Assembly: GCA_017962375.1 (NCBI GenBank)
Contig: JAGCVJ010000011.1
Location: 289,793 to 353,792, forward strand
Direction of reading: 5' to 3'
Source of the DNA: Bacteroidales bacterium
GTDB taxonomy: Bacteria; Bacteroidota; Bacteroidia; Bacteroidales; UBA932
DNA: 64,000 nt
Positions 1-64,000 of the stretch are shown in pieces. How positions within the stretch are numbered: the first letter of the stretch is position 1; each line of letters opens with the position of its first letter. A program made the position numbers and the translations under genes. The notes under the pieces are model-generated. The model made no database searches. It was not told the DNA's origin and saw only the letters and a program-made list of their open reading frames with translations.

Positions 1-929
1 CGGTAGTTGTCTATCTCGTAAATCTTGTAATACTCGCGGGTAGGGTCGTTCATTATCATCACATAGTCCTTGGCGTTGTAGTCTGCAGGAACTATGCTCT
101 TGTAGAACTCCAAAGGAGTGGTCTTTACGGTCCTGACCTTGCCGTCATTGTCTCTGAACTTCCAGGTAAACTCGGTTGGAGGTTCGCCCAGGCAGATGGC
201 CAGAATGCGGTACACGTCCTTGAGGGTTTCCATCTTCACTTTCTCGGCTTTGGTATGAGGGTCGCCGCTGAGGCCGCTGCTCATTACCTTCATAGCCTTC
301 TCGTAAACCTGGCGGATTTCATATCCTCCCTTGCGGAGCCTTTCGTTCACTATGCCCAGGAACTGGCCGGTTGCGTTGCTCTGCTCGGTCTCAGGCATAA
401 TTTCCGCAGGCACCACACCGTATTTCTCGCCGATGTTGTAGAACAGGTTCCACACTCCGCCGTCACCTACAGGAGACTTGAACAGCTCGTCTACAGCCCT
501 CTCGCCGAACGGAAGGCTGGAGGTCTTGATAACATTCTCCAGGAAGAGGTTGGCCTTTTCCAGTATGTCCCAGAAATAGCTGTAGTTGTGGGAGAAGTCA
601 AAGTTCTTGATGTTGTATTTCTTCATCACGATTGGCCTGAGCTGGTTCATTGAGGTGAACATCCAGCATCTGCCGCTGCTCTTCTGGTCTGTGATTCCGC
701 TCACGTCCACGTTGTACTTGAAGAAATCATCGGTTCCCTGAACAACGGAAGGGTCGTAGGCAAGGGCCTTGATTCCCTTGTTTGCCACGATGATGTTGTG
801 GATGCTCTTGGCGTAGGCGTCGTTGTTGAAGCTGGCCTTGAGCTCAGCGAGTTCATTCTGGCCGAGGCTCTGGGCCATCAGGCTGCCGCCCAGAAGCATC
901 GCGATAAATAACAGTGCGGTTTTCTTCAT
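1..929 (-). CDS. pepC: Aminopeptidase C (C1-family bleomycin hydrolase), 3' part cut by window edge
   Basis: The minus-strand frame from the ATG at 927-929 runs open to the window edge, so the C-terminus is missing. It begins with a signal-like stretch (MKKTALLFIAMLLGG...AQS), suggesting export. The catalytic cysteine motif SSGRCWMF follows at about residues 80-90, then the family-typical stretches FSHNYSYFWDILEKAN and YGVVPAEIMPE. This is the papain-fold bleomycin hydrolase/PepC family, which trims peptides from the N-terminus as a cysteine peptidase. The catalytic His and Asn lie beyond the window. The gene is 11 bp downstream of a shortened relative on the same strand, so the two are probably co-transcribed with glnA or from a nearby promoter. 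Confidence 0.93.
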   Translation of the reverse strand, partial: MKKTALLFIAMLLGGSLMAQSLGQNELAELKASFNNDAYAKSIHNIIVANKGIKALAYDPSVVQGTDDFFKYNVDVSGITDQKSSGRCWMFTSMNQLRPIVMKKYNIKNFDFSHNYSYFWDILEKANLFLENVIKTSSLPFGERAVDELFKSPVGDGGVWNLFYNIGEKYGVVPAEIMPETEQSNATGQFLGIVNERLRKGGYEIRQVYEKAMKVMSSGLSGDPHTKAEKVKMETLKDVYRILAICLGEPPTEFTWKFRDNDGKVRTVKTTPLEFYKSIVPADYNAKDYVMIMNDPTREYYKIYEIDNY

Positions 930-940
930 ATCGATAATAA

Positions 941-1837
941 TTAAAATTTCTTTTCCTCTATTGTTTTGTCTGTAGGAGGAACTCCGAGTTCATCGCACAG
1001 ATACCTATAAACATATACCATGGTTTCTGTTCTGGTCTTTAGCAGCAGTTCTTGAAGTAATTTGCATCTCTTGGCCAGCTCTTCCACATGTGCATAGTCA
1101 TCTTTTTTGTGAGACCTGTCCGGACGGTCTATCATGAGGCTTTTTTCAGCTTCATATGTCTTGTAAAGATGGACATATTCATCGTTGAGCTTCCTGAATA
1201 TGCGAGCGCCACGTGCAAGTATCGCAGATACGTTGTCAAAGAGCCCATCAGGCTTTTTCAAATATAATCCGTCCGGCATCAGCTTCTCAGGGACGCAACC
1301 ATAAGTTCCTATGATATAATCAAATACGTCTTGGTTCCCGGTTTCTGAAATAGAATTGTTGAGAAGGTTGGTTGCGTATGGCTGATCTCCTGTATAGCCG
1401 GCCGTAGCCACAACTGCTTCGTTGAACAGATAGGCCTTGGCCATAAGTTCAAAGAACAGTATGTAGTTTCCGGATATCTGGGATTTCTTCTTTCCTGCAG
1501 TTCGCTTGAGCTGACCCTTCAGATTTTCAAGTCCGGTAGAGAACCATTTCCTGTCTGCGGCTACCGGTTCATGATTAGCAAGGGACTTCCGGCCTTCTTC
1601 TATCAACTCGTCTACGTTTTCGGCAAAGTAGTTCTTATCAATGGAAGCAAGGACGATCCAGTTGAAAGCGGCGGTGTCCATTACCCATTTGCATTCTTTG
1701 TAGTAGTTGAATTCCCTGAGTTCGGTAACCTTGGGATTCATGCCCGCTGCAACTTTCTTGGAGTCTTGGGCATAAGCCTTCATAGAGAAAAGTGCAGGCA
1801 GTGTTGCCATGAGCAAAACAATTAGTGAAGTTTTCAT
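941..1837 (-). CDS. Truncated, catalytically dead paralogue of aminopeptidase C
   Basis: This 298-residue secreted protein has signal peptide MKTSLIVLLMATLPALFSMKAYA. By eye it aligns with the neighbouring PepC through its whole length. NYILFFELMAKAYLFNEAV matches NYSYFWDILEKANLFLENV, YGCVPEKLMPD matches YGVVPAEIMPE, and the tail CDELGVPPTDKT matches the PepC stretch LAICLGEPPTEFT. At the active site, GRCWMFTSMN of PepC is replaced by FNWIVLASID, so the cysteine appears to be lost. The protein stops where PepC continues toward its His and Asn residues, so all three catalytic residues are absent. It lies between glnA (12 bp) and pepC (11 bp) on the same strand. A role as a binding or regulatory partner is possible but only a guess. 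The homology is read by eye. Confidence 0.72.
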   Translation of the reverse strand: MKTSLIVLLMATLPALFSMKAYAQDSKKVAAGMNPKVTELREFNYYKECKWVMDTAAFNWIVLASIDKNYFAENVDELIEEGRKSLANHEPVAADRKWFSTGLENLKGQLKRTAGKKKSQISGNYILFFELMAKAYLFNEAVVATAGYTGDQPYATNLLNNSISETGNQDVFDYIIGTYGCVPEKLMPDGLYLKKPDGLFDNVSAILARGARIFRKLNDEYVHLYKTYEAEKSLMIDRPDRSHKKDDYAHVEELAKRCKLLQELLLKTRTETMVYVYRYLCDELGVPPTDKTIEEKKF

Positions 1838-1849
1838 AATTCAAAGTAC

Positions 1850-3352
1850 TTATCCGCAGTGGAAGTATTTCTTTACCATCTGGAGCATTTCCTGAGGACG
1901 GTTCTCTATCTCCTTTCTCAGCCATCCGTCTCTGTAGGCTTCAAGCTGGGAGATGATTCCGTCTATCATGTTGGCTGAGAAAACGCCTTCCCTTTCGTAG
2001 AACTCTCTCTGCTTCTGCAGGCAGCGGGCGCTTGCCTGGCAGCTGTCAGGGAGCTGCTCAAGGCGGGCCAGCTTGTCTGCGTTCTTGGCGTCGTGGATGT
2101 TCACGTTCACGTACTTGTCTTCTGCAACCTGCAGGGCGTCAGGCATCTCGATACCGATACGGCAGGCTACGCAAAGGGCTGCTATAAGCTGGTAAACGTC
2201 TGCGCTTCCGTCCGGAGAACGCATCTCCACGGTCTGCTTCTGGGTGGTGTCTATTCCGGAAGGTTTCTCCAGAGGGTTGGCCAGGGTGCACATGTCGCCG
2301 CCGGCGGTCCATCCCAGAGGAACCCTTACCAGAACTGAGCGGTTGCGGTCTCCCCAGCAAACGTTTGTAGGGGCCTCCTGGTGAGGAACCAGACGGAAGT
2401 AAGATGTAGGAACCTTGTTTCCGAAGGCGGTGATTGAAGGAGCCAGCACCATCATTCCGGCAATTGCCTTGCGGGCTGTATCTGACAGAACTCCGTTTTC
2501 AATCATCTGGCTCTTGCCGTCCTTTGTGATTTTCATGTGGATATGCAGTCCGCTTCCGGCCTTTCCTGATGTGATCTTTGGAGCAAATGTCACGTCAAAT
2601 CCTTGCTGGTAACCCAGGTTGCGGATTATCCATTTGGCCAGAGTGAGCTGGTCTGCAGCGTCTTCCGCAGCCGTAGGCAGGAACTCTATCTCGTTCTGCT
2701 CGTAGATCTTGCCGCCGAGAGTGAAGTTTCCCACTTCTGAGTGACCGTACTTTATCTGTCCGCCGGCCTGCGCTATGTAGTGCATGCACTGGGTGCGGAA
2801 CTGGTTGAACTTGGCAAACGGGCCGCTTTCGTGATAACCTCTCTGGTCAGTGGCCGGGAAGAGGTTGTCGTCTTCTGCAATCACATAATACTCAAGCTCT
2901 CCCATTGCCTGGAACTCGCATCCTGTCTTCTCCTTGAAGATCTTGCAGGCCTTTCTGAGAGTGTGCTCAGGGGCGCTTTCCAGAGGCTGGCCGTCCTTGT
3001 TGAAGAAGGAGCAGAGCATAGTTACGGTAGGAATCTCGGCAAACGGGTCCAGGAAAGCGGTGCGGAACCTTGGCAGTACATAAAGGTCCGAGCTGGAAGC
3101 TTCGATGAACTTGAAAAGAGAACTTCCGTCAACTCTTTCTCCGCAGGAGAGTATGGTGTTGAGATAATCCTCGTCGCTGATTACAAAATTCAGGGTCTTG
3201 AGTCTTCCGTCACCTGCAGGGTACATAAAGTTGACCATCTGTATCCCGTTGGCCTTGATATAGGCTATTATGTCTTCCTTGGTAAACTCGGAAGGTTTTT
3301 TCTGGAGAAACGCCACAATGGCGTTCGGATTCATGCTTATTACGTTATTCAT
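1850..3352 (-). CDS. glnA: Glutamine synthetase, type I-like
   Basis: The 500-residue protein makes glutamine from glutamate, ammonia and ATP in the cytoplasm. Visible family motifs in order are MGELEYYV (glutamate and metal site), EVGNFTLGGKIYEQNEIEF, GSGLHIHMK (ATP/metal site), GDRNRSVLVRVP (the NRS..R.P signature) and VEMRSPDGSADVYQLIAA. The length of about 500 fits the shorter glutamine synthetase of Bacteroidota rather than the roughly 730-residue GSIII. The start MNNVISMNPNA is preceded by a good -7/-33 promoter at 3404-3435. Before the mobile element inserted, the gene would have followed the nqr terminator directly. Confidence 0.95.
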   Translation of the reverse strand: MNNVISMNPNAIVAFLQKKPSEFTKEDIIAYIKANGIQMVNFMYPAGDGRLKTLNFVISDEDYLNTILSCGERVDGSSLFKFIEASSSDLYVLPRFRTAFLDPFAEIPTVTMLCSFFNKDGQPLESAPEHTLRKACKIFKEKTGCEFQAMGELEYYVIAEDDNLFPATDQRGYHESGPFAKFNQFRTQCMHYIAQAGGQIKYGHSEVGNFTLGGKIYEQNEIEFLPTAAEDAADQLTLAKWIIRNLGYQQGFDVTFAPKITSGKAGSGLHIHMKITKDGKSQMIENGVLSDTARKAIAGMMVLAPSITAFGNKVPTSYFRLVPHQEAPTNVCWGDRNRSVLVRVPLGWTAGGDMCTLANPLEKPSGIDTTQKQTVEMRSPDGSADVYQLIAALCVACRIGIEMPDALQVAEDKYVNVNIHDAKNADKLARLEQLPDSCQASARCLQKQREFYEREGVFSANMIDGIISQLEAYRDGWLRKEIENRPQEMLQMVKKYFHCG

Positions 3353-3403
3353 AAAACTATCGTTGAAATTTAAAAATCAAATTAAATTTGCGTATAAAGT
3401 TTT

Positions 3404-3435
3404 CAAAGATAAGTTTTTATTCCCGATTTCCCAAA
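3404..3435 (-). promoter_or_regulatory. Bacteroides-type promoter for glnA
   Basis: On the minus strand a TATCTTTG box (3404-3411) fits the TAnnTTTG -7 consensus. A TTTG at 3432-3435 lies 20 bp upstream at the -33 position. The transcription start would fall about 45 bp before the glnA ATG. The -33 box touches the T-run of the old nqr terminator. Confidence 0.6.
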
Positions 3436-3460
3436 TAAAAAAGCCTCCCGGCGGAGGCTT
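3435..3460 (-). terminator. Original nqr operon terminator, displaced from nqrF
   Basis: Perfect 8-bp arms AAGCCTCC / GGAGGCTT with loop CGGC (3441-3460) are followed on the minus strand by a run of T. It lies about 22 bp after the stranded original nqrF stop codon (3483-3485). It therefore probably ended nqr transcription before the element integrated, and may now stop transcripts leaving the element. Confidence 0.72.
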
Positions 3461-3482
3461 TCTTAATCTTGCAACGCTTTGG

Positions 3483-3506
3483 CTAAGCGCCGAAGTTGTC
3501 GTACAT
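3483..3506 (-). repeat. Left attachment site: stranded original nqrF 3' end
   Basis: Read on the minus strand this encodes MYDNFGA-stop, exactly the C-terminus of NqrF 4.8 kb away. The first 14 bp (aagttgtcgtacat, 3493-3506) are identical to 8262-8275. The rest differs only at synonymous positions (GGC GCT against GGA GCA). This is the tail displaced when the element recombined into nqrF. Confidence 0.85.
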
Positions 3507-3570
3507 TAGTTTGGTATATTTTTGTAAATTATTGATACTCAGTTAAAAAGCCCCGTAAGGATTTTTGCTA

Positions 3571-3590
3571 ACTGACAAACGACTGACAAA
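3571..3590 (+). repeat. Paired ACTGACAAA motifs, left end
   Basis: Two exact copies of ACTGACAAA (3571-3579 and 3582-3590) are spaced 11 bp start to start. The same pair with the same 11-bp spacing occurs at the other end (8092-8111). They lie about 65-100 bp inside the left crossover site. They are likely arm-type binding sites for the element's tyrosine integrase. Confidence 0.6.
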
Positions 3591-3669
3591 AACGGCCTTT
3601 TATCGTTCCTCTTGGGGCAAGTTTGGCTAATTCAAATTTGGTTTTGCAATACAAATATACAAAATATTC

Positions 3670-4008
3670 TCATTCAGTCCCATTAGCCTTTCTAATGTAA
3701 TAAACGACTTGCTCTAATAATTCCGTTGGAACAAGACTTAAATCGAGTTCCGGCTGTACTTCTTTCCGATTCAAATCTGCTCTTATGTCTCCAGTTATAG
3801 CCTGTTGTTTGGGTAGAACATATTGTAGTAGTTTCTCGTAAAAGTTTAGACGGGTTTTTGAATCTGCTTTTTTTAAGTCCTGTTGTACTTGTCTCCGATT
3901 CTTCTGTAAAATGTCGTTTATCCATTCCCGTAGGTCAGAAGTAACTTTGTTGGGGCTTCCTTTTGGCCTCCCATACGGGTTGCCGGTTTTACCTTTTATT
4001 TGTGCCAT
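3670..4008 (-). CDS. Small basic protein of unknown function, element gene
   Basis: The protein has 112 residues. Its N-terminus GKTGNPYGRPKGSPNK resembles the GNP-GRPKGS motif at the start of DUF5681-like proteins often carried by phages and mobile elements. The middle (SDLREWINDILQKNRRQVQQDL) is charged and probably helical, followed by LLQYVLPKQQAI. It is the last gene of the element, 33 bp after the replication initiator, so the two are probably co-transcribed. A DNA-binding or packaging-related role is conceivable from the basic N-terminus but nothing shows it. I cannot assign a function. Confidence 0.7.
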   Translation of the reverse strand: MAQIKGKTGNPYGRPKGSPNKVTSDLREWINDILQKNRRQVQQDLKKADSKTRLNFYEKLLQYVLPKQQAITGDIRADLNRKEVQPELDLSLVPTELLEQVVYYIRKANGTE

Positions 4009-4041
4009 AATTGTCGATAAATATGTTTTTCAATGTTGTTT

Positions 4042-4959
4042 TCATTGGGCTAAACAAGTTTCTATAATTCTGTCTCGAAGTTCAGATAATAGCCCGTTCC
4101 CTGATTTGTATTGCTCGTTATAGAAGTTTGCAACCTCTTTTTTGAGCCTGTGTGCATTTGTGTTGCCTCTCTGTGTTTCCCTAAGCCACTCGCTGAGGTC
4201 GTTTGCATTTACTCCAAATCTCTTTTGCAATACGAAAATGTATTGTAATAAAGTTTCCGTTTTCCCTTTTCCCTGTCTTATGGCTGAGGCCGTTTTGAAA
4301 AGGCTCTCAAAATACTTTCTCCATTGCTCCAATAGCCGTTTATAAACATTTTTGTTGCTGAGGTCTGATAATGTTCTTGTCGGTAGATAAGGCTTTATAG
4401 CCCCGTTTTTCAACTTCATTTCATAGCGTAATAGATTGTTTAGCCCTGTCGGTATATGTTCGTTTCTATGTTCCATTTCTAAAAGTTTATCATAAAATAC
4501 GAGTTCTCGCTGCTCTGCTTTTTGTTTGTAGTAAAGAGTTGTTTTTCTTACAAGTTCTTTACTGAATCTTGGTAAATATCCGCTTGAGTTCAGTTGTTTA
4601 ATGTACGCTGTCGGTTCATTTTCCATAACAAAAGCACTTCCAAACTCAAGCCTCTTAACTATCATTTTATCGGGAGTTATTCTAAATGTTCTGCAGAGTT
4701 TATTAATAGCGTCCTGTAAATCGTTCCAGTCCATAGTATTAAAATTGCTCCCTGTAAAAAACCTTGTTAGGCTTCCTGATATATTCAACCCTCGCTGAGT
4801 TATCGAAACATTTAGCCCTCCGTACGAGCCTTTTTCGTAAACTTTAGTGCCGTCTGAATCAAATCCAGTAACCTTGTTTTGCAAATTCTCTGAGAGTTCA
4901 TAAATAACGGCTTCTGTTTCCCAGTCGGATAATATTCCCAATGCTATTCCGTCTATCAT
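4042..4959 (-). CDS. Replication initiator, filamentous-phage gene II/X (RstA) type
   Basis: The 305-residue protein has features of the Phage_CRI/Phage_X replication proteins used by inoviruses and the satellite RS1. These are GLNVSITQRGLNISGSL, then TRFFTGSNF (the GS..KF..G.N region), then KRLEFGSAF in the place of the RxD strand, then LVFYDKLLEMEHR (the Y-K element) and LLRYEMKLKNG (the R.E..L element). Such proteins nick the double-strand origin to start rolling-circle replication. The gene follows a 170-bp noncoding stretch with a long-spaced inverted repeat that may hold the origin. Family assignment is by motif memory only. Another Rep family is the main alternative. Confidence 0.62.
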   Translation of the reverse strand: MIDGIALGILSDWETEAVIYELSENLQNKVTGFDSDGTKVYEKGSYGGLNVSITQRGLNISGSLTRFFTGSNFNTMDWNDLQDAINKLCRTFRITPDKMIVKRLEFGSAFVMENEPTAYIKQLNSSGYLPRFSKELVRKTTLYYKQKAEQRELVFYDKLLEMEHRNEHIPTGLNNLLRYEMKLKNGAIKPYLPTRTLSDLSNKNVYKRLLEQWRKYFESLFKTASAIRQGKGKTETLLQYIFVLQKRFGVNANDLSEWLRETQRGNTNAHRLKKEVANFYNEQYKSGNGLLSELRDRIIETCLAQ

Positions 4960-5129
4960 AATGTAGTCTTGTTAGTTGTAATAATGCCCGTTTTTTGCCG
5001 TTTAGCATCTCAGTAGAGTCACTATATATTCAAACCTAACTCGTCAATAATGAAGTGTTTTTTACATTGTTATATAAGCCTGAAAATATAATTATGTTAA
5101 ATAGAAAAACGGGCATTCCTTACATTTGG
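4960..5129. other. Noncoding stretch with 13-bp inverted repeat, candidate replication origin
   Basis: No gene is visible in these 170 bp, which are the longest intergenic gap between genes inside the element. A perfect 13-bp inverted repeat, aatgcccgttttt at 4983-4995 and aaaaacgggcatt at 5105-5117, brackets an AT-rich core. It lies directly upstream of the replication initiator gene. A role as double-strand origin or single-strand priming site is an inference from position. Confidence 0.4.
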
Positions 5130-5693
5130 TTATTGAGTTAATTGAACACAGATTCCCTCCTGTTTCAATCGTTCTATTTCTGCATCGATTAAACCCAATG
5201 CAACAGCCTTACAATAGTCCTTTGCCCTTAGCCTTTCGTTTCTGATAATAGCAAAGTATATGACAGACGGAACATATAGCAAACAATCTTCATTTGCGTT
5301 GGTGTAGGCCACATATGCCCCAAACTTGAATAAATAAGCGTCTGCTCTGTGTGGGTGCATATAATTAAGTTTCCCGTCTTTACTTCGTTCCGACTGGCTT
5401 GCCTCCCCGTAGGCTGATATTTCCTGTAATTTCCACCCATCTTTAGTTAGCCACCTCAGCCCAGTTATATTCAGCCCTCCGACTCCCTGAAGATTAATAG
5501 CCGGAGCATCGGGCTTATTGCTTCCTCTGTTGGGCTTATAGTAAAGATACCTCCTGCCTTTTCTCCCCCGATACTCTAATAATGGGCTGCTCCCTAAATA
5601 TTTTTCAAGTATATAAGTAGGGGTTTTCTTTTCTGTTCCTGCTTCCAATACCCATTTTGAAATGAAAGCCAAATTTGAATATCTGCCAATCAT
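5130..5693 (-). CDS. Unknown element protein, 187 residues
   Basis: I do not recognise this protein. It has an aromatic and basic middle (YRGRKGRRYLYYKPNRGS), a glycine-rich stretch (INLQGVGGLNITGLRWL), and a hydrophobic segment LLYVPSVIYFAIIRNERL that might be a buried helix. No signal peptide is seen. It starts 2 bp after the HTH gene stop, so the two are surely one transcript, upstream of the candidate origin and the replication initiator. By position it could assist replication or copy control, but the sequence does not show this. Confidence 0.75.
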   Translation of the reverse strand: MIGRYSNLAFISKWVLEAGTEKKTPTYILEKYLGSSPLLEYRGRKGRRYLYYKPNRGSNKPDAPAINLQGVGGLNITGLRWLTKDGWKLQEISAYGEASQSERSKDGKLNYMHPHRADAYLFKFGAYVAYTNANEDCLLYVPSVIYFAIIRNERLRAKDYCKAVALGLIDAEIERLKQEGICVQLTQ

Positions 5694-5695
5694 AA

Positions 5696-5977
5696 TTAAA
5701 CCCTCCTAAAACTTATAGCCTTTGCTTCAAGTTCTGCATCTGTTGCAATACGATTTTGCAAAAGCCATTGTTCAACTTCGTTCTTGTCGAAATAGATTCC
5801 CTTTCCACTTGGTTTATAGTGTGGTATTTTGTGCTTACAAGTGAGTTTGTATAGATAACTTCTGCTGAGGCCTGTAAGTATTGCCACATCTGAAAGCGTC
5901 AAGACTCGTTTAGTAGATAGAATAGAGTTTCGTTCTATCCTGTTTAATTGTTCCTGTATTGTGGAAAAATCTTCCAT
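5696..5977 (-). CDS. Helix-turn-helix protein, excisionase-like
   Basis: The 93-residue MerR/excisionase-type protein has the segment LTLSDVAILTGLSRSYLYKL, then HKIPHYKPSGKGIYF and NEVEQWLLQNRI. This is the standard layout of small HTH proteins carried by Bacteroidota mobile elements. I chose the start MEDFSTIQEQLNR at 5977 because this family usually starts there. An upstream extension to 6055 is open but looks non-native. Likely roles are directionality factor for the integrase or regulator of the downstream replication genes. It heads the second transcription unit, after the hairpin at 6101-6128. Confidence 0.78.
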   Translation of the reverse strand: MEDFSTIQEQLNRIERNSILSTKRVLTLSDVAILTGLSRSYLYKLTCKHKIPHYKPSGKGIYFDKNEVEQWLLQNRIATDAELEAKAISFRRV

Positions 5978-6100
5978 AACAATAAAATTTAGATTGTGGC
6001 CTTTTCGTGTAGGTTGGACGCTACACGATACTTTGCCAATACAAACAACCTCCAACTATGTTGTTTGCAAGAACAAAAGAAGATAATACGAGAAAAAAAA

Positions 6101-6128
6101 AACGGATATGTTAATGAACATACCCGTT
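6101..6128 (-). terminator. Hairpin terminator after the integrase transcript
   Basis: The imperfect hairpin AACGG(a)TATGTT-aatg-AACATA(c)CCGTT is followed on the minus strand by nine T (6092-6100). It lies 41 bp after the stop of the 237-residue gene. It separates the integrase unit from the replication unit. Confidence 0.65.
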
Positions 6129-6168
6129 AATAATTGTCTAAGTTTTGAGTTACATCTGTTTGCTATTG

Positions 6169-6882
6169 TTAAGTATTAAGTCCTAATAACTTTTTATACT
6201 CGGTTTCTTTTTTGAGTTTATCCCAATTCTTAACTTTTTGTGCATAAGAAACGGCTAAATTCTTAATTCCCCAAAAAGGTTCAAAGATTTTCCAAACCTT
6301 TGTCTCTAAACAAAGTTCTTTGGCTAACACTAAAGCCAAAACAGCCTTTTCTCGATTTGTTTTCATTGTAGGTTGGTACAGAGACGAATCTAATAAGCCT
6401 ACCTCAACGGCTTTTGAGAATAAACGCTTAGCGTCTTCTGAAGCAAGGTCAGGAAAAGCAACTTTTAGATAATCGTTGTTAGTTGTTGCTATCATTCGTT
6501 TTAGTTTATTGTAGATTTTTTCACGCTTAGCCTCCCGTTCTTGTATATACACAATTCTTTTTTCGTATTGCTCTATGGTTTCTCCACGAAAGTCTAATTG
6601 TAACGGGTTTTTGTTAATATATCGTAATTCCAAAAACAACTCCCTGATTTTGTCTCTTCTCTTTACAATGTCAATATAGTTTTTTGCTTCGTCAATCGTT
6701 TTAATATCCGGCCAATCCGGTGTGAAAAGAGAATCAACAAAGGCCGTAATTTCATAAATACTATAGTTGCTGTCAATGCTTTTTAACTTCTCTCTGACAG
6801 AAGCAATTAGTTTTTCTTTATTGTTGTTAGTGTATGCCTTGTAGTCTTCGTAGTCCTCAATATTGATTAGATTTCTTTCCAT
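6169..6882 (-). CDS. Unknown element protein of a Bacteroidota mobile-element type
   Basis: The 237-residue protein is rich in Lys, Glu and Asn and mostly helical in appearance. A central charged segment (YIQEREAKREKIYNKLKR) could form a coiled coil. The C-terminus (KRLFSKAVEVGLLD ... KAVLALVLAKEL ... KVWKIFEPFWGIKNLAVSY) resembles a repeated C-terminal pattern I associate with Bacteroidota integrative elements, but I cannot name the domain. It begins one base after the integrase stop region (6884), so it is translated from the integrase mRNA. A regulatory role in excision is possible. Function is unknown. Confidence 0.72.
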   Translation of the reverse strand: MERNLINIEDYEDYKAYTNNNKEKLIASVREKLKSIDSNYSIYEITAFVDSLFTPDWPDIKTIDEAKNYIDIVKRRDKIRELFLELRYINKNPLQLDFRGETIEQYEKRIVYIQEREAKREKIYNKLKRMIATTNNDYLKVAFPDLASEDAKRLFSKAVEVGLLDSSLYQPTMKTNREKAVLALVLAKELCLETKVWKIFEPFWGIKNLAVSYAQKVKNWDKLKKETEYKKLLGLNT

Positions 6883-6883
6883 A

Positions 6884-8041
6884 TTATTTAATGCTCGGTA
6901 TTAGATTAACTGCCTTTCTCTTTGTCTCTGCCACTACCTTAGCGTAGATTTGAGTAGTGTTAATATTCTTGTGGCCTAAGAGTTCCTTTATTGTATATAC
7001 ATCTGCCCCGTAGGATAGGGCAAGAGTTGCAAATGTATGTCTTGCAGTATGGAAAGATATATGTTTCTCAAGTCCGGCTCTTTTACTCCAGTCTTGCAGA
7101 ATATCCCATACAATATCCACCCTTGCAAGATTGAATACAAGGCCGTTTTCAGGGGCTTTCTTTGGCTTGGTGGGTAGATACTCCAACGCAAAGACGGATA
7201 GCGGAACAAAGGCCGTTTCTTTGGTTTTCTGCATTGTTTTAACAACCTCCTTGCTCCCGTCCGGTAGCGTCTTTATGTCCTCCCACTTAAGCGTAACTAT
7301 ATCGGAATACCTCAGCCCCGTATAGCAAGAGAACAAAAAGGCGTTTTGTGTTTCCTTGTAGCGTTTTGTAGTGCCTCCGTATATTCTCGCTTTTGTATGT
7401 TGTAAGGTCTTTAATTCCTCAATAGTAAGGAATACTCTTTTGCTCTGTTCCTGTTTCGGGCGTTGTTTAGCGTCAAGCCTCCGGCTTGGGTTGTCCTTTA
7501 TATATCCCTCTTTTACGGCTCGGTTTAAGGCAATAGCCACAACATCGTAATACAGGCTTTGACTATTGGCTGAAAGGGGCTTGCCGTATTTGTTCAAAGC
7601 CGTTTTAAGGTGTTCTATATATCCCTCTAAATATGCCTTGTCTATCTTGTTTAGCGGTCTGTCTCCGTAGGTCTTTACTTGTTTGATAGTGTTTCTTATT
7701 GAGGACTGGTAAGCCGTACTGCCTTGTTTTTGAAAACGCTCTCTTTCCTGTTGCAGCCAGTCGCTGAGGTATATTTTGCCCCTGCCTATTGGTCTAAAGC
7801 CCGTAGTTCCATTTTGTAGTTCGGTTATCCGTTGGGCTTTGACTGCTTGGGCAAGTCTTAGGGTTTCCTTGTTCCTGCCCTTGTCTGTGCTTTCGTGTTC
7901 GGGTATAAGATAAAGTTTAAGATACTCCCTTACACGCTTTCCGTTTAGGTTGTAGTCTAAATAAAGTGAAATATTCCCGTCTTTGATTTTCTGTTGTCTC
8001 AGTTTAACGGGTTCTTTGGCCTTGTAGATTCGCTTTGCCAT
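6884..8041 (-). CDS. Tyrosine recombinase (phage-type integrase)
   Basis: The 385-residue integrase catalyses insertion and excision of the element. An N-terminal arm-binding/SAM-like region (DYNLNGKRVREYLKLYL, then NTIKQVKTYGDRPLNKID) precedes the catalytic domain. Catalytic residues visible are Arg in CYTGLRYSDIVTLKW, His-x-x-Arg in FHTARHTFATLAL, His in LLGHKNINTTQIY, and the Tyr of that last motif. This is the common Bacteroidota transposon-type integrase architecture. The gene is next to the right attachment site. An inverted ACTGACAAA copy lies just upstream of its ATG (8052-8060), so integrase binding might repress its own promoter. Confidence 0.95.
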   Translation of the reverse strand: MAKRIYKAKEPVKLRQQKIKDGNISLYLDYNLNGKRVREYLKLYLIPEHESTDKGRNKETLRLAQAVKAQRITELQNGTTGFRPIGRGKIYLSDWLQQERERFQKQGSTAYQSSIRNTIKQVKTYGDRPLNKIDKAYLEGYIEHLKTALNKYGKPLSANSQSLYYDVVAIALNRAVKEGYIKDNPSRRLDAKQRPKQEQSKRVFLTIEELKTLQHTKARIYGGTTKRYKETQNAFLFSCYTGLRYSDIVTLKWEDIKTLPDGSKEVVKTMQKTKETAFVPLSVFALEYLPTKPKKAPENGLVFNLARVDIVWDILQDWSKRAGLEKHISFHTARHTFATLALSYGADVYTIKELLGHKNINTTQIYAKVVAETKRKAVNLIPSIK

Positions 8042-8051
8042 AGTCTTTTTA

Positions 8052-8111
8052 TTTGTCAGTTAGCACCGACAAATATACAACTTTAATGCAAACTGACAAA
8101 ATACTGACAAA
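8052..8111. repeat. Three ACTGACAAA motifs, right end
   Basis: Exact copies of ACTGACAAA lie at 8092-8100 and 8103-8111 (plus orientation, 11-bp spacing) and at 8052-8060 (reverse orientation). A related CCGACAAA lies at 8066-8073. The pair mirrors the left-end pair. They sit between the integrase start and the crossover site, where arm-type integrase sites and the int promoter would be expected. Confidence 0.6.
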
Positions 8112-8178
8112 ATATTGTCCGTTATTTATCCGTCAAAAAGAAAACAACCTCAGCAAAGGTCAGAATAAGTAAAACAAG

Positions 8179-8203
8179 AAAGCCCCTCAAATAGAGGGGC
8201 TTT
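8179..8203 (-). terminator. Element-borne terminator now ending the nqr operon
   Basis: Perfect 10-bp arms AAAGCCCCTC / GAGGGGCTTT with loop AAATA are followed on the minus strand by CTTGTTTTACTT. It lies about 48 bp after the present nqrF stop and inside the element. It therefore replaces the original terminator stranded at 3435-3460. The symmetrical stem could also stop transcription on the plus strand. Confidence 0.7.
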
Positions 8204-8251
8204 CCTTAACTATTAGTTGGAGTTTGTTTTCTCTTGTTTTACCCTGAGAAA

Positions 8252-9493
8252 CTATGCTCCAAAGTTGTCGTACATGATGTTGTCCGGCTGAACGCCCAGG
8301 TTGTCCAGCATGTTGACAGCAGCGCTGGTCATCATAGGAGGGCCGCAGAGGTAGTATTCGATGTCCTCAGGAGCAGGATGGTTCTTCAGGTAGTTGTCAA
8401 ACAGAACCTGGTGGATGAAGCCGGTAGGGCCTGTCCAGTTGTCCTCAGGCAGAGCGTCTGAAAGGGCCACGTTGTAGGAGAAGTTCGGGTTCTCCCTTGC
8501 AATCTCTGCAAAGTCTTCGTCGTAGAACATCTCTCTGCGTGAGCGGGCACCGTACCAGAAGCTGACCTTTCTCTTGGTGTGCAAGGTCTTGAACAGGTGG
8601 AAGATGTGGCTTCTCATAGGGGCCATTCCGGCACCACCGCCGATAAATACGATCTCGTTGTCGGTATCCTTGATGAAGAATTCTCCGTAAGGGCCGCTGA
8701 TGGTGATCTTGTCTCCTGGCTTGAGGGAGTAGATGTAAGAAGAGCAGATGCCCGGATTTACCGGAACCCACTGCTTCTTTGCCCTGTCGAACGGAGGAGT
8801 TGCAATACGCACGTTCAGCATGATGATGTTGCCCTCTGCAGGGTGGTTGGCCATTGAGTAGGCTCTGAAGGTTGGGGTAGGGTTGACCATCTTCAGGCCG
8901 AAGATTCCCATCTTCTCCCAGTCTCCGCGATACTCAGGCTCAACCTCTATGTTCTTGTAGTCCACCTCGCAGGCAGGAACGTCTATCTGGATGTAGCCGC
9001 CGCTGCGGAAGTTTACGTTCTCGCCCTCAGGCAGCTTGACAACAAACTCCTTGATGAATGTGGCCACGTTGTGGTTGCTTACCACTGTGCACTCCCACTT
9101 CTTCACTCCGAGAACTTCCGGAGGAAGCAGAATGCCCAGGTTCTCCTTTACCTTCACCTGGCAGCCGAGCCTCCAGTTGGAGAGCTGCTCCTTGCGGGAA
9201 AAGAAGCCCACCTCGGTAGGGAGGATGGTTCCGCCTCCGGTAACTACCTGGCACTTGCACATGCCGCAGTTGCCTTTTCCGCCGCAGGCAGAAGGCAGGA
9301 ATATCTTGTTGTCGGCCAGGGTGGAAAGCAGAGTTCCGCCGGTTGCCACCTCAAGCTGTTTTTCGCCGTTGTTGATGTCAATGGTGACATTTCCTGAAGG
9401 AAGGAGCTTGGCCTTTGCAAAAAGCAGAAGGGCTACAAGCAGAAGGGTGATGATCAGGAATACGATTATTGAAGTCAAAATTACTGTACTCAT
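8252..9493 (-). CDS. nqrF: Na+-translocating NADH:quinone reductase subunit F
   Basis: The 413-residue electron-entry subunit oxidises NADH and passes electrons through FAD and a 2Fe-2S cluster. It has one N-terminal membrane helix ([21 protein letters not shown]). The ferredoxin-type cysteines are in [16 protein letters not shown] with a further Cys in WRLGCQV. The FAD-site motif is [10 protein letters not shown] and the nucleotide-site motifs are [13 protein letters not shown] and YYLCGPPMM. It is the last gene of nqrABCDEF. Its last few codons (from about 8261 down to the stop at 8252-8254) were supplied by the integrated element, leaving the protein sequence MYDNFGA unchanged. Confidence 0.97.
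8262..8275. repeat. Right attachment core (14-bp direct repeat)
   Basis: The sequence aagttgtcgtacat is identical to 3493-3506 and encodes MYDNF(partial) of NqrF. Chromosomal nqrF lies to its right and element sequence to its left. Crossover must have occurred within or very near this 14-bp identity. Confidence 0.82.
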
Positions 9494-9504
9494 ACTCTCT
9501 CCTC

Positions 9505-10119
9505 CTAGATGTTAATGCCCATAAAGCCCATGAAGGCGATAGCCATAAGGCCGGCGATTATGAATGTAATGCCCAGTCCCTGAAGAGGTTTAGGCACTTT
9601 TGAATAAGCTATCTTCTCTCTGATTGCCGCAATGGAGACTATGGCAAGGAACCAGCCTACGCCGCTTCCCAGTCCGTAGCAAGTTGCAATACCCAGGCTC
9701 GGGAAAGCTCTCTGCTGCATGAACAGCGAGGCGCCCAGGATGGCGCAGTTCACTGCAATCAGCGGAAGGAAGATTCCGAGCGAGGAGTACAGAGAAGGAG
9801 AATATTTCTCAACCACCATCTCCACCAGCTGAACGAACGATGCGATAACGGCTATGAAAATGATGAAGCTGAGGAAGCTCAGGTCTACGTTTGCCAGGTC
9901 AGGAGATATCCACTTGAGGGCTCCCGGGCTCAGCAAGTATTTGTTCAGCAGATAGTTGATAGGAAGGGTTATGCCCAGCACGAATATTACGGCAATACCC
10001 AGTCCTATGGCTGTCTTCACGTTCTTTGACACTGCCAGGAAAGAACACATTCCCAGGAAGTAGGCAAAGATCATGTTGTCTACGAAGATGCTCTTTACGA
10101 AAATGTTCAATGCTTCCAT
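9505..10119 (-). CDS. nqrE: Na+-translocating NADH:quinone reductase subunit E
   Basis: The 204-residue integral membrane subunit has six predicted hydrophobic segments, for example [15 protein letters not shown] and [19 protein letters not shown]. It pairs with NqrD to hold an iron centre through conserved cysteines in the membrane. Candidates are Cys in GMCSFLAVS and in [11 protein letters not shown]. It carries the family motifs [19 protein letters not shown] and [13 protein letters not shown]. The gene is 11 bp before nqrF and 12 bp after nqrD in the same operon. Confidence 0.96.
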
Positions 10120-10131
10120 AGTGGTATGTGT

Positions 10132-10749
10132 TTATTTCTTGTCGTCATCTTTCTGATAGCTTCTCTGAATCCAGATAAGGCATCCGATAAGTATCAAAGC
10201 CATAGGCGGCATTATGAACAGTCCGTTGTTCATGTAGCCGGCCTCGTACCAGCTCTGCGGAATAATCTGCGCACCGAAGATGGTGCCGCTTCCGATGAGC
10301 TCTCTGAAGAACGCCACTATCACCAGTATCAGGCCGTAGCCCAGTCCGTTTGCCAGACCGTCAACCAGAGAAGGCAGAGGTTTCTCGGTGAGTCCGAAGG
10401 CCTCGATTCTTCCCATGATGATACAGTTGGTGATAATCAGGCCCACGTAAACCGAGAGCTGCTTGCTCACGTCGTAAACGTAGGCTTTCAGAAATTCTGA
10501 AATCAGAATCACGAACATGGCAACCACAACAAGCTGCACGATGATTCTGATACGGTTAGGAATAGTCTTTCTTATCAGCGAGATAAGGAAGCTCGAAAGT
10601 CCTGTCACAAGGGTAACGGAAATTCCCATCACGATTGCGGGTTCCAGCTTGACAGTTACCGCAAGGGCAGAACAGATACCAAGCACCAGCACCGTGATTG
10701 GGTTGGCCTTGATTATTGGTGTCGTGAATATTTTCTTGTCCATTGCCAT
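10132..10749 (-). CDS. nqrD: Na+-translocating NADH:quinone reductase subunit D
   Basis: The 205-residue membrane protein is homologous to NqrE and RnfE. Hydrophobic segments include ITVLVLGICSALAV (with a conserved Cys) and LSVYVGLIITNCIIMGR (second conserved Cys), then LANGLGYGLILVIVAFFREL. With NqrE it forms the membrane iron site between the NqrF cluster and the NqrC flavin. It starts 2 bp after the nqrC stop. The N-terminus MAMDKKIFTTPIIKANPI matches family starts. Confidence 0.96.
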   Translation of the reverse strand: MAMDKKIFTTPIIKANPITVLVLGICSALAVTVKLEPAIVMGISVTLVTGLSSFLISLIRKTIPNRIRIIVQLVVVAMFVILISEFLKAYVYDVSKQLSVYVGLIITNCIIMGRIEAFGLTEKPLPSLVDGLANGLGYGLILVIVAFFRELIGSGTIFGAQIIPQSWYEAGYMNNGLFIMPPMALILIGCLIWIQRSYQKDDDKK

Positions 10750-10751
10750 AA

Positions 10752-11582
10752 CTATTCGGTTTTAGGATTTTCCTCAGCGACCGGTTCAGGAGCGGCTCCT
10801 GAAACAATCTTCTGAAGGTAAGGCTTGTAGTAATTCATCCAGTTGGAGATCATTGTCTGTACCGCCTTGGAAGTGATGGTGGCTCCGCTGATGGCGTTGA
10901 TTTCGTTGGCCTTGGCGTTGGCGTTGCCGCCTTTGACAACGGTGATAGGAATAATCTCTCCGTTTTCGAGGATTACCTTGTCGGTAAACTGGGAGCGGAA
11001 CTTGCCGGTGACAATCTCTCCTCCCAGGCCAGGAGTCTCGCTGGAGTGGTCGAACAGGGCTCCGGCAATCTTGCCGTCTTCCTTAACTGCAATGTATGTC
11101 CAGATAGGGCCCCAGAGGCCTGAACCGTAGCCGGAAAGAATGTAGTTCTTGCTTCCGTCCGGATTGTTGCAGATGAACACAGGGAGCTTCAGGTCTTTTG
11201 CAAGAGCCTCTTTGGCAGCCTGGTCCTGGGTGCCGTCTATTTTTCTCATTATGTCGTACTGGTCCGCGGCAGCAACCCTGAAGGCGTCGCAGTCTCCGAT
11301 TTTATCGGTGAAGCTTTCCACAATTTCTCCTTCATTGTTAACTATCTGGGCCTCGGCGATGTACTTGTCAAACTCGTCCTGCACGTATTTGTTCCTGTCG
11401 GATACGGTCTTGGCATCGGCAGCCAGGCCGGCGCAGTTGAGAATGTTCATCTGCTTCTCAACCTTGATGTTGGTCTGCTGGCGATTCTTAAGACCCATTG
11501 AAACAACAGCCAGGATAGTAGCCACGATGGCCACCAGGGCAATCGTGTAAAAAACTGTGTATGTATTTTTGTTAGTATCCAT
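10752..11582 (-). CDS. nqrC: Na+-translocating NADH:quinone reductase subunit C
   Basis: The 276-residue periplasm-facing flavoprotein is anchored by an N-terminal helix (YTVFYTIALVAIVATILAVVSM). The FMN attachment motif SGATITSKAV carries the threonine to which FMN is covalently bound. I set the start at MDTNKNTYTVF (11582) because it gives the usual N-terminus and lies 11 bp after nqrB. The open frame extends further upstream into nqrB but that part is not NqrC-like. The C-terminus is extended with a PEPVAEENPKTE tail. Confidence 0.95.
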   Translation of the reverse strand: MDTNKNTYTVFYTIALVAIVATILAVVSMGLKNRQQTNIKVEKQMNILNCAGLAADAKTVSDRNKYVQDEFDKYIAEAQIVNNEGEIVESFTDKIGDCDAFRVAAADQYDIMRKIDGTQDQAAKEALAKDLKLPVFICNNPDGSKNYILSGYGSGLWGPIWTYIAVKEDGKIAGALFDHSSETPGLGGEIVTGKFRSQFTDKVILENGEIIPITVVKGGNANAKANEINAISGATITSKAVQTMISNWMNYYKPYLQKIVSGAAPEPVAEENPKTE

Positions 11583-11593
11583 ATCGCTATTGT

Positions 11594-12754
11594 TTATTTG
11601 GCTACAGCTCTCTTTTCTCTCCTGCGGATGTTCTTTCTGACAACGCACCAGTCAATCAGCGGCGCCATTGTATTCATCAGCAGGATAGCGAGCATCATGC
11701 CCTCTCTGTATCCAGGGTTGAACAATCTTAATATCACGCACATGGCTCCGATCAAGAAGCCGTAAATCCACTTGCCGGTCTCGGTCTGGGCTGAAGAAAC
11801 AGGGTCTGTAGCCATGAACACGGCACCGAACGCGAATCCGCCCATCACCAGATGGTTGACTGCAGGGTAGGCTGCAAAGGTGCCAGGCTCAGCCAGGCCG
11901 TTTGCCAAGAATCCTACTGCCAGAGCTCCGGCAACGCAGGAAACCATAACCTTCCAGCTTGCAACGCCGGTCCATATAAGAAGGATGGCGCCCAGAAGGA
12001 TGGCAATTGTTGAAGTTTCGCCCACTGAACCAGGAATGTTTCCTATGAACATCTGCAGGAAGTCAGGCGCTCCGGAAACGCCGTCTGCAACCTGTGCCAG
12101 AGGAGTGGCTCCGGAGAATCCGTCAATTATCTGGTCTGCATGCTTGCCCAGTCCGCCAACCCATACGGAATCGCCCGTTATGGTTGAAGGATAGGCGAAG
12201 AACACGAAGGCTCTTGCCAGAAGGGCAGGGTTCCAGATGTTCATTCCGGTTCCGCCGAAGATTTCCTTTCCGAAGATTACGGCAAATGCAACTGCAAGAG
12301 CCAGAACCCACAGAGGAACGTCTATTGGCATGATCAGCGGGATGATGAATCCCGTTACCAGATATCCCTCGTTTACCTCGTGGCCCCTTACCTGGGCAAA
12401 GGCGAACTCAATTCCAAGTCCAACAATGTAGGAAACCAGGATGAGAGGAAGTATGCGGTAGAAACCGTACCATACTTTCATCCAGAATCCCCACTGAAGG
12501 CCGAATGCCATAGAGTGCTGGTCTCCCGTGTTCCACATTCCGAAGCAGAATGCAGGCATCAGGGCCATCACAACTACAATCATCACTCTCTTGATGTCCA
12601 CGGCGTCCTTGATGTGAACCCTTCCTGAAGTTGTGGTTGCAGGAACGGCGGCAAAGGTCTCGAACGCGTCAAAGGTAGAGTGGAGCCAGCCGAGCTTTCC
12701 TCCCTTGGAGAATGTCGGCTTCATCTTGTCTATCGTCTTTAATATCCAATTCAT
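11594..12754 (-). CDS. nqrB: Na+-translocating NADH:quinone reductase subunit B
   Basis: This 386-residue multi-spanning subunit is the main sodium channel and quinone-site component. It starts with the family N-terminus MNWILKTIDKMKPTFSKGGK. Its FMN is attached at the threonine of DGFSGATPLAQV (about residue 210-220). Family stretches KEIFGGTGMNIWNPALLARAF and MATDPVSSAQTETGKWIYGF are present. Eight or more hydrophobic helices are visible. It is 4 bp after nqrA and 11 bp before nqrC. Confidence 0.97.
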   Translation of the reverse strand: MNWILKTIDKMKPTFSKGGKLGWLHSTFDAFETFAAVPATTTSGRVHIKDAVDIKRVMIVVVMALMPAFCFGMWNTGDQHSMAFGLQWGFWMKVWYGFYRILPLILVSYIVGLGIEFAFAQVRGHEVNEGYLVTGFIIPLIMPIDVPLWVLALAVAFAVIFGKEIFGGTGMNIWNPALLARAFVFFAYPSTITGDSVWVGGLGKHADQIIDGFSGATPLAQVADGVSGAPDFLQMFIGNIPGSVGETSTIAILLGAILLIWTGVASWKVMVSCVAGALAVGFLANGLAEPGTFAAYPAVNHLVMGGFAFGAVFMATDPVSSAQTETGKWIYGFLIGAMCVILRLFNPGYREGMMLAILLMNTMAPLIDWCVVRKNIRRREKRAVAK

Positions 12755-12758
12755 AACC

Positions 12759-14138
12759 TTATGCCATTTCTTTGAGCATCAAGTCAATGCCCTGGTCTAT
12801 AATCTTCTGTATCTCGATCTTTGAAGGATCTACATACTCGCACAGGGCAAAGTCTTCGCCGATTACTTCATAAATGCCGAACTGTTCCATCTTCTCGATA
12901 TCCTCAGCCAGTATGGCCTTCAGCAGATAAACAGGATAGATGTCCATCGGAAGCACCTTGCCATAGACATCGGAGACGATGAAAGCTCTCTCTCCGCCGT
13001 TGACGTTGGTGTCCGCGCTGTACTGTTTCTTAGGGCAGAGCCAGGAGAAATAGCTCTTGCTCATGGAGAATTTCTTCATCCTGAAAGGCTTGGCCCATCC
13101 GAAGATTTCCCTGTAATTGCCTTCTGCGAGGAAGGTTACGCTGTCGTCGTAGAAGCCCAGGCTTCCGTTTTCTCCCACGTTCTCGCCGTTGAGAGGGTTG
13201 CCGCTTACATATCTTACACCGGTTGGCTGGCCGTAGAGCTCTTCAGTGTCAACCGCTCCGGCTATTGCCTTCAGGTCTTTTACTGCCGTTCCCGGAACGC
13301 ATTTTACATATCCCGGGTTTACGGCTCTAGGGCCTGTGACTGCAACAAGTCTGGTAACATCGTAGATGCCCTTGGACAGCAGCTTGCCCATGGCGGCAAG
13401 AATGTGCGGCTGAACCGTCCAGACAATTTCTCCCTTGCCGATAGGGCAGAGGTGATTGATCTGGACTCCCGGGTTTCCTGCAGGATGCGGCCCCTTGAAC
13501 ATTGTCTTCTCCACGTTTCTGAGGAGGTTCAGCGGGGAACCGTTTCCATTTTCGGCGTTCAGGTTGACGTAAACCTTTCCGCTGGTGAATTTTGCAAGCG
13601 CGTCAACTGCAATCTGGATGGCGTCGGCCTCGTTCTTCATTGTGAAGTTGACGTCAGCGGCCAGAGGAGCCGAGTTGAATGCAGAGATCACGATTGCCTT
13701 AGGCGTGTCTTCAGGATTGGCTATAATCCCGTACGGGCGCTGGATGATTCCGGCCCATAATCCGCTCTCGAGCAGAACTTTCTGAATCTCCTGCCGGCTG
13801 GCCTTGGAAACGCTCAGCGGTTCAAACTGAACATACTGGGTTTCCTTGTCCGCGGCAATCTCCACGGCCAGAAGCTTCCTCTTTTCGCCTCTGACAATGG
13901 CTTTTACCTTGCCGCTAACCGGGGAGGAGAATCCTATCTGCGGCCTTTTCTTGTCCTGGAACAGGAACTGGCCCGCCTTTACGGCGTCGCCCTCTGCTAC
14001 AAGAAGCTTAGGAACCATATTCCTGAAGTCAGAAGGCTTTACAGATACAACTTCCGGCACGAGAGTCTGCAAGACTTTCTTCTGGGCCTCTCCTTTGAGG
14101 TGGAGGTCCAAACCTTTGTGAAGTCTTATAGTCTCCAT
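12759..14138 (-). CDS. nqrA: Na+-translocating NADH:quinone reductase subunit A
   Basis: The 459-residue soluble subunit contributes to the quinone site of the complex on the cytoplasmic side. The N-terminus IRLHKGLDLHLKG is the family signature. PKLLVAEGDAVKAGQFLFQDK resembles a biotinyl-lipoyl-like barrel. Later come GPHPAGNPGVQINHL and CPKKQYSADTNVNGGERAF. It is the first gene of nqrABCDEF, which together couple NADH oxidation to Na+ export and supply the sodium gradient. The promoter region upstream is shared divergently with the helicase gene. Confidence 0.97.
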   Translation of the reverse strand: METIRLHKGLDLHLKGEAQKKVLQTLVPEVVSVKPSDFRNMVPKLLVAEGDAVKAGQFLFQDKKRPQIGFSSPVSGKVKAIVRGEKRKLLAVEIAADKETQYVQFEPLSVSKASRQEIQKVLLESGLWAGIIQRPYGIIANPEDTPKAIVISAFNSAPLAADVNFTMKNEADAIQIAVDALAKFTSGKVYVNLNAENGNGSPLNLLRNVEKTMFKGPHPAGNPGVQINHLCPIGKGEIVWTVQPHILAAMGKLLSKGIYDVTRLVAVTGPRAVNPGYVKCVPGTAVKDLKAIAGAVDTEELYGQPTGVRYVSGNPLNGENVGENGSLGFYDDSVTFLAEGNYREIFGWAKPFRMKKFSMSKSYFSWLCPKKQYSADTNVNGGERAFIVSDVYGKVLPMDIYPVYLLKAILAEDIEKMEQFGIYEVIGEDFALCEYVDPSKIEIQKIIDQGIDLMLKEMA

Positions 14139-14193
14139 ATCTGTCAGTGATTATTATTTTTAATTGTTGATGTCAATAAAATACAATAACAAG

Positions 14194-14201
14194 CAAATAT
14201 A
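14194..14201 (-). promoter_or_regulatory. Candidate -7 box of the nqr operon
   Basis: TATATTTG on the minus strand matches the TAnnTTTG consensus and lies about 55 bp upstream of the nqrA ATG. I see no convincing -33 TTTG at the right spacing. Leader sequence between the box and nqrA is AT-rich. Confidence 0.5.
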
Positions 14202-14266
14202 CTCAAAAAAAGGCATATAACCACCTCTTTTTCATCGCGACAAAATTTCTATATTTACATCTTGTT

Positions 14267-16678
14267 ATGGAAAATGAAGGGAATAAAATTCTGGAAGGGT
14301 TGAACGATGCCCAAAAGGCTGCTGTAATGTGCCTTACGGGGCCTTCTCTGATTGTGGCGGGAGCCGGGAGCGGAAAAACCAAGGTGCTGACCTGCAAAAT
14401 TGCCAACATACTTTCTCACGGATACAAGCCTTACAGCGTTCTGGCGCTGACTTTCACCAATAAGGCGGCAAGGGAAATGAAGCAGAGGATATCCGTTATG
14501 GTTGGAGACCGTGCCGCCAGAATGATCTACATGGGGACATTCCACTCCATCTTTTTGAGGTTTCTCAGGCAGTATGCCCAGCTGCTGGGCTTTCCTCCGG
14601 GCTTTACCATCTACGACAAGGACGACAGCAAATCTCTGGTAAAAAGGATAATAAAGGAAATGCTGCTGGATGACAAGATCTACAAGCCAAACGAGATAGC
14701 CGGCCGCATTTCGGAATGCAAGAACAATTTCATCACCCCGGAAGAGTATGAGAACCATCCGGAGCTGGTGGAGTCTGACAAGCGTACTCGCCGGCCTCAG
14801 ATCAGCTTGATATACAGGACATACCAGATCCGCTGCAAAGAGCAGGGAGTAATGGATTTTGACGACATTCTGCTGAATACCTACCGTCTGCTTGCCCATT
14901 TTCCAGACGCTTTTGCCCAGATCAGGTCCAAGTTCCAGTTCATTCTGGTTGACGAGTACCAGGATACCAATTATCTCCAGTATGTCATACTCAGGGCCCT
15001 GGCCCAGGACCACCAGAACATAACCGTGGTTGGAGACGACGCCCAGAGCATCTACGCCTTCCGCGGCGCCAGAATCGAGAATATCCTGAATTTCCAGAAA
15101 GATTATCCCGATGCCAAGGTCTTCCGCCTGGAGCGGAACTACCGCTCTACCCAGACCATAGTCAACGCCGCCAACTCGGTGATCAGCAAGAACAAAGGCC
15201 GCATAACGAAAGAATGCTACTCCAAGAGGGACGTTGGCCAGAAGATAGAGCTTCTGCCGGCTTACACCGAGCAGGAGGAGGCCCTTCTGGTAGCTTCTTC
15301 CATTATGAGCCAGAAATATCAGGCAAAAGGCAATTATCGCGATTTTGCCGTACTCTACAGGACTAACGCCCAAAGCCGCGCCATTGAGGAGGCTCTCAGG
15401 AAGAAGAACATTCCTTATAAGATTTATGCCGGCCACTCCTTCTATGACCGGACTGAGATTAGGAGGATGATAGCCTATTTGCGCCTGATAACCAACCCTC
15501 TGGATGACGAGTCATTCAAGCGCACCGTCAACTATCCTTCAAGAGGAATCGGCGCCACCACCATGGAGAGGGTGATAGCAGTGTCGGCGGAGAATCACAC
15601 GAGTCTGAGCGAGGCTGTGATGACATTCTCCGCAGAACAGTTCCAGATCCGCCAGGCTGTCCTGGATAAGCTCCGCGACTTTGCCTCCAAGATGGAGCTT
15701 CTGCGTTCCAAGGTCCAGACTGAAGACGCCTATCAGATAGCCACCCAGATGGATGCTCTTTTTGCCATCACCGCCACTCTGAAAACCGACACTTCCCTGG
15801 ACGGCCAGACCATTCTGGAGAATGTGCTCGAGTTTTTTGACAGCATAAAAGAGTTTGTGGATGAGGGAGTTGAAGAGTTTAAACAATATGGAGAAGAAGG
15901 GGAATACGGCCCTGATGCGGTAACTCTGGATCTCTTCTTGCAGAACATTGCCCTTGTGGCCGATACAGATTCTGCCCAGGAAAGCTCAGAGACAAGCCAT
16001 CCGATAAGCAGTGAAGAGCCTCAGGAAGATGACAGGGTATCGCTGATGACAGTCCATTCCTCCAAAGGCCTGGAGTTCCCTTATGTCTATATAGTGGGCT
16101 TGGAGGAGAATCTCTTTCCAAGCGGAGGGCTTGTGGGCAATCCTGAGAAGGAGATCGAGGAAGAGCGAAGGCTCTTCTACGTGGCTGTGACAAGGGCTGA
16201 GAATGCCGTCCGGCTTTCTTTTGCAAGGTCCCGCTTCCGCTGGGGCAGCTACGAAAACAATCTGCCTAGCCGTTTCATAAAGGAAATCGACCGCCAGTAT
16301 ATCCAGAATCCTCTGGACGAGGACACTCCGGTTCACACCACCGCCGGCTTCGGCCCTTCCGTATGGACAGGCCAGCCGCACCGCCCTCTCCCTACGCGCC
16401 CTCAGTCTCCTTCAAGGCCTGCGCCAGGCCCTTCACCTGCTCCGCAGCGTCCTCAATTCACTCCGCAGTCATCGCTGAGGCCTAAAAACGAGAACTTTGT
16501 AGCAGACGCTCCAACCAGGATGAAAGAAGGAATGACAGTTGAACATGAGAGGTTCGGAATGGGCAAGATTATCACCATGAGCGGCAACGCGGGAGATCTG
16601 AAGGCCGTTGTAGACTTTGATGATTTCGGCCGCAAGACCCTTCTTCTGAAGTTTGCCAAGATGAGAATTGTCCGTTGA
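14267..16678 (+). CDS. UvrD/PcrA-type ATP-dependent DNA helicase
   Basis: The 803-residue superfamily-1 helicase unwinds DNA 3' to 5' in repair and replication. Motifs run in order: Q-motif LNDAQKAAVM, Walker A AGAGSGKTKVL, motif Ia ALTFTNKAAREMK, Walker B LVDEYQDTNYLQY, motif III VVGDDAQSIYAFRGA, motif IV RLERNYRST, motif V MTVHSSKGLEFPYVY and motif VI YVAVTRAENAVRLS. A proline-rich linker at about 690-735 precedes the C-terminal motif VEHERFGMGKIITM, typical of PcrA/UvrD tails. It is divergent from nqrA. UvrA and UvrB are also in this window, so it may serve nucleotide excision repair. Confidence 0.96.
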   Translation: MENEGNKILEGLNDAQKAAVMCLTGPSLIVAGAGSGKTKVLTCKIANILSHGYKPYSVLALTFTNKAAREMKQRISVMVGDRAARMIYMGTFHSIFLRFLRQYAQLLGFPPGFTIYDKDDSKSLVKRIIKEMLLDDKIYKPNEIAGRISECKNNFITPEEYENHPELVESDKRTRRPQISLIYRTYQIRCKEQGVMDFDDILLNTYRLLAHFPDAFAQIRSKFQFILVDEYQDTNYLQYVILRALAQDHQNITVVGDDAQSIYAFRGARIENILNFQKDYPDAKVFRLERNYRSTQTIVNAANSVISKNKGRITKECYSKRDVGQKIELLPAYTEQEEALLVASSIMSQKYQAKGNYRDFAVLYRTNAQSRAIEEALRKKNIPYKIYAGHSFYDRTEIRRMIAYLRLITNPLDDESFKRTVNYPSRGIGATTMERVIAVSAENHTSLSEAVMTFSAEQFQIRQAVLDKLRDFASKMELLRSKVQTEDAYQIATQMDALFAITATLKTDTSLDGQTILENVLEFFDSIKEFVDEGVEEFKQYGEEGEYGPDAVTLDLFLQNIALVADTDSAQESSETSHPISSEEPQEDDRVSLMTVHSSKGLEFPYVYIVGLEENLFPSGGLVGNPEKEIEEERRLFYVAVTRAENAVRLSFARSRFRWGSYENNLPSRFIKEIDRQYIQNPLDEDTPVHTTAGFGPSVWTGQPHRPLPTRPQSPSRPAPGPSPAPQRPQFTPQSSLRPKNENFVADAPTRMKEGMTVEHERFGMGKIITMSGNAGDLKAVVDFDDFGRKTLLLKFAKMRIVR

Positions 16679-16771
16679 AAAACTTTTTTCAAACTTTTTG
16701 GCAAAATAATTTGCCGTTGGCAGGGAATTTGCTATAATTGCACTGTTTTTCATAGTTTAAGTTTAGGTTAA

Positions 16772-16817
16772 GCCAAGGCTTCGGCCTTGCAAGGGAGTCC
16801 ACCGGTCTGGTGGACTC
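16772..16817 (+). terminator. Two successive hairpins after the helicase gene
   Basis: The first hairpin is GCCAAGGC-TTCG-GCCTTGC (16772-16790). The second is GGAGTCCACC...GGTGGACTC (16794-16817), followed by TTCTTTTT. The second has the form of a Rho-independent terminator on the plus strand about 115 bp after the helicase stop. Confidence 0.6.
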
Positions 16818-16834
16818 TTCTTTTTACCCTGCAT

Positions 16835-16881
16835 AAACGTAAAAATTTTGGGGGCGGACAGCGTCAATTGTACGTTTTGGC
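16835..16881 (+). repeat. 47-bp palindromic intergenic repeat, copy 1
   Basis: The unit starts AAACGTAAAA, has a G-rich centre with GGGGCGGACAGCGTC, and ends TGTACGTTTTGGC. A second copy in reverse orientation lies at 56956-57002, with 44 of 47 positions identical. The ends are nearly inverted repeats of each other. Flanks of the two copies differ, so the unit is sharply bounded. Confidence 0.7.
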
Positions 16882-16936
16882 TAGGCGGACAACCATATCC
16901 CGCGTTATCTTGCACGTGACATAAAAGTGCAAAGCT

Positions 16937-18163
16937 ATGAAGGGACAATCAAAACTTGAGTTCAGAGGCTGTCTGCCCGAACTCTCCAGAGCATGTTTAA
17001 TTCTTGCTATTCTGTTTTATCTCTCGGCCAATGCCGTTTCCTGCATCAAACCGCTGGAAAAGAGCGAGGACGAGAAAAAAGACAATCCTGCAGATCCGGC
17101 GGATTCCACCAAAGGGCTGGCGGCTCTCAGTTTCTTTCTTGACCGGGCCTCCTATGACAGCTGTCTTGTTATAGGAGAGTCTGTAGATACGTCGGCAACC
17201 AGTCTTAATGCCTATGCAAATCCTCTTGATTCCAACAATTACCGCCTGACGATAACCACCGCAGGAGGGGTGGCTGTTTATGACAGCAGTTATATCGGCA
17301 GGCCGGAGGTGTTCTACGTGAAGGCAGGCACGTATAAGATCAGGGTTACTTCCAGAGATTTCACCGAGCCGGACATTTACCCGCTTTTTGGCCAGGAGCT
17401 CAGCGTAAAGGCCAAGAAAGACAGTACCTTGAGAGTGGAAATAGTGTCGCGCCAGATGACAGGCGGCATGCGTTTCAGCTTTACTTACGGTTTCACCAGC
17501 TGGTTCAAGGGAACCGGCATTTATCTCAAGCGCGACACCGTTTCTGTAAAGTACGGCTACGGGACAAGGCATTACCTGTATTTCTACCCGGGGGAAATAT
17601 CTGTGATTTACAAGAACAAAGACGGGCATTCCTCCTACACCCCGCCAGACAAGCCGGGCTATGTGGATACGGTGCTTTTCAAGCGCAAGCTAAAGGCTAA
17701 CGAGCTGGTTACCATAGCGTTGGACTATGACCTTACAAAGGTGGCCAAAGACGGCTTCACTTTCAGCACAGACACGTTCAGGGTTAGGAAAGACGAGTAT
17801 TTCAACCTGGGCGGCATAGCGCCTTACGGCTGCAATTCAGTCTGGTATGCCCAGACTCACATCGGCGACACCATCAACCTGTTCGGGTACATTGTTGGCG
17901 GAGACGTTTCCAGCACCTCTTTCAAGAAAGAGAAACCTTTCACCTCCAAGACCAATATCGTGATAGGGGCGCAGGAGTGGCAGGCTCTCAGGGAGAAGAC
18001 AATAGGGGTGGAACTGCCCAACGGAGACATCAGAAAGAAGCTCAACCTTGTGGACCATCCTGAGAACCTGAAGAAACCAATCGTGATACACGGAGTTATC
18101 TGCGACAGCTATTTCGGCTACCCTGGCCTGAAGAATGTTTCCTGGTACATTTTGCTGAAATGA
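16937..18163 (+). CDS. Lipoprotein with DUF4493 and DUF6359-like domains
   Basis: The 408-residue probable outer-surface lipoprotein has a hydrophobic N-terminus ending in the lipobox-like NAVSC. Residues about 110-270 look like DUF4493 (YRLTITTAGGVAVYD, then FYVKAGTYKIRVTS, then PLFGQELSVK). The C-terminus (INLFGYIVGG ... NIVIGAQEW ... LPNGDIRKKLNLVDHPE ... YFGYPGLKNVSWYIL) looks like the OB-like DUF6359 domain. Both are Bacteroidota domains of unknown function, often near polysaccharide-related surface proteins. It is a single gene preceded by the 47-bp repeat. No glycan locus is visible nearby. The 3' end overlaps a small convergent gene by 68 bp. Confidence 0.85.
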   Translation: MKGQSKLEFRGCLPELSRACLILAILFYLSANAVSCIKPLEKSEDEKKDNPADPADSTKGLAALSFFLDRASYDSCLVIGESVDTSATSLNAYANPLDSNNYRLTITTAGGVAVYDSSYIGRPEVFYVKAGTYKIRVTSRDFTEPDIYPLFGQELSVKAKKDSTLRVEIVSRQMTGGMRFSFTYGFTSWFKGTGIYLKRDTVSVKYGYGTRHYLYFYPGEISVIYKNKDGHSSYTPPDKPGYVDTVLFKRKLKANELVTIALDYDLTKVAKDGFTFSTDTFRVRKDEYFNLGGIAPYGCNSVWYAQTHIGDTINLFGYIVGGDVSSTSFKKEKPFTSKTNIVIGAQEWQALREKTIGVELPNGDIRKKLNLVDHPENLKKPIVIHGVICDSYFGYPGLKNVSWYILLK

Positions 18164-18332
18164 AACTTATAAGTTCAGCAGGGAGTATATAGAGAACCAG
18201 GACTAGGAACAGCACTGCAACAGTGATTGGCCAAATCACTGCAAGGTGTTGCTTCATGTCGCAAATGATGAAAATGCGATACACGAAGATGTAAATCAGA
18301 GTCGATAGTATTATAGTCAGCAATTTTTCCAT
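18096..18332 (-). CDS. Small two-helix membrane protein, hypothetical
   Basis: The 78-residue frame encodes two strong hydrophobic segments (LLTIILSTLIYIFVYRIFII and IWPITVAVLFLVLVLYILP) joined by DMKQHLAV, with a basic tail. The ATG at 18332 is plausible. Its last 68 bp overlap the convergent lipoprotein gene, and the basic tail may be overlap artefact. I do not recognise a family. It could be a genuine small membrane protein because the hydrophobic part lies outside the overlap. Confidence 0.45.
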   Translation of the reverse strand: MEKLLTIILSTLIYIFVYRIFIICDMKQHLAVIWPITVAVLFLVLVLYILPAELISFISAKCTRKHSSGQGSRNSCRR

Positions 18333-18386
18333 TCTGGTTATATATACTGCTGACTTTCCGATTTATTGCATCGGATTTGTGTTTTT

Positions 18387-18635
18387 CTAGAATCTGCGGC
18401 GGTAGAAGAGGCGGGTCAGGAAGGAGAGGCCGGTGCTGAGGAGTGTGCTGAAGAGCATGGTCTTCACCATGCTTTTCTGCTGCGCTTTCTGCTGGGCCTG
18501 GATCTGCTGCTGGTAGTCAACAGCAGTGTTCTGCTGAGGCGCAGGAGTGGCTTTTAAAGGTGCTCCGCAATGAGGGCAGCTTGCTGCCTGGTCGGAAATC
18601 TGCTTTCCGCATTCTCTGCAATTGATGAGTGCCAT
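18387..18635 (-). CDS. Zinc-ribbon domain protein
   Basis: The 82-residue protein begins with a double-CxxC zinc ribbon (NCRECGKQISDQAASCPHCG), then a Gln-rich linker, then a hydrophobic segment KTMLFSTLLSTGLSFLTRLFY near the C-terminus that may anchor it in the membrane. Such small ribbon proteins are common in Bacteroidota. The partner is not known. It is 27 bp downstream of the small lipoprotein gene on the same strand and probably shares its promoter at 19029-19036. Confidence 0.8.
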   Translation of the reverse strand: MALINCRECGKQISDQAASCPHCGAPLKATPAPQQNTAVDYQQQIQAQQKAQQKSMVKTMLFSTLLSTGLSFLTRLFYRRRF

Positions 18636-18662
18636 ATCGTTGAGTTTTATTTAGTATTGCTT

Positions 18663-19007
18663 CTAAAACGGGAATCCGGTTGTCTTGAGAAGATAGTCGC
18701 TGAGCCTTTCTGCCTTCTGGTCAATGGCTTTCATCCTGTCCGAGATCCTTTCCCTTTCAATTGGGTCAGGTGTCTTGGTAACCTGGATGAGGAGGGCGTC
18801 GTACTCCTTTTTGAGCTCTCGCATTTCTTTTCTGGCCTGCTCAATTTTTTCCGCCTCGCTATTTGAGGTCTTTTGGGCTTTTTCTGTTTTCTTGCTGTTT
18901 TCTATGGCAGGACGGCTTTCGGCTTTTTCAGCCTTTTCAGCCTTTTTGCTGCCGCAGGAGGCTAGAATAAGAGCCGCTGCACATAATATTGATATAGTTT
19001 TTTTCAT
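18663..19007 (-). CDS. Small charged lipoprotein
   Basis: The 114-residue protein has lipoprotein signal MKKTISILCAAALILASC. A repeated KKAEKAEKAE stretch and a long charged helix follow (AEKIEQARKEMRELKKEYDALL ... ERERISDRMKAIDQKAERLSD), which probably form a coiled coil. I set the start at 19007 because it gives a clean signal peptide and follows a consensus -7 box. A longer open frame reaches 19172 but covers the divergent promoter. No family is recognised. Confidence 0.82.
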   Translation of the reverse strand: MKKTISILCAAALILASCGSKKAEKAEKAESRPAIENSKKTEKAQKTSNSEAEKIEQARKEMRELKKEYDALLIQVTKTPDPIERERISDRMKAIDQKAERLSDYLLKTTGFPF

Positions 19008-19028
19008 AGGATGCTTTTTGCTTGTATG

Positions 19029-19036
19029 CAAATTTA
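19029..19036 (-). promoter_or_regulatory. -7 box for the small lipoprotein/zinc-ribbon pair
   Basis: TAAATTTG on the minus strand matches TAnnTTTG, 21 bp before the lipoprotein ATG. It is back to back with a plus-strand box at 19068. Confidence 0.5.
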
Positions 19037-19067
19037 ACAAAATGAATTGATTGAAAAATAGATTAAT

Positions 19068-19075
19068 TATCTTTG
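19068..19075 (+). promoter_or_regulatory. -7 box for the acyltransferase gene
   Basis: TATCTTTG matches TAnnTTTG exactly and lies 7 bp before the ATG at 19083, implying a very short leader. The spacing is tight, so an upstream start cannot be excluded. Confidence 0.5.
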
Positions 19076-19082
19076 TATTGTT

Positions 19083-19676
19083 ATGGAAGAAAAGTTTTTT
19101 GCTCACCCTACGGCAGTGATTGACGAGGGCTGCACCATTGGAGCCGGAACCAAGATCTGGCATTTCTCGCATATTATGGAAGGGGCCGTCATCGGCGAAA
19201 AGTGCAATATTGGCCAGAACGTGGTGATATCCCCGGGTGTAACACTAGGACGGAACTGCAAGGTGCAGAACAACGTATCTGTCTATACCGGAGTGGTTTG
19301 TGCAGATGACGTTTTCCTGGGGCCGAGCTGTGTGTTCACAAATGTGGTCAACCCGAGAAGCGCAGTCAGCCGCAAAGACTCTTACCGCAAGACATTGGTG
19401 GGCAAGGGAGCCACAATAGGAGCCAACGCCACTATCGTGTGCGGCCATGACATTGGCGAATACGCCTTCATTGGCGCCGGAGCTGTAATTACAAAGGATG
19501 TGCTACCATACGCTCTGGTAGTGGGAAATCCGGCACGCCAGATAGGCTGGATGAGCGAGCATGGCTGCCGCCTGCTATTCAAGAAAAACAAAGAAGGCGA
19601 GCGTGTTGCACAGTGTCCGGAAAGTGGCCAGAAGTACAAGCTCTACAACAATACGGTTTACAAGCTAGAGGAGTAG
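19083..19676 (+). CDS. Hexapeptide-repeat N-acetyltransferase, WbpD/WlbB type
   Basis: The 197-residue left-handed beta-helix acyltransferase has hexapeptide repeats such as [26 protein letters not shown] and [29 protein letters not shown]. The motif [25 protein letters not shown] matches the UDP-2-acetamido-3-amino-2,3-dideoxyglucuronate N-acetyltransferase group of O-antigen synthesis. The conserved His in ATIVCGHD is the likely general base. No other surface-sugar gene is adjacent, so the substrate is uncertain. The stop overlaps the end of the convergent LysR gene by 12 bp. Confidence 0.85.
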
Positions 19677-20597
19677 TTTCTTTTGGGCCCATCCTCTGGA
19701 AAAGGCCATTATCCTGGCAAATGTTTCATCTTCAGCAATCCTGCCTTTGGCCGGATACAGCCCGTAATGCCTTCTGGCAGGAGGAGTGTTTTCCATTTCC
19801 GTCAGCGATATGGCCTTTAGCGTACCATTGGCAAGAAGTTCGGCTATCTGGCTTTTCCAGAGGAAACAAACCAGCGGAGAGGAGGCACCGGACGGGCCTT
19901 TGCCGTATTCTGTCAGGAATTTTATGGCGGAAACAGGATCTTTCATGGTGGCGGCAACCGTAAGAGTCTGAGGGTTTAGCCCGGAGGCCGACATCTTGCC
20001 CGCAATGTCTGCCGAGGTTTCAGGATCTCCCTCGTAATAAAGCAGTTTAGTGTCGGCAATGTCGTAGTAACTGTCTTCTTTTATCCTTGACGGTGTTACT
20101 GCCAGAAGAGTATCGGTGAAGAAACCGTTCTGTTCATCTGACCTCCAGTTTATCCCGATAGCGGCATCTAAATCTTGGCTTTCAGTTTCCTTTGGGGCCA
20201 CACCCGCTTTGGGCAGGTCTATGATCTTGTGGCCTATGGCGCTTCCGGGCGAGAGCCTGCACCAGGATGCCGCCAGTTCAGGGAAGATTCCGTAGTAGAT
20301 GGCTTTTGGGATGCCTATTGTGAAAGAGCCGGCAACCACATTTGACAGCAGGGAGGCTTCCTGCTGCATTTCTTCGTACAGGGAGATGATCTTTTCCGCC
20401 CTTTCCAGAAGCAATTCTCCACTGTAGGTCAGGCAGAATCCTTTGCCCTGCCTGGAGAACAGCTTCACTTTCAGCTCCTCTTCAAGCAGCTTGATGTGCG
20501 TGCTCACAGAGGGCTGGGTTATCCCCAGCTCCTGAGCGGAGCGGCTGTAGTTGAGGGTGCGGGCTGCCGTCACAAAAACTTTCAGTCTGAAATCCAT
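19665..20597 (-). CDS. LysR-family transcriptional regulator
   Basis: This is a 310-residue regulator. An N-terminal winged HTH ([42 protein letters not shown]) is followed by a substrate-binding domain from about residue 90 ([20 protein letters not shown]). LysR proteins usually control a neighbouring or divergent gene with a small-molecule ligand. The divergent gene here is the XRE-cupin regulator 187 bp away. No ligand can be read from the sequence. The start at 20597 gives the standard N-terminus MDFRLKVFV. Confidence 0.93.
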
Positions 20598-20784
20598 ATA
20601 GGCGAATATTATTTTCCGGAACCAAACGCCAAGTTACAAAATATTCTGTTCTGAAAGTCGGATGGCGTTATGTGATTATAATATGTTATTTTAAAATATT
20701 GCTCTGGACATTGATAAATCTGCGATTTTTGCAAATCGTTGACAAATTTTTATTAAAATTGCTCCGTTTTTTAAGTAAAGTGAA

Positions 20785-21360
20785 ATGAACAGAGTTGACA
20801 CGAAAATTGGCAACCGTATTAAATCGGCCCGAGAGGCAAAGAAATTGACGGTGGAAGATCTTAAAAAAGAAACAGGATTAAGCAAATCTTATCTTAAAGA
20901 GATTGAAAATGACGATGATACGCCAAATCTTGGCAATGTGTCTAAAATATCAAAAGTACTGGGAATCAGAACGGGTACGTTTCTAGACGGGGAAGAGGAT
21001 CTTTCTCCGGTGGTTTCTTCTTTGAAATCCAGGCGCAGGGTCAACGGAATTAGGGGCAGAAGCGCTGGCAGAGACCACATGCACTTCTTTTCTCTTTCAT
21101 CGCAGAAGAAAAACAGGCAGATGGACGCTACGGTGGTAGTGCTGGACCCTGCCGGGGGCAAGAAATTCTATAAATCTCACGAAGGGGAGGAGTTCCTGCT
21201 TGTGCTCGACGGCAAGCTTGAGGTTGGATACGGAAAGCAGGTGTATGTTCTCAAGCCGGGGAAGAGCATATATTATGATTCCATAGTTCCTCATCACCTT
21301 GCCTCTGCTCTCAAGAAGAAACCTTGCAAAATTCTTGCGGTAACATATTTCCCGGCATAG
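20785..21360 (+). CDS. XRE-family regulator with C-terminal cupin
   Basis: The 191-residue protein has an N-terminal HTH (IKSAREAKKLTVEDLKKETGLSKSYLKEIE, residues 12-41) and a C-terminal cupin barrel (GGKKFYKSHEGEEFLLVLDGKLEVGYG ... IVPHHLASA). The cupin probably senses a ligand. Proteins of this layout regulate metabolic genes beside them. It is 24 bp upstream of an acyl-CoA synthetase on the same strand, so the pair forms an operon and the likely target is acyl-CoA or carboxylate metabolism. The target is inferred from position only. Confidence 0.92.
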   Translation: MNRVDTKIGNRIKSAREAKKLTVEDLKKETGLSKSYLKEIENDDDTPNLGNVSKISKVLGIRTGTFLDGEEDLSPVVSSLKSRRRVNGIRGRSAGRDHMHFFSLSSQKKNRQMDATVVVLDPAGGKKFYKSHEGEEFLLVLDGKLEVGYGKQVYVLKPGKSIYYDSIVPHHLASALKKKPCKILAVTYFPA

Positions 21361-21384
21361 CCAAGACAAATTCCGATTTCTGAC

Positions 21385-23133
21385 ATGGTAAAGAAAATCA
21401 AAGAGATACGAGATAATGCATCCCGTAAGGTGTCGGATATACTTGCTGATATCCAGAGCCGCCTCAGAAGAAAGAACCGCGAATTGCCGCTTTCGGAGCG
21501 GACAATAGGCCAGTGGCTGGAAAAGTGGGCTGAGGAGTGCCCGGACAAGGAGGCTATCGTCTATTCCGACAGGGATCTCAGGTTCACTTATTCCCAGTTT
21601 AACCGCCGAGTGGACACCTTGGCGAAAGGCTTTATAGGGATAGGGGTGTCAAAAGGCACTCACGTGGGTATTTGGGCTACAAATGTGCCTGACTGGCTGA
21701 CTGTTATGTACGCCTGCGCCAAGATTGGGGCGGTTTGCGTTACGGTAAACACGAATTATCAGCAGAGCGAGCTTGAATATCTGTGCAAAGATGCCGACCT
21801 TCAGACCTTTTGCATCATAGACCGCGACAGAGACACCGATTTTCTGGGCATGACTTACAAGATGCTCCCCGAGTTGAGGGAGTGCGAGAGGGGAAAGCTC
21901 CAGAGCAGCCGTTTCCCTTGCCTGAAGAACGTAGTTTTCATAGGCCAGGAGAAGTACCGAGGCATGTACAACACCCAGGAGCTTCTGATTCTCGGCGAAA
22001 ATACTGACGACACTGATCTTGAGAGGCTTAAGTCTCAAGTTACTTGTCACGATGTGGTCAATATGCAGTACACTTCCGGCACAACAGGCTTTCCCAAGGG
22101 CGTGATGCTTACTCATTACAACATAACCAACAACGGATTTTTGACTGGTGAGCACATGCTCTTCTCTTCTTCTGACAAGCTTTGCTGCTGCGTTCCGCTG
22201 TTTCACTGCTTTGGCATAGTGCTGGCCACGATGAACGTGATTACCCACGGATGCACTCAGATAATGGTGGAGAGGTTCGATCCTCTGGTTGTGCTGGCCT
22301 CTATTCACAGGGAAAGATGCACTTCTGTTTACGGCGTGCCTACAATGTATATCGCGATGCTTACTCACCCTATGTTCAAGATGTTCAACATGAGGAGCCT
22401 GAGGGTGGGAATCATGGCCGGGGCTCTCTGTCCTATAGAGCTTATGAAGGAGGTGGAGGACAAGATGTTTATGAGGGTTACCAGCGTTTACGGGCTTACA
22501 GAGGCCTCTCCGGGAATGACTCATACGCGTTTTGAACAGAGTTTTGAAGAGAGATGCACAACGGTTGGCTATGAGTTCGAGCATACCGAGGTAAAGATTA
22601 TCGAGCCTGGTACGGGCAGATTCTGCAAAGTGGGAGAGGTGGGAGAGTTCTGCAACCGCGGATACAACACTATGGCCGGCTATTACAATAATCCCGAAGC
22701 CACCGCCGAGGCTATAGACAAAGACGGATGGCTTCATTCCGGAGACCTCGGCTATCTGGACGAGAACGGAAACTTCAGGGTAACCGGCAGGATCAAGGAT
22801 ATGATAATAAGAGGCGGAGAAAATATCTACCCGAGGGAGATAGAGGAGTTCCTGTATCATCTTCCGGGTGTCCAGGATGTCCAGGTTGCCAGCCTGCCTT
22901 CCAAGAAATACGGCGAGGTTGTGGCAGCCTACATCATTCCTAAGGAAGGGGCGAAGCTGACTGAAGAGCTGGTCAAGGATTTCTGCATGGGAAAGATCTC
23001 CAGGTTCAAGATACCTAAATACGTGTTTATCGTGGAAGAGTATCCTCTTACCGGAAGCGGCAAGATCCAGAAATTCAAGCTCAAGGACATCGGCCTTAAG
23101 ATCTTGGCCGAGAGGGGAATTAAGATAGAATAG
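21385..23133 (+). CDS. Acyl-CoA synthetase (AMP-forming), FadD-like
   Basis: The 582-residue ANL-superfamily ligase activates a carboxylic acid to acyl-AMP and then acyl-CoA. Visible motifs are P-loop [14 protein letters not shown] (about residue 230), [10 protein letters not shown] (A5), [33 protein letters not shown] (A7-A8) and the C-terminal lysine in [15 protein letters not shown]. The length and the YTSGTTG/GLTEASP pattern suit medium- or long-chain acyl-CoA synthetases. It is the second gene of the XRE-cupin operon. An N-terminal extension of about 35 basic residues ([14 protein letters not shown]) precedes the core. Confidence 0.93.
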
Positions 23134-23166
23134 GCTCCTTTGCTCAGCGATGGAAAAGCATAAAAG

Positions 23167-23196
23167 AAAAGCCCCTGCATATCTGCAAGGGCTTTA
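23167..23196. terminator. Bidirectional hairpin terminator between acyl-CoA synthetase and tRNA-Asp
   Basis: The stem GCCC-c-TGCA / TGCA-a-GGGC is flanked by A and T runs on both sides. It can end both the plus-strand operon and the minus-strand tRNA transcript. Confidence 0.6.
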
Positions 23197-23201
23197 TTTT
23201 G

Positions 23202-23276
23202 CGGTGCGTACGAGACTCGAACTCGTGACCTCCTGCGTGACAGGCAGGCATTCTAACCAAGCTGAACTAACGCACC
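23202..23276 (-). tRNA. tRNA-Asp (GTC)
   Basis: Minus-strand cloverleaf with acceptor arms GGTGCGT / ACGCACC and a D arm around GTTCAGCTTGGTTAGAAT. The anticodon stem is CCTGC-CTGTCAC-GCAGG with anticodon GTC, and the T arm is ACGAGTTCGAACTCGT. No CCA is encoded. Confidence 0.95.
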
Positions 23277-23330
23277 AGTCCTGAATTGGGAGTGCAAATA
23301 TAGATATCATTTTGGAATTTGCAAACAGTT

Positions 23331-23867
23331 TCAGGAAAAAAATGAAAAATGCACATTCCCGTAATGTCTTTCCTTGATAAAGTGCGGATGAGAGGAAAAA
23401 TCATAGTCGCCCCCGTGTTCCAGGATGAAGTATCCTTCTCCGCTGAGGATAGGGTTTTCCCTCTCGAAAATCTTGTCAGGAAGGCTTGCAATTCCTTCCA
23501 GCTGATACGGCGGATCGGCGAAAATGAAGTCGAAAGTGCGATTGCAGATGTTCAGGAAATCGAAGACATTGCTGTGGACTGTGCGGATTTCTTTTAATCC
23601 CAGGCTCTTGTGAGTTTTGCTGATAAAAGAGGCGTTTTTGCGGTTCATCTCCACGCACACGGCTTCTTTCCCGCCTCTGGAAATAAACTCTGCGCTAATG
23701 CTTCCCGTTCCCCCGAAAAGGTCCAGAAGGCTGAAGCCTTCCAGCTCGTATTCGCTCTCGAGTATGTTGAACAGGCCTTCCTTGGCAAAGTCGGTGGTAG
23801 GCCTGGCCGAGTAGCCGGCAGGCGGATTGATTGTCTTTCCCTTGAGTTTTCCTCCGATTATTCTCAT
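23331..23867 (-). CDS. rsmD: 16S rRNA (guanine-N2) methyltransferase, RsmD family
   Basis: The 178-residue SAM-dependent enzyme methylates G966 of 16S rRNA in the family. The N-terminus MRIIGGKLKGK and RPTTDFAKEGLFNIL are the RsmD signature. Motif I is LLDLFGGTGSISAEFISRG and the catalytic motif IV is FIFADPPYQL. It is adjacent to the DUF3822 gene (3 bp), a pairing common in Bacteroidota. Confidence 0.93.
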   Translation of the reverse strand: MRIIGGKLKGKTINPPAGYSARPTTDFAKEGLFNILESEYELEGFSLLDLFGGTGSISAEFISRGGKEAVCVEMNRKNASFISKTHKSLGLKEIRTVHSNVFDFLNICNRTFDFIFADPPYQLEGIASLPDKIFERENPILSGEGYFILEHGGDYDFSSHPHFIKERHYGNVHFSFFS

Positions 23868-23870
23868 TTC

Positions 23871-24380
23871 CTACATTCTCAGCCTCACGTCTTTGACGTA
23901 TGATTTGAGCGTCTTGAGCTGTGCGTCGTCTGCCTTTCCGCTGAAGTGCAGAGTGGTCTGCTGCGGATTGATCTGACTCTTGTGCAGTATTTCCAGCATA
24001 TAGTAGATGGCAGAAGGAATGTCTACGGTGTGGTAGCTGTTTGCCGTTATAAGCCTTTCGCCTTCCGCCAGAAGCAGAGTGGCCCTTTTCCTTTCAAAGT
24101 CAAAGTCCATAATCAGCTTGTTGTGTTCCTTCAGGGCTGAGAGGTCTTTGAGTTGCTTGAGGATCAGAGGCTGGATGTTTTCAGCGGGAGATATGCCGTT
24201 GCCGGAGTCTTTCTCCCAGGCGTACAGAAGAGTGGCTCCGTACTGAGGAACCTGTGCAGACTTGACCGAATATGAAGAATCCAGGCCGAAAAGGTCCCTG
24301 AGGACTTTCTCTGCGGAACCATCATCAGCGAAGCCTTCCGGCACCAGCGTGAAAAGCGATGTTGTTGGATAATCTGCCAT
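23871..24380 (-). CDS. DUF3822-family protein, short form
   Basis: The 169-residue protein resembles the C-terminal part of DUF3822 proteins, which sit next to rsmD in many Bacteroidota and may have an actin-like ATPase fold. Recognisable stretches are DFDFERKRATLLLAEGERLITANSY and the ending LKTLKSYVKDVRLRM. The family is usually about 260-280 residues, so the N-terminal portion is reduced here. The gene is 3 bp upstream of rsmD. The function is unknown, and the family call is from memory of the context. Confidence 0.65.
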   Translation of the reverse strand: MADYPTTSLFTLVPEGFADDGSAEKVLRDLFGLDSSYSVKSAQVPQYGATLLYAWEKDSGNGISPAENIQPLILKQLKDLSALKEHNKLIMDFDFERKRATLLLAEGERLITANSYHTVDIPSAIYYMLEILHKSQINPQQTTLHFSGKADDAQLKTLKSYVKDVRLRM

Positions 24381-24413
24381 AGATGTTCAAATATGCAGTG
24401 CAATTTACAAAAA

Positions 24414-24435
24414 AAGGTGGCCCGAAGACCACCTT
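24414..24435 (-). terminator. Terminator of the 24.5-25.1 kb gene
   Basis: Arms AAGGTGG / CCACCTT with loop CCCGAAGA are followed on the minus strand by a T-run. It lies 18 bp after the stop of the preceding minus-strand gene. Confidence 0.65.
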
Positions 24436-24453
24436 CTAGGATTTGTTTTGTGA

Positions 24454-25140
24454 CTATTCCCAGTTTCCTGCATTGTTGTTAGGGTTCTCGATGCTTCCTA
24501 CCTTCAGGCCAGGATACTTGTTCAGCTTTTCTTTCTCGCTGTTAAGGTTTACGAGCTGCTGGTGATCCATGCCCACGAGAAGATCGTTGAACGGAATGCA
24601 AGCCTCGAACAGAGGAACGTCAACGCCTGATACCTGCTTTACGATGCTCTTCATCTCAATCTTCTTGCCGTTTGAGAATGGAATGTCTGCAAGCTGGTCG
24701 ATGTTGAAATCCTCTCTCTTGAGCAGAGTGTCCTTAACAGGAATCTCGCTCTTGATGGAGAATACAAGGTTATGGTCTCCTTTCTTGTAAAGTTCGTAAA
24801 GATCCTTGTCTGTAAGCTTGTTCTTCTTGTTGGCATTTCTTACAGCTTCAGTATGGGCTACCATTACGGAGTCATTGACTGAACCGATCTGCATGTTGAT
24901 AACCATCTTGTCGTTCTTGTAGAAATTAGCCAAGGAATCCAGTGTGGATGCGAATTTGCCGTACTTGTTCTTGTAAGCCACCTGAAGGTCTCTGATGTCC
25001 TTCAGTTTCTGGATGGCGACAGCTTCTCTGGCTGCTCTTTCTTCGTTGAACTTGATAGGCTTCATCACGCCCTTTACGATCAGATATCCCAAAAGGATAA
25101 TGATGATAGGGAGAATAACTAATGTAAATAACTTTCTCAT
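24454..25140 (-). CDS. Membrane-anchored protein of unknown function
   Basis: The 228-residue protein has a single N-terminal helix (LFTLVILPIIIILLGYLIVKGV). A pilin-like sequence follows (EAVAIQKLKDIRDLQVAYKNKYGKFASTLDSLANFY), which recalls the start of type-IV-pilin or type II secretion pseudopilin domains without a prepilin cleavage motif. The rest is soluble and probably periplasmic. Start 25140 is chosen from the signal-like segment and the -7 box at 25179. The open frame continues far upstream antisense to the DHH gene, which is not credible coding sequence. No family is recognised with confidence. Confidence 0.8.
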   Translation of the reverse strand: MRKLFTLVILPIIIILLGYLIVKGVMKPIKFNEERAAREAVAIQKLKDIRDLQVAYKNKYGKFASTLDSLANFYKNDKMVINMQIGSVNDSVMVAHTEAVRNANKKNKLTDKDLYELYKKGDHNLVFSIKSEIPVKDTLLKREDFNIDQLADIPFSNGKKIEMKSIVKQVSGVDVPLFEACIPFNDLLVGMDHQQLVNLNSEKEKLNKYPGLKVGSIENPNNNAGNWE

Positions 25141-25178
25141 ATTTGTGTTTCTTATTATCTTCCGTTCAATTAACAAGG

Positions 25179-25186
25179 CAAAAGTA
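25179..25186 (-). promoter_or_regulatory. -7 box for the membrane-anchored protein gene
   Basis: TACTTTTG on the minus strand matches TAnnTTTG, 38 bp before the ATG. Confidence 0.45.
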
Positions 25187-25217
25187 AAAAAAATCTTCCT
25201 ATCAAGCAATATATTTT

Positions 25218-25225
25218 TAATTTTG
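25218..25225 (+). promoter_or_regulatory. -7 box for the DHH phosphoesterase gene
   Basis: TAATTTTG matches TAnnTTTG, 17 bp before the ATG at 25243. Confidence 0.45.
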
Positions 25226-25242
25226 CACATCGATTGATTTTT

Positions 25243-26283
25243 ATGGGAGCAGCATACATAGTGGATTCTGAAAAGGCAAAGCTTTTTTACGGCATGGCAT
25301 CTGAGGCCGGAGAGGGGAAGACTGTCATTGTAGGGCATCATAATCCCGACGGAGACTGCATCGGCTGCCTGACCGGCATGGAGGCCTGGCTGGAATCGGC
25401 TTTCGGGAAGAAGGGAGTAATGATAGTTCCGGACAATTTTCCGGACTATCTGAAGTTCATGTACTCTACCGACAGCATTCTGGTTTTCTCCCGGCAGAAA
25501 GACCGGAGCCGTATTGGCGAAGCCATTGCCAGAGCTGACCTTATAATATGCATGGATTTCAGCGCCCTTTCCAGGACTGAAGGTATGGGAGAGCTTATTT
25601 CCAAGTCCGGAGCAAAGAAGGTTCTGATAGACCATCACCCGTCCCCAGAGACGTTTGCGGGCCTGGTTTTCTCCGAAACCGAGGTTTCCTCCGCCTCCGA
25701 GCTCACCTGGTGGATCCTCAATGCGCTCGGCCCGGATTCGGCCATTCCTTTCAAGGCAAAGGAATCGCTCTACACCGGAATGATGACAGACACCAACAAT
25801 TTCTGCAATACCGTGTATCCTTCCACCTTCCTTATGGCTTCCCAGATCGCTGATGCAGGTGTGGACCGGGAAAAGATACAGATGGAGATAATGAACAGCT
25901 TCTCGGAAGACAGGATGAGGCTGATGGGGGAGATGCTGCTCAACAGGATGAGGATGTATCCGGACCTGAAGGCCGCCGTTATGGTTCTGGACAAGAAGGC
26001 AAAAGAGCAGTTCAATTATCGCGATGGAGATTCTGAAGGATTCGTGAATCTGCCTCTGAAAATCAAAGAAGTTGAAATTTCTGCCCTTTTTACGGAGACC
26101 GATGGATTTATTAAAGTATCTTTGCGGAGCAAGGGAGCCGTTTCTGTAAACCGGCTCTGCAGGCGGTATTTCAACGGCGGAGGCCACGAAAGGGCTTCCG
26201 GAGGCCGTTTATACATGCCTGTGGAAGAGGTTGAGGGCTTTTTTGAGAAGTGCTTGAGAGAATTTCTCCACTCCGGAGAATGA
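25243..26283 (+). CDS. DHH/DHHA1 phosphoesterase, NrnA-like oligoribonuclease
   Basis: The 346-residue two-domain enzyme is of the NrnA/Bifunctional oligoribonuclease-pAp phosphatase group. The DHH domain shows HHNPDGDCIG (metal ligands), IICMDFSALSR, VLIDHHPSPE (the DHH motif) and TGMMTDTNNF. The DHHA1 domain ends with the RNA-binding loop GGGHERASGG. It would degrade short RNAs, pAp or cyclic dinucleotide products. I chose ATG 25243 over a TTG three codons earlier. It is followed after 33 bp by two FKBP-like lipoprotein genes. Confidence 0.92.
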   Translation: MGAAYIVDSEKAKLFYGMASEAGEGKTVIVGHHNPDGDCIGCLTGMEAWLESAFGKKGVMIVPDNFPDYLKFMYSTDSILVFSRQKDRSRIGEAIARADLIICMDFSALSRTEGMGELISKSGAKKVLIDHHPSPETFAGLVFSETEVSSASELTWWILNALGPDSAIPFKAKESLYTGMMTDTNNFCNTVYPSTFLMASQIADAGVDREKIQMEIMNSFSEDRMRLMGEMLLNRMRMYPDLKAAVMVLDKKAKEQFNYRDGDSEGFVNLPLKIKEVEISALFTETDGFIKVSLRSKGAVSVNRLCRRYFNGGGHERASGGRLYMPVEEVEGFFEKCLREFLHSGE

Positions 26284-26316
26284 CGCTTTCGGCATAGCTT
26301 TTGATAATGGTTTTAT

Positions 26317-26829
26317 ATGGTCAGAAACCTGTTTATAATATGTCTTGCAGCGGTTTTTGCAATTGGATGTGACAAGGAAGACCGCAAGAACACATATGCA
26401 GACCAGGAGTCCAGGATTGATGCATGGGCTACGTCCCAGGGGGCGGAGTTCCCTGTAGTCCTGAACTCAGGCGTTGTAAGAGTTGTTGTTACGGAGGGAA
26501 GCGGAAGCGAGCTCCAGAAGGGAGACTCCCTTTACTTCCATTACAGCGGCTATGTGTTCAGCAACGGCAAGGGAGGGCTGTTTTATACCAATGACCCTGA
26601 AGTGGCCGAGGAGACAGGATTTATTACGGACGGGAAGCCTATAGGGATTAAATACGGCTCGTCAGCTCTGCTGAAAGGGCTGTCTCTGGGGCTTGAAGGA
26701 GTTAAGGAGGGAGAGCACTGCTACATAGTCTTTTCCGCCAGATACGGCTATGGAAACCAGATTATTGCCAATCTGCCGAAGCTCACGCCCCTGTTTTTCG
26801 ACATAAAGGTTGACAAGATATTGAAGTAA
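26317..26829 (+). CDS. FKBP-type peptidyl-prolyl isomerase lipoprotein
   Basis: The 170-residue protein has lipoprotein signal MVRNLFIICLAAVFAIGC. The FKBP fold follows: GDSLYFHYSGYVFSNGKGG, GLSLGLEGVKEGEHCYIVFSARYGYG (the flap and the YG motif) and LTPLFFDIKVDKI. Such lipoproteins assist folding of exported proteins in Bacteroidota and resemble GldI-type isomerases. It lies between the DHH gene and a larger FKBP-like paralogue (16 bp downstream), apparently in one transcript. Confidence 0.88.
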   Translation: MVRNLFIICLAAVFAIGCDKEDRKNTYADQESRIDAWATSQGAEFPVVLNSGVVRVVVTEGSGSELQKGDSLYFHYSGYVFSNGKGGLFYTNDPEVAEETGFITDGKPIGIKYGSSALLKGLSLGLEGVKEGEHCYIVFSARYGYGNQIIANLPKLTPLFFDIKVDKILK

Positions 26830-26845
26830 GACAACGTTTTTTTAT

Positions 26846-27937
26846 ATGAGCATAAAATACAGACTAGCATTCCTTTCTCTGGCTATGGCAGCCGTTGTCA
26901 GCTGCGCGGAAGAAAAGGAGCCCACAGCAAGAGAGCAGCAGGAGAAAATACTTGACGCTTACATAGCGGCCAATTGCCCTAGCGCCCAAAAGCTTCAGTC
27001 AGGGCTTACCATCATAAGCCTCAATCCGGGAGCGGACAAAAAGCCAGGAACCAATGACGGCATCTACATCCATTACAACACATACGATCTGTCCGGAACA
27101 TGCCAGAGCACCACAGACTCTGTAAAAGCCAGAATGCTTGGCACATACAGCCCGTCTATATATTACGGCCCGTCTCTTTTCATCCTCAACAGCACTTCTA
27201 CGATAGGAATGAAGGAGCTTCTTTCCAAAGTAGGAAAGGGCGGTTCTGTAACGGCAATTATACCGCCTTGGCTGACCACGGCGGGGAAGACAGTCAGCGG
27301 TTCCTACACTAACAGCCAGGGCCAGCAGTCTTCAATCAGCATGATTTACGAGATCAAGGCCGGAATTGTGATAGACGATGTGGAAAAATACCAGATAGAT
27401 TCACTGGAAAGCTATTCCAAGAAATATTTCAGCCCTAAGGTGGATTCCACCGCCTACGGTTTCTATTTCCGCAACTATACTCATCCTACGGGAATACCTG
27501 CGGCCGATACCGTCAAGGCAGAGTCATCCGTGGGAGTGTGGTATGTGGGAAGGCTTCTGGACGGTTATGTCTTTGACACCAACATTGCTGATACCGCAAG
27601 GAAATACAGGATTTACGATTCCAGCAACGACTATGCTCCTTTGAGCGTGACAATGGCTGAAACTTACCAGGAAATGGCAAATATGGGCTCCGCTTCCAGC
27701 AACGACCCTTCTGTCAGCTCAGGCGGCAGTTCCACGATGATTGTAGGTTTTGCAAGAGCGCTCAAGAGCATGACCTATCTTGACAGGGCCACCGTATTCA
27801 TGATGTCAGGTCTGGGATATGGAGCTGAAGGCAACATGTCTTCCGGATCCGGCGTGCCTGAGTATGCAATGCTGCGTTTCGACATCTGGATGGCCCATCC
27901 GGCTGACACCAAGTTCCCTCCAACCAAGAAACCATAG
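26846..27937 (+). CDS. Lipoprotein with two FKBP-like domains
   Basis: The 363-residue lipoprotein has signal MSIKYRLAFLSLAMAAVVSC. Two FKBP-like regions are visible, around residues 55-175 (GIYIHYNTYDLSG ... MKELLSKVGKGGSVTAIIPPWL) and 225-350 (VGVWYVGRLLDGYVFDTN ... LRFDIWMAH). A Ser/Gly-rich insert (SSNDPSVSSGGSSTMIVG) sits in the second. Active-site residues are poorly conserved, so it may be a chaperone rather than an isomerase. It follows the smaller FKBP lipoprotein by 16 bp and precedes mazG by 9 bp. Confidence 0.8.
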   Translation: MSIKYRLAFLSLAMAAVVSCAEEKEPTAREQQEKILDAYIAANCPSAQKLQSGLTIISLNPGADKKPGTNDGIYIHYNTYDLSGTCQSTTDSVKARMLGTYSPSIYYGPSLFILNSTSTIGMKELLSKVGKGGSVTAIIPPWLTTAGKTVSGSYTNSQGQQSSISMIYEIKAGIVIDDVEKYQIDSLESYSKKYFSPKVDSTAYGFYFRNYTHPTGIPAADTVKAESSVGVWYVGRLLDGYVFDTNIADTARKYRIYDSSNDYAPLSVTMAETYQEMANMGSASSNDPSVSSGGSSTMIVGFARALKSMTYLDRATVFMMSGLGYGAEGNMSSGSGVPEYAMLRFDIWMAHPADTKFPPTKKP

Positions 27938-27946
27938 TTTTTCACG

Positions 27947-28744
27947 ATGGAGACCAAGAGAGAAAGGGAGCTGGCGGCCTTCGAAAGGCTGCTGGACGTT
28001 ATGGACACGGTCCGCGAGAAATGCCCTTGGGACCGCAAACAGACACTTGAGACACTTCGTCCCCAGACAATAGAAGAGACATACGAGCTTTCAGACGCCA
28101 TCCTCAAGCAGGATATGTTCAATATCTGCAAGGAGCTCGGCGATCTTCTCCTTCACGTAGTCTTCTATGCCAAGATAGGCAAGGAACAGGGCCAGTTCGA
28201 TATCGCTGACGTTTGCAACAAACTGTGCGACAAGTTAATATACCGTCATCCTCATATCTACGGAAATGTGGCTGTGAAAAATGCCGAGGAAGTTATCGGC
28301 AACTGGGAGCAGCTCAAGACCAAGGAAAAGGACGGCAACAAGACTGTCCTGAGCGGCGTGCCGGAATCTCTTCCGAGCGTCATCAAGGCTTTCAGGATCC
28401 AGGAAAAGGCACGTGCCGTAGGTTTCGACTGGGAAAAGAAGGAGGATGTGTGGGACAAGGTAGGCGAGGAGCTGGGAGAGCTCCGCGACGTCCTTCCTCA
28501 AGGGGGAAAGCCGGCCGAGGAGGAACTCGGCGATTTCCTTTTCTCCGTGATAAATGCCGCCCGCCTGTATGGATTTGACCCTGATACTGCGCTGGAGAAC
28601 ACTTGCGCGAAGTTCCGCCGCCGTTTCGGCTATCTGGAAGAACATACGATCAAGCAAGGCAAATCGCTGAAGGAAATGACACTGGCTGAGATGGATGAAA
28701 TCTGGGACCAGGCAAAGGAATTGGAGAAGAAAGGGGAACTTTGA
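27947..28744 (+). CDS. mazG: Nucleoside triphosphate pyrophosphohydrolase MazG
   Basis: The 265-residue house-cleaning enzyme hydrolyses NTPs to NMP and pyrophosphate. It has two MazG repeats: CPWDRKQTLETLRPQTIEETYEL with EELGDLLLHVVFYA-type acidic residues (KELGDLLLHV) in the first half, and VGEELGELRDVL ... EEELGDFLFSVINAARL in the second. The N-terminus with DTVREKCPWDR is the family signature. It is 9 bp after the FKBP-like gene and 27 bp before tcdA. Confidence 0.95.
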   Translation: METKRERELAAFERLLDVMDTVREKCPWDRKQTLETLRPQTIEETYELSDAILKQDMFNICKELGDLLLHVVFYAKIGKEQGQFDIADVCNKLCDKLIYRHPHIYGNVAVKNAEEVIGNWEQLKTKEKDGNKTVLSGVPESLPSVIKAFRIQEKARAVGFDWEKKEDVWDKVGEELGELRDVLPQGGKPAEEELGDFLFSVINAARLYGFDPDTALENTCAKFRRRFGYLEEHTIKQGKSLKEMTLAEMDEIWDQAKELEKKGEL

Positions 28745-28771
28745 TTCCCTTTTTTTGATATTATTCGGAAT

Positions 28772-29512
28772 ATGGAAGACTGGAGAGAGAGAACATTGCT
28801 TCAGGCCGGACAGGAGGGTATGGACCGCCTGTCAAGTGCAACCGTGGCCGTAATCGGCCTTGGGGGTGTGGGCGCAATGGCCGCTGAAATGGTTGTCAGG
28901 GCCGGAGTTGGGAAGATTATAATCGCCGATGCAGATTCCTATTCCCTTACAAACAAAAATCGCCAGATTGCAGCCTTCGATTCCACCTTGGGAAAGAAGA
29001 AAACCGAGGTTATGCGCCTTAGGCTGCTGGATATAAACCCGGAGCTTTCTGTTGAGGCTTTTGACGGATTCCTTACGGAGGAAAACATATCTTCCGCCCT
29101 TAATCTGATAGACGGTGAGGGCAATTCCCGTGTGGATTATGTAATTGACGCCATAGACACAATGGCCCCGAAAATAGCCTTGATTAAATTCTGCATGGAC
29201 CACAGCATTCCTCTGGTCAGTAGCATGGGAGCCGGCGCCAAGTGGGATGCCACCAAGGTCCGGATTGCGGATATCAGCAAGTCTTTCAACTGCCCGCTGG
29301 CATATATGCTGAGGAAACGCCTGAGGAAAGTGGGCGTGAGCAAGGGTTTCAAGGCGGTCTTTTCCGAAGAGCTTCCCGTAAAGGACGCCATTGTTCCTTT
29401 CGAGGAACGGAACCACAAGTCCAGGGCCGGTACAATATCTTATCTTCCCGCCGTTTTCGGCTGCGTATGCGCCCAGGCCGCAGTAACTCACATTTTGAAC
29501 CTTGAGGGATAA
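28772..29512 (+). CDS. tcdA: tRNA threonylcarbamoyladenosine dehydratase (TcdA/CsdL)
   Basis: This 246-residue E1-like (ThiF) enzyme forms the cyclic ct6A modification of tRNA in an ATP-dependent way. The nucleotide site is VIGLGGVGAMAAEMVVRAGVG, followed by IADADSYSLTNKNRQ (adenylation Asp and Arg), FDSTLGKKKTEVM and the C-terminal SRAGTISYLPAVFGCVCAQA. Residues INPEL and YVIDAIDTMAPK also fit the family. It sits in a plus-strand run of housekeeping genes from mazG to uvrA. Confidence 0.93.
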   Translation: MEDWRERTLLQAGQEGMDRLSSATVAVIGLGGVGAMAAEMVVRAGVGKIIIADADSYSLTNKNRQIAAFDSTLGKKKTEVMRLRLLDINPELSVEAFDGFLTEENISSALNLIDGEGNSRVDYVIDAIDTMAPKIALIKFCMDHSIPLVSSMGAGAKWDATKVRIADISKSFNCPLAYMLRKRLRKVGVSKGFKAVFSEELPVKDAIVPFEERNHKSRAGTISYLPAVFGCVCAQAAVTHILNLEG

Positions 29513-29516
29513 TTGT

Positions 29517-29524
29517 TAAATTTG
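29517..29524 (+). promoter_or_regulatory. -7 box upstream of the GNAT-like gene
   Basis: TAAATTTG matches TAnnTTTG exactly and lies 23 bp before the ATG at 29548. Confidence 0.5.
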
Positions 29525-29547
29525 CAAGCTTTGCAATTTTTCCGGTT

Positions 29548-30681
29548 ATGGCAATTACAGTAAAGGAAGTTACTACAGACAGGCAGCTGCGGCAGTTCTA
29601 CAAGTTCCAGAACCGTCTTTACAGAAAGTGCAGGTACTATGTCCCTACGCTGGACTCAGACCAGAAGCACTCTCTTACAGACGATCCTGCGCTCAAGTAC
29701 TGCAAGCGCAAGCTGTTTCTGGCTTACGACGAGAAGGGAAACGTAGTCGGAAGGGTGCAGGGCATAATCAATCCCCGCTACAACGAGTACTACAGCCTTA
29801 GCAGGGTGAGGTTCGGCTGGTTCGACTTCAAAGAGGATCCTGCCATAGCCGAGGCTCTTATAGACGCTGTGGAAAAGTGGGGCAAGGCCGAGGGAATGAC
29901 TGAAATCCACGGTCCGCTGGCCTACAACACGCTTGGGAGGCAGGGAATGCTGGTGGAGGGGTTTGACAAGGAGCCTCAGGTGAACTGCCTGTACAACTAT
30001 CCTTATTACGTGGATTACATGCAGCAGATGGGCTTTGAGAAGGAGTGCGACTGGATCCAGTACGAGATGGACGCCACTCTGGGTGTTCCGGAAAAACTCG
30101 GGCGAATAGCGAAGCTGCTGGTGGAAAAATACGGCCTCCAGGTTCTGAAGATCCGCGATGTGAAGAGAGACCCTGTCCTGAAAGAAAAACTGCTGAGCCA
30201 GTTCTTCGAGATATACAACGAGTCTTTCAAGGCCGTGCACAATTTCATTCCGCTCACTGAAGACGAGCAGAAGGAAATGGGCAACCACTATTTCAAGTAT
30301 CTGAAAGAAGGGCTGACCTGCATGGTTCTGGACAAGGACGGCAATCTGGCAGCCTTCGGTGTGAGTATGCCTTCTCTCTCGAGAGCTTTCAAGAGGGCCA
30401 GGGGCAAGCTTTTCCCGATAGGATGGCTGTTTATACTGCTGGCTTTCTGGAGATACAAGAAAGTTGACCTGATGCTTCTGGGCTCTGCTCCGCAGTGGCA
30501 TTCCAAGGGCCTTTCCGCTATCTTCCATACCAAGCTGGAGACCAGCTACTACAAGATGAAGATCAAGACTGCCATATCCAATCCTCAGATAGACACTAAT
30601 ATAGCGGCTATCAAGGTTTGGGACAGCTACAAGAAGGAGTTTTATATGAGAAGGCGGTGCTGGATCCGCAAAATCCGCTAA
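29548..30681 (+). CDS. GNAT-like N-acetyltransferase of unknown substrate
   Basis: The 377-residue protein is of a Bacteroidota group annotated as GNAT-like. Its N-terminal half (QFYKFQNRLYRKCRYYVPTL ... LAYDEKGNVVGRVQGIINPRYNEYY) has the look of an acetyltransferase core. The conserved stretch IHGPLAYNTLGRQGMLVEGFD is shared with this group. The C-terminal half has a hydrophobic segment FPIGWLFILLAFWRYKKVDLMLLG. The substrate is not known. It is 12 bp upstream of prfA. Confidence 0.75.
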   Translation: MAITVKEVTTDRQLRQFYKFQNRLYRKCRYYVPTLDSDQKHSLTDDPALKYCKRKLFLAYDEKGNVVGRVQGIINPRYNEYYSLSRVRFGWFDFKEDPAIAEALIDAVEKWGKAEGMTEIHGPLAYNTLGRQGMLVEGFDKEPQVNCLYNYPYYVDYMQQMGFEKECDWIQYEMDATLGVPEKLGRIAKLLVEKYGLQVLKIRDVKRDPVLKEKLLSQFFEIYNESFKAVHNFIPLTEDEQKEMGNHYFKYLKEGLTCMVLDKDGNLAAFGVSMPSLSRAFKRARGKLFPIGWLFILLAFWRYKKVDLMLLGSAPQWHSKGLSAIFHTKLETSYYKMKIKTAISNPQIDTNIAAIKVWDSYKKEFYMRRRCWIRKIR

Positions 30682-30693
30682 AAGACAAAGATT

Positions 30694-31782
30694 ATGAGTG
30701 ACAACAACAATACGCTGCTGGAGAAAATAGACGGTTTGAAGATCAAGCTCGACCAGATTCAGGCACAGCTTTCTGATCCTGAGTCTATGGCCGACATGAA
30801 AAAGTACGTGCAGCTGAACAAGGACTACAAGGAGCTGGAGCCTATAGTAAAGGCCGGCGCCAGGTACAGGAAGATGATTGAAGACTATGACGCTGCCAAA
30901 GACTTGATTGTCAACGAAAAAGATGAAGAGCTGAGGGAGATGGCAAGAGAGGAGATGGCTTCTCTGGAAGAGGCTCTTCCAAAGATGGAGGAGGAGATCA
31001 AGCTGCTGCTTATTCCGGCCGATCCGGAGGATGGCAAGAATGCCATTATGGAAATCCGAGGCGGAACCGGAGGCGACGAGGCCGCCATCTTTGCCGGAGA
31101 CCTTTTCCGCATGTATTCCAAGTACATAGAGCGCAAAGGCTGGAAGCTGGAGGTTACATCCCAGACTCCGGGCACAGCCGGCGGCTACAAGGAAATCATC
31201 TGCACCGTATCGGGAGAAGGAGTTTACGGCCTTCTCAAGTACGAGAGCGGCGTGCACCGCGTCCAGAGAGTGCCTCAGACCGAGACTCAGGGCAGGCTCC
31301 ACACTTCAGCCGCATCGGTTGTAGTGCTTCCGGAAGCCGGCGAGTTTGACGTGGAGATCAACGAGAAAGACATTCGCAAAGACATATTCTGCGCATCCGG
31401 TCCTGGCGGACAGGGCGTGAACACCACTTATTCCGCTATTCGCCTAACTCATATCCCAACCGGAATCGTAGTGCAGTGCCAGGATGAGAGAAACCAGCTG
31501 AAGAATCTGGAAAAGGCTATGAACGAGCTTCGTACCAGGCTCTACAACATGGAGTACCAGAAATATCTGGACAATCTCTCTTCCAAGAGAAAGACCATGG
31601 TTTCCACCGGAGACCGCAGCGCCAAGATCCGTACCTACAATTATCCTCAGAGCCGCGTCACCGACCATCGCATCAACTGGTCCACCCACAATCTGCCTGT
31701 CTTCATGGACGGCGAGATCCAGGAGGTGATAGACCAGCTTCAGATTGCCGAGAATGCAGAGAGGCTCAAGGAGGCAGAATAA
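30694..31782 (+). CDS. prfA: Peptide chain release factor 1
   Basis: The 362-residue factor recognises UAA and UAG and triggers peptide release. The peptidyl-hydrolysis motif is in ASGPGGQGVNTTYSAIRLTH. The stop-codon recognition loop is RVPQTETQGRLHTSAAS (P-x-T). An N-terminal helical domain includes GGTGGDEAAIFAGDLFRMY. The motif reads GPGGQGVN where many RF1 have GAGGQHVN. The GGQ itself is intact. It lies 13 bp upstream of uvrA. Confidence 0.96.
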   Translation: MSDNNNTLLEKIDGLKIKLDQIQAQLSDPESMADMKKYVQLNKDYKELEPIVKAGARYRKMIEDYDAAKDLIVNEKDEELREMAREEMASLEEALPKMEEEIKLLLIPADPEDGKNAIMEIRGGTGGDEAAIFAGDLFRMYSKYIERKGWKLEVTSQTPGTAGGYKEIICTVSGEGVYGLLKYESGVHRVQRVPQTETQGRLHTSAASVVVLPEAGEFDVEINEKDIRKDIFCASGPGGQGVNTTYSAIRLTHIPTGIVVQCQDERNQLKNLEKAMNELRTRLYNMEYQKYLDNLSSKRKTMVSTGDRSAKIRTYNYPQSRVTDHRINWSTHNLPVFMDGEIQEVIDQLQIAENAERLKEAE

Positions 31783-31795
31783 TACATTTCACATA

Positions 31796-34567
31796 ATGGC
31801 TGACCAGGAATATATCACGATTACTGGCGCACGGGTCAACAACTTGAAAAACATCTCGTTGAAGATTCCGCGCGGCAAGCTTTGCGTGGTTACCGGAGTC
31901 AGCGGCAGCGGCAAGAGCTCCCTGGCATTTGACACTCTCTACGCCGAGGGGCAGAGGAGGTTTGCCGAGAGCCTTTCTTCTTTCGCCCGCCAGTTTCTGG
32001 GCAGGATGTCAAAGCCTGACGTGGACAAGATAGAAGGCATTCCGCCGGCTATAGCCATACAGCAGAGGACCAGCAGCCGCAATCCTCGCTCAACTGTGGG
32101 CACAAGCACGGAAATCTATGACTACCTGAGGATTCTTTATACCAAGATAGGCGTAACATATTCTCCTGTAAGCGGTTGCGAAGTTAAAAAGGAGACTGTG
32201 GAGGATGTGGCTTCTTTCATCGGCTCACTGGAAAAGGGAACGGCAGTTTATATTCTGGTAAAAATCGCTGAAGACGAAAAGCATCTGGTGGAAAAGCTGA
32301 TAGACCTCAAGCAGCAGGGCTTTACCAGGCTTTTTGAAGGCGGACAGGTCAAGAAGATAGACCAGTTCCTGAAAGAAGGCCGGAAGAGTGATGAACTGTA
32401 TTTTGTGGTGTCAAGGCTTATCCACGACGGAAGTGAGGACATGTCTGAAGTCAGAGGTTCCGCCGAAACCGCATTCTCCTTGGGCGAGGGCCGTATTGTG
32501 CTGGCATACAATCTGAACGATAAAATCAGCTACAGGCGTTTTTCAAATATTTTTGAGGCGGACGGGATGGTGTTCGAAGAGCCTAGCGAGGCTATGTTCT
32601 CGTTCAACAATCCACTTGGAGCCTGCCCTGAGTGCGGCGGCTTCGGAAGCATGATAGGCATAGACGAGAAGCTGGTTATCCCTAACGCTTCCCTTAGCGT
32701 GTACGAGGACGCTGTTGCCCCGTGGAGAGGCAAGCTGATGGGATGGTACAAGGAGAGGCTCATAGACAATGCCTACAAGTTTGACTTTCCGGTTCATCGC
32801 CCTTACGCTATGCTTACCCAGGCCCAGAAAGACCTGCTGTGGAACGGAAACAGCTACTTTACCGGCATCAACGATTTCTTCGCCTGGGTGGAAACCAAAA
32901 AGTACAAGATACAGTTCCGCTACATGCTTTCCCGCTATTCGGGAAGATCGGTATGCAGGGCCTGCGGCGGCACGAGGCTCAAGAAAGAGACTAATTACGT
33001 GAAGATAGGCGGAAAGAGCATCGGCGAACTTCTGGATATGGACGTGAGCTCTCTCTTGAAATTTCTCAAGTCTTTGAAGCTGAGCAAATACCAGAAAGAA
33101 ATAGGAGGCCGTGCCCTCAAGGAGATTACCCAGAGGCTGGAATACATAGAAGACGTGGGGCTGGGATATCTTACCCTCAGCCGCCATTCCAACACCCTTA
33201 GCGGCGGTGAAAGCCAGAGAATCAACCTTGTGAGCTCCCTGGGCAGCAGCCTTGCCGGTTCACTCTATATTCTCGACGAGCCGAGCATTGGCCTTCACCC
33301 CAGAGATACCCACCGTCTTATAGGAGTCATGAGAAAACTCCGCGATCTGGGCAACACTATAGTTGTGGTGGAGCACGACAGAGATATCATCCAGGCCGCG
33401 GACCATCTGATAGACATTGGGCCTCTGGCCGGAGCTTTCGGAGGAGAGGTGGTGTTTGAAGGCAATGCCGCTGAGGGCAGGAAATTCAGGGGCTCCCTCA
33501 CTCTGGACTACATCAACGGCAGAAGAAAGGTGAATACAGGCCACAAGCCGAGGGCCTGGTCAAGGAAGATTACGGTTGAGGGCGCTATGGAGCACAACCT
33601 GAAAGACATAACGGTGGATTTTCCTCTCAACACGTTTACCGTGGTTTCGGGAGTATCCGGTTCTGGAAAATCTTCTTTGGTGGGAGATATACTGTATCCG
33701 GCCCTGTGCCGTCATTTCCAGATAGGCAGCTCTCAGGCTCCGGGCGCATTCAGGAGGCTTTCCGGCGACTTGAGCAGAATTTCGGGAGTGGAATATGTGG
33801 ACCAGAACCCTATGGGGAAGAACGCCCGCAGCAACCCCGTGACCTACCTGAAGATCTACGACGACATTAGAAAGCTCTTCTCCGACCAGCCTTACGCCAA
33901 GATGAACGGCTACACCAATTCCTACTTCTCCTTCAACATAGACGGCGGTAGGTGCCCTGTCTGCCTGGGTGAGGGCTATATAACTGTGCCTATGCAGTTT
34001 ATGGCAGACGTGAAGATGGTGTGCGAGGAGTGCCACGGCCATCGTTTCAAGCAGGATATCCTGGAAGTCAGATACCACGGCAAGAACATAGACCAGGTTC
34101 TGGACATGAGCGTGGATGCGGCAGTGGAGTTCTTCTCTTCGCAGAAAGAGCCGGCTGCAAAGAAAGTGGTGGAGGGCCTGAACATTCTCCAGAGGGTGGG
34201 CCTGGGTTACGTGAAGCTCGGCCAGAGCTGCAGCACCCTAAGCGGCGGCGAGAGCCAGAGAGTAATGCTTGCCCAGTTCCTCTCCAAAGACCTCGGCAAC
34301 TCCAGGCAAGGCAAGGTTTTCATCTTCGACGAGCCTACTACCGGCCTGCATTTCAACGATGTGAAAAAGCTTCTGGATGCCCTGAACGCTCTTGTGGATG
34401 CCGGAAACACGGTTATTGTGGTTGAGCATAACACGGATGTGATAAAGGCTGCCGACTGGATTATAGACCTTGGACCTGACAGCGGTGACAAAGGCGGAGA
34501 GGTTGTCTTCACCGGCACTCCTGACCTTCTGGCCCAGGATCCGCGCTGGGGCTCATATCTGCAGTAA
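31796..34567 (+). CDS. uvrA: Excinuclease ABC subunit A
   Basis: The 923-residue damage-recognition ATPase belongs to nucleotide excision repair. Two ABC modules are visible: Walker A VTGVSGSGKSSLAF with signature LSGGESQRINL, and Walker A VSGVSGSGKSSLVG with signature LSGGESQRVML. Zinc-finger cysteines are in CPECGGFG, CRACGGTRL and CPVCLGEGY...CEECHGHRF. I set the start at MADQEYITITG (31796) because it matches family N-termini. An upstream in-frame extension overlaps prfA. UvrB is encoded 3 kb away on the other strand. Confidence 0.96.
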   Translation: MADQEYITITGARVNNLKNISLKIPRGKLCVVTGVSGSGKSSLAFDTLYAEGQRRFAESLSSFARQFLGRMSKPDVDKIEGIPPAIAIQQRTSSRNPRSTVGTSTEIYDYLRILYTKIGVTYSPVSGCEVKKETVEDVASFIGSLEKGTAVYILVKIAEDEKHLVEKLIDLKQQGFTRLFEGGQVKKIDQFLKEGRKSDELYFVVSRLIHDGSEDMSEVRGSAETAFSLGEGRIVLAYNLNDKISYRRFSNIFEADGMVFEEPSEAMFSFNNPLGACPECGGFGSMIGIDEKLVIPNASLSVYEDAVAPWRGKLMGWYKERLIDNAYKFDFPVHRPYAMLTQAQKDLLWNGNSYFTGINDFFAWVETKKYKIQFRYMLSRYSGRSVCRACGGTRLKKETNYVKIGGKSIGELLDMDVSSLLKFLKSLKLSKYQKEIGGRALKEITQRLEYIEDVGLGYLTLSRHSNTLSGGESQRINLVSSLGSSLAGSLYILDEPSIGLHPRDTHRLIGVMRKLRDLGNTIVVVEHDRDIIQAADHLIDIGPLAGAFGGEVVFEGNAAEGRKFRGSLTLDYINGRRKVNTGHKPRAWSRKITVEGAMEHNLKDITVDFPLNTFTVVSGVSGSGKSSLVGDILYPALCRHFQIGSSQAPGAFRRLSGDLSRISGVEYVDQNPMGKNARSNPVTYLKIYDDIRKLFSDQPYAKMNGYTNSYFSFNIDGGRCPVCLGEGYITVPMQFMADVKMVCEECHGHRFKQDILEVRYHGKNIDQVLDMSVDAAVEFFSSQKEPAAKKVVEGLNILQRVGLGYVKLGQSCSTLSGGESQRVMLAQFLSKDLGNSRQGKVFIFDEPTTGLHFNDVKKLLDALNALVDAGNTVIVVEHNTDVIKAADWIIDLGPDSGDKGGEVVFTGTPDLLAQDPRWGSYLQ

Positions 34568-34583
34568 ATTCTGAAAGTTTCAC

Positions 34584-34591
34584 TATATTTG
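34584..34591 (+). promoter_or_regulatory. -7 box upstream of the secreted EEP-family gene
   Basis: TATATTTG matches TAnnTTTG exactly, 16 bp before the ATG at 34608. Confidence 0.5.
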
Positions 34592-34607
34592 TGCAAAACC
34601 AATTGCC

Positions 34608-35456
34608 ATGAAAAGGATTTTGTTCATAGCCGGTGCAATGCTGTTCTGCATTTCCGGCTTTTCCCAGAAAATCAAGATTGTGAGCCAAAAGGCAGAAGAC
34701 CATGTGCTCTCCATAATGAGTTACAACATCCGTCACGGGGCCGGAATGGACCGCAAGGTGGATCTTTCCAGAATTGCCCACGAGATAGCTATAGTAGGGC
34801 CGGATGTAGTTGCCCTTCAGGAAGTTGACAAGGGAACCGAAAGGATTGGCGGAGTGGATTCTCCCGTAGAGATAGCAAAGATGGCCGGCGGCTATTACGC
34901 CTCTTTCGCCTCAGCGTTTGATTTTGGAGGAGGGCAGTATGGCAACGCCATTCTATCCAAGAAAAAACCGTTGGATGTGTCTTCAATTCCGCTGCCCGGC
35001 GCAGAGGAGCCTCGCGTGATGCTTATCGCCGAGTTTGACGATTTCGTTTTCTGCTCGCTTCATCTCTCGCTTGACTCTGCTTCAAGGGTGGAAGCCTGCC
35101 GCATTATAGCAGAAACTGCAAAGACATTTGTTCGCTTAAACGACAAGCCTTTCTTCATTGCAGGAGATTTCAACCTGACGCCAAAATCCATGGAGATGAG
35201 AATACTCGCCGACAATTTCGGCATCTTGTCTTCTTATCAGTTCCATACTTTCCCTTCCGACAAGCCGAACCGTACCCTGGACTACATCATGGTCTATAAC
35301 GGAGGCGAAGGCAAAAAGCTTCTCAAGAAGCTGGAGAAGGGGAAGATAGGGGTTGCCTCGTGGGTGCAGCCTGAGGCTGTGGCTTCCGACCACAGGCCAA
35401 TTTTCGCCGTGCTTTTCAAGGGCGAAGACTTCAATACGGTCCGTATCGAGGAGTAG
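34608..35456 (+). CDS. Secreted endonuclease/exonuclease/phosphatase-family protein
   Basis: The 282-residue protein has a signal peptide (MKRILFIAGAMLFCISGFSQ). The EEP fold motifs follow: MSYNIRHGAGMD, VVALQEVDKG (metal-binding Glu), GDFNLTPKS (the GDFN motif) and VASDHRPIFAVL (the SDH motif). Substrates of this superfamily range from DNA to lipid phosphates, so specificity is open. The protein is exported, so a role in phosphate or lipid scavenging is more likely than DNA repair, which is inference. It converges with the RelA/SpoT gene with no gap. Confidence 0.9.
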   Translation: MKRILFIAGAMLFCISGFSQKIKIVSQKAEDHVLSIMSYNIRHGAGMDRKVDLSRIAHEIAIVGPDVVALQEVDKGTERIGGVDSPVEIAKMAGGYYASFASAFDFGGGQYGNAILSKKKPLDVSSIPLPGAEEPRVMLIAEFDDFVFCSLHLSLDSASRVEACRIIAETAKTFVRLNDKPFFIAGDFNLTPKSMEMRILADNFGILSSYQFHTFPSDKPNRTLDYIMVYNGGEGKKLLKKLEKGKIGVASWVQPEAVASDHRPIFAVLFKGEDFNTVRIEE

Positions 35457-37610
35457 CTACTTTTTTCTCTCAGACGTGCGGAGGACGTTTGTCACTTCGC
35501 GGAGTTTTTTCAGGGCGGAGATGACTTTGTCCAGATGGGCGTTGTTGCCTACTGAAAGCTCCATCTCAGCCACGAATTCCAGCTTGTTTTTCTGCCTTTC
35601 GCTGATTCTGAAAGCCCTGATGCTGGCTCCGGCGCTGGCTATGCATTCCATTATGGTGTTGGAGATTGACGCGTCTCCGTTCCCGATGACTTTCAGCCCT
35701 GTCTGGAACTGGGATGAGGTGGAGGTCTGGCGCCATCTCACCTTCTGGATACGGTAAGGATAATGGCTGATCAGCCTGGCCGCGTTAGGGCAGGAGATCC
35801 TGTGTATGCTGATGCCTCCTGTTGCCGTCACAAACCCGAAAACGTCGTCGCCGAAGATAGGATTGCAGCACTTGGCCATCTTGTAGGATATGTTGTCGAG
35901 CTTGTCGCTGATGACAAGATAGTCTCCATGTCCTCTGGTGGCTTTTTCTGCAAGTTTTGTGACGGTGGACGGGCTCTCATCCTTTTCTTTCAGCTCTTCC
36001 TTGCGCTCTCCTGTCAGAAATTCCTTGACGGCTTGGAGGTCCATCTTATAGTCGTTTATCGCGATCAGGAAGTCTCCTATAGACTTGAACTTGAAGTGCT
36101 TGGCTAGAACGGAAAGGGTTTCTTCCGTAAGTTCCACCTTCCAGTTTTTCATCCTGCGCTCGAGCATCTCTCTTCCGAGGCGGCTCATCTTGCCTTCCTC
36201 TTCCTTGAGGCGGCTCTTGATGTGGCTTCTGGCCTTGGATGAGATTACTATGTTCAGCCAGTCTCTGGACGGCTTCTGGTCTTTGCGGCTCATTATCTCC
36301 ACCACGTCTCCCGTGTGGAGCTCTTCCCTGATGGACTTGACTTTGCCGTTTACCTTTGCGCCGGTGCAGGTCATTCCCAAATTGGAGTGGATTGAGAATG
36401 CGAAATCCAGCACGCAGGCTCCCTTAGGCAGCTGCTTGAGGTCTCCGTTCGGAGTGAAAACGAATATCTCGTCCAGGTCTTTGTGCGGAGTGTTCTGGGA
36501 CAGAAGGCCCGGTGTTTCCAGCATCTTTTTCACGTCCAGCAGCCACTCGTCCAGGCCCTTGACGGCTTTGATGCCTTTGTAGCTCCAGTGGGAGGCGTGT
36601 CCGCTTTCGGCCATCTGGTCCATTCTGACGGTTCTTATCTGCACTTCCACCTTTGCCCCGTCCTTGTTCTCCACCGTTGTGTGCAGGCTCTCGTAGCCGT
36701 TCTCCTTAGGCTTGGAGATCCAGTCTCTTAGCCTGGACAAGTCCGGCTTGTATTCCTGAGTCACAAGCGAATACACCTGCCAGCATGCCTCTTTCTCCTT
36801 CTCCGGCGGAACATCCAGTATGAACCTTATGGCAAACACGTCGTGAACGCCCTCGAAAGGCACGTCCTGCTTCTGCATCTTCTGCCAGATAGACCATGCG
36901 GTCTTTGTCCTGACTTTCAGAGTGTATTTGATTCCCGAATCCTTCAGTTTCTTTTCAAGCGGGCGGATAAACTCGGAAGCCAGTTTTTCCCTGTCAGATG
37001 CAGTTGCCATAAGCTTGTTGGAAATGCTGCGGTAATGCTCCGGGTCTGAATACTTGAAGAAGAGGTTCTCCATCTCTCCCTTGATGTTGTAGAGCCCCAG
37101 CTGGTGGGCCAGCGGAATGTACAGCATCTGGGTTTCGGTGAGCTTGCGCATTATGCTGGACTTGGGGAATATGCCCAGGTTGCGCATAATCTCCAGACGG
37201 TCAGCTATCTTGATCAGGGTTACCCTCGGATCCTTGGAGTAGGAGACAATCAGCTTGCGGTAGTTTTCGGCCTGGAGACGGGTTTCCTTGGGAGTGATTC
37301 TGGATATGCCGTTGAGGCCTTCCACAATGTTCACGATTTCTTTCGGGAACTCTTTTGAAATTTGCTCCTGAACATCCTGCTTGCCTCTTGAGGCCTCGTG
37401 CAGAAACACTGCCGCAACTGCATCGTATCTGAGGCCTATTTCATCGGCCACAATCAGTGCCACGTTCACGGGATGCTCCAGGAACGGCCTCCGGTTGTCC
37501 CTCTGGAGGCCTTCCAGAGAGGCTTCGGCTATCCTGTAGCTTTTCTCAACAATGGCTTTCTGGTTGCCTTTCAGGGTTGAGAGTATGTCTTCAATTCCCT
37601 TTTCGCTCAT
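35457..37610 (-). CDS. RelA/SpoT-family (p)ppGpp synthetase with degenerate hydrolase motif
   Basis: The 717-residue long RSH enzyme shows, in order, an HD region (residues about 35-190), a synthetase domain (FAIRFILDV ... WISKPKENGYESLHTTV), a TGS domain (DEIFVFTPNGDLKQLPKGACVLDFAFSIH), a conserved-cysteine helical region and an ACT domain at the C-terminus (LKVIGNGDASISNTIMECI). The usual HDxxED of the hydrolase reads HEASRG here, and HNMR reads EIMR, so hydrolase activity is probably lost. Synthesis is probably kept. Translation is coupled to uvrB by an ATGA overlap (37607-37610). Confidence 0.92.
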   Translation of the reverse strand: MSEKGIEDILSTLKGNQKAIVEKSYRIAEASLEGLQRDNRRPFLEHPVNVALIVADEIGLRYDAVAAVFLHEASRGKQDVQEQISKEFPKEIVNIVEGLNGISRITPKETRLQAENYRKLIVSYSKDPRVTLIKIADRLEIMRNLGIFPKSSIMRKLTETQMLYIPLAHQLGLYNIKGEMENLFFKYSDPEHYRSISNKLMATASDREKLASEFIRPLEKKLKDSGIKYTLKVRTKTAWSIWQKMQKQDVPFEGVHDVFAIRFILDVPPEKEKEACWQVYSLVTQEYKPDLSRLRDWISKPKENGYESLHTTVENKDGAKVEVQIRTVRMDQMAESGHASHWSYKGIKAVKGLDEWLLDVKKMLETPGLLSQNTPHKDLDEIFVFTPNGDLKQLPKGACVLDFAFSIHSNLGMTCTGAKVNGKVKSIREELHTGDVVEIMSRKDQKPSRDWLNIVISSKARSHIKSRLKEEEGKMSRLGREMLERRMKNWKVELTEETLSVLAKHFKFKSIGDFLIAINDYKMDLQAVKEFLTGERKEELKEKDESPSTVTKLAEKATRGHGDYLVISDKLDNISYKMAKCCNPIFGDDVFGFVTATGGISIHRISCPNAARLISHYPYRIQKVRWRQTSTSSQFQTGLKVIGNGDASISNTIMECIASAGASIRAFRISERQKNKLEFVAEMELSVGNNAHLDKVISALKKLREVTNVLRTSERKK

Positions 37611-39625
37611 GATCTGTGGTGCTTGAGTAAATCCTTGAGTGCGTTCATCTCGTCGCGGTAGCGGGCGGCGGAAATGAAGTCCAGCTCCTTGGCAGCGTTC
37701 TCCATCTTTATCCTCGAGCTCTCTATGCTCTTCTGCAGCTCGGCGATGCTCATGGATGCTATGACAGGATCGTTTGCAACCGATTCTGCATCAGGCACAT
37801 CAAACCTGGATGCAATCTCGGCCAGCGTCCTGTCTCTGCCCAGAACGTTCCTCTCCACCTTGGTAATCTGGGTAGGGGTGATGTTGTGGGCCTTGTTGTA
37901 GTCCTGTTGCTTCTTTCTTCGGCGATTTGTCTCGTCTATGGTTTCCCGCATGCTTCGGGTTATGGTGTCGGCATACATTATAACGCAGCCGTTGAGGTTT
38001 CTGGCGGCTCGTCCTGCCGTCTGTGTCAGAGCGGTGGTGCTCCTGAGGAAGCCCTCCTTGTCGGCATCCAGTATGGCCACCAGCGATACCTGAGGCAGGT
38101 CAAGCCCTTCCCTGAGAAGGTTCACTCCGATCAGCACGTCAAACAGACCTTTCTGGAAGTCTTCAATGATCTGGATCCTTTCCATAGTGTCCACGTCCGA
38201 ATGGATGTAGCTGCATCTTACTCCGTTGCCGGAGAGGTACTTGTCCAGATCTTCCGCCATCCTCTTTGTAAGGGTGGTAACCAGTATTCTCTCGTCTCTT
38301 TCCGCCCTGGCTGCAATCTCTTCCATCAGGTCATCTATCTGGTTCTTGGTAGGCCTTACAATTATCGGCGGGTCCAGAAGTCCTGTAGGCCTTACCAGCT
38401 GCTCGGCGATAAGTCCCTGGCTCTCTTCCAGTTCAAAGTCTGACGGGGTGGCGCTTACATAAACCGTCTGGTTTGTCAGGGCCTGGAACTCCTCAAACTT
38501 GAGAGGGCGGTTGTCGGCCGCTGCCGGCAGCCTGAAGCCGTATTCAATCAGCGTCTGTTTCCTGGACCTGTCTCCTCCGCTCATGGCCCTTATCTGAGGT
38601 ATGGTAACGTGGCTTTCGTCTATGAAAGTGATATAGTCTTTCGGGAAATAGTCCAGCAGGCAGAAAGGCCTGGTTCCGGCAGCTCTTCCGTCAAAGTACC
38701 TGGAGTAGTTCTCAATTCCCGGGCAGTAGCCCAGCTCCTTTATCATCTCCAGATCGTATTCCACCCTCTGCTTCAGCCGGTTGGCCTCGTGGTTCTTCCC
38801 AATTTCCATAAAGTAGTCGTACTGCTTCACCAGATCATCCTGTATCTGCTTTATTGCCAGAATGGTGCGCTCCTTTGTGGTGGAGAATATGTTGGCCGGA
38901 TAAATGGATATCTGATCGCGATACTCAATGGTGGCCCCGCTCACCGGATGGAAGATTTCTATCTCTTCCACCTGGTTTCCGAAGAACACCACCCTGGCTC
39001 CTTCTTCTCCGTATGCCAGATATATGTCCACGCTGTCTCCGTTCACGCGGAAAGTTCCTCTCTTGAACTCCACGTCGCTTCTGGAGTACATGCTGTCCAC
39101 CAGCTTGTACAGGAAGGAGTTTCTTGCAATGGCGTCTCCCACCTTGATGTTTATGGTATTGGCGTGGAAGTCTGCAGGATTGCCTATGCCGTAAAGGCAA
39201 GACACTGAAGATATTACTATCACGTCTCTTCTTCCCGACAGCAGCGCTGCCGAGGCGGCTATCCTGAGCTTGTCTATCTCGTCGTTGATAGAAAGATCCT
39301 TCTCTATGTAAGTGTCTGTTGTCGGGATATATGCCTCCGGCTGGTAGTAGTCATAGTAAGACACGAAATACTCCACCGCATTTTCCGGAAAGAAAGACTT
39401 GAACTCTCCGTACAGCTGTGCCGCCAGAGTCTTGTTGTGGCTCAGTATCAGGGCCGGACGGTTCAGCCTGGCTATGACGTTGGCCATGGTGAAGGTCTTG
39501 CCGCTTCCCGTAACTCCGAGCAGCGTCACGGCCTTCTCCTTGTCCTGGATAGCCCTCACCAGAGCGTCAATGGCTTCCGGCTGGTCGCCTGTTGGCTTGT
39601 ATCTCGAGTCTAGCTTAAAGTCCAT
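37607..39625 (-). CDS. uvrB: Excinuclease ABC subunit B
   Basis: The 672-residue DNA helicase-like subunit accepts damaged DNA from UvrA and recruits UvrC. Visible features are Walker A LGVTGSGKTFTMANV, the beta-hairpin region YFVSYYDYYQPEAYIP, LGYCPGIENYSRYF, motif DESHVTIPQ, GLDLPQVSLVAILDADKEGFLRS, and the C-terminal UVR motif RIKMENAAKELDFISAARYRDEM. It is followed by an overlapping RelA/SpoT gene and preceded by an M28 peptidase gene, all on the minus strand. Confidence 0.97.
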   Translation of the reverse strand: MDFKLDSRYKPTGDQPEAIDALVRAIQDKEKAVTLLGVTGSGKTFTMANVIARLNRPALILSHNKTLAAQLYGEFKSFFPENAVEYFVSYYDYYQPEAYIPTTDTYIEKDLSINDEIDKLRIAASAALLSGRRDVIVISSVSCLYGIGNPADFHANTINIKVGDAIARNSFLYKLVDSMYSRSDVEFKRGTFRVNGDSVDIYLAYGEEGARVVFFGNQVEEIEIFHPVSGATIEYRDQISIYPANIFSTTKERTILAIKQIQDDLVKQYDYFMEIGKNHEANRLKQRVEYDLEMIKELGYCPGIENYSRYFDGRAAGTRPFCLLDYFPKDYITFIDESHVTIPQIRAMSGGDRSRKQTLIEYGFRLPAAADNRPLKFEEFQALTNQTVYVSATPSDFELEESQGLIAEQLVRPTGLLDPPIIVRPTKNQIDDLMEEIAARAERDERILVTTLTKRMAEDLDKYLSGNGVRCSYIHSDVDTMERIQIIEDFQKGLFDVLIGVNLLREGLDLPQVSLVAILDADKEGFLRSTTALTQTAGRAARNLNGCVIMYADTITRSMRETIDETNRRRKKQQDYNKAHNITPTQITKVERNVLGRDRTLAEIASRFDVPDAESVANDPVIASMSIAELQKSIESSRIKMENAAKELDFISAARYRDEMNALKDLLKHHRS

Positions 39626-39637
39626 GTCTATCCTTAT

Positions 39638-40633
39638 CTACTCCGCCATTCCTGAAATCTTGCACACTGCCCTGAAGATATACTTGCATCTTTCTGTCAG
39701 GGCGTTGAAGTTTATTGTCTTGATATCGTCCAGTGTCTTGTTGGTGTACTTGTGCACTCCGCTGGTTAAAGCCACAGCCGGAATTCCCGCATCCCTGAAC
39801 GAGGTCTGGTCTCCCATCTCATATATCATGTCGTGCACTTTCCGGTTGCCGTAATAGGTGAAATCCAGCACTATAGGCTCATCTGCACTGTTTGCTTCCA
39901 CAAAGCATTTCTTCACAGATTCATCCACGCTGTCCATTCCCAGAAACAGCAGATAGTTCTTAGGCAGAATCTCTCCCGTCTCAGCCTCTTTCGGCGGCGC
40001 CAGTGTGGTTCCAATCTGGTCCAGGTTTATCATCAGCGATATGGATGAAGGCGGAACAATCCCATCGCTGAGGAACCTGCTGCTGCCAAGCAGTTCCTGC
40101 TCCTTTGCGTCAAATGCCACCAGGCAGATATTGCACTTGGGATGTTTTCCTTCCGCAGCCAAAGCAGCAAGGGCCTTTCCCACCTCAATCAGGGCTGCCA
40201 CTCCGGAGGCGTTGTTGTCCGCTCCCGGGTAAAGCCTTCCGCCCAAAACTCCCATATTGTCATAATGCGCTCCAAGAACCAGCGTCTTAGGGGAATCAAC
40301 TGAAGAATCTGCCTGAATATATCCTACCACATTAACTCCCAGAGCTTTCTCGTTTCCTCTCCAAAACCAGAACCCCCACAGGTATGACTGGCCTTTCATA
40401 GGGATTCTTCCATCAGCAAATGCCTCATATATATACTCTCTGGCTATCTTGTTTCCTTCCGTTCCGCTCTCTCTTCCTCTCAGCGATGCATCTGTCAGCT
40501 CACTTACAGTCTTCCTCAAACTCTGCTTTGAAATAACCTCCTCTGCCTTCTCCTGGGCATATAGATTCACACCCCCAAGCAGAAAGGCAGCCGGGAGCAA
40601 TAACAAAGCATATTTTCTGAAGACCTTATGCAT
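39638..40633 (-). CDS. M28-family zinc peptidase, secreted
   Basis: The 331-residue exported aminopeptidase-like protein has a signal peptide (YALLLLPAAFLLGGVNLYA). Metal-binding motifs of M28 are visible: LGAHYDNMG (His-Asp), DNNASGVAALIEVGKAL (bridging Asp), VAFDAKEQELLGS (catalytic Glu/Glu, the usual EExGLxGS being KEQELLGS) and a late His in ALTSGVHKYTN. The start at ATG 40633 is preferred to an upstream TTG. It is 12 bp upstream of uvrB on the same strand. Confidence 0.9.
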   Translation of the reverse strand: MHKVFRKYALLLLPAAFLLGGVNLYAQEKAEEVISKQSLRKTVSELTDASLRGRESGTEGNKIAREYIYEAFADGRIPMKGQSYLWGFWFWRGNEKALGVNVVGYIQADSSVDSPKTLVLGAHYDNMGVLGGRLYPGADNNASGVAALIEVGKALAALAAEGKHPKCNICLVAFDAKEQELLGSSRFLSDGIVPPSSISLMINLDQIGTTLAPPKEAETGEILPKNYLLFLGMDSVDESVKKCFVEANSADEPIVLDFTYYGNRKVHDMIYEMGDQTSFRDAGIPAVALTSGVHKYTNKTLDDIKTINFNALTERCKYIFRAVCKISGMAE

Positions 40634-40660
40634 AACTGGCAAAAGACAAAGTTATGATTT

Positions 40661-40689
40661 TTTGGTTTAAACGATTAGCATTATCTTTG
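40661..40689 (+). promoter_or_regulatory. Promoter for the TPR protein gene
   Basis: TTTG at 40661-40664 and TATCTTTG at 40682-40689 match the -33 and -7 elements with a 17-bp spacer. The ATG follows 5 bp later, so the actual start may be the second ATG at 40704. Confidence 0.5.
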
Positions 40690-40694
40690 CATAG

Positions 40695-42740
40695 ATGACT
40701 GTGATGAATAAAAAAGGTTTTGCGGTTGCTTTTTTGGTATGGGTGCTGGTTTGTCTGGCGCCTGTTCGGGGCTTTGCGCAGTATGACATAGACCAGTTCT
40801 TTCTTCGTGGAAGGCAGCTGCTGATAGACGGGAAGTATTCATCAGCCATAGACAATTTCAATACGCTTGCCAGGATAGATTCCACGCTGTATGACGCATA
40901 CTTTTTCAGAGGCATAGCAAAGTACAATCTGGGAGACTTCATAGGGGCGGAGAGAGACTTTGACAAGTCGCTGAGCCTGAATCCGTTGTATACTCCGGCA
41001 TATCATTACAGGGCAATTACATTGAGCAGGACGGGAAAGTACGAGGCGGCGCTCAAAGACCTGGAGGAGGCGGTGGATCTGAGGCCGAGCTACACTGGCC
41101 TTTATTTCAGCAGGGGAGTGACATATTTCCTTTCACAGCAGTTTGAGAAAGCCGTGGAAGACTTCAACAAGTTCATAAAGCAGGAAAGAAACGAGCCTGA
41201 CGCCTATCTGAACAGGGGAGCGGCTTACACTTTCCTCGGCGATACCCTCAAGGCTCTGGCGGACTACAACAAGGCAATCAGCCTGAACATAGCAGATCCT
41301 GAAGGCTATATCAGAAGGTCCAGAATCTACTTTATGCAGAATCAGGACTCTCTGGCCCTGGCAGATCTGAACAGGGCCATAAAACTGGATACGGCAAACA
41401 CATTCGCGTTCTTCAACAGGGCGCTCATCCGATATGAGAGAAATAACATAAACGGGGCTCTGGAAGACTTGAACAAGGTTCTGGAATATGAGCCGGGAAA
41501 TGCTCTCACGCTTTACAATAGGGCTCTGATACGCTCACAGATAGGGGATTACAACAATGCTCTGGAAGACTATGACAGAGTTATTGCCGTAAATCCGCAG
41601 AATGTGCTGGCATACTTCAACAGGGCGGGAGTGTTTCTCCAGATGAAGAAGTACCGCGATGCTATGGACGACTATTCCCAGTGCATCAACCTTTATCCCG
41701 ACTTTGCGAAGGCCTATATGAACAGGGCATACGCCAAGGCTCAGCTGGGGCAGTACAACTCTGCCCGCAGGGATGAGGAAATAGCCAAGGAAAAAGTGAG
41801 AGAGTACAGGGTGAAGACCAAGGATTCCGCTTCGTTCCAGATGTTTGCAGACACCACCAAGAGGTTTGACAAGATGATCTCCCTGGAGAGCGACTTCGCC
41901 AAGAAAGACTTTGCCAACAACGAGCTTCTGCAGTACAGAGATGTGGACATCCAGCTCAAGCCGCTGTTCAAGTTCAATATCGCTGAGCACAAGCAGGAGA
42001 AGATGGCTATGGACGGCAGATACGAGTCTATCAAGATGGAAGACTTCATAGATGACCTGCCTGTGGCATCGCGCCTGGCTGCCGAAAGGCACTCGTATGA
42101 CACTCCTCAGATGAACAAGTCTGAGAAACGGCAGAGAGATTCTCTGAACAAGGCCATTGCAGACCTTCAGGGCAGGGAGGATGCCATAAACGCTCTGCTG
42201 TATTTCTCCAGGGCTCTGGTGAACGATTCCCAGAACCGCTACAACGAGGCCCTCGGAGACTATGACAAGGCAGTGAGCCTGCAGACAGACAATCCGTTCT
42301 TCTACATAAATAGGGGTGCTTTGCAGGCCGAGATGATAGACTTCATTTCCTCAATGGAGCAGAACGTGCAGACACTTTCTCTGGACAATTCCCGAACGGC
42401 AAGAGCCAGGGTGAACGAGAACCGCTCAACCTACGACTACACCGCCGCCATCCACGACATGAAGAAGGCTGCGGCCCTGATGCCGGAGTTCCCTTACTCT
42501 TACTACAATCTTGGAAACCTCTACACCCTGTCTTCAGACCTGCCTGAAGCCATATTGCAGTATACCAAGGCCATACAGCTCTATCCTTTCCTGCCGGAAG
42601 CCTATTACAACAGGGGTCTGGTTCTGATTTACCTCAAAGACAGCGAGAAGGGCTGCCTGGATATGAGCAAGGCCGGAGAGCTGGGCGTACCTGAGGCCTA
42701 CAGCGTTATCAGCAAGTACTGCATCAAGAAACAGCAGTAA
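40695..42740 (+). CDS. Large tetratricopeptide-repeat protein, exported
   Basis: The 681-residue protein has a signal peptide (FAVAFLVWVLVCLAPVRGFAQ). From about residue 35 to 350 it carries successive 34-residue TPR units, for example YDAYFFRGIAKYNLGDFIGAERDFDK and PDAYLNRGAAYTFLGDTLKALADYNK. Two more repeats lie at the C-terminus (FPYSYYNLGNLYTLSSDLPEAILQY) after a nonrepeat middle with acidic, basic and Gln-rich stretches. It is probably a scaffold for protein-protein contacts in the periplasm. The partner is unknown. ATG 40704 is an alternative start. Confidence 0.9.
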   Translation: MTVMNKKGFAVAFLVWVLVCLAPVRGFAQYDIDQFFLRGRQLLIDGKYSSAIDNFNTLARIDSTLYDAYFFRGIAKYNLGDFIGAERDFDKSLSLNPLYTPAYHYRAITLSRTGKYEAALKDLEEAVDLRPSYTGLYFSRGVTYFLSQQFEKAVEDFNKFIKQERNEPDAYLNRGAAYTFLGDTLKALADYNKAISLNIADPEGYIRRSRIYFMQNQDSLALADLNRAIKLDTANTFAFFNRALIRYERNNINGALEDLNKVLEYEPGNALTLYNRALIRSQIGDYNNALEDYDRVIAVNPQNVLAYFNRAGVFLQMKKYRDAMDDYSQCINLYPDFAKAYMNRAYAKAQLGQYNSARRDEEIAKEKVREYRVKTKDSASFQMFADTTKRFDKMISLESDFAKKDFANNELLQYRDVDIQLKPLFKFNIAEHKQEKMAMDGRYESIKMEDFIDDLPVASRLAAERHSYDTPQMNKSEKRQRDSLNKAIADLQGREDAINALLYFSRALVNDSQNRYNEALGDYDKAVSLQTDNPFFYINRGALQAEMIDFISSMEQNVQTLSLDNSRTARARVNENRSTYDYTAAIHDMKKAAALMPEFPYSYYNLGNLYTLSSDLPEAILQYTKAIQLYPFLPEAYYNRGLVLIYLKDSEKGCLDMSKAGELGVPEAYSVISKYCIKKQQ

Positions 42741-42744
42741 ATCT

Positions 42745-44088
42745 TTATTTGCTTATTGTCACATTGTCCAAAACCTGGGCGTTTCTGTCCAGAAGCGTGA
42801 GAGTTATCTGACTGTTGTCCGCTTCCATCAGCAAGGCTCCCACGGTTTTAGGACCCTCGTTCCATCTGAAGGCAATCTTGTCCTGATTGTATTCCAGTTC
42901 GCCGATAGGATCCTGTCCTCTTTCATTGTCTGAAGACGGAGTCTGGACATATACCGTATTGTTGAGCTTGTGGCTTCTGACATAGATATGATTGTTGGCT
43001 CCAAGGGCCAGATCCACTGAGCATTCGTCAAACAGGTCGTTCCATCTCGAATACTGTGATGTGCTTCCCGTGGATCCGTAGAACCACTGGTAGTGCTCGC
43101 AGACAACCTTGAATTTTGCGATGCTGCTTTTAAGCACTTTACGCACCCATTCCTGAGCTCTGGAAAGGCCTGCGCTGGTTGCCATGTCTTCGTTGTTGAG
43201 CATCACGAACTGGATATTGCCGTATGTGAAGGTGTAGCAGACGCCTTCTTCTCCCTGGTATCCGTTCAGGGGAACGCCGGTGGAATACTTGAAGAACTTG
43301 TTGCTATAATCGCTCTGCCTTGTCATATTGTCGTGATTGCCGTTGAGACCCGCCCACATCCAGTTCTTGAACGGCTTTTCGCGGTACATAATGTTCCAGA
43401 AAGACCAGCTTCCGCCCCAGGCCACAACGTCTCCCAGATGCAGCACCCAGTCAAACTCCTTTCCTCTTTTCGTCTTGGCATAACTGTTCACGGTTTCCAC
43501 CATCTTCATCGCTGATGAAAGCCTTCCCGGAAGCGGCGGATAGCTGTGGAAATCGGAGATAATGCAGGCACTCCAGCTGTCTGCCCCGGCGGTTTTAAAG
43601 TGGTAAGTATCTGATGTGGCTATTATTCTGCGGCCCTTGGAATCCATTGAATAAGAGGTGATCCTGTAGGAGTATTTCTTGTTTGATTCCAAAGGTGACA
43701 GGGTATAGCTGTATTTGCGGAATCTGGCGCTCTCGTAGAAGTTTTCCCCGTTGGCTTTCTTGGAATAGATGCCGTCATAAACCGTGCACATTTCGGCTAC
43801 AGATGCAGGAAGCTTGGCCTGCCTGATTACACTGCCGGCCTCGTCCATAAGATAGACAATGCAGTATTCCGTGTTGGCCTTTGTGCCCCAGCTGACATTC
43901 ATCTGGGAAGTGCATATTTCTCCGGGACAAGTGTTTACGCTGAAGAAATAGTTGTTGCAGGAATCTTTGGGCAGATTCACAACCACCGTGTCTTTGGCCG
44001 GCGGAGCAACGTTTTCCTCCGGAGTGTCCAGAGAACTTTTCGAGCAGGCCGAAACTAATATGCAGGCAATCAGAATTATCTTTTTCAT
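42745..44088 (-). CDS. Metallophosphoesterase lipoprotein, purple-acid-phosphatase-like (paralogue 1)
   Basis: The 447-residue lipoprotein has signal MKKIILIACILVSAC. An N-terminal fibronectin-like part is followed by the calcineurin-like core: IISDFHSYPP (D-x-H), HLGDVVAWGG (GD), GLNGNHDN (GNHD), VVCEHYQWFYG (the V-x-x-H site) and ANNHIYVRS. The last replaces the usual GHxHxY, so the first His is Asn. It shares this with the adjacent paralogue upstream, whose stop overlaps its start by 4 bp (ATGA). It would act on phosphate esters outside the inner membrane. Confidence 0.88.
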   Translation of the reverse strand: MKKIILIACILVSACSKSSLDTPEENVAPPAKDTVVVNLPKDSCNNYFFSVNTCPGEICTSQMNVSWGTKANTEYCIVYLMDEAGSVIRQAKLPASVAEMCTVYDGIYSKKANGENFYESARFRKYSYTLSPLESNKKYSYRITSYSMDSKGRRIIATSDTYHFKTAGADSWSACIISDFHSYPPLPGRLSSAMKMVETVNSYAKTKRGKEFDWVLHLGDVVAWGGSWSFWNIMYREKPFKNWMWAGLNGNHDNMTRQSDYSNKFFKYSTGVPLNGYQGEEGVCYTFTYGNIQFVMLNNEDMATSAGLSRAQEWVRKVLKSSIAKFKVVCEHYQWFYGSTGSTSQYSRWNDLFDECSVDLALGANNHIYVRSHKLNNTVYVQTPSSDNERGQDPIGELEYNQDKIAFRWNEGPKTVGALLMEADNSQITLTLLDRNAQVLDNVTISK

Positions 44089-45404
44089 TTCTTAATCACC
44101 ACAGAATCCACTTCATTTCCCTCTCTGTCCAGAAGGGTGAGTTCCATTGAGTTCTTGTCCACTTCCATAAGAAGGGCGCCTACGGTCTTTCCGCCCTCGC
44201 TCCAGCGCTTTGCTATAATGTCCTGGTTATAGGCAAGCTCTCCCATTTCCACTCCTCTTTCATTGTCGGAAGAAGGGGTCTGGATATATACGGTTGGAAG
44301 ATTTTGGCTTCTTACATAAATGTGGTTGTTGGCTCCAAGGGCCAGGTCCACGCCGCATTCTTCAAACAGGTCTTTCCATCTTCTCATCTGGCTGGTCTTT
44401 CCGTTTTCACCGAAAAACCACTGGTAGTGCTCGCACACCACCTTGAACTTGGCGTTGCTGGAATTCAGCACATTGCGAGTCCACTCCTGGGCTTTGGCCA
44501 GCCCCAGGCTGTCTCTCATGCTCTCGCTGTTGAGCATCACAAACAGCACGTTCTTGTACGTGAAATGGTAGCACACTCCTTCTTCTCCCTGGTAGCCGTT
44601 CAGAGGATTTGCGGTGGCATTCTTGAAGTACTGGTTTGTCAGCTGATACTTCCTGGACATATTGTCGTGGTTGCCGTTAAGCCCCGCCCACATATAGTTC
44701 TTGAAGGCCTCTTCCTTGTACATTTCTTTCCAGAAGCTCCAGCTTCCGCCCCAGGCGCAAACATCTCCCAGATGAAGCACCCAGTCAAAGCCTTTCCTGT
44801 TCTTCTTTACCGCATACTCATTAACCGTCTCCACCATCTTCATCGCCGATGCAAGCCTCTTTGGCAGAGGAGGATAGCTGTGGAAATCGGAGATGACGCA
44901 GGCGCTCCATTTTTCTTTGCCTGCGGTTTTGAACGTGTATATATCAGACTGCGAGTGAACAAAATAGCCGTTTTCGCCATTGTGGTTAGAAATGATAAAG
45001 TAGGCGTATTCGGTATCAGGCCTGAGGTTGGAGAATGTGCAGTTGAACTTGTGGAAGCGGGCGTTCTCATAGAAGTTCTCGCCATTGGCCTTTTTGGAAT
45101 AGATGCTGTCATATATGGTGCAGAGGGTTTCTTCACCGGCCTTGAGGTGAAAGCCTCTTACGCCGCGTTCACTCCTTTTGTTTGCTATCAGATATATAAG
45201 ACAATCTTCAGTTGACTCCCTGGCTGCAAAACTAACGTTCATCTGGGTTGAGCAGTCTTCTCCCGGGCAGGTGTTGATGCTGAAAATATCCTTTCCCGTA
45301 CTGTCAAACTCTACGTGAATATGTCCTTCTAAAGGGATATTGCGTGGACTGCACCCGACAAGCAGGAGCAGCAAAAAGGAAAGGATGAATAAAAGCTTTT
45401 TCAT
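44085..45404 (-). CDS. Metallophosphoesterase lipoprotein (paralogue 2)
   Basis: The 439-residue paralogue of the next gene has lipoprotein signal MKKLLFILSFLLLLLVGC. It has the same motifs: VISDFHSYPP, HLGDVCAWGG, GLNGNHDN, VVCEHYQWFFG and ANNHIYVRS with Asn for the first His of GHxH. The shared N-terminal pattern NTCPGEDCSTQMNVSF contains a CPGE.C pair that may form a disulfide. I placed the start at 45404 because it gives the signal peptide. A longer open frame reaches into the divergent gene. The two paralogues evidently arose by tandem duplication. Confidence 0.88.
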   Translation of the reverse strand: MKKLLFILSFLLLLLVGCSPRNIPLEGHIHVEFDSTGKDIFSINTCPGEDCSTQMNVSFAARESTEDCLIYLIANKRSERGVRGFHLKAGEETLCTIYDSIYSKKANGENFYENARFHKFNCTFSNLRPDTEYAYFIISNHNGENGYFVHSQSDIYTFKTAGKEKWSACVISDFHSYPPLPKRLASAMKMVETVNEYAVKKNRKGFDWVLHLGDVCAWGGSWSFWKEMYKEEAFKNYMWAGLNGNHDNMSRKYQLTNQYFKNATANPLNGYQGEEGVCYHFTYKNVLFVMLNSESMRDSLGLAKAQEWTRNVLNSSNAKFKVVCEHYQWFFGENGKTSQMRRWKDLFEECGVDLALGANNHIYVRSQNLPTVYIQTPSSDNERGVEMGELAYNQDIIAKRWSEGGKTVGALLMEVDKNSMELTLLDREGNEVDSVVIKK

Positions 45405-45498
45405 ATCGCGGAGTAAAACCATTGCTAATTTAATACAAATTGGGCGAAGTCCGGCATTTTTGTTAAATTGCGAGATGTAAAGATTAATGCTTTGAAAT

Positions 45499-46029
45499 AT
45501 GAAAATGTCAAGATTTCTTTTTATTGCCTCAGCGATTTTCCTGGTTGCCGTGGCATCCTGCAAGAATGGCGGCCAAGCCGGCGGCGCTGATGACAAGACA
45601 TCCGAAGATGCTCTCCGCCAAAGGATTGAGCAGATGATGAAGGTGGAGGTTTTCACCAAGGAGAACAGGGCTCAGTATCTTGGAAAGGAGCTTTGCGAAC
45701 TGTATGACAAGATAGAGCCGTTCAGCGAGAAGGGAGACGGAAATCTTTATCTGGATTTCCAGTGGGCAGGCAAGGTGCTGGACGCCTGCTGCGAAGACCC
45801 TAACATCCGCAAGGCCACGCTGAAGGCAGTGAGAGTTTTGCCCGGCAACAAGGCTGAGGCAGACGTCAACTATGTGGATCCTCCTTGCTATGACTGGAAC
45901 TACACCCTGCTTCTGGACTTCAACGGAGAGGAATGGATAATAGAGGATGTGGTATGGCATAACGAAGGCGGGGACTCCAAAGAAACCGACGAAGCCAAGG
46001 CATATCTTGAAGAAATGACCAAGGAATAG
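45499..46029 (+). CDS. DUF3828-like lipoprotein
   Basis: The 176-residue protein has a lipoprotein signal (FLFIASAIFLVAVASC). The body (LDFQWAGKVLDACCEDPNIRKATLKAV, then DWNYTLLLDFNGEEWIIEDVVW) resembles the cystatin-like or SnoaL-like DUF3828 family, which ends with a beta sheet carrying W-I-I-D-D-V. Function is unknown. It lies divergent from the phosphoesterase pair and 20 bp upstream of a dipeptidyl peptidase gene. Confidence 0.7.
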   Translation: MKMSRFLFIASAIFLVAVASCKNGGQAGGADDKTSEDALRQRIEQMMKVEVFTKENRAQYLGKELCELYDKIEPFSEKGDGNLYLDFQWAGKVLDACCEDPNIRKATLKAVRVLPGNKAEADVNYVDPPCYDWNYTLLLDFNGEEWIIEDVVWHNEGGDSKETDEAKAYLEEMTKE

Positions 46030-46049
46030 ATTTATCGCGACAACAAAAC

Positions 46050-48476
46050 ATGAAAAGGATATTGCTTTCCGCCACTCTTCTGGCGTTTGCCGTTTGCGCT
46101 TATGCCCAGAAGGTTACAACTATAGACAAATTCAACTATGCAGGGCCGTACCAGGTGTCTTCTCCGCTGTTTGAGACTCCTGATGCCAAGGGCAAGGCCT
46201 TCGACCGCAAGAGCCTGCTGGACGCGGCTCCGCTGAAGGCAAAGCAGACAAAGGAAGTTTCTGCCGGAGCTGTTCCACAGGTTGAGGGGAGCAGCGTAGG
46301 GGTGTTCTCTTTCTTTATCAACGACCTGAATTTCAAGAAGGTGGATGTGGAAATAAAGGGGACCAAAGACTACAAGGCTTATCTGGACGGCAAGGAAAGT
46401 TCCCTCAAGGGTCTGAATCTGGATCCCAAGCAGCACCGCATAGACATAAAAGTGCTAAGCAGCGGGGATGGCAAGGATTCCCTTTTCGTAAATCTGAAAT
46501 CTGACAGCGAAGTGGCATGGACCCTTTCCCAGAAGCATTACTTCGGGATGGACGAGGTGCTCTACGGCGAGAAGATGGGGAATGCAAGCATATCTGAAAA
46601 CGGACAGTATATAATCATAAACACTTCTGAAACAGACCGCAAGGCCAAGACTACACGCAAAACTCAACTAAAGGAAGTATCTACCGGCAAGGTCCTCAGG
46701 GAAAAGGGCGGCATATTCTGGCTCAACGGCGGAAACGAGTACGCCTGGTACGAGACGGTGGACGGCAACCGGAAGCTTTGGAAAGCCGCTCCGGGCGGAG
46801 CGGATGAGCTGGTGGCCGAGAACCTGCCAAAGGGCAATATATTCCTGGCCCCGAACATGAAGTTCATGATTATTGCTGAGGAATCAGAGGGTCCTAAGGA
46901 AGACGAGAACGTTTACCAGATTCTGGATCCGGACGACAGGCAGCCGGGCTGGAGAAACCGCACATACTTGAGCTACTACGACCTTGAGACCGGCAGCCTG
47001 AGACGGCTTTCTTTCGGCAGCAAGGAATTATATCCTATGGACATTACGGATGATTCCAGATATATGCTTGTGGGAATCCACAACCTCCAGGTGCAGAAAA
47101 GGCCGTCTACCAGTACTGATGTCTGCATCGTGGACCTTCAGACCTGGGCCGTGGATACGATCATCAAAGGCGACGGTTTCCTTTCAAGGGCTATGTTCTC
47201 GCCGGACGGGAAGAGCCTGCTGGTTCTGGGCTCACCGGAAACCTTCGGCGGCATAGGCAACGCAACTCCTGGCCAGACTCCTAACATGTACGATATACAG
47301 ATGTACATATTCGACATAGCCCGCCGCACTCCAAAATGTATTACCAAGGACTTTGACCCTTCAATTGAAGGAGTGGTCTGGAACCGCAAAGACGGGAAGA
47401 TCTATGCCGGAGCAACTGAAGGCGAGTACAAGACTCTCTATGCCTTTGATCCCAAGAGCGGAAAGAGCCGCAAGCTCAGCCAGATTCCGGAAGTTGTAAA
47501 CTCCTGGAACCTGCCGGAAAAGGGGGAGACAATGTGCTATGTGGGCGGCGGGGCTTCCTCTCCTTCCAAGCTCTATATCAAGGACGTGAAAAAAGACAAG
47601 GACTATCTGCTGGAAGATGTTTCCGCAGAGAAGTACGAAGACGTTATAATGGGCGAGTGCAAACCGTGGAGCTTTACCAACCGCCTCGGCGACGAGATTC
47701 AGGGAAGGTTCTATCTTCCTCCCGGATTTGACCCTGAGAAGAAGTATCCGATGATAGTCAACTACTATGGCGGATGCACTCCTACAACTCGCTCTCTTGA
47801 AAGCCGTTACCCTCAGCAGTACTACGCTTCTCTGGGCTATGTGGTTTATGTGATACAGCCAAGCGGGGCCATAGGCTTCGGCCAGAAGTTCTCAGCCCGC
47901 CACGTGGAGACCTGGGGCGATTACGTGGCCGATGACATTATTGAAGGAGTACAGAAGTTCTGCGTTGCTCATCCGTTTGTTAACCGTGAGAAGATAGGCT
48001 GCATCGGAGCCAGCTACGGCGGATTCATGACTCAGTATCTGCAAACCAAGACAGATATCTTTGCCTGCGCCGTTTCCCACGCCGGAATAAGCAACATTGC
48101 AAGTTACTGGGGAGAAGGCTACTGGGGCTATTCCTACGGTCATGTGGCAAGCGCCGAGAGCTATCCGTGGAACAATCCTGACATGTATACCAAGCACTCT
48201 CCGCTTTTCAACGCTGACAAGATCCATACTCCGCTTCTTCTGCTTCACGGCTCGGCAGACACCAACGTGCCTCATATAGAGAGTATCCAGATGTTTACCG
48301 CCCTGAAGATTCTGGGCAGGGAAGTGGCGTTTGTGGAAGTGAAGGGAGAGAATCACTGGATACTGGATTACCCAAAGAGAATCAAGTGGAGCAACACCAT
48401 AATGGCTTGGTTCCAGAAATACCTGAAAGACGACCCAAGCTGGTGGGAGAGCATTTATCCTGAAAAGAACCTGTAG
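46050..48476 (+). CDS. Dipeptidyl-peptidase-IV-like S9 serine peptidase
   Basis: The 808-residue exported serine peptidase has a signal peptide (LSATLLAFAVCAYAQ) and an N-terminal beta-propeller of about 500 residues (for example NGGNEYAWYETVDGNRKLW). The alpha/beta-hydrolase domain shows nucleophile GCIGASYGGFMTQ, the Asp in LLLHGSADTNVPH and the His in VKGENHWILDYP. Such enzymes release dipeptides or oligopeptides for uptake by peptide-fermenting Bacteroidales. It starts 20 bp after the DUF3828-like lipoprotein gene and is followed by a zinc-ribbon/CD225 gene with 2 bp between. Confidence 0.93.
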   Translation: MKRILLSATLLAFAVCAYAQKVTTIDKFNYAGPYQVSSPLFETPDAKGKAFDRKSLLDAAPLKAKQTKEVSAGAVPQVEGSSVGVFSFFINDLNFKKVDVEIKGTKDYKAYLDGKESSLKGLNLDPKQHRIDIKVLSSGDGKDSLFVNLKSDSEVAWTLSQKHYFGMDEVLYGEKMGNASISENGQYIIINTSETDRKAKTTRKTQLKEVSTGKVLREKGGIFWLNGGNEYAWYETVDGNRKLWKAAPGGADELVAENLPKGNIFLAPNMKFMIIAEESEGPKEDENVYQILDPDDRQPGWRNRTYLSYYDLETGSLRRLSFGSKELYPMDITDDSRYMLVGIHNLQVQKRPSTSTDVCIVDLQTWAVDTIIKGDGFLSRAMFSPDGKSLLVLGSPETFGGIGNATPGQTPNMYDIQMYIFDIARRTPKCITKDFDPSIEGVVWNRKDGKIYAGATEGEYKTLYAFDPKSGKSRKLSQIPEVVNSWNLPEKGETMCYVGGGASSPSKLYIKDVKKDKDYLLEDVSAEKYEDVIMGECKPWSFTNRLGDEIQGRFYLPPGFDPEKKYPMIVNYYGGCTPTTRSLESRYPQQYYASLGYVVYVIQPSGAIGFGQKFSARHVETWGDYVADDIIEGVQKFCVAHPFVNREKIGCIGASYGGFMTQYLQTKTDIFACAVSHAGISNIASYWGEGYWGYSYGHVASAESYPWNNPDMYTKHSPLFNADKIHTPLLLLHGSADTNVPHIESIQMFTALKILGREVAFVEVKGENHWILDYPKRIKWSNTIMAWFQKYLKDDPSWWESIYPEKNL

Positions 48477-48478
48477 AA

Positions 48479-48868
48479 ATGTCTGTTTATTGTCCAGAAT
48501 GCGGAACTGAAAACCCCGAAGGCGCAATACACTGCAGCCTCTGCAATGCGGATTTGACCATCATTTCGCCTTCGCCGAAATACTCGTGGGACAAGGCGGC
48601 CTCCGACACAAACAACTATACCAAGAACGGAGGCTGGTTCCGCAGCTATCTTTTTGAGTCTATCCTAATGACCGTATGCTGCTGCCTTCCTATGGGCATT
48701 GTGGGCATTGTGCTTTCATCCCAGGCCACGGCTGCGTTCAAGGCAATGGACTACGAACGGGCAGACCGCAAGGCCAATGCAGCCCGCAGAGCCGTTATCT
48801 GGGGCATTGTTCTGGCTTTCATCGGCTTTCTGGTAATGTATATAGGAGGTTTTCTAGAAGACAAGTGA
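48479..48868 (+). CDS. Zinc-ribbon plus CD225/dispanin-like membrane protein
   Basis: The 129-residue protein has an N-terminal zinc ribbon (YCPECGTENPEGAIHCSLC) joined to a two-helix CD225-type membrane region. The first helix region is ESILMTVCCCLPMGIVGIVLSSQATAAF, with the CCxPxG hallmark. The loop AMDYERADRKANAARRA is followed by the helix VIWGIVLAFIGFLVMYIGGFL. CD225 proteins in animals include the interferon-induced IFITM family. Bacterial members are of unknown role. It directly follows the dipeptidyl peptidase and overlaps in context with a small unknown gene 1 bp later. Confidence 0.85.
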   Translation: MSVYCPECGTENPEGAIHCSLCNADLTIISPSPKYSWDKAASDTNNYTKNGGWFRSYLFESILMTVCCCLPMGIVGIVLSSQATAAFKAMDYERADRKANAARRAVIWGIVLAFIGFLVMYIGGFLEDK

Positions 48869-48869
48869 T

Positions 48870-49238
48870 ATGGGTCTTTTGAAGAAGCTGAAACTGAAAA
48901 AGTGGGAAGAGTGGGGCGTGGCTCTGCTGATTGCCTTCGTGCTGGGATGGATTGCCCTTGCTCTTTTCATTAATTACGGCATCGGCGACCCTAAAGTAAC
49001 TGTCAAGGCCAATGACATAAGAAGGCTTATCAACAGCGAGATGTTCTGCGATACTGCCAATATCCATTCTCCGGTTTATGTAGACAACGTGGAGATAACA
49101 AAATGCGATTCCATAACTCCATCGGGGACAAACTTTTACAAATTCCGCTACCGGATAAAGAGCGAGACGGACGGGAAGTCGTGGCACGAGGGAAGCGTTG
49201 AGGAAAAGGATATGCAGTACAGCAACCTCCGCTACTAG
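48870..49238 (+). CDS. Small single-helix membrane protein, hypothetical
   Basis: The 122-residue protein has one N-terminal membrane helix (WGVALLIAFVLGWIALALF) and a soluble C-terminal part (VTVKANDIRRLINSEMFCDT ... FYKFRYRIKSETDGKSWHEGS) of beta-rich appearance. I do not recognise it. It starts 1 bp after the CD225 gene, so the two are likely co-translated partners. Its last 4 bp overlap the convergent outer-membrane-like gene. Confidence 0.7.
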   Translation: MGLLKKLKLKKWEEWGVALLIAFVLGWIALALFINYGIGDPKVTVKANDIRRLINSEMFCDTANIHSPVYVDNVEITKCDSITPSGTNFYKFRYRIKSETDGKSWHEGSVEEKDMQYSNLRY

Positions 49239-49867
49239 AAGCTGATGCCGGCTCCGGCGCCTATGAATGTGCTTCTGTCTGGCCTGTCCGGCCTGGCGTA
49301 AAGTCCGCCGCCTATAATGAACCCGATTGAAAAGCCAAGGTGGCTGAACTCCTTCTTCTCAGCCATATAGTAGACTCCCAGCCTGAAGCGGTGATTGAAG
49401 TCCATTCCAATTCTTGGCATAAAGCAAAGGGAGAAATCGCTGCCGCTTCTGTTTCCTTCCATATAGCCGCCAATTCCCGCTCCCGCGCTGACGAACATTT
49501 CTGCCCTGTTCGAAATGAAGAAAGGCAGTTCCGCCAGGGCCAGGGCGTTCCATGAGGAGAACGGCTGCTTTTCTTCCGCTCCCTTCCAGTCTGTTCCGCC
49601 GGTTTTTCTCCAGTTGCCGGTTATGGACAGCTGGCCACCGAGCTTTACAGGATGGGTGGACGGATTGTGCCTAAGCTCCGCGTATGCTGAAATGCCCGGG
49701 TTGTTTTTCTTGTAATAGCCACATTTATTGAAGATTACAGATGGCCCGAAGCCTGCCTCTATGTCCCATTTGCGGGTATATTCGTAAGGCTCTGCTTCCT
49801 GCGCATAGGCCGAAGCCGCAAACAGGAAAGCGGTAGCCAACAGTATGACTCTATGAAATATTTTCAT
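49235..49867 (-). CDS. Outer-membrane beta-barrel-like protein
   Basis: The 210-residue exported protein has signal MKIFHRVILLATAFLFAASAYAQ. It shows alternating beta strands (WDIEAGFGPSVIFN, ISAYAELRHNP, VKLGGQLSITGNW, FRLGVYYMAEKKEF, GFSIGFIIGGGLYA), typical of small eight-stranded barrels of the OmpW/porin type. It ends in FIGAGAGISF with a terminal aromatic residue as barrels do. The start at 49867 gives the signal peptide and overlaps the stop of the upstream DUF4293-like gene by 1 bp, so both are one transcript. Function is unknown. Confidence 0.8.
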   Translation of the reverse strand: MKIFHRVILLATAFLFAASAYAQEAEPYEYTRKWDIEAGFGPSVIFNKCGYYKKNNPGISAYAELRHNPSTHPVKLGGQLSITGNWRKTGGTDWKGAEEKQPFSSWNALALAELPFFISNRAEMFVSAGAGIGGYMEGNRSGSDFSLCFMPRIGMDFNHRFRLGVYYMAEKKEFSHLGFSIGFIIGGGLYARPDRPDRSTFIGAGAGISF

Positions 49868-50265
49868 TATTTCTTCTTGCTGTTTTCCTGGCGCCTTTTC
49901 ATAAGCTCCATAAACTCTTCGGCGGCTATGGTTTTCCTTAATATGCCTATCACGATTATGTTGAGAATCACGCAGATAATCGGGAAGATGGTGGATACCG
50001 GAAATCTTACCACTTTCAGCCCCGAGAACCATAGCAGATAGACAATCCACACCTGAAAAGCCAGCAGCACAATTGAAGAGTAGATGCAGAGTCTTAGCTG
50101 GAGATTCTTGTGATGAATCAGAAACAGGTTCACCACTGCAATTCCCAGTGCAACTATTGTCAGCACCAGAAACGGCGGATAAGACCTGTAAATCTCTCCG
50201 AAGAGCATTATCGCCAAAAGGACGGCGGTTGCCAGTATCAGGGTCAGATAGTTTATCTTTTTCAT
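49867..50265 (-). CDS. DUF4293-like four-helix membrane protein
   Basis: The 132-residue protein has four hydrophobic helices (LTLILATAVLLAIMLFG, FLVLTIVALGIAVVNLFLI, LCIYSSIVLLAFQVWIVYLLWF, TIFPIICVILNIIVIGIL) and a charged Lys-rich tail (KRRQENSKKK). This layout and the context suit DUF4293, a Bacteroidota-only family of unknown function. I set the start at MKKINYLTL (50265). It shares a transcript with the beta-barrel-like gene. Confidence 0.75.
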   Translation of the reverse strand: MKKINYLTLILATAVLLAIMLFGEIYRSYPPFLVLTIVALGIAVVNLFLIHHKNLQLRLCIYSSIVLLAFQVWIVYLLWFSGLKVVRFPVSTIFPIICVILNIIVIGILRKTIAAEEFMELMKRRQENSKKK

Positions 50266-50289
50266 CGCGATTAATCTTTTTAGACCTGA

Positions 50290-50297
50290 CAAAGATA
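50290..50297 (-). promoter_or_regulatory. -7 box for the DUF4293-like gene
   Basis: TATCTTTG on the minus strand matches TAnnTTTG, 24 bp before the ATG at 50265. It is back to back with the plus-strand box at 50318. Confidence 0.5.
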
Positions 50298-50317
50298 ACA
50301 CCTTTATCTTTTTTTAT

Positions 50318-50325
50318 TAAATTTG
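50318..50325 (+). promoter_or_regulatory. -7 box for the nucleoside phosphorylase gene
   Basis: TAAATTTG matches TAnnTTTG exactly, 23 bp before the ATG at 50349. Confidence 0.5.
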
Positions 50326-50348
50326 AGAATAATTAAAAATCAGACCTT

Positions 50349-51242
50349 ATGAAAACTTCAAAATCCACAAAGATTGCGGCGTCAGAACTGCTTCTGAACG
50401 CAGACGGCTCCATTTATCACCTTAATCTCCGTCCTGAGGAACTTGCAGACACGGTGATACTTGTGGGAGACCCCGGCAGAGTGGCTATGATCGCCAAGCA
50501 CATGACCGCCATAGAGTTTACCAAGCAGAGCCGTGAATTCGTTTCAACCACAGGCTTGTACAAAGGCAAGAGGATTACGGTTCTGTCTACTGGAATCGGA
50601 ACCGACAACATAGACATCGTGATGAACGAGCTGGACGCCGTTGCCAACATAGACTTCAACACCAGAAAGATAAAGAAGGAAAAGAGAAGCCTCACTCTGG
50701 TTAGAATTGGCACCAGCGGCGCTCTTCAGCCTGAGATTCCTCTGGGATCATACGTGCTGAGCCACTATTCCATTGGATGCGACGGCCTGGTGAATTGGTA
50801 TGCCAACCGCGATAGCGTCACCGACAAGGAGATTGAAAACGCCCTGGTTGAGCACATGGGCTGGGATCCTAACCTCCCGAGGCCTTACATCGTAAAGAAC
50901 TCTGACCGTCTTATCAAGGCTTTCCAGAGGAAGACCGTAAAGGGCATGACCATTTCCGCTCCGGGATTCTTCGGTCCTCAGGGCAGGGTGCTGCGCCTGG
51001 GTCTTGCAATGCCTGACATGAACGCCAAGTTCGAGAGCTTTGCCTCAAAGGGCTATAAGGTAACCAATTACGAGATGGAAGGCAGCGCCATTGCCGGCCT
51101 TGCCAAGGAGATGGGCCACGAGGCAATTACCGTTTGCTGCATCATTGCCAACAGATATGCAAAAGAGGCTATCACAGACTACCATCCTTACATCGAGAAG
51201 CTGATCAAGATGGTGCTCGACACACTTGTGAAACTCAAATAA
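50349..51242 (+). CDS. Nucleoside phosphorylase (uridine phosphorylase family)
   Basis: The 297-residue phosphorylase belongs to the NP-I family, which cleaves nucleosides with phosphate. Visible motifs are ILVGDPGRV (phosphate loop), TTGLYKGKRITVLSTGIGTDNID, LVRIGTSGALQPEIPLGSYVLSH and the nucleoside-binding end VTNYEMEGSAIAGLAKEMGHE. The last (NYEMEGS) is the NP-I signature. The length is larger than E. coli Udp (253) and matches Bacteroidota forms. Whether it prefers uridine or purines cannot be read. It is 30 bp upstream of proline dehydrogenase. Confidence 0.9.
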   Translation: MKTSKSTKIAASELLLNADGSIYHLNLRPEELADTVILVGDPGRVAMIAKHMTAIEFTKQSREFVSTTGLYKGKRITVLSTGIGTDNIDIVMNELDAVANIDFNTRKIKKEKRSLTLVRIGTSGALQPEIPLGSYVLSHYSIGCDGLVNWYANRDSVTDKEIENALVEHMGWDPNLPRPYIVKNSDRLIKAFQRKTVKGMTISAPGFFGPQGRVLRLGLAMPDMNAKFESFASKGYKVTNYEMEGSAIAGLAKEMGHEAITVCCIIANRYAKEAITDYHPYIEKLIKMVLDTLVKLK

Positions 51243-51272
51243 GACAACGAATCACACTAAGACATAACCATT

Positions 51273-52445
51273 ATGGTAGATTTTAACAATCTTGAAGTTG
51301 CATTCTCGTCCAAGAGCAAAGCTGAACTCAAGAATGCATTGTTGCTTTTCAATACAATCAAGAGGCCCGGAATGGTGAAATTCCTCAAAGGCGCCTCAAA
51401 TCTGGCTTTGAAGATAGGTTTCCCTATTGGATGGGCAGTAAAACCAACACTTTACAAGCAGTTTGTGGGCGGTGAAACCCTGGAAGACTGCCAGAAAACC
51501 ATAGACCATCTGAAGAGTTTCAACGTAAAGTCCACCCTGGACTTCTCAGCCGAGGGCAAGCAGACTCCTGAGGGCATCCAGTACACCTTTGAGGAGACCA
51601 TGCGCTCCATAGACTTTGCCAAGGACAATCCTGCACTGGCATACGCCGTTTTCAAGCCAAGCACCATCATCACCGATGAGCTTCTGGCCAAGGCTTCCGA
51701 GAAGAGAGAGCCTCTGACCGAGGAGGAGGAAAAGGAATTCAAGGCTTACCAGGAGAGGTTTGCCGCATTCTGCAAGAGAGCATACGACAACGATGTAAGG
51801 CTCATCATAGACGCCGAGGACTACTGCTTCCAGGATGCCATTGACGCCCAGACAGATGAGATGATGAGGCTCTACAACAAGAAGAGGGCTATCATCTTCG
51901 CCACCCTTCAGATGTACCGCCACGACCGCATGCCTTACCTGAAGAAGATATACGAGGATGCCGTGCAGAACAACTACATTGCCGGCATCAAGTTCGTTCG
52001 CGGAGCATATATGGAAGAGGAAAGGGCCAGGGCTGCCGCTATGGGCTATCCTGATCCTATCTGCAAAGACAAGCCTACCACCGATGCCAACTATAACGCC
52101 GGCGTCAAGTTCGTTATGGACCATCTGGATCATTTCGAGCTGTTTATGGGCACCCACAACGAGGAGAGCAACCGCCTTCTTGCCCAGCTGATCGATGAGA
52201 AGGGGCTTGCCCACAACGATCCGAGGATCCATTTCGCCCAGCTTCTTGGCATGAGCGACAACATCTCCTTCAACCTTGCCCACGAAGGCTATAACGTTAC
52301 CAAGTATGTTCCTTACGCCAAGGTAAAGGATGTTGTTCCTTATCTTGTAAGACGTGCCGAGGAAAACACCTCCGTTGCCGGCCAGACCGGAAGGGAGCTC
52401 AACCTCCTCCGTGCCGAGAAGGCCCGCCGCAAGTCCAAGAAATAA
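51273..52445 (+). CDS. Proline dehydrogenase
   Basis: The 390-residue flavoenzyme oxidises proline to pyrroline-5-carboxylate. The TIM-barrel stretches are LDFSAEGKQTPEG, RLIIDAEDYCFQDAIDAQTDEMM, IFATLQMYRHDRMPYLK, GIKFVRGAYMEEERARA (FAD and proline site), FMGTHNEESNRLL and the end VPYLVRRAEENTSVAGQTGRELNLL. The last matches the RR..EN family signature. It is a stand-alone ProDH rather than fused PutA. It lies downstream of the nucleoside phosphorylase and upstream of two secreted hypotheticals, all on the plus strand. Confidence 0.93.
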   Translation: MVDFNNLEVAFSSKSKAELKNALLLFNTIKRPGMVKFLKGASNLALKIGFPIGWAVKPTLYKQFVGGETLEDCQKTIDHLKSFNVKSTLDFSAEGKQTPEGIQYTFEETMRSIDFAKDNPALAYAVFKPSTIITDELLAKASEKREPLTEEEEKEFKAYQERFAAFCKRAYDNDVRLIIDAEDYCFQDAIDAQTDEMMRLYNKKRAIIFATLQMYRHDRMPYLKKIYEDAVQNNYIAGIKFVRGAYMEEERARAAAMGYPDPICKDKPTTDANYNAGVKFVMDHLDHFELFMGTHNEESNRLLAQLIDEKGLAHNDPRIHFAQLLGMSDNISFNLAHEGYNVTKYVPYAKVKDVVPYLVRRAEENTSVAGQTGRELNLLRAEKARRKSKK

Positions 52446-52465
52446 TTCAAAAAAACATTCAGATT

Positions 52466-53023
52466 ATGAAGAAGCATTTATTATCCCTGGCTGTTATCGC
52501 CCTGGCAATTGTTCTGGCGGCAGCCTGCAAAGAAAAGCCTGCTGAGAATCCTGAGCCGGTTAAACCTGCAAACATTACCGCCGAGCACTTTACGGCATTT
52601 CTGGTTACAGAACCTGGCAAAGCTGAGGCTTATCTCGATTCTATGGGCATCAAGAAGCTGAACTATTTCTTTGAAGAAGGTGGTCCCGGCGCCCAGTGCG
52701 ACAACGAGCAGTCCTATTACGGAAGAGGTGCTGTGGTTGAGCTCAACGAGGATGGCGGCACCAGCAAGATCACTCCTGAAGATGAGCACGCAGTGGTTAT
52801 CCACGTAGGAGGTGAAGGCACTGTCAACGGCTACATTGCATTCCGCAGCGAGGAAGACTACAACAACTTTATCAGCAAGCTCCCTCAGATTGATGAAGAA
52901 ACCCAGGAAGCTCCTTGGCTGGAGGTAGAGCCTCAGGGCAACGGCGACGCCAGCTCGTGGCTTTGGGATTCCGGCTTCGAGAAGGGCAAGTGGTATATTG
53001 CTGAATTCTTGCTTAGGGAATAA
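52466..53023 (+). CDS. Lipoprotein, hypothetical
   Basis: The 185-residue protein has lipoprotein signal MKKHLLSLAVIALAIVLAAAC. Residues 45-90 read ITAEHFTAFLVTEPGKAEAYLDSMGIKKLNYFFEEG, the rest is acidic and beta-rich, and the end is WYIAEFLLRE. I do not recognise a family. It lies 20 bp after the proline dehydrogenase gene and 3 bp before the next gene on the same strand, so the group is probably co-transcribed. Confidence 0.8.
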   Translation: MKKHLLSLAVIALAIVLAAACKEKPAENPEPVKPANITAEHFTAFLVTEPGKAEAYLDSMGIKKLNYFFEEGGPGAQCDNEQSYYGRGAVVELNEDGGTSKITPEDEHAVVIHVGGEGTVNGYIAFRSEEDYNNFISKLPQIDEETQEAPWLEVEPQGNGDASSWLWDSGFEKGKWYIAEFLLRE

Positions 53024-53026
53024 GTC

Positions 53027-53797
53027 ATGAGAACAAAAGCTTTTTTATCTTTATTTGTCGCGATGACAATAGGGCTTTCCTATACATTCGCGCAGAACTA
53101 TCCGTCTTTCAAGGACAACCCGTACGCTGAGACAGTCAAGATTAAAGGCCAGAACCCAACGATTGTTGATTTTGCCAACTATATGTTCCGTGAACCGGAG
53201 GAGGAAGAAGGTTCAGAATGCACGGGATGGATCAGAGATGCATGGAAGAGGCATCTTGCCGGAAAGCCTCAAGAAAAGGGCACCAAAGTTACCTTGGATG
53301 TTCAGAATGGCTATGTGAAGTTTGAATACGTATACGAAGATGAAGACAGCAAGATTCTCCACGTGAGTGAAATGTGCTACTGGAACTGCTCTGACGCCAA
53401 GCACAAGATTGTGGCCTTTACCAACAACTTGTGGGACAACGGAAGACTTGTCCAGACAGAGTGCACGGGAGATTATTTCCTGATTTACGAGAACTCTTCA
53501 AGGAAGATTCAGGGTGTCTACTGCGGGGACATAGGCGCCAAGGCTGTACCTCCTTCCGAGAGGGTAGAGGAAGGATCTGACGGCACGGGCTGGTATCGCA
53601 TAGAAAACGGCAAGAAGATCTACATGACTACCGAGGAGAGGAACATGTGGTACGAGGATACTCATCCTCAAGCTGTGTATCATCTTCCTCGCAAGGGCAA
53701 GAACATAACCGTTGACCTGGTTTATCCAAGCAAGACCGAAACCATAACCCTTACCTGGGACGGCCTCAAGTTCAACGCCCCGGAAGGCTATAGGTAA
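53027..53797 (+). CDS. Secreted hypothetical protein
   Basis: The 256-residue protein has a signal peptide (AFLSLFVAMTIGLSYTFAQ). The mature part is beta-rich and acidic with repeated Trp and Tyr (GWIRDAWKRHLAGKP, VKFEYVYEDEDSKILHVSEMCYWNCSDA, ITVDLVYPSKTETITLTWDGLKF). Two adjacent cysteine-tryptophan spots (MCYWNC) may be a disulfide. No family is recognised. It follows the preceding lipoprotein gene by 3 bp and converges, without a gap, with the next minus-strand gene. Confidence 0.8.
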   Translation: MRTKAFLSLFVAMTIGLSYTFAQNYPSFKDNPYAETVKIKGQNPTIVDFANYMFREPEEEEGSECTGWIRDAWKRHLAGKPQEKGTKVTLDVQNGYVKFEYVYEDEDSKILHVSEMCYWNCSDAKHKIVAFTNNLWDNGRLVQTECTGDYFLIYENSSRKIQGVYCGDIGAKAVPPSERVEEGSDGTGWYRIENGKKIYMTTEERNMWYEDTHPQAVYHLPRKGKNITVDLVYPSKTETITLTWDGLKFNAPEGYR

Positions 53798-54685
53798 TTA
53801 TTGGTATTCCAGCCCCTTGACGGCAACTCCGATGTTGACCGGAATGTGGTGCATCTTTCCAAGAGCTATTTCTCTTGAATAGCTGCTTTTAAAGTAAATG
53901 GCAGTCTCTAGACTCATTCTATGGGACTGCTGTTCTTTTTCAGGCATGGCCAGATATGCCTTCAAGGCTTCCTTGTCGCAGTCCACAATCTGGAAGGCTA
54001 TGAAATACCTGCCGGGCTCCAGCATAATGACATCTTCCGGCTGGATGTTGAATCGCTGAGGATTCTGGGAAACAGGAATATTGAAATAGATGGGCTTGGC
54101 AAGCACATTGTCAAACTTTTCATTCTTGCCTTCAATGCGATAGATATTGATGGAGGCAATACATCCCTTGATGCTGTTGCTTCTTATGGTAAGTATGATG
54201 TTCTTTACCAGAAATGGCTTTTTGGCATGGGCTATAGAGCCCAGTTCCTCTCCCTTGAAGTTTTCTGAAGCAAGCACTATGCTTATGCCTCCCTTGTTGC
54301 CCAGAATATTTGCTCCCGCCCGCACAAGATATTTCTCCTTTGTTTCTCCTGCAATCAACACAACCGGAGGCAATTCCTGCTCCTTGAGCACGATTACCAC
54401 ATCATCTGCCGCTCCTGAAACCGGATAATATCCAACTTGATATGAGATATGATGAAACTCCAGGGTATCGCCTGGCACATTAATCTTGAAGTGCCCATCA
54501 GCAGTGGAAACTGTGCCTATATTGTGTTTTGGTATCCCGATTTGCACATATTCCACGGCCTCGCCTTTTTCGTTGATTATCCGGCCTTGTACTGTATAAC
54601 TTTTCTGCGCAAGAGTGCAGATCGGCAAAAAGAGAATGAATAAAAGTAGAGTTAGAACTAGAATAAAAAACTGTTTTGTTGGCAT
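53798..54685 (-). CDS. Protein with CarboxypepD_reg-like domain
   Basis: The 295-residue exported protein has signal region FILVLTLLLFILFLPICTLAQ. A carboxypeptidase-regulatory-like beta sandwich follows (YTVQGRIINEKGEAVEYVQIGIPKHNIGTVSTADGHFKINVPGDT), the fold found at the N-terminus of TonB-dependent receptors. The C-terminal 150 residues are beta-rich and unfamiliar. It is not a receptor, since no plug or barrel follows. Stand-alone forms are common in Bacteroidota and poorly understood. Confidence 0.85.
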   Translation of the reverse strand: MPTKQFFILVLTLLLFILFLPICTLAQKSYTVQGRIINEKGEAVEYVQIGIPKHNIGTVSTADGHFKINVPGDTLEFHHISYQVGYYPVSGAADDVVIVLKEQELPPVVLIAGETKEKYLVRAGANILGNKGGISIVLASENFKGEELGSIAHAKKPFLVKNIILTIRSNSIKGCIASINIYRIEGKNEKFDNVLAKPIYFNIPVSQNPQRFNIQPEDVIMLEPGRYFIAFQIVDCDKEALKAYLAMPEKEQQSHRMSLETAIYFKSSYSREIALGKMHHIPVNIGVAVKGLEYQ

Positions 54686-54767
54686 AAGTATTATTTTGCC
54701 ATACTCTATGACAAAAATAATGCCTCAATCTTGAAATAGTTGAGCATCCTGTATAGCAATTGCGGTC

Positions 54768-54794
54768 AATAAGCCGCAAATTTTGCGGCTTATT
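54768..54794. promoter_or_regulatory. 27-bp perfect palindrome upstream of fic
   Basis: Arms of 13 bp, aataagccgcaaa and tttgcggcttatt, are separated by a single t. The palindrome sits 25 bp upstream of the -7 box of the Fic gene. No T-run follows on either strand, so an operator is more likely than a terminator. Confidence 0.5.
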
Positions 54795-54818
54795 AGCTGA
54801 ATCGTGATTAAAAAATAG

Positions 54819-54826
54819 TATCTTTG
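54819..54826 (+). promoter_or_regulatory. -7 box for the Fic-family gene
   Basis: TATCTTTG matches TAnnTTTG exactly, 17 bp before the ATG at 54844. Confidence 0.55.
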
Positions 54827-54843
54827 CGAAAAATAAACAGATT

Positions 54844-55971
54844 ATGAAATACATTTATGACTCTCCCAAGTGGCCTGTTTTCACCTGGAACCAAATCCAG
54901 ATTTTTGATGAGTTGGCAAAGGTTAACAAAGAGGCTGGATTTCTTTCTGGAAGGCTAAGTTCAATTGGACTGGATGCCCGAATGGGAGCGGTTGTTGAGA
55001 CTGTTACTCACGATATTGTGTCATCTTCTGAGATAGAGGGTGTTATTCTAAATACAGATGAGGTACGCTCATCCGTAGCTCGTCGTTTAGGAGTAGTCAT
55101 TCCGCAGAGTCAAGCTTCATCGCGATATATAGATGGTATCGTAGAGATGATGCTGGATGCCACGGTTAATTATAAGAAACCTCTTACAAACGAGAGGCTT
55201 TTCGGTTGGCACCATGTGTTGTTTCCTAGCAGCAGAAGCGGCCTGAATGTCATCGATGTGGCAAAATACAGGTCAGGAGGGATGAAAGTGGTTTCCGGTA
55301 TTCTTGGTCGCGAGAAAGTGCATTATGTAGCCCCTTCTGCAGACAGGGTGGGGAAAGAGATGGACGCATTCCTAAAATGGTTCAATGACAGTAATACTCC
55401 TTGCAGCTATCTCAAATCTGCTATAGCTCATTTTTGGTTTGTTTGCATCCATCCGTTTGATGACGGCAATGGCCGTATAGGCAGGGCCATATCTGATATG
55501 GCTCTATCCCAAGCCGATGACAGCCAGATGCGGTATTTCAGCATGTCCAGGCAAATCAATGCAGACAAGAAATCTTATTACGACATTCTTGAGAGAACTC
55601 AGAAGGGAGGATGCGACATTACGGAATGGCTTTCTTGGTATCTGAGCTGCATGTCGAGAGCAATCTCTGCTTCAGGCACAATTCTTTCACGTGTGTTGAA
55701 TAAGGCCATTTTCTGGCAGACACACGCAGGAACACCATTCACAGACAGAATCAAGACAGTTCTTAATATCTATTTGGATGGATATGACGGGAAACTGACT
55801 GCCAAAAACTGGGCTAAACTTTCAAAAGTTTCATTAGACACATCCGCAAGAGATATTAGATATTTGGTCGATGCTGGTATTCTCATTCCTCAGGCTGGCA
55901 ATATCAGGAACGTTTCCTACGGCATTCACTGTTCAGATGGAATAACCATAATTCCTGGTGAGACAGATTGA
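54844..55971 (+). CDS. Fic-family protein with DUF4172 N-terminus
   Basis: The 375-residue putative AMPylator has a DUF4172 N-terminal domain (residues about 1-85, from YDSPKWPVFTWN). The Fic core is at about 115-260, with catalytic loop HPFDDGNGRIGRA near residue 200. The inhibitory helix motif SSSEIEGV near residue 62 matches the class II (S/T)xxxE(G/N) rule, so the enzyme is probably autoinhibited. The C-terminus has a winged-helix-like part (LTAKNWAKLSKVSLDTSARDIRYLVDAGIL). The target is unknown. The gene precedes tRNA-Gly by 7 bp and has a palindrome upstream. Confidence 0.93.
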   Translation: MKYIYDSPKWPVFTWNQIQIFDELAKVNKEAGFLSGRLSSIGLDARMGAVVETVTHDIVSSSEIEGVILNTDEVRSSVARRLGVVIPQSQASSRYIDGIVEMMLDATVNYKKPLTNERLFGWHHVLFPSSRSGLNVIDVAKYRSGGMKVVSGILGREKVHYVAPSADRVGKEMDAFLKWFNDSNTPCSYLKSAIAHFWFVCIHPFDDGNGRIGRAISDMALSQADDSQMRYFSMSRQINADKKSYYDILERTQKGGCDITEWLSWYLSCMSRAISASGTILSRVLNKAIFWQTHAGTPFTDRIKTVLNIYLDGYDGKLTAKNWAKLSKVSLDTSARDIRYLVDAGILIPQAGNIRNVSYGIHCSDGITIIPGETD

Positions 55972-55978
55972 CAATTGG

Positions 55979-56051
55979 AGCGGAAAACGGGATTCGAACC
56001 CGCGGCCCTCAGCTTGGGAAGCTGATGCTCTGCCAACTGAGCTATTTCCGC
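55979..56051 (-). tRNA. tRNA-Gly (CCC)
   Basis: Minus-strand cloverleaf with acceptor arms GCGGAAA / TTTCCGC, D arm GCTC AGTTGGCA GAGC, anticodon stem TCAGC / GCTGA around the loop TTCCCAA (anticodon CCC), and T arm CGGGTTCGAATCCCG. No CCA is encoded. An AT-rich KilA-N gene lies 44 bp away. Confidence 0.93.
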
Positions 56052-56095
56052 TTGTTGTTGGTTTAGGGAAACAAAGATAACAATAATTTCTCTTT

Positions 56096-56896
56096 TTACA
56101 CTAGTGTTTCTATGTTTCCCCTTTCATCCAGGATCTTCATTTGTTCGATAGCTATTTTATTGAGTTTCAGAAGCCTTTGACTTTGCGGCAATCCTTCATT
56201 TATCAAGAGAGCATTGATGCTCTCCATATTAGAGAGGCAGATGAGTTCATTAATGGAAGCATAATCACGTATGTTACCCGAAATATCAGGATTCGATTCC
56301 CGCCATTGCTTTGCAGTCATCCCAAACAACGCAACATTGAGCACATCTGCTTCTTCCGCATAGATAGCGCTGGCCTGCTCGTTGCTTATTTTTCTAGGTA
56401 TGAGATTTCTGCCAATGGCGCTTGTATGGATCTTATAATTGATTTTTGCAAGCTCTCTTTTTGCAGACCATCCCAAGGTTTTATGTTCATCTTCTTTTAG
56501 ACGCTGGTATTCTTTAATTAGAAGTAATAGGAATTTTGGGCTAAGCCACATTCCAAAATGATAGGCGATGTCTTTATGGGCATAGGTTCCTCCATATCTG
56601 CCTGTTTTTGAAATTATGCCGATAGCTTTTGTTTTTTCTGTCCATAACTTGACGGACAAAACATAGTTGTTATTACCAGCGTTGTTTTTAATTGTACCGA
56701 ATTCGGTACAATTAAAAAGTGGATTATAAAGAGATTCCCATTCGCCGATAAATTCAATAGTGCTTTTCAAACTCAGCCATTTTATAATAATGTGCTCTTG
56801 CATTTGATTCCTAACCATATCTGTGAGAGATATGTAGTCATTGTTGTTGTGAGAAATAACAGTGATTTCTGTTTCTTTAACATGTATTTTAGCCAT
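56096..56896 (-). CDS. KilA-N domain protein
   Basis: The 266-residue protein has a KilA-N DNA-binding domain: YISLTDMVRNQ near the start, then the core GRYGGTYAHKDIAYHFGMWLSPKF, which contains the AHxDIAxxFxxWxSP signature. The remaining C-terminal part (residues about 160-266) is helical and charged. KilA-N proteins occur in phages and mobile elements and in resident genes of Bacteroidota. I set the start at MAKIHVKETE (56896), because the open frame upstream includes the 47-bp repeat. The gene is clearly more AT-rich than its flanks and sits beside tRNA-Gly, which suggests transfer. Confidence 0.88.
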   Translation of the reverse strand: MAKIHVKETEITVISHNNNDYISLTDMVRNQMQEHIIIKWLSLKSTIEFIGEWESLYNPLFNCTEFGTIKNNAGNNNYVLSVKLWTEKTKAIGIISKTGRYGGTYAHKDIAYHFGMWLSPKFLLLLIKEYQRLKEDEHKTLGWSAKRELAKINYKIHTSAIGRNLIPRKISNEQASAIYAEEADVLNVALFGMTAKQWRESNPDISGNIRDYASINELICLSNMESINALLINEGLPQSQRLLKLNKIAIEQMKILDERGNIETLV

Positions 56897-56955
56897 ATTT
56901 CCATATGTTTTGGTTATAAGGCAACAAGAATATACCATTTCTTCGGAACAAGAAT

Positions 56956-57002
56956 GCCAAAACGTAAAATTGACGCTGTCCGCCCCAAAAGTTTTTACGT
57001 TT
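56956..57002 (-). repeat. 47-bp palindromic intergenic repeat, copy 2
   Basis: Reverse-oriented copy of 16835-16881 (44 of 47 positions identical). In this copy the terminal arms AAACGTAAAA and TTTTACGTTT are perfect 10-bp inverted repeats around the centre with GGGGCGGACAGCGTC. It lies about 60 bp upstream of the KilA-N start. Confidence 0.7.
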
Positions 57003-57031
57003 ACGCTAACGAACAACTTCAATAAATCTGC

Positions 57032-57039
57032 TATCTTTG
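57032..57039 (+). promoter_or_regulatory. -7 box for the FtsX-like permease gene
   Basis: TATCTTTG matches TAnnTTTG, 59 bp before the ATG at 57099. Confidence 0.5.
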
Positions 57040-57098
57040 CAAGAAAGCGATTGGTTTCGCTGATTAATTATTGAATATAGGATTATCTAATAACTGAT

Positions 57099-58340
57099 AT
57101 GAGACTCAGCTGGTTTGTTGCCAGAAGGATAGGAAGCGGCAAAAAGGGGCGTCTGGCCTCTTTGGGGAATGTTATTGCCGTGTTCTCGGTGGCAGTGAGC
57201 ATAATCGTGATAATAGTCTCGATATCAGTGTCAAGAGGGTTCAGGAAAGAGATACTGGAGAAGATGTCTGCCTTTGCGGGGGATGTGAGCATCTCGGTTA
57301 TGCCGCCTTCGCTTTCAGGGGACTATGACTCTCAGGAGTATTCTCTGCCACCGATCAAGGCCAGGGAGGATGTGATGGCTCTGCCGTATGTGACGTCTTT
57401 CCAGGCGGTGAGCTACAGGCCCGGAATGATCAAGACAGAGGAGAATATCCAGGGAGTGATGATGAAGGGAGTGGACTCCACATTCAACTGGAAGTTTTAT
57501 TCTTCTTGCCTGGAAGAGGGGAACCTGCCGGATTTGGAGACTGATGACTATGCTCTGGTTTCCAGGAGGATGGCAGATATGATGGGGTTCTCGGCAGGAG
57601 ACAGGATAACGCTTTATTTCGTGGGCAATCAGGTGAAGGTTAGGCGGCTCAAGATATGCGGCATCTATTCTGCGCAGCTGGAGAATCTGGACAAGACGTA
57701 TGTGATTTGCTCCAGGAAGATGGTAAACGGGCTGAACGGCTGGGAGGAAGACCACTCAAGCGGGTATCAGATTACATTTGCAGACCACTCGGACAAAGAC
57801 TATATGGCCAGAAAGCAGGAGATTGTGAATCTGGTGTATGCCAAGTGGGACAAAGAGCAGTACCTCAGGATATCGGGAGCTATGGAAGAGATGCCGAATC
57901 TGGTGGACTGGCTGAGGCTGCTGGATATGAATGTGCTTATCATACTGATACTTATGATAGCCGTGGCGGCGTTCAATATGGTGAGCTGCGTGCTGATAAT
58001 CCTGTTTGAGAACATATCCTCTATCGGAGTTTTGAAGGCTCTCGGAATGAAGAATTCCGGCATAAAGAAAGTGTTCCTGGCAAAGAGCTCTTCGATTGTC
58101 CTGACGGGATTGATTATCGGGAACGTGATTGCCATAGGCCTGCTGCTGGTGCAGAAGCATTTCAAGATACTGTCTCTCAACCCGGCCAACTACTTCATTG
58201 ATCACGTGCCGGTAGATATCTCCTGGTGGAGCATAATTGCGGCAGATATTCTGTGCTTTATCGCGATAATGGCAATTCTGCTGATACCTTGCCACTTCAT
58301 CAGCAAGATCCAGCCTGCAAAGACAATCAAAGTCAGATAA
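57099..58340 (+). CDS. ABC transporter permease, LolC/E-FtsX type
   Basis: The 413-residue inner-membrane permease has a first helix at the N-terminus (VIAVFSVAVSIIVIIVSISVS) and a large periplasmic MacB/Lol-type domain (residues about 55-280). Three further helices follow (MNVLIILILMIAVAAFNMVSC, KSSSIVLTGLIIGNVIAIGLLLV, IIAADILCFIAIMAILLIPC). The layout suits LolC/LolE, which release lipoproteins from the inner membrane. No ATPase gene is adjacent. Another FtsX-like export function remains possible. Confidence 0.88.
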   Translation: MRLSWFVARRIGSGKKGRLASLGNVIAVFSVAVSIIVIIVSISVSRGFRKEILEKMSAFAGDVSISVMPPSLSGDYDSQEYSLPPIKAREDVMALPYVTSFQAVSYRPGMIKTEENIQGVMMKGVDSTFNWKFYSSCLEEGNLPDLETDDYALVSRRMADMMGFSAGDRITLYFVGNQVKVRRLKICGIYSAQLENLDKTYVICSRKMVNGLNGWEEDHSSGYQITFADHSDKDYMARKQEIVNLVYAKWDKEQYLRISGAMEEMPNLVDWLRLLDMNVLIILILMIAVAAFNMVSCVLIILFENISSIGVLKALGMKNSGIKKVFLAKSSSIVLTGLIIGNVIAIGLLLVQKHFKILSLNPANYFIDHVPVDISWWSIIAADILCFIAIMAILLIPCHFISKIQPAKTIKVR

Positions 58341-59426
58341 TTATTCTTCGACGGTTTTCTTGTAGATCTCGTACTGGCCCATGACGCGGTCGGGGTAGTT
58401 CATTGTCTGGGCGCCCCCGCGGAACGGGCTTACCTTCACGCCGTTGTGGTCGTAGCCTTCTGCCATAAGAGGAATCACGGACTTGACATCTTCCCAGACA
58501 TCAGGGTTTTTGCCCTCAGCCTTGGCAACCTTGCGGCACTGCTGGATTCTGCCTTCGCCGGCGTTGTAGGAGGCTAGAGTGAACAGGATGGCGTTCTCCT
58601 CGTCCAATCCGGAAGCAAGATACTTCTTGTAGAGCTTGCCCAGTATTTTGGTGCCGGCGCTGATATTCTGCTCAGGATCGTAGATATTCTCCACGCCCAT
58701 GGAATTGGCCACAGACTGCAAGACCTGCATCAGTCCCACGGCTCCCATGCTGGAGACAACTCCCATGTTGAAGCCCGATTCCTTGTACATAAGAGCGCTC
58801 AGAAGCCTCCAGTCCCAGCCGATGGTGGCGGCGTATTTCTTGGCCAGATCGTCGAAAGGAGAAATGGAGTACCTGGTCATAGGAAGAGCGTAAACCTGGC
58901 TGTTCTCCCTCTTGTGGAGCTTGGCGTAAAGCCTTTTGTATTCGGCAGTTGGCTTTACGTGGGCAATCCAGAAGTTTATGTTGTCTATGATGGCGTCGTC
59001 GTCATATCTCATGGCGCACACATAGTCTTTCTCCACCGGATCCGAAACGGAGAGATAGTCTTTGAATGCATCCGGAATGGAGTCTGTCTGCCTGTTGTAG
59101 ATGATCACGTCTGTGAGCTTGTCCGTGAGGTCTTCCCAGTTTCTTATAGATGATTTCTCCACTGTGACTTCCACCAGGCAGTGAGTGTTCTGCGAGAACT
59201 GGCGGATAATGTCCGTGGCGAACTTGAGGGCAGGGTTGCCCGGGTTCAGCTTGTTGTCTATCAGAATGGTGCAGTAGAGAGTGTCTCCCACCAGCAGGTT
59301 CTGGGAGCGGTTATACTGAGAGCTGTCCGGAGAACGGAAGAAAGTCAGGAAGACATAGGAGAGCAGCAGCGCCATCACTGCGATGGTGCCAACTCTCATA
59401 GCCTTTGTCTTCCAGAACTTTTTCAT
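58341..59426 (-). CDS. Membrane-bound lytic transglycosylase, MltF-like
   Basis: The 361-residue protein has an N-terminal anchor (VGTIAVMALLLSYVFLTFF). A solute-binding-like part follows (residues about 45-170, with LNPGNPALKFATDIIRQFS), then an SLT domain with the catalytic Glu in LLSALMYKESGFNM, followed by SSMGAVGLMQVLQSVANSMG and LASYNAGEGRIQ (GLMQ and AYNAG motifs). This order matches MltF, which cuts peptidoglycan glycan strands. Its ATG follows the putative porin stop directly. Confidence 0.9.
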   Translation of the reverse strand: MKKFWKTKAMRVGTIAVMALLLSYVFLTFFRSPDSSQYNRSQNLLVGDTLYCTILIDNKLNPGNPALKFATDIIRQFSQNTHCLVEVTVEKSSIRNWEDLTDKLTDVIIYNRQTDSIPDAFKDYLSVSDPVEKDYVCAMRYDDDAIIDNINFWIAHVKPTAEYKRLYAKLHKRENSQVYALPMTRYSISPFDDLAKKYAATIGWDWRLLSALMYKESGFNMGVVSSMGAVGLMQVLQSVANSMGVENIYDPEQNISAGTKILGKLYKKYLASGLDEENAILFTLASYNAGEGRIQQCRKVAKAEGKNPDVWEDVKSVIPLMAEGYDHNGVKVSPFRGGAQTMNYPDRVMGQYEIYKKTVEE

Positions 59427-61703
59427 CTATTTGATGTAGAACGGCCACCAGATGCCCAGCTTGAAGGCTCTCTGTGGCCTGATGTACCTGTAGGTAGAAT
59501 AGTACTCGTTGTTCGGGGTTCCCTGAAGCACGTTCTCGCACTTGACAAAAATGCAGCACTTCTTCCACTGGAGGTTGATGAAGGCGTCTATGTACGGGTT
59601 GTTGCCCACCTTGTACTTCTCCTGGTTGTAGAACATTCCCAGAGCAGGGTCAAAGGCCTGGGCGTAGTACTTGGTGTTGTAGGTCATGTCAGCTCCGATC
59701 TGCACGTTGAGGATGTCTTTCACGGCAAAGAATTCCAGATAGTACCTGAGGTTTACGGCAACCTTAGGCAGAGGAACAATCTCCTTTTTGCTGGAAGTCT
59801 GGAGCAAAAGCCTGTTTTCCAGATGCAGAGGCCCAACTTTTACGTTCTTGGCAACGTATCCGGAGAGGATGCTCATCGCCTCGCCGTTCTGGGTAGGTAT
59901 GCAGAGAGTGTCCAGATAAACGTTCTTGTTCAGAAGGGTGTATCCGAACGAGGCCTCCAGCCCCCAGTGCGGAATGTCGAGCCTTGCCTGGATTGTGGTC
60001 TTGGAGGTCTTGTCAAAGTCGTAGTTGAAATAGTGGTGGTTGGACGTGTAGTTGTTCAGGAAATAAGACGGCTTTCTCAGCGATGACGAGAAGTTGGCCG
60101 TCAGGTGGATGCCGTCCTTTATTGCCCAGGAGGAGAACCTCATGGCCGCGTCAACAGTGAAGTTGCCTTTGTAGTAGCCTGCTATGTCGGCTTTTGCGCG
60201 GGCGTTCCATGCAAAGTATTTCTTGAACTTTCCTCCGGCCCCGAAGTAGGCGTAGACGTTGTTGTAGGTCTTGTTCTGGTTTCCGGATATGAAAAACTCA
60301 GGCTGGAATCCATAGAAGCTGAGCATCTGGTGCCCGATTCCTCCGTCCAGGTTGGACACCACGGCATCCGCGTCCCACGGCTGGACTTTCAGGAAGAACC
60401 TGTTCTCCAGATTCATCACCCTGGCCGAATCGGCGCTTTGCGTAGGATTCAGCAAGAAGATATTCCGGTATAGCGATCTTCCTATCGAGTCTGAAATGTT
60501 GTCTGTATAGCTTCTGGAGTAAACCGAATACTCCCCGTAATGCCCGAAGTATGTGACAGTTCCCTTGTCGGTCTTAAGAGTGTCAGGAAGCTTGTTGCCC
60601 AGAGAGTCTCTCTCGGCCTTCCACCTGACAGGAATTCCGTAGCTGTGAGTTATGAAGAAGGTGTTCCTTCTCATTATGGAATTGGCGTCGGTGAGATAGA
60701 CAGGAACAGTGCGCACGTCAATAGTGGTGTCGCTGATCATGGTGAGGTCTTCCACGCCTCCGTTCTCTTCTCTCTTGAGCCTGGAGAAGATGTAGCCGCC
60801 CTGGGCTATGTATTTTTCTCCCAGGTAGTTGCCTGTGATGGCAAAAGTCCTGAAGTCAGTCTTCTCGTGCTGGAGAAGACCGCCTCCGCCGTTGCGGTTG
60901 TAGAGGATGGCGAAGTTGAACTTAGGCGTGAAATTCTGGGTGTGGAGGAAGTGGACGTTGTCCTCGCTCTTCTGGCGGTTGGCCAGCAGCGTTCCGGTAT
61001 ATCCGAGCTCGGTGTAAGGAGTCTTGGTGTTGTAGAACGGCATCGTCTCCGGCATGTAGGTATAGGTCATGTACGGAGAGAAGAACGGGAACAGCTCCTG
61101 CTCCTGGCGGTTGTGGTAGTTGAATGGCAGGGCGGCGCTTCCGCTCACTCCAAGATACTGGGCGTTTATGTCATCGCGATGAAAAGGAAGGTCGTGGAAA
61201 TGGTAGTTGAAGCCGGTGTCTATCTTCATCACTTCCTGGTTGTTGAGATAGGTGTCGTGCTTCCAGGAGAAGATTCTGGTGTACTTGACGCTGTCTGCAA
61301 AAACGTAGGTGTCCAGAATTCTCGGCGTGTGGCTGAGGATGCTGTCCTTCCTCTTGCGGATGGTGTCGCGGTGCATTCTCCTGAGTTCCTTAGGGCTGTA
61401 GACTTTGACCTTGGAAAGGGAGTCCACTTTCCTGACGGAGTCTATCGAGTAGAGGACGGCCTCGCTAAGGCCCATTCTCCTCAGCGAATCGGGGCTGAGG
61501 TTCAGGTCATAGAGCGAGTCTATCATCTGCTGATAGGCTGTCTTGACAATGGTGTCCTGCCAGCGGAAGGATGATCTCAGTCCTTTGGCCGAAGGGCTGC
61601 TCCAGGAAGCAAGCAGCACTACTGCAGCGCATAACGATGCCACAGGCAGAACCTTGCGAATACAGCCGGAGACTTTGGGAAATATGTTACTGTGCTTTTG
61701 CAT
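59427..61703 (-). CDS. Putative porin, outer-membrane beta barrel
   Basis: The 758-residue protein has a signal-like N-terminus (KVLPVASLCAAVVLLASW). A periplasmic stretch with KVDSLSKVKVYSPKELRR precedes a C-terminal barrel of many amphipathic strands (LGYTGTLLANRQ, FAITGNYLGEKYIAQGGYIFSRL, GLEASFGYTLLNKNVYL, LEFFAVKDILNVQIGADMTYN). It ends in a terminal Lys after FKLGIWWPFYIK. This matches the putative porin family of Bacteroidota, whose substrates are unknown. The N-terminus overlaps the end of pncB by 17 bp, so a slightly later start is possible. Confidence 0.88.
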   Translation of the reverse strand: MQKHSNIFPKVSGCIRKVLPVASLCAAVVLLASWSSPSAKGLRSSFRWQDTIVKTAYQQMIDSLYDLNLSPDSLRRMGLSEAVLYSIDSVRKVDSLSKVKVYSPKELRRMHRDTIRKRKDSILSHTPRILDTYVFADSVKYTRIFSWKHDTYLNNQEVMKIDTGFNYHFHDLPFHRDDINAQYLGVSGSAALPFNYHNRQEQELFPFFSPYMTYTYMPETMPFYNTKTPYTELGYTGTLLANRQKSEDNVHFLHTQNFTPKFNFAILYNRNGGGGLLQHEKTDFRTFAITGNYLGEKYIAQGGYIFSRLKREENGGVEDLTMISDTTIDVRTVPVYLTDANSIMRRNTFFITHSYGIPVRWKAERDSLGNKLPDTLKTDKGTVTYFGHYGEYSVYSRSYTDNISDSIGRSLYRNIFLLNPTQSADSARVMNLENRFFLKVQPWDADAVVSNLDGGIGHQMLSFYGFQPEFFISGNQNKTYNNVYAYFGAGGKFKKYFAWNARAKADIAGYYKGNFTVDAAMRFSSWAIKDGIHLTANFSSSLRKPSYFLNNYTSNHHYFNYDFDKTSKTTIQARLDIPHWGLEASFGYTLLNKNVYLDTLCIPTQNGEAMSILSGYVAKNVKVGPLHLENRLLLQTSSKKEIVPLPKVAVNLRYYLEFFAVKDILNVQIGADMTYNTKYYAQAFDPALGMFYNQEKYKVGNNPYIDAFINLQWKKCCIFVKCENVLQGTPNNEYYSTYRYIRPQRAFKLGIWWPFYIK

Positions 61704-63204
61704 TTGATTCTTTCAGTGCTTCTATCTCGTTTATGAGGTTGTTTATCAGTCTCATCTTCAGGTCGTAGAGCTCGTCGGAAATGTCCACCTTGTAGATGTG
61801 AGGGTTGATAAGCCTTCTCTCGGTTTCGTTGAAACTCTTGAGGTTGCTGAGGAAATACTCTCTCTTCTTGTCGACAGGCTCGTCCTGGTAGCAGATCTTG
61901 CCGTCCTTCATAGTCTGCTGCTGAAGAATGCGGTAGGTGTAGCTGCCCTTAGGGAATTTCTTCCTCTGGGTTTCGTCAAACTCATTCTGTATCCTGAGCT
62001 CTTCTCCGGCCTCGATTTTCTTTGAAGTGGCGTCTCCCCTGAGGCAGGTGACATCGGCCTTGAACATTCCGTTCTGGATGATGCGGTAAGTTACCTGGAA
62101 TCCTGGGTTTATGAGTTTCACCTTGTCTTCGCTGCGCTTTAGTACAGGCTCGTCTCCGATCTGCACCAGCTTGTACACGTTGCCGAAGCAAGGGTTGTGC
62201 TTGCTGGTTGCAATGGCGTCTCCCACTCCGTAGGAATCTATGCAGGCTCCCTGCTTTTCCACCTCAGCAATCAGGTACTCGTCCAGGGCATTGGTTGCGA
62301 ATATCTTGCAGTTTTTCAGCCCTGCGTTGTCCAGTATCTCCCTTGCTTTTCTCGACAGGTATGCCAGGTCTCCGCTGTCCAGACGGATGCCGTATCCCTG
62401 AGGATAGGAATCGTCTATTCCCGTTGCCTTGTAGGCCTTGATGGCGTTCATCACTCCGCAGTTGAGGGTGTCGTATGTATCCACCAGCAGAATCAGCGGC
62501 TCGCCGATATGTGTCTTGATGTAGTTCTCGAATGCCAGATATTCTCCCTTGATCGAGCAGCCGAAGCTGGTCACGTAGCTGTGGGCCATTGTTCCGGATG
62601 CCGGAGTTCCAAATATCTCAGATGTAAGCACATTGGAAGAGTTTGCACAACCTCCTATGTATGCCGCCTTTGCTCCGTAGGTTGCAGCCCACGGGCCGTG
62701 AGCCCTGCGGCTTCCGAATTCGCTTACCGGCTTCTTGGTAGAACGGCACACTCGGCTTGCCTTTGTGGCTATTGCCATCTGGTGGTTCATTATGCACAGC
62801 AGAGGGGTTTCCAGCACCTGGGCTTCAATGATAGGGGCCACCACCGTAATGACCGGTTCTCTCGGGAAGGCTACCTCTCCCTCCCGCATCGCGTAAACGT
62901 TTCCGGTGAATTTCATCGCCGAGGCAAATTCCCTGAACTCCCTGTAACCTTCTCCCGGCAGGAACTTCTCGAAGAACTCGGGAGACTTGCCTCCAAGGTT
63001 GGAAATCATCTCCATCGCTTCCCTTATTCCGCTGACTACAGCCCAGTTGTTGTTGTCCGGGGCCTTGCGGTAGAATAGGTTGAAATAGGCAATCTTATCC
63101 TTCATTCCGCATTCCAGGAATGATTTGCCCATAGTATACTGATACTTGTCAGAGCAATAAGAAACATCGCTCATCACCTTTAGCAGGTTGTCTTCCTTTT
63201 CCAT
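61687..63204 (-). CDS. pncB: Nicotinate phosphoribosyltransferase
   Basis: The 505-residue enzyme converts nicotinate and PRPP to nicotinate mononucleotide in NAD salvage. Family stretches are KDKIAYFNLFYRKAPDNNNWAVVSGIREA near the N-terminus, SEFGSRRAHGPWAATYGAKAA (the conserved histidine region), LVDTYDTLNCGVMNAIKAY and YGIRLDSGDLAYLSRKAREILDNAG. The C-terminal lid domain is present. A consensus -7 box lies 42 bp upstream at 63247. It heads a minus-strand run with the porin and lytic transglycosylase genes. Confidence 0.95.
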   Translation of the reverse strand: MEKEDNLLKVMSDVSYCSDKYQYTMGKSFLECGMKDKIAYFNLFYRKAPDNNNWAVVSGIREAMEMISNLGGKSPEFFEKFLPGEGYREFREFASAMKFTGNVYAMREGEVAFPREPVITVVAPIIEAQVLETPLLCIMNHQMAIATKASRVCRSTKKPVSEFGSRRAHGPWAATYGAKAAYIGGCANSSNVLTSEIFGTPASGTMAHSYVTSFGCSIKGEYLAFENYIKTHIGEPLILLVDTYDTLNCGVMNAIKAYKATGIDDSYPQGYGIRLDSGDLAYLSRKAREILDNAGLKNCKIFATNALDEYLIAEVEKQGACIDSYGVGDAIATSKHNPCFGNVYKLVQIGDEPVLKRSEDKVKLINPGFQVTYRIIQNGMFKADVTCLRGDATSKKIEAGEELRIQNEFDETQRKKFPKGSYTYRILQQQTMKDGKICYQDEPVDKKREYFLSNLKSFNETERRLINPHIYKVDISDELYDLKMRLINNLINEIEALKESNAKAQ

Positions 63205-63246
63205 ATCTCAAGTGTATATAATTATCCACAATAACATATAATCGTC

Positions 63247-63254
63247 CAAAGATA
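63247..63254 (-). promoter_or_regulatory. -7 box for pncB
   Basis: TATCTTTG on the minus strand matches TAnnTTTG, 42 bp before the pncB ATG. Confidence 0.5.
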
Positions 63255-63303
63255 CGGAAATTTAAAACATATCTCTTCTATTTACCAATAAATAGCAAGA
63301 GCA

Positions 63304-63849
63304 TTATTTTAACTCGCATTCTTTTAAGTTATTAATACCCAATTCGTTTATTAATGAACAAAAATGATAAAAATCTAATGGTCCTATGACACTTTTAGGA
63401 CGAAACCATTTTTGTTTCACACAGGTATATAACCCATCATAATCGTAATAATAGAAGACATCATTACTATCTTCATATAACTGATGCTTATCGACAATCC
63501 AGTAATATGTCGTGTCCTTTTCTTCAACATTAACTACGTTGGTTCTTTCATACTTAAGATCCTCCTTTGAAAGAGGAAACTTTGTTGAATAGCGAGCAAC
63601 TATCCAATCATCGTTATAAAGAAGTCCATCTACTGGCTCTGGAATGACGATATTATATGCTTTCGGGTAATCTAGATGAAAAATATGCAACAATCGTTTA
63701 TGTCGGTTTAGACCATAATTATCTCCTAATTCTTTATCAAAATTATTTCCACATCCTAATAAGAGAAAAAAATAACTGATGTACAGTACAACGCTAAAAA
63801 GTTTGTGTTGTTTGTGTACACTACTATCGTTTTTTAGACAGGTTACCAT
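63304..63849 (-). CDS. Lipoprotein-like hypothetical protein, orphan AT-rich gene
   Basis: The 181-residue protein has a hydrophobic N-terminal run ending in a lipobox-like sequence (VVLYISYFFLLLGC). The mature part is rich in Tyr, Asp and Asn (YYYDYDGLYTCVKQKW, VEEKDTTYYWIVDKHQLY). I do not recognise a family. It is strongly AT-rich, lies between pncB and the end of an IS3-type transposase, and is 10 bp from the transposase stop on the same strand. It therefore looks recently acquired. The start may be at the first or a later Met. Confidence 0.6.
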   Translation of the reverse strand: MVTCLKNDSSVHKQHKLFSVVLYISYFFLLLGCGNNFDKELGDNYGLNRHKRLLHIFHLDYPKAYNIVIPEPVDGLLYNDDWIVARYSTKFPLSKEDLKYERTNVVNVEEKDTTYYWIVDKHQLYEDSNDVFYYYDYDGLYTCVKQKWFRPKSVIGPLDFYHFCSLINELGINNLKECELK

Positions 63850-63859
63850 TAATTTTTAG

Positions 63860-64000
63860 TTAAGCGGGTATCTTCTGGCTGAAATACAGCTTTGCTGGAA
63901 TCTGCCTTTCAATACCCTGATGTGTTCTGTGATAATTGTAATCTTCTATAAATCTTTTTATTCCGTTAAATAAATCAGTCCCGTTCTCTTCCGGGTTTAT
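63860..64000 (-). CDS. IS3-type transposase orfB, C-terminal fragment cut by window edge
   Basis: The last 46 residues of an integrase-core transposase are visible, reading ...NPEENGTDLFNGIKRFIEDYN, then YHRTHQGIERQIPAK, then LYFSQKIPA and a stop. The N-x-x-R-x-H-Q-G pattern is the C-terminal hallmark of IS3-family (rve_3) transposases. The rest lies beyond the window. An insertion sequence therefore begins at or near 63.85 kb and continues out of view. Its terminal inverted repeat cannot be confirmed here. Confidence 0.85.
   Translation of the reverse strand: MNPEENGTDLFNGIKRFIEDYNYHRTHQGIERQIPAKLYFSQKIPA

What the first reader, a model, noticed from the sequence alone, without database searches (positions are those of the whole stretch)
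3493..8275. Compact integrative element in the 3' end of nqrF, with no obvious transfer or capsid genes
The sequence shows a 4.77-kb unit bounded by a 14-bp direct repeat that lies in the coding end of nqrF. It carries an integrase, an HTH protein, a replication initiator and three unassigned genes, all on one strand. From family knowledge, tyrosine-recombinase elements often use tRNA or gene 3' ends. An nqrF site is not one I know to be described. Use of a conserved respiratory gene end would give a broad Bacteroidota target. Its movement would need a helper or a mechanism not visible here.
Basis: partly seen in the sequence, partly recalled or inferred. Interest (0 to 1): 0.85.

Follow-up and report, generated by a model that had tools for sequence, protein, structure and literature searches.

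The report
Tiny helper-dependent mobile element in nqrF
A 4.8-kb mobile DNA element has inserted into the very end of a bacterial respiratory gene and repaired the gene with its own copy of the last codons; it belongs to a family of similar small elements in the Bacteroidota that seem to need a helper, perhaps a phage, to move between cells.

Summary
A 4,769-bp element lies between two exact 14-bp copies (3493-3506, 8262-8275), one inside the last codons of nqrF. Joining its flanks gives an ungapped 3,138-bp alignment to an empty site in a congener. A second element with a 73%-identical integrase sits at the same nqrF position in another species of the genus, whose joined flanks also match empty sites. 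The element restores the nqrF C-terminus (MYDNFGA*) and brings its own terminator. Its genes (integrase, abutting variable ORF, AlpA-like excisionase, ~150-190-aa protein, filamentous-phage-type initiator, DUF5681) recur in other Bacteroidota; of sites settled, most are tRNA genes and several mnmE. nqrF use was seen only in this genus. How it moves is unproven. In 4 of 13 other DUF5681 loci opened, the gene lies directly before a large terminase, so I favour a phage-satellite reading, with conjugative mobilisation by a relaxase-like Rep close behind. New variant of a known kind.

The parts
8252..9493 (-). nqrF, target gene; its last codons (MYDNFGA*) are now supplied by the element
   Evidence: Pfam Fer2, FAD_binding_6, NAD_binding_1; ORF; the name nqrF is from gene content and operon context, not from a call
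8262..8275 (.). core repeat, integrase-side copy (attL, inside nqrF)
8252..8261 (-). element-borne replacement of the nqrF end (TGGAGCATAG, synonymous with the displaced host end)
   Evidence: same layout in G031
3493..3506 (.). core repeat, distal copy (attR)
3483..3492 (-). displaced original nqrF end (CGGCGCTTAG), identical to the nqrF end of empty site L045
8176..8206 (-). element-borne terminator-like hairpin after the restored nqrF stop; G031 has one at the same place
3440..3461 (.). displaced host terminator-like hairpin, found directly after nqrF in empty sites L044 and L045
6884..8041 (-). tyrosine integrase (arm-binding, core-binding, catalytic domains)
   Evidence: Pfam Arm-DNA-bind_5 7.8e-15, Phage_int_SAM_5 5.6e-14, Phage_integrase 2.6e-25; R244, H331, R334, H357, Y366 shared with G031
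6169..6882 (-). 237-aa ORF abutting int (1 nt gap); fast-evolving gene in the same slot of many relatives
   Evidence: no significant Pfam, PADLOC or PHROG assignment
5696..5977 (-). HTH_17/AlpA-like putative excisionase (start put at the ATG inside the listed ORF 5696-6055)
   Evidence: Pfam HTH_17 2.7e-11, Phage_AlpA 1.9e-5; TIGR01764 excise 1e-9
5130..5693 (-). 187-aa protein of unknown function, recognised in 18 of 36 family loci mapped
   Evidence: no significant Pfam match
4042..4959 (-). Rep, rolling-circle initiator of the Phage_CRI (filamentous phage G2P) family
   Evidence: Pfam PF05144 7.5e-10; all 11 aligned members match PF05144, best 1e-35; motifs
3670..4008 (-). DUF5681 protein; candidate small-terminase-like protein
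   Evidence: Pfam PF18932 2.8e-6; TerL-adjacent relatives
3571..3590 (+). two arm-type repeats ACTGACAAA, 11 bp apart, distal end
   Evidence: kept in G031 with one base changed in one copy
8092..8111 (+). two arm-type repeats ACTGACAAA, 11 bp apart, integrase end
   Evidence: kept in G031
8052..8060 (-). fifth, inverted arm-type repeat just before int
4983..5117 (.). 13-bp perfect inverted repeat with a 109-nt spacer before Rep; candidate origin (guess)
   Evidence: I11; DNA fold z -4.36, 0 of 200 shuffles as stable
1850..3352 (-). glnA, downstream host neighbour

Best explanation
It is a compact, site-specific integrative element. SHOWN: it inserted at the 3' end of nqrF through a 14-bp core, replaced the last codons with synonymous ones, and left the original end and terminator on the far side. 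INFERRED: the integrase, using arm sites (ACTGACAAA) at both ends and the AlpA-like protein, recombines a ~7-bp overlap (TGTACGA) at the centre of an imperfect CCAAA...TTTGG core, so the element can excise as a circle. The Phage_CRI-type Rep then nicks the circle and drives rolling-circle replication. Having no recognised transfer or virion genes, it moves with a helper. MOST LIKELY BUT UNPROVEN: the helper is a tailed phage, the DUF5681 protein acts as the element's own small terminase, and rolling-circle concatemers are packaged; that is, a phage satellite working like PICMIs and (recalled) PICIs.
For: Empty site and insertion; a second nqrF element in G031 with the same arm sites, terminator and gene-end replacement. 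Integrase under purifying selection, dN 0.19, dS 2.35, against dS 0.50 (nqrF) and 0.68 (glnA) for the hosts, so the two elements look like separate acquisitions. Conserved module in relatives: 14 of 36 Rep loci mapped show int, xis, p150/187 and Rep in one direction. Rep residues Y156, R178, E180 in 35 of 35, K158 in 34, D or E at 105 in 33, fitting most of the Rep_trans/Phage_CRI motifs described in PMC5714925 (passages). Satellite step: DUF5681 lies immediately before a large terminase in two phages and two Bacteroidales loci, and it is kept in three compact elements with another replication module. PICMI115 is 6.1 kb with int, an int-overlapping gene, alpA, a primase gene and unknown genes, and packages rolling-circle concatemers (PMC10803314, passages).
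Against: No particle, circle or helper was seen. DUF5681 was recognised in only 12 of 36 Rep loci. Of six phage DUF5681 neighbourhoods opened, two abut the large terminase; one has two genes between, one lies near an annotated small terminase on the other strand, two show no link. Of seven other Bacteroidales DUF5681 loci, two abut a large terminase, three lie in compact elements, two were not settled; in the two that abut it the DUF5681 match covers only about 25 and 44 profile positions. Matches to Felixounavirus-type proteins rest on 22-40 N-terminal residues, so the shared part may be only a DNA-binding motif. Rep relatives are absent from 50,697 phage records with two Rep queries; five IMG/VR scans gave one integrated copy cut by the contig end. 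In Rep, motif I reads RLE here, not RxD, and the tyrosine at 143, a candidate nucleophile, is kept in only 22 of 35, though in all 11 of the core alignment.
Confidence: 0.45

Rival explanations
1. Integrative mobilizable element: after excision Rep acts as its own relaxase at an unidentified oriT and the DNA leaves through the conjugation machine of a co-resident ICE or plasmid.
For: Phage_CRI initiators share active-site motifs with Rep_trans, the MobT relaxase family (PMC5714925, PMC4797284; passages). Streptococcal IMEs with compact integrase-excisionase-RCR initiator modules exist and one Rep_trans initiator was shown to be the relaxase (PMC5357655, PMC7563843; passages). Three of 39 genus genomes carry a Bacteroidetes-type TraG over cut-off.
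Against: No coupling protein or canonical relaxase domain in the element. No TraG hit in its own 87%-complete genome or in G031. Phage_CRI is not among the IME relaxase families in the tables whose passages I read.
Confidence: 0.35
2. Satellite of a filamentous phage: Rep makes ssDNA circles that a helper inovirus extrudes (as recalled for RS1/TLC of Vibrio).
For: Rep belongs to the filamentous-phage G2P family: Pfam PF05144 in 11 of 11 aligned members.
Against: No Zot/pI gene in the element or its genome. Zot in 1 of 39 genus genomes, marginal, and 12 of 393 order genomes, only three above 45 bits, none of them among the 18 other order genomes with this Rep; the Zot model also rings in 4-5 of 14 control genomes, so weak hits mean little.
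Confidence: 0.08
3. A decayed or domesticated remnant that no longer moves.
For: Motif I D-to-E in Rep; some relatives have split genes (L096 integrase, L141 Rep). The two nqrF elements are strongly diverged.
Against: All six window ORFs are open; integrase dN/dS about 0.08 between the two nqrF elements; att core exact; arm sites present and conserved.
Confidence: 0.1

Closest known systems
PICMI (phage-inducible chromosomal minimalist islands, Vibrionaceae; PMC10803314, passages read)
   Same: Size class, integrase, gene abutting int, AlpA/HTH_17 protein, own replication protein, no capsid genes; rolling-circle replication (inferred here)
   Different: Different replication protein (Phage_CRI, not a DUF3987/DUF5906 primase), not beside fis, different phylum, carries DUF5681; no helper phage known
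Streptococcal IMEs with RCR-initiator relaxases (PMC5357655, PMC7563843; passages read)
   Same: Compact tyrosine integrase - excisionase - RCR initiator layout, no mating-pore genes
   Different: Initiator is Phage_CRI rather than Rep_trans, Rep_2, PHA00330 or Viral_Rep; no TcpA; Bacteroidota
NBU1/NBU2/Tn4555 (Bacteroides IMEs; PMC5704250 and PMC8138268, passages read)
   Same: Bacteroidota, tyrosine integrase with arm-binding domain, several use gene 3' ends
   Different: They carry MobP relaxases; none was found here
SGI1 and relatives (trmE/mnmE 3' end; abstract in listing; size in a table passage)
   Same: Use of a conserved protein-gene 3' end, the same gene as the mnmE members of this family
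   Different: 42-kb class, IncC helper; homology of genes was not tested
Filamentous phages with G2P-type Rep
   Same: Rep family
   Different: No Zot/pI or recognised virion genes

Membership tests
Site-specific integrative element (tyrosine integrase type) | integrase gene, direct-repeat att sites, empty site in relatives | tested here: met
Site-specific integrative element (tyrosine integrase type) | excision as a circle | not testable with these tools
   no reads or culture
PICMI | integrase PF00589 and AlpA (PF05930/PF12728) | tested here: met
   model definition in PMC10803314
PICMI | DUF3987/DUF5906 primase | tested here: not met
PICMI | integration beside fis | tested here: not met
   site is nqrF
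Phage satellite (general) | packaging in helper phage particles | not testable with these tools
   no particle data; DUF5681-TerL adjacency is indirect
IME | no mating-pore genes | tested here: met
IME | relaxase and/or oriT used by a conjugative helper | tested here: inconclusive
   Phage_CRI motifs mostly present; oriT not sought; no transfer data
NBU-type Bacteroides IME | MobP relaxase | tested here: not met
   no relaxase domain in any of six genes
Inovirus | Zot/pI assembly ATPase | tested here: not met
Inovirus | small coat protein gene | not tested
   ORFs below 50 aa were not examined

The most novel reading that the evidence does not exclude
A Bacteroidota-wide family of minimal phage satellites (typically 4.4-7.7 kb) that pairs a filamentous-phage-type rolling-circle initiator with its own small terminase (DUF5681) to enter tailed-phage particles. 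It keeps an int - variable ORF - AlpA chassis while swapping replication modules, and its integrases shift between tRNA, mnmE and nqrF ends.
Probability: 0.35. Interest if true: 0.82.

Novelty: new variant of a known kind. Interest (0 to 1): 0.6.

Why it matters
It adds nqrF to the gene ends used by integrases (not found in the papers searched) and shows gene-end replacement in two elements, each with empty sites in relatives. It exposes a compact element family in Bacteroidota that carries neither recognised transfer nor virion genes: the Rep was found in 19 of 393 genomes of the order and 15 of 395 of the phylum, own genome included. It gives a concrete, testable guess for DUF5681, a family of unknown function: a small terminase. 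If right, minimal phage satellites would be a feature of a major gut phylum (recalled) in which I recall few being described.

Tried and rejected
Structure prediction of Rep and the ~150-aa protein with two-row alignments gave useless models (mean pLDDT 36.5 and 40.9), so no fold search was run. Solved-structure profile searches gave one chance-level hit each, E 0.59 and 0.67. IMG/VR scans with the window's Rep and with the nqrF integrase pair found none; the A4 Rep alignment found one, L109, which two further scans only found again. The ~150-aa protein was sought in plasmids (none) and IMG/VR, not in the phage collection. Small 'Bacteriophage sp.' records with related integrases were opened as possible free circles: seven of 19 matching records were read; none has an exact terminal overlap of 15-299 bp or a Rep of this family, two hold an xis-like gene and one an mnmE, so they are read as genome or element fragments. 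Rfam gave no match in 1-12000. PADLOC gave one match among 12 variable ORFs (2.1e-4), not pursued. Among 26 cargo proteins of relatives, the 25 families shown of 36 held no relaxase, portal or capsid. DUF5681 as a mere generic motif was not excluded. Literature: nqrF with 'integrative element' 0 papers; nqrF with integrase 3 papers, listing only, titles unrelated; DUF5681 with terminase 1 paper, a Salmonella phage characterisation whose passages list DUF5681 among proteins detected by mass spectrometry. Other searches. The library lacks most subscription journals, so 'not described' means not found there.
Full report
WHAT IS THERE. The window holds nqrF at 8252-9493(-) and glnA at 1850-3352(-). 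Between them lies a unit bounded by an exact 14-bp repeat, 3493-3506 and 8262-8275, spacing 4,769 bp. No other copy with up to one mismatch is in the window, and shuffles expect 0.02. G+C is 38.0% inside and 49.5% outside. Six genes lie on the minus strand in the order int, 237-aa ORF, AlpA/HTH_17-like protein, 187-aa ORF, Phage_CRI-type Rep, DUF5681. Pfam, PHROGs and NCBIfam at E up to 1 show no canonical relaxase, coupling protein, mating-pore, large terminase, portal, capsid or Zot gene. One chance-level match of the AlpA-like protein to a small-terminase PHROG (E 0.075) is disregarded.

INSERTION IS PROVEN BY COMPARISON. In two congeneric genomes (L044 of G016, L045 of G026) nqrF is followed directly by the sequence that in the window lies left of 3493, through terminator and glnA. 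Joining the window's flanks gives a single ungapped 3,138-bp alignment to L045 at 91.9% identity, spanning the junction. Of 21 nqrF loci read (window and 20 fetched stretches of different length, one of them cut before the stop codon), only the window and G031 had a related integrase downstream. Over whole genomes, 2 of 37 genus genomes (own included) had an integrase of 73% identity or more; the next best in the genus was 45%.

A SECOND nqrF ELEMENT. G031 (named record with the same contig: MAG Bacteroidales bacterium RGIG7574, water buffalo omasum) has nqrF followed by the 73%-identical integrase, where the contig ends 69 bases on. Its glnA contig ends inside a DUF5681 gene of the same element, with the distal att site present. 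The middle of that element is not in these contigs, and no Rep was found in G031. Its joined flanks align across the junction, with gaps, to congeners L047 and L049, while five other congeners align only on either side. So it too has empty-site relatives, in a different local layout: 2,309 bases lie between its displaced nqrF stop and glnA. Integrase dS between the two elements is 2.35 (saturated) against 0.50 for nqrF and 0.68 for glnA, with dN/dS about 0.08. This suggests separate acquisitions of a gene kept under selection; codon bias in nqrF could lower its dS.

GENE-END REPLACEMENT. In the window the nqrF end reads ATGTACGACAACTT-TGGAGCATAG and the displaced host end ATGTACGACAACTT-CGGCGCTTAG; the latter equals empty site L045. 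Both encode MYDNFGA*. That end was matched in 20 of 30 genus loci examined; the other 10 (one cut, nine with more diverged nqrF) did not match the search expression. Each element also brings a terminator-like hairpin just after the new stop.

HOW RECOMBINATION PROBABLY WORKS (inference from sequence). ACTGACAAA occurs five times in the 64 kb, all in the element: two direct copies 11 bp apart at each end and one inverted near int. G031 keeps the pattern, with one base changed in one copy. These are likely sites for the integrase arm-binding domain. Joining the element ends on paper gives CCAAACTAATGTACGACAACTTTGG, an imperfect palindrome centred on TGTACGA. In G031 the two core copies differ at one base just 3' of that heptamer. 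This is compatible with exchange inside it but does not prove it, since both bases occur in host nqrF genes.

THE FAMILY. Rep relatives occur in 19 of 393 order genomes (single-protein query), 15 of 395 phylum genomes (alignment query) and 4 of 39 genus genomes (alignment), own genome counted each time. Neighbourhoods of 39 loci were mapped. In 36 the family profile recognised a Rep; in three (L097, L100, L102) it did not, and those are left out of the counts. Of the 36, within 5.5 kb of Rep: int in 26, p150/187 in 18, DUF5681 in 12; 14 show int, xis, p150/187 and Rep together, one of them (L096) with int in two ORFs; several loci are cut by contig ends. Att repeats of 13-20 bp overlapping a tRNA end were found for 11 of 27 loci with int before Rep: Met (L086, L087, L135), Phe (L095, L098, L108), Arg (L101, L139), Leu (L113, L114, L115). 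Spacing was 4.4-7.7 kb in nine, with L108 at 9.0 and L098 at 13.1 kb. One search shows two more repeats at tRNA ends (L096, L100) that are not in this count. No shuffle control was run for these repeats. Four elements lie directly after mnmE (L109, L133, L134, L137; Pfam MnmE_helical in all four), and a fifth related integrase follows mnmE in the record MT837961. In L133 and L134 an 11-bp exact repeat reading FCIGK* lies 5.8 and 6.6 kb away; over 24 bases these copies match only 15 and 16, no better than or barely above the next-best place (15 and 14), so the case rests on the exact 11-mer and the reading frame. In L137 no distal copy was convincing, and in L109 the contig ends too early. For the remaining mapped loci no target was settled.

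TREES (FastTree supports). Integrases group partly by target: nqrF pair 1.0; tRNA-Leu trio 0.999; a clade holding the nqrF, mnmE, L090 and L091 integrases 0.90. The tRNA-Met integrases do not form a clade, and the L108 tRNA-Phe integrase is apart from the other two. Rep positions differ (L109, L113 and L114 Reps together at 0.987 though their integrases belong to mnmE and tRNA-Leu groups), which points to module exchange; Rep nodes near the window are unsupported.

REP. All 11 aligned Reps match PF05144. In 35 Reps the residues at window positions Y156, R178 and E180 are universal, K158 is in 34, D3 in 32, E161 in 29; Y143, a candidate nucleophile, is in 22 only; the window has RLE in motif I where most have RxD. 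PMC5714925 and PMC4797284 (passages) state that Phage_CRI proteins have motifs similar to Rep_trans. A 13-bp inverted repeat before rep folds unusually well as single-stranded DNA (z -4.36) and is a guessable origin.

HOW IT MOVES. The element must rely on others. Three routes were weighed.

(1) Phage packaging. The window's DUF5681 found four phage records (E 2e-3 to 5e-3). Three were opened: in two the homologue overlaps the large terminase gene by 11 bp; in a Bacteroides phage it does not adjoin one. Three of the 298 and 177 records matched by two relatives' DUF5681 were opened: one with two genes between it and the large terminase, one near an annotated small terminase on the other strand, one without link. 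In Bacteroidales, DUF5681 is in 8 of 149 genomes, own included. Of the seven others, two abut a large terminase: L168/L178 with a 4-bp gap (PHROG 1.4e-75, no Pfam match at 1e-3) and L170 (PHROG 2.9e-45, Pfam Terminase_3). Three belong to compact elements with a related int, and in two a related xis, but no Rep of this family (L175, L176, L177); two were not settled. Window DUF5681 and the two TerL-adjacent phage proteins match the same PHROG (15261) over most of its length, the window weakly (5.5e-4). PICMIs supply the precedent for such a minimal satellite (PMC10803314, passages).

(2) Conjugation with Rep as relaxase, with the streptococcal precedent (PMC7563843, PMC5357655; passages); but no coupling protein, and no TraG in its genome.

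(3) Filamentous helper: Zot is rare.

I put the phage route first and the conjugative route close second.

LIMITS. The genome is an 87%-complete draft of an unnamed organism; nothing here shows activity. Genome contigs allowed one scan, spent on the integrase with two peptide patterns. Publication searches cover open papers only.

Noticed in passing
L109, L133, L134, L137; L159 (MT837961): The 3' end of mnmE (FCIGK*) is a recurrent integrase neighbour in Bacteroidota, the same gene end that SGI1 uses in gammaproteobacteria.
   Followed up: partly
L175, L176, L177: Other compact elements carry a related integrase (and xis in L175 and L177) and a DUF5681 gene but no Rep of this family: Lin1244_N-like gene in L175, DUF6371 gene in L176, unassigned in L177.
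   Followed up: partly
L108 (NZ_OY725790.1, 48553-63164): A 277-kb Parabacteroides 'plasmid' carries a family-like element at a tRNA-Phe gene beside aspartate kinase and other tRNA genes; the record may be a chromosomal piece.
   Followed up: no
L155, L156, L157 (MT839690, MT839164, MT838906): Human faecal 'Bacteriophage sp.' records contain two related integrase genes in tandem and no recognised gene of this Rep family.
   Followed up: no
L044 (G016): glnA matches in two pieces (residues 1-188 and 221-500) next to the empty nqrF site, suggesting a deletion or assembly error in glnA.
   Followed up: no
G010:C8 and G010:C30: One congener draft has two full-length nqrF copies, 95% and 99% identical to the window's, perhaps contamination.
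   Followed up: no
window 6169-6882 and the same slot in relatives: The ORF right after int is present in many relatives but evolves very fast; only a weak C-terminal pattern is shared. PICMI115's int-overlapping gene is needed for excision, so this may be an excision partner.
   Followed up: partly
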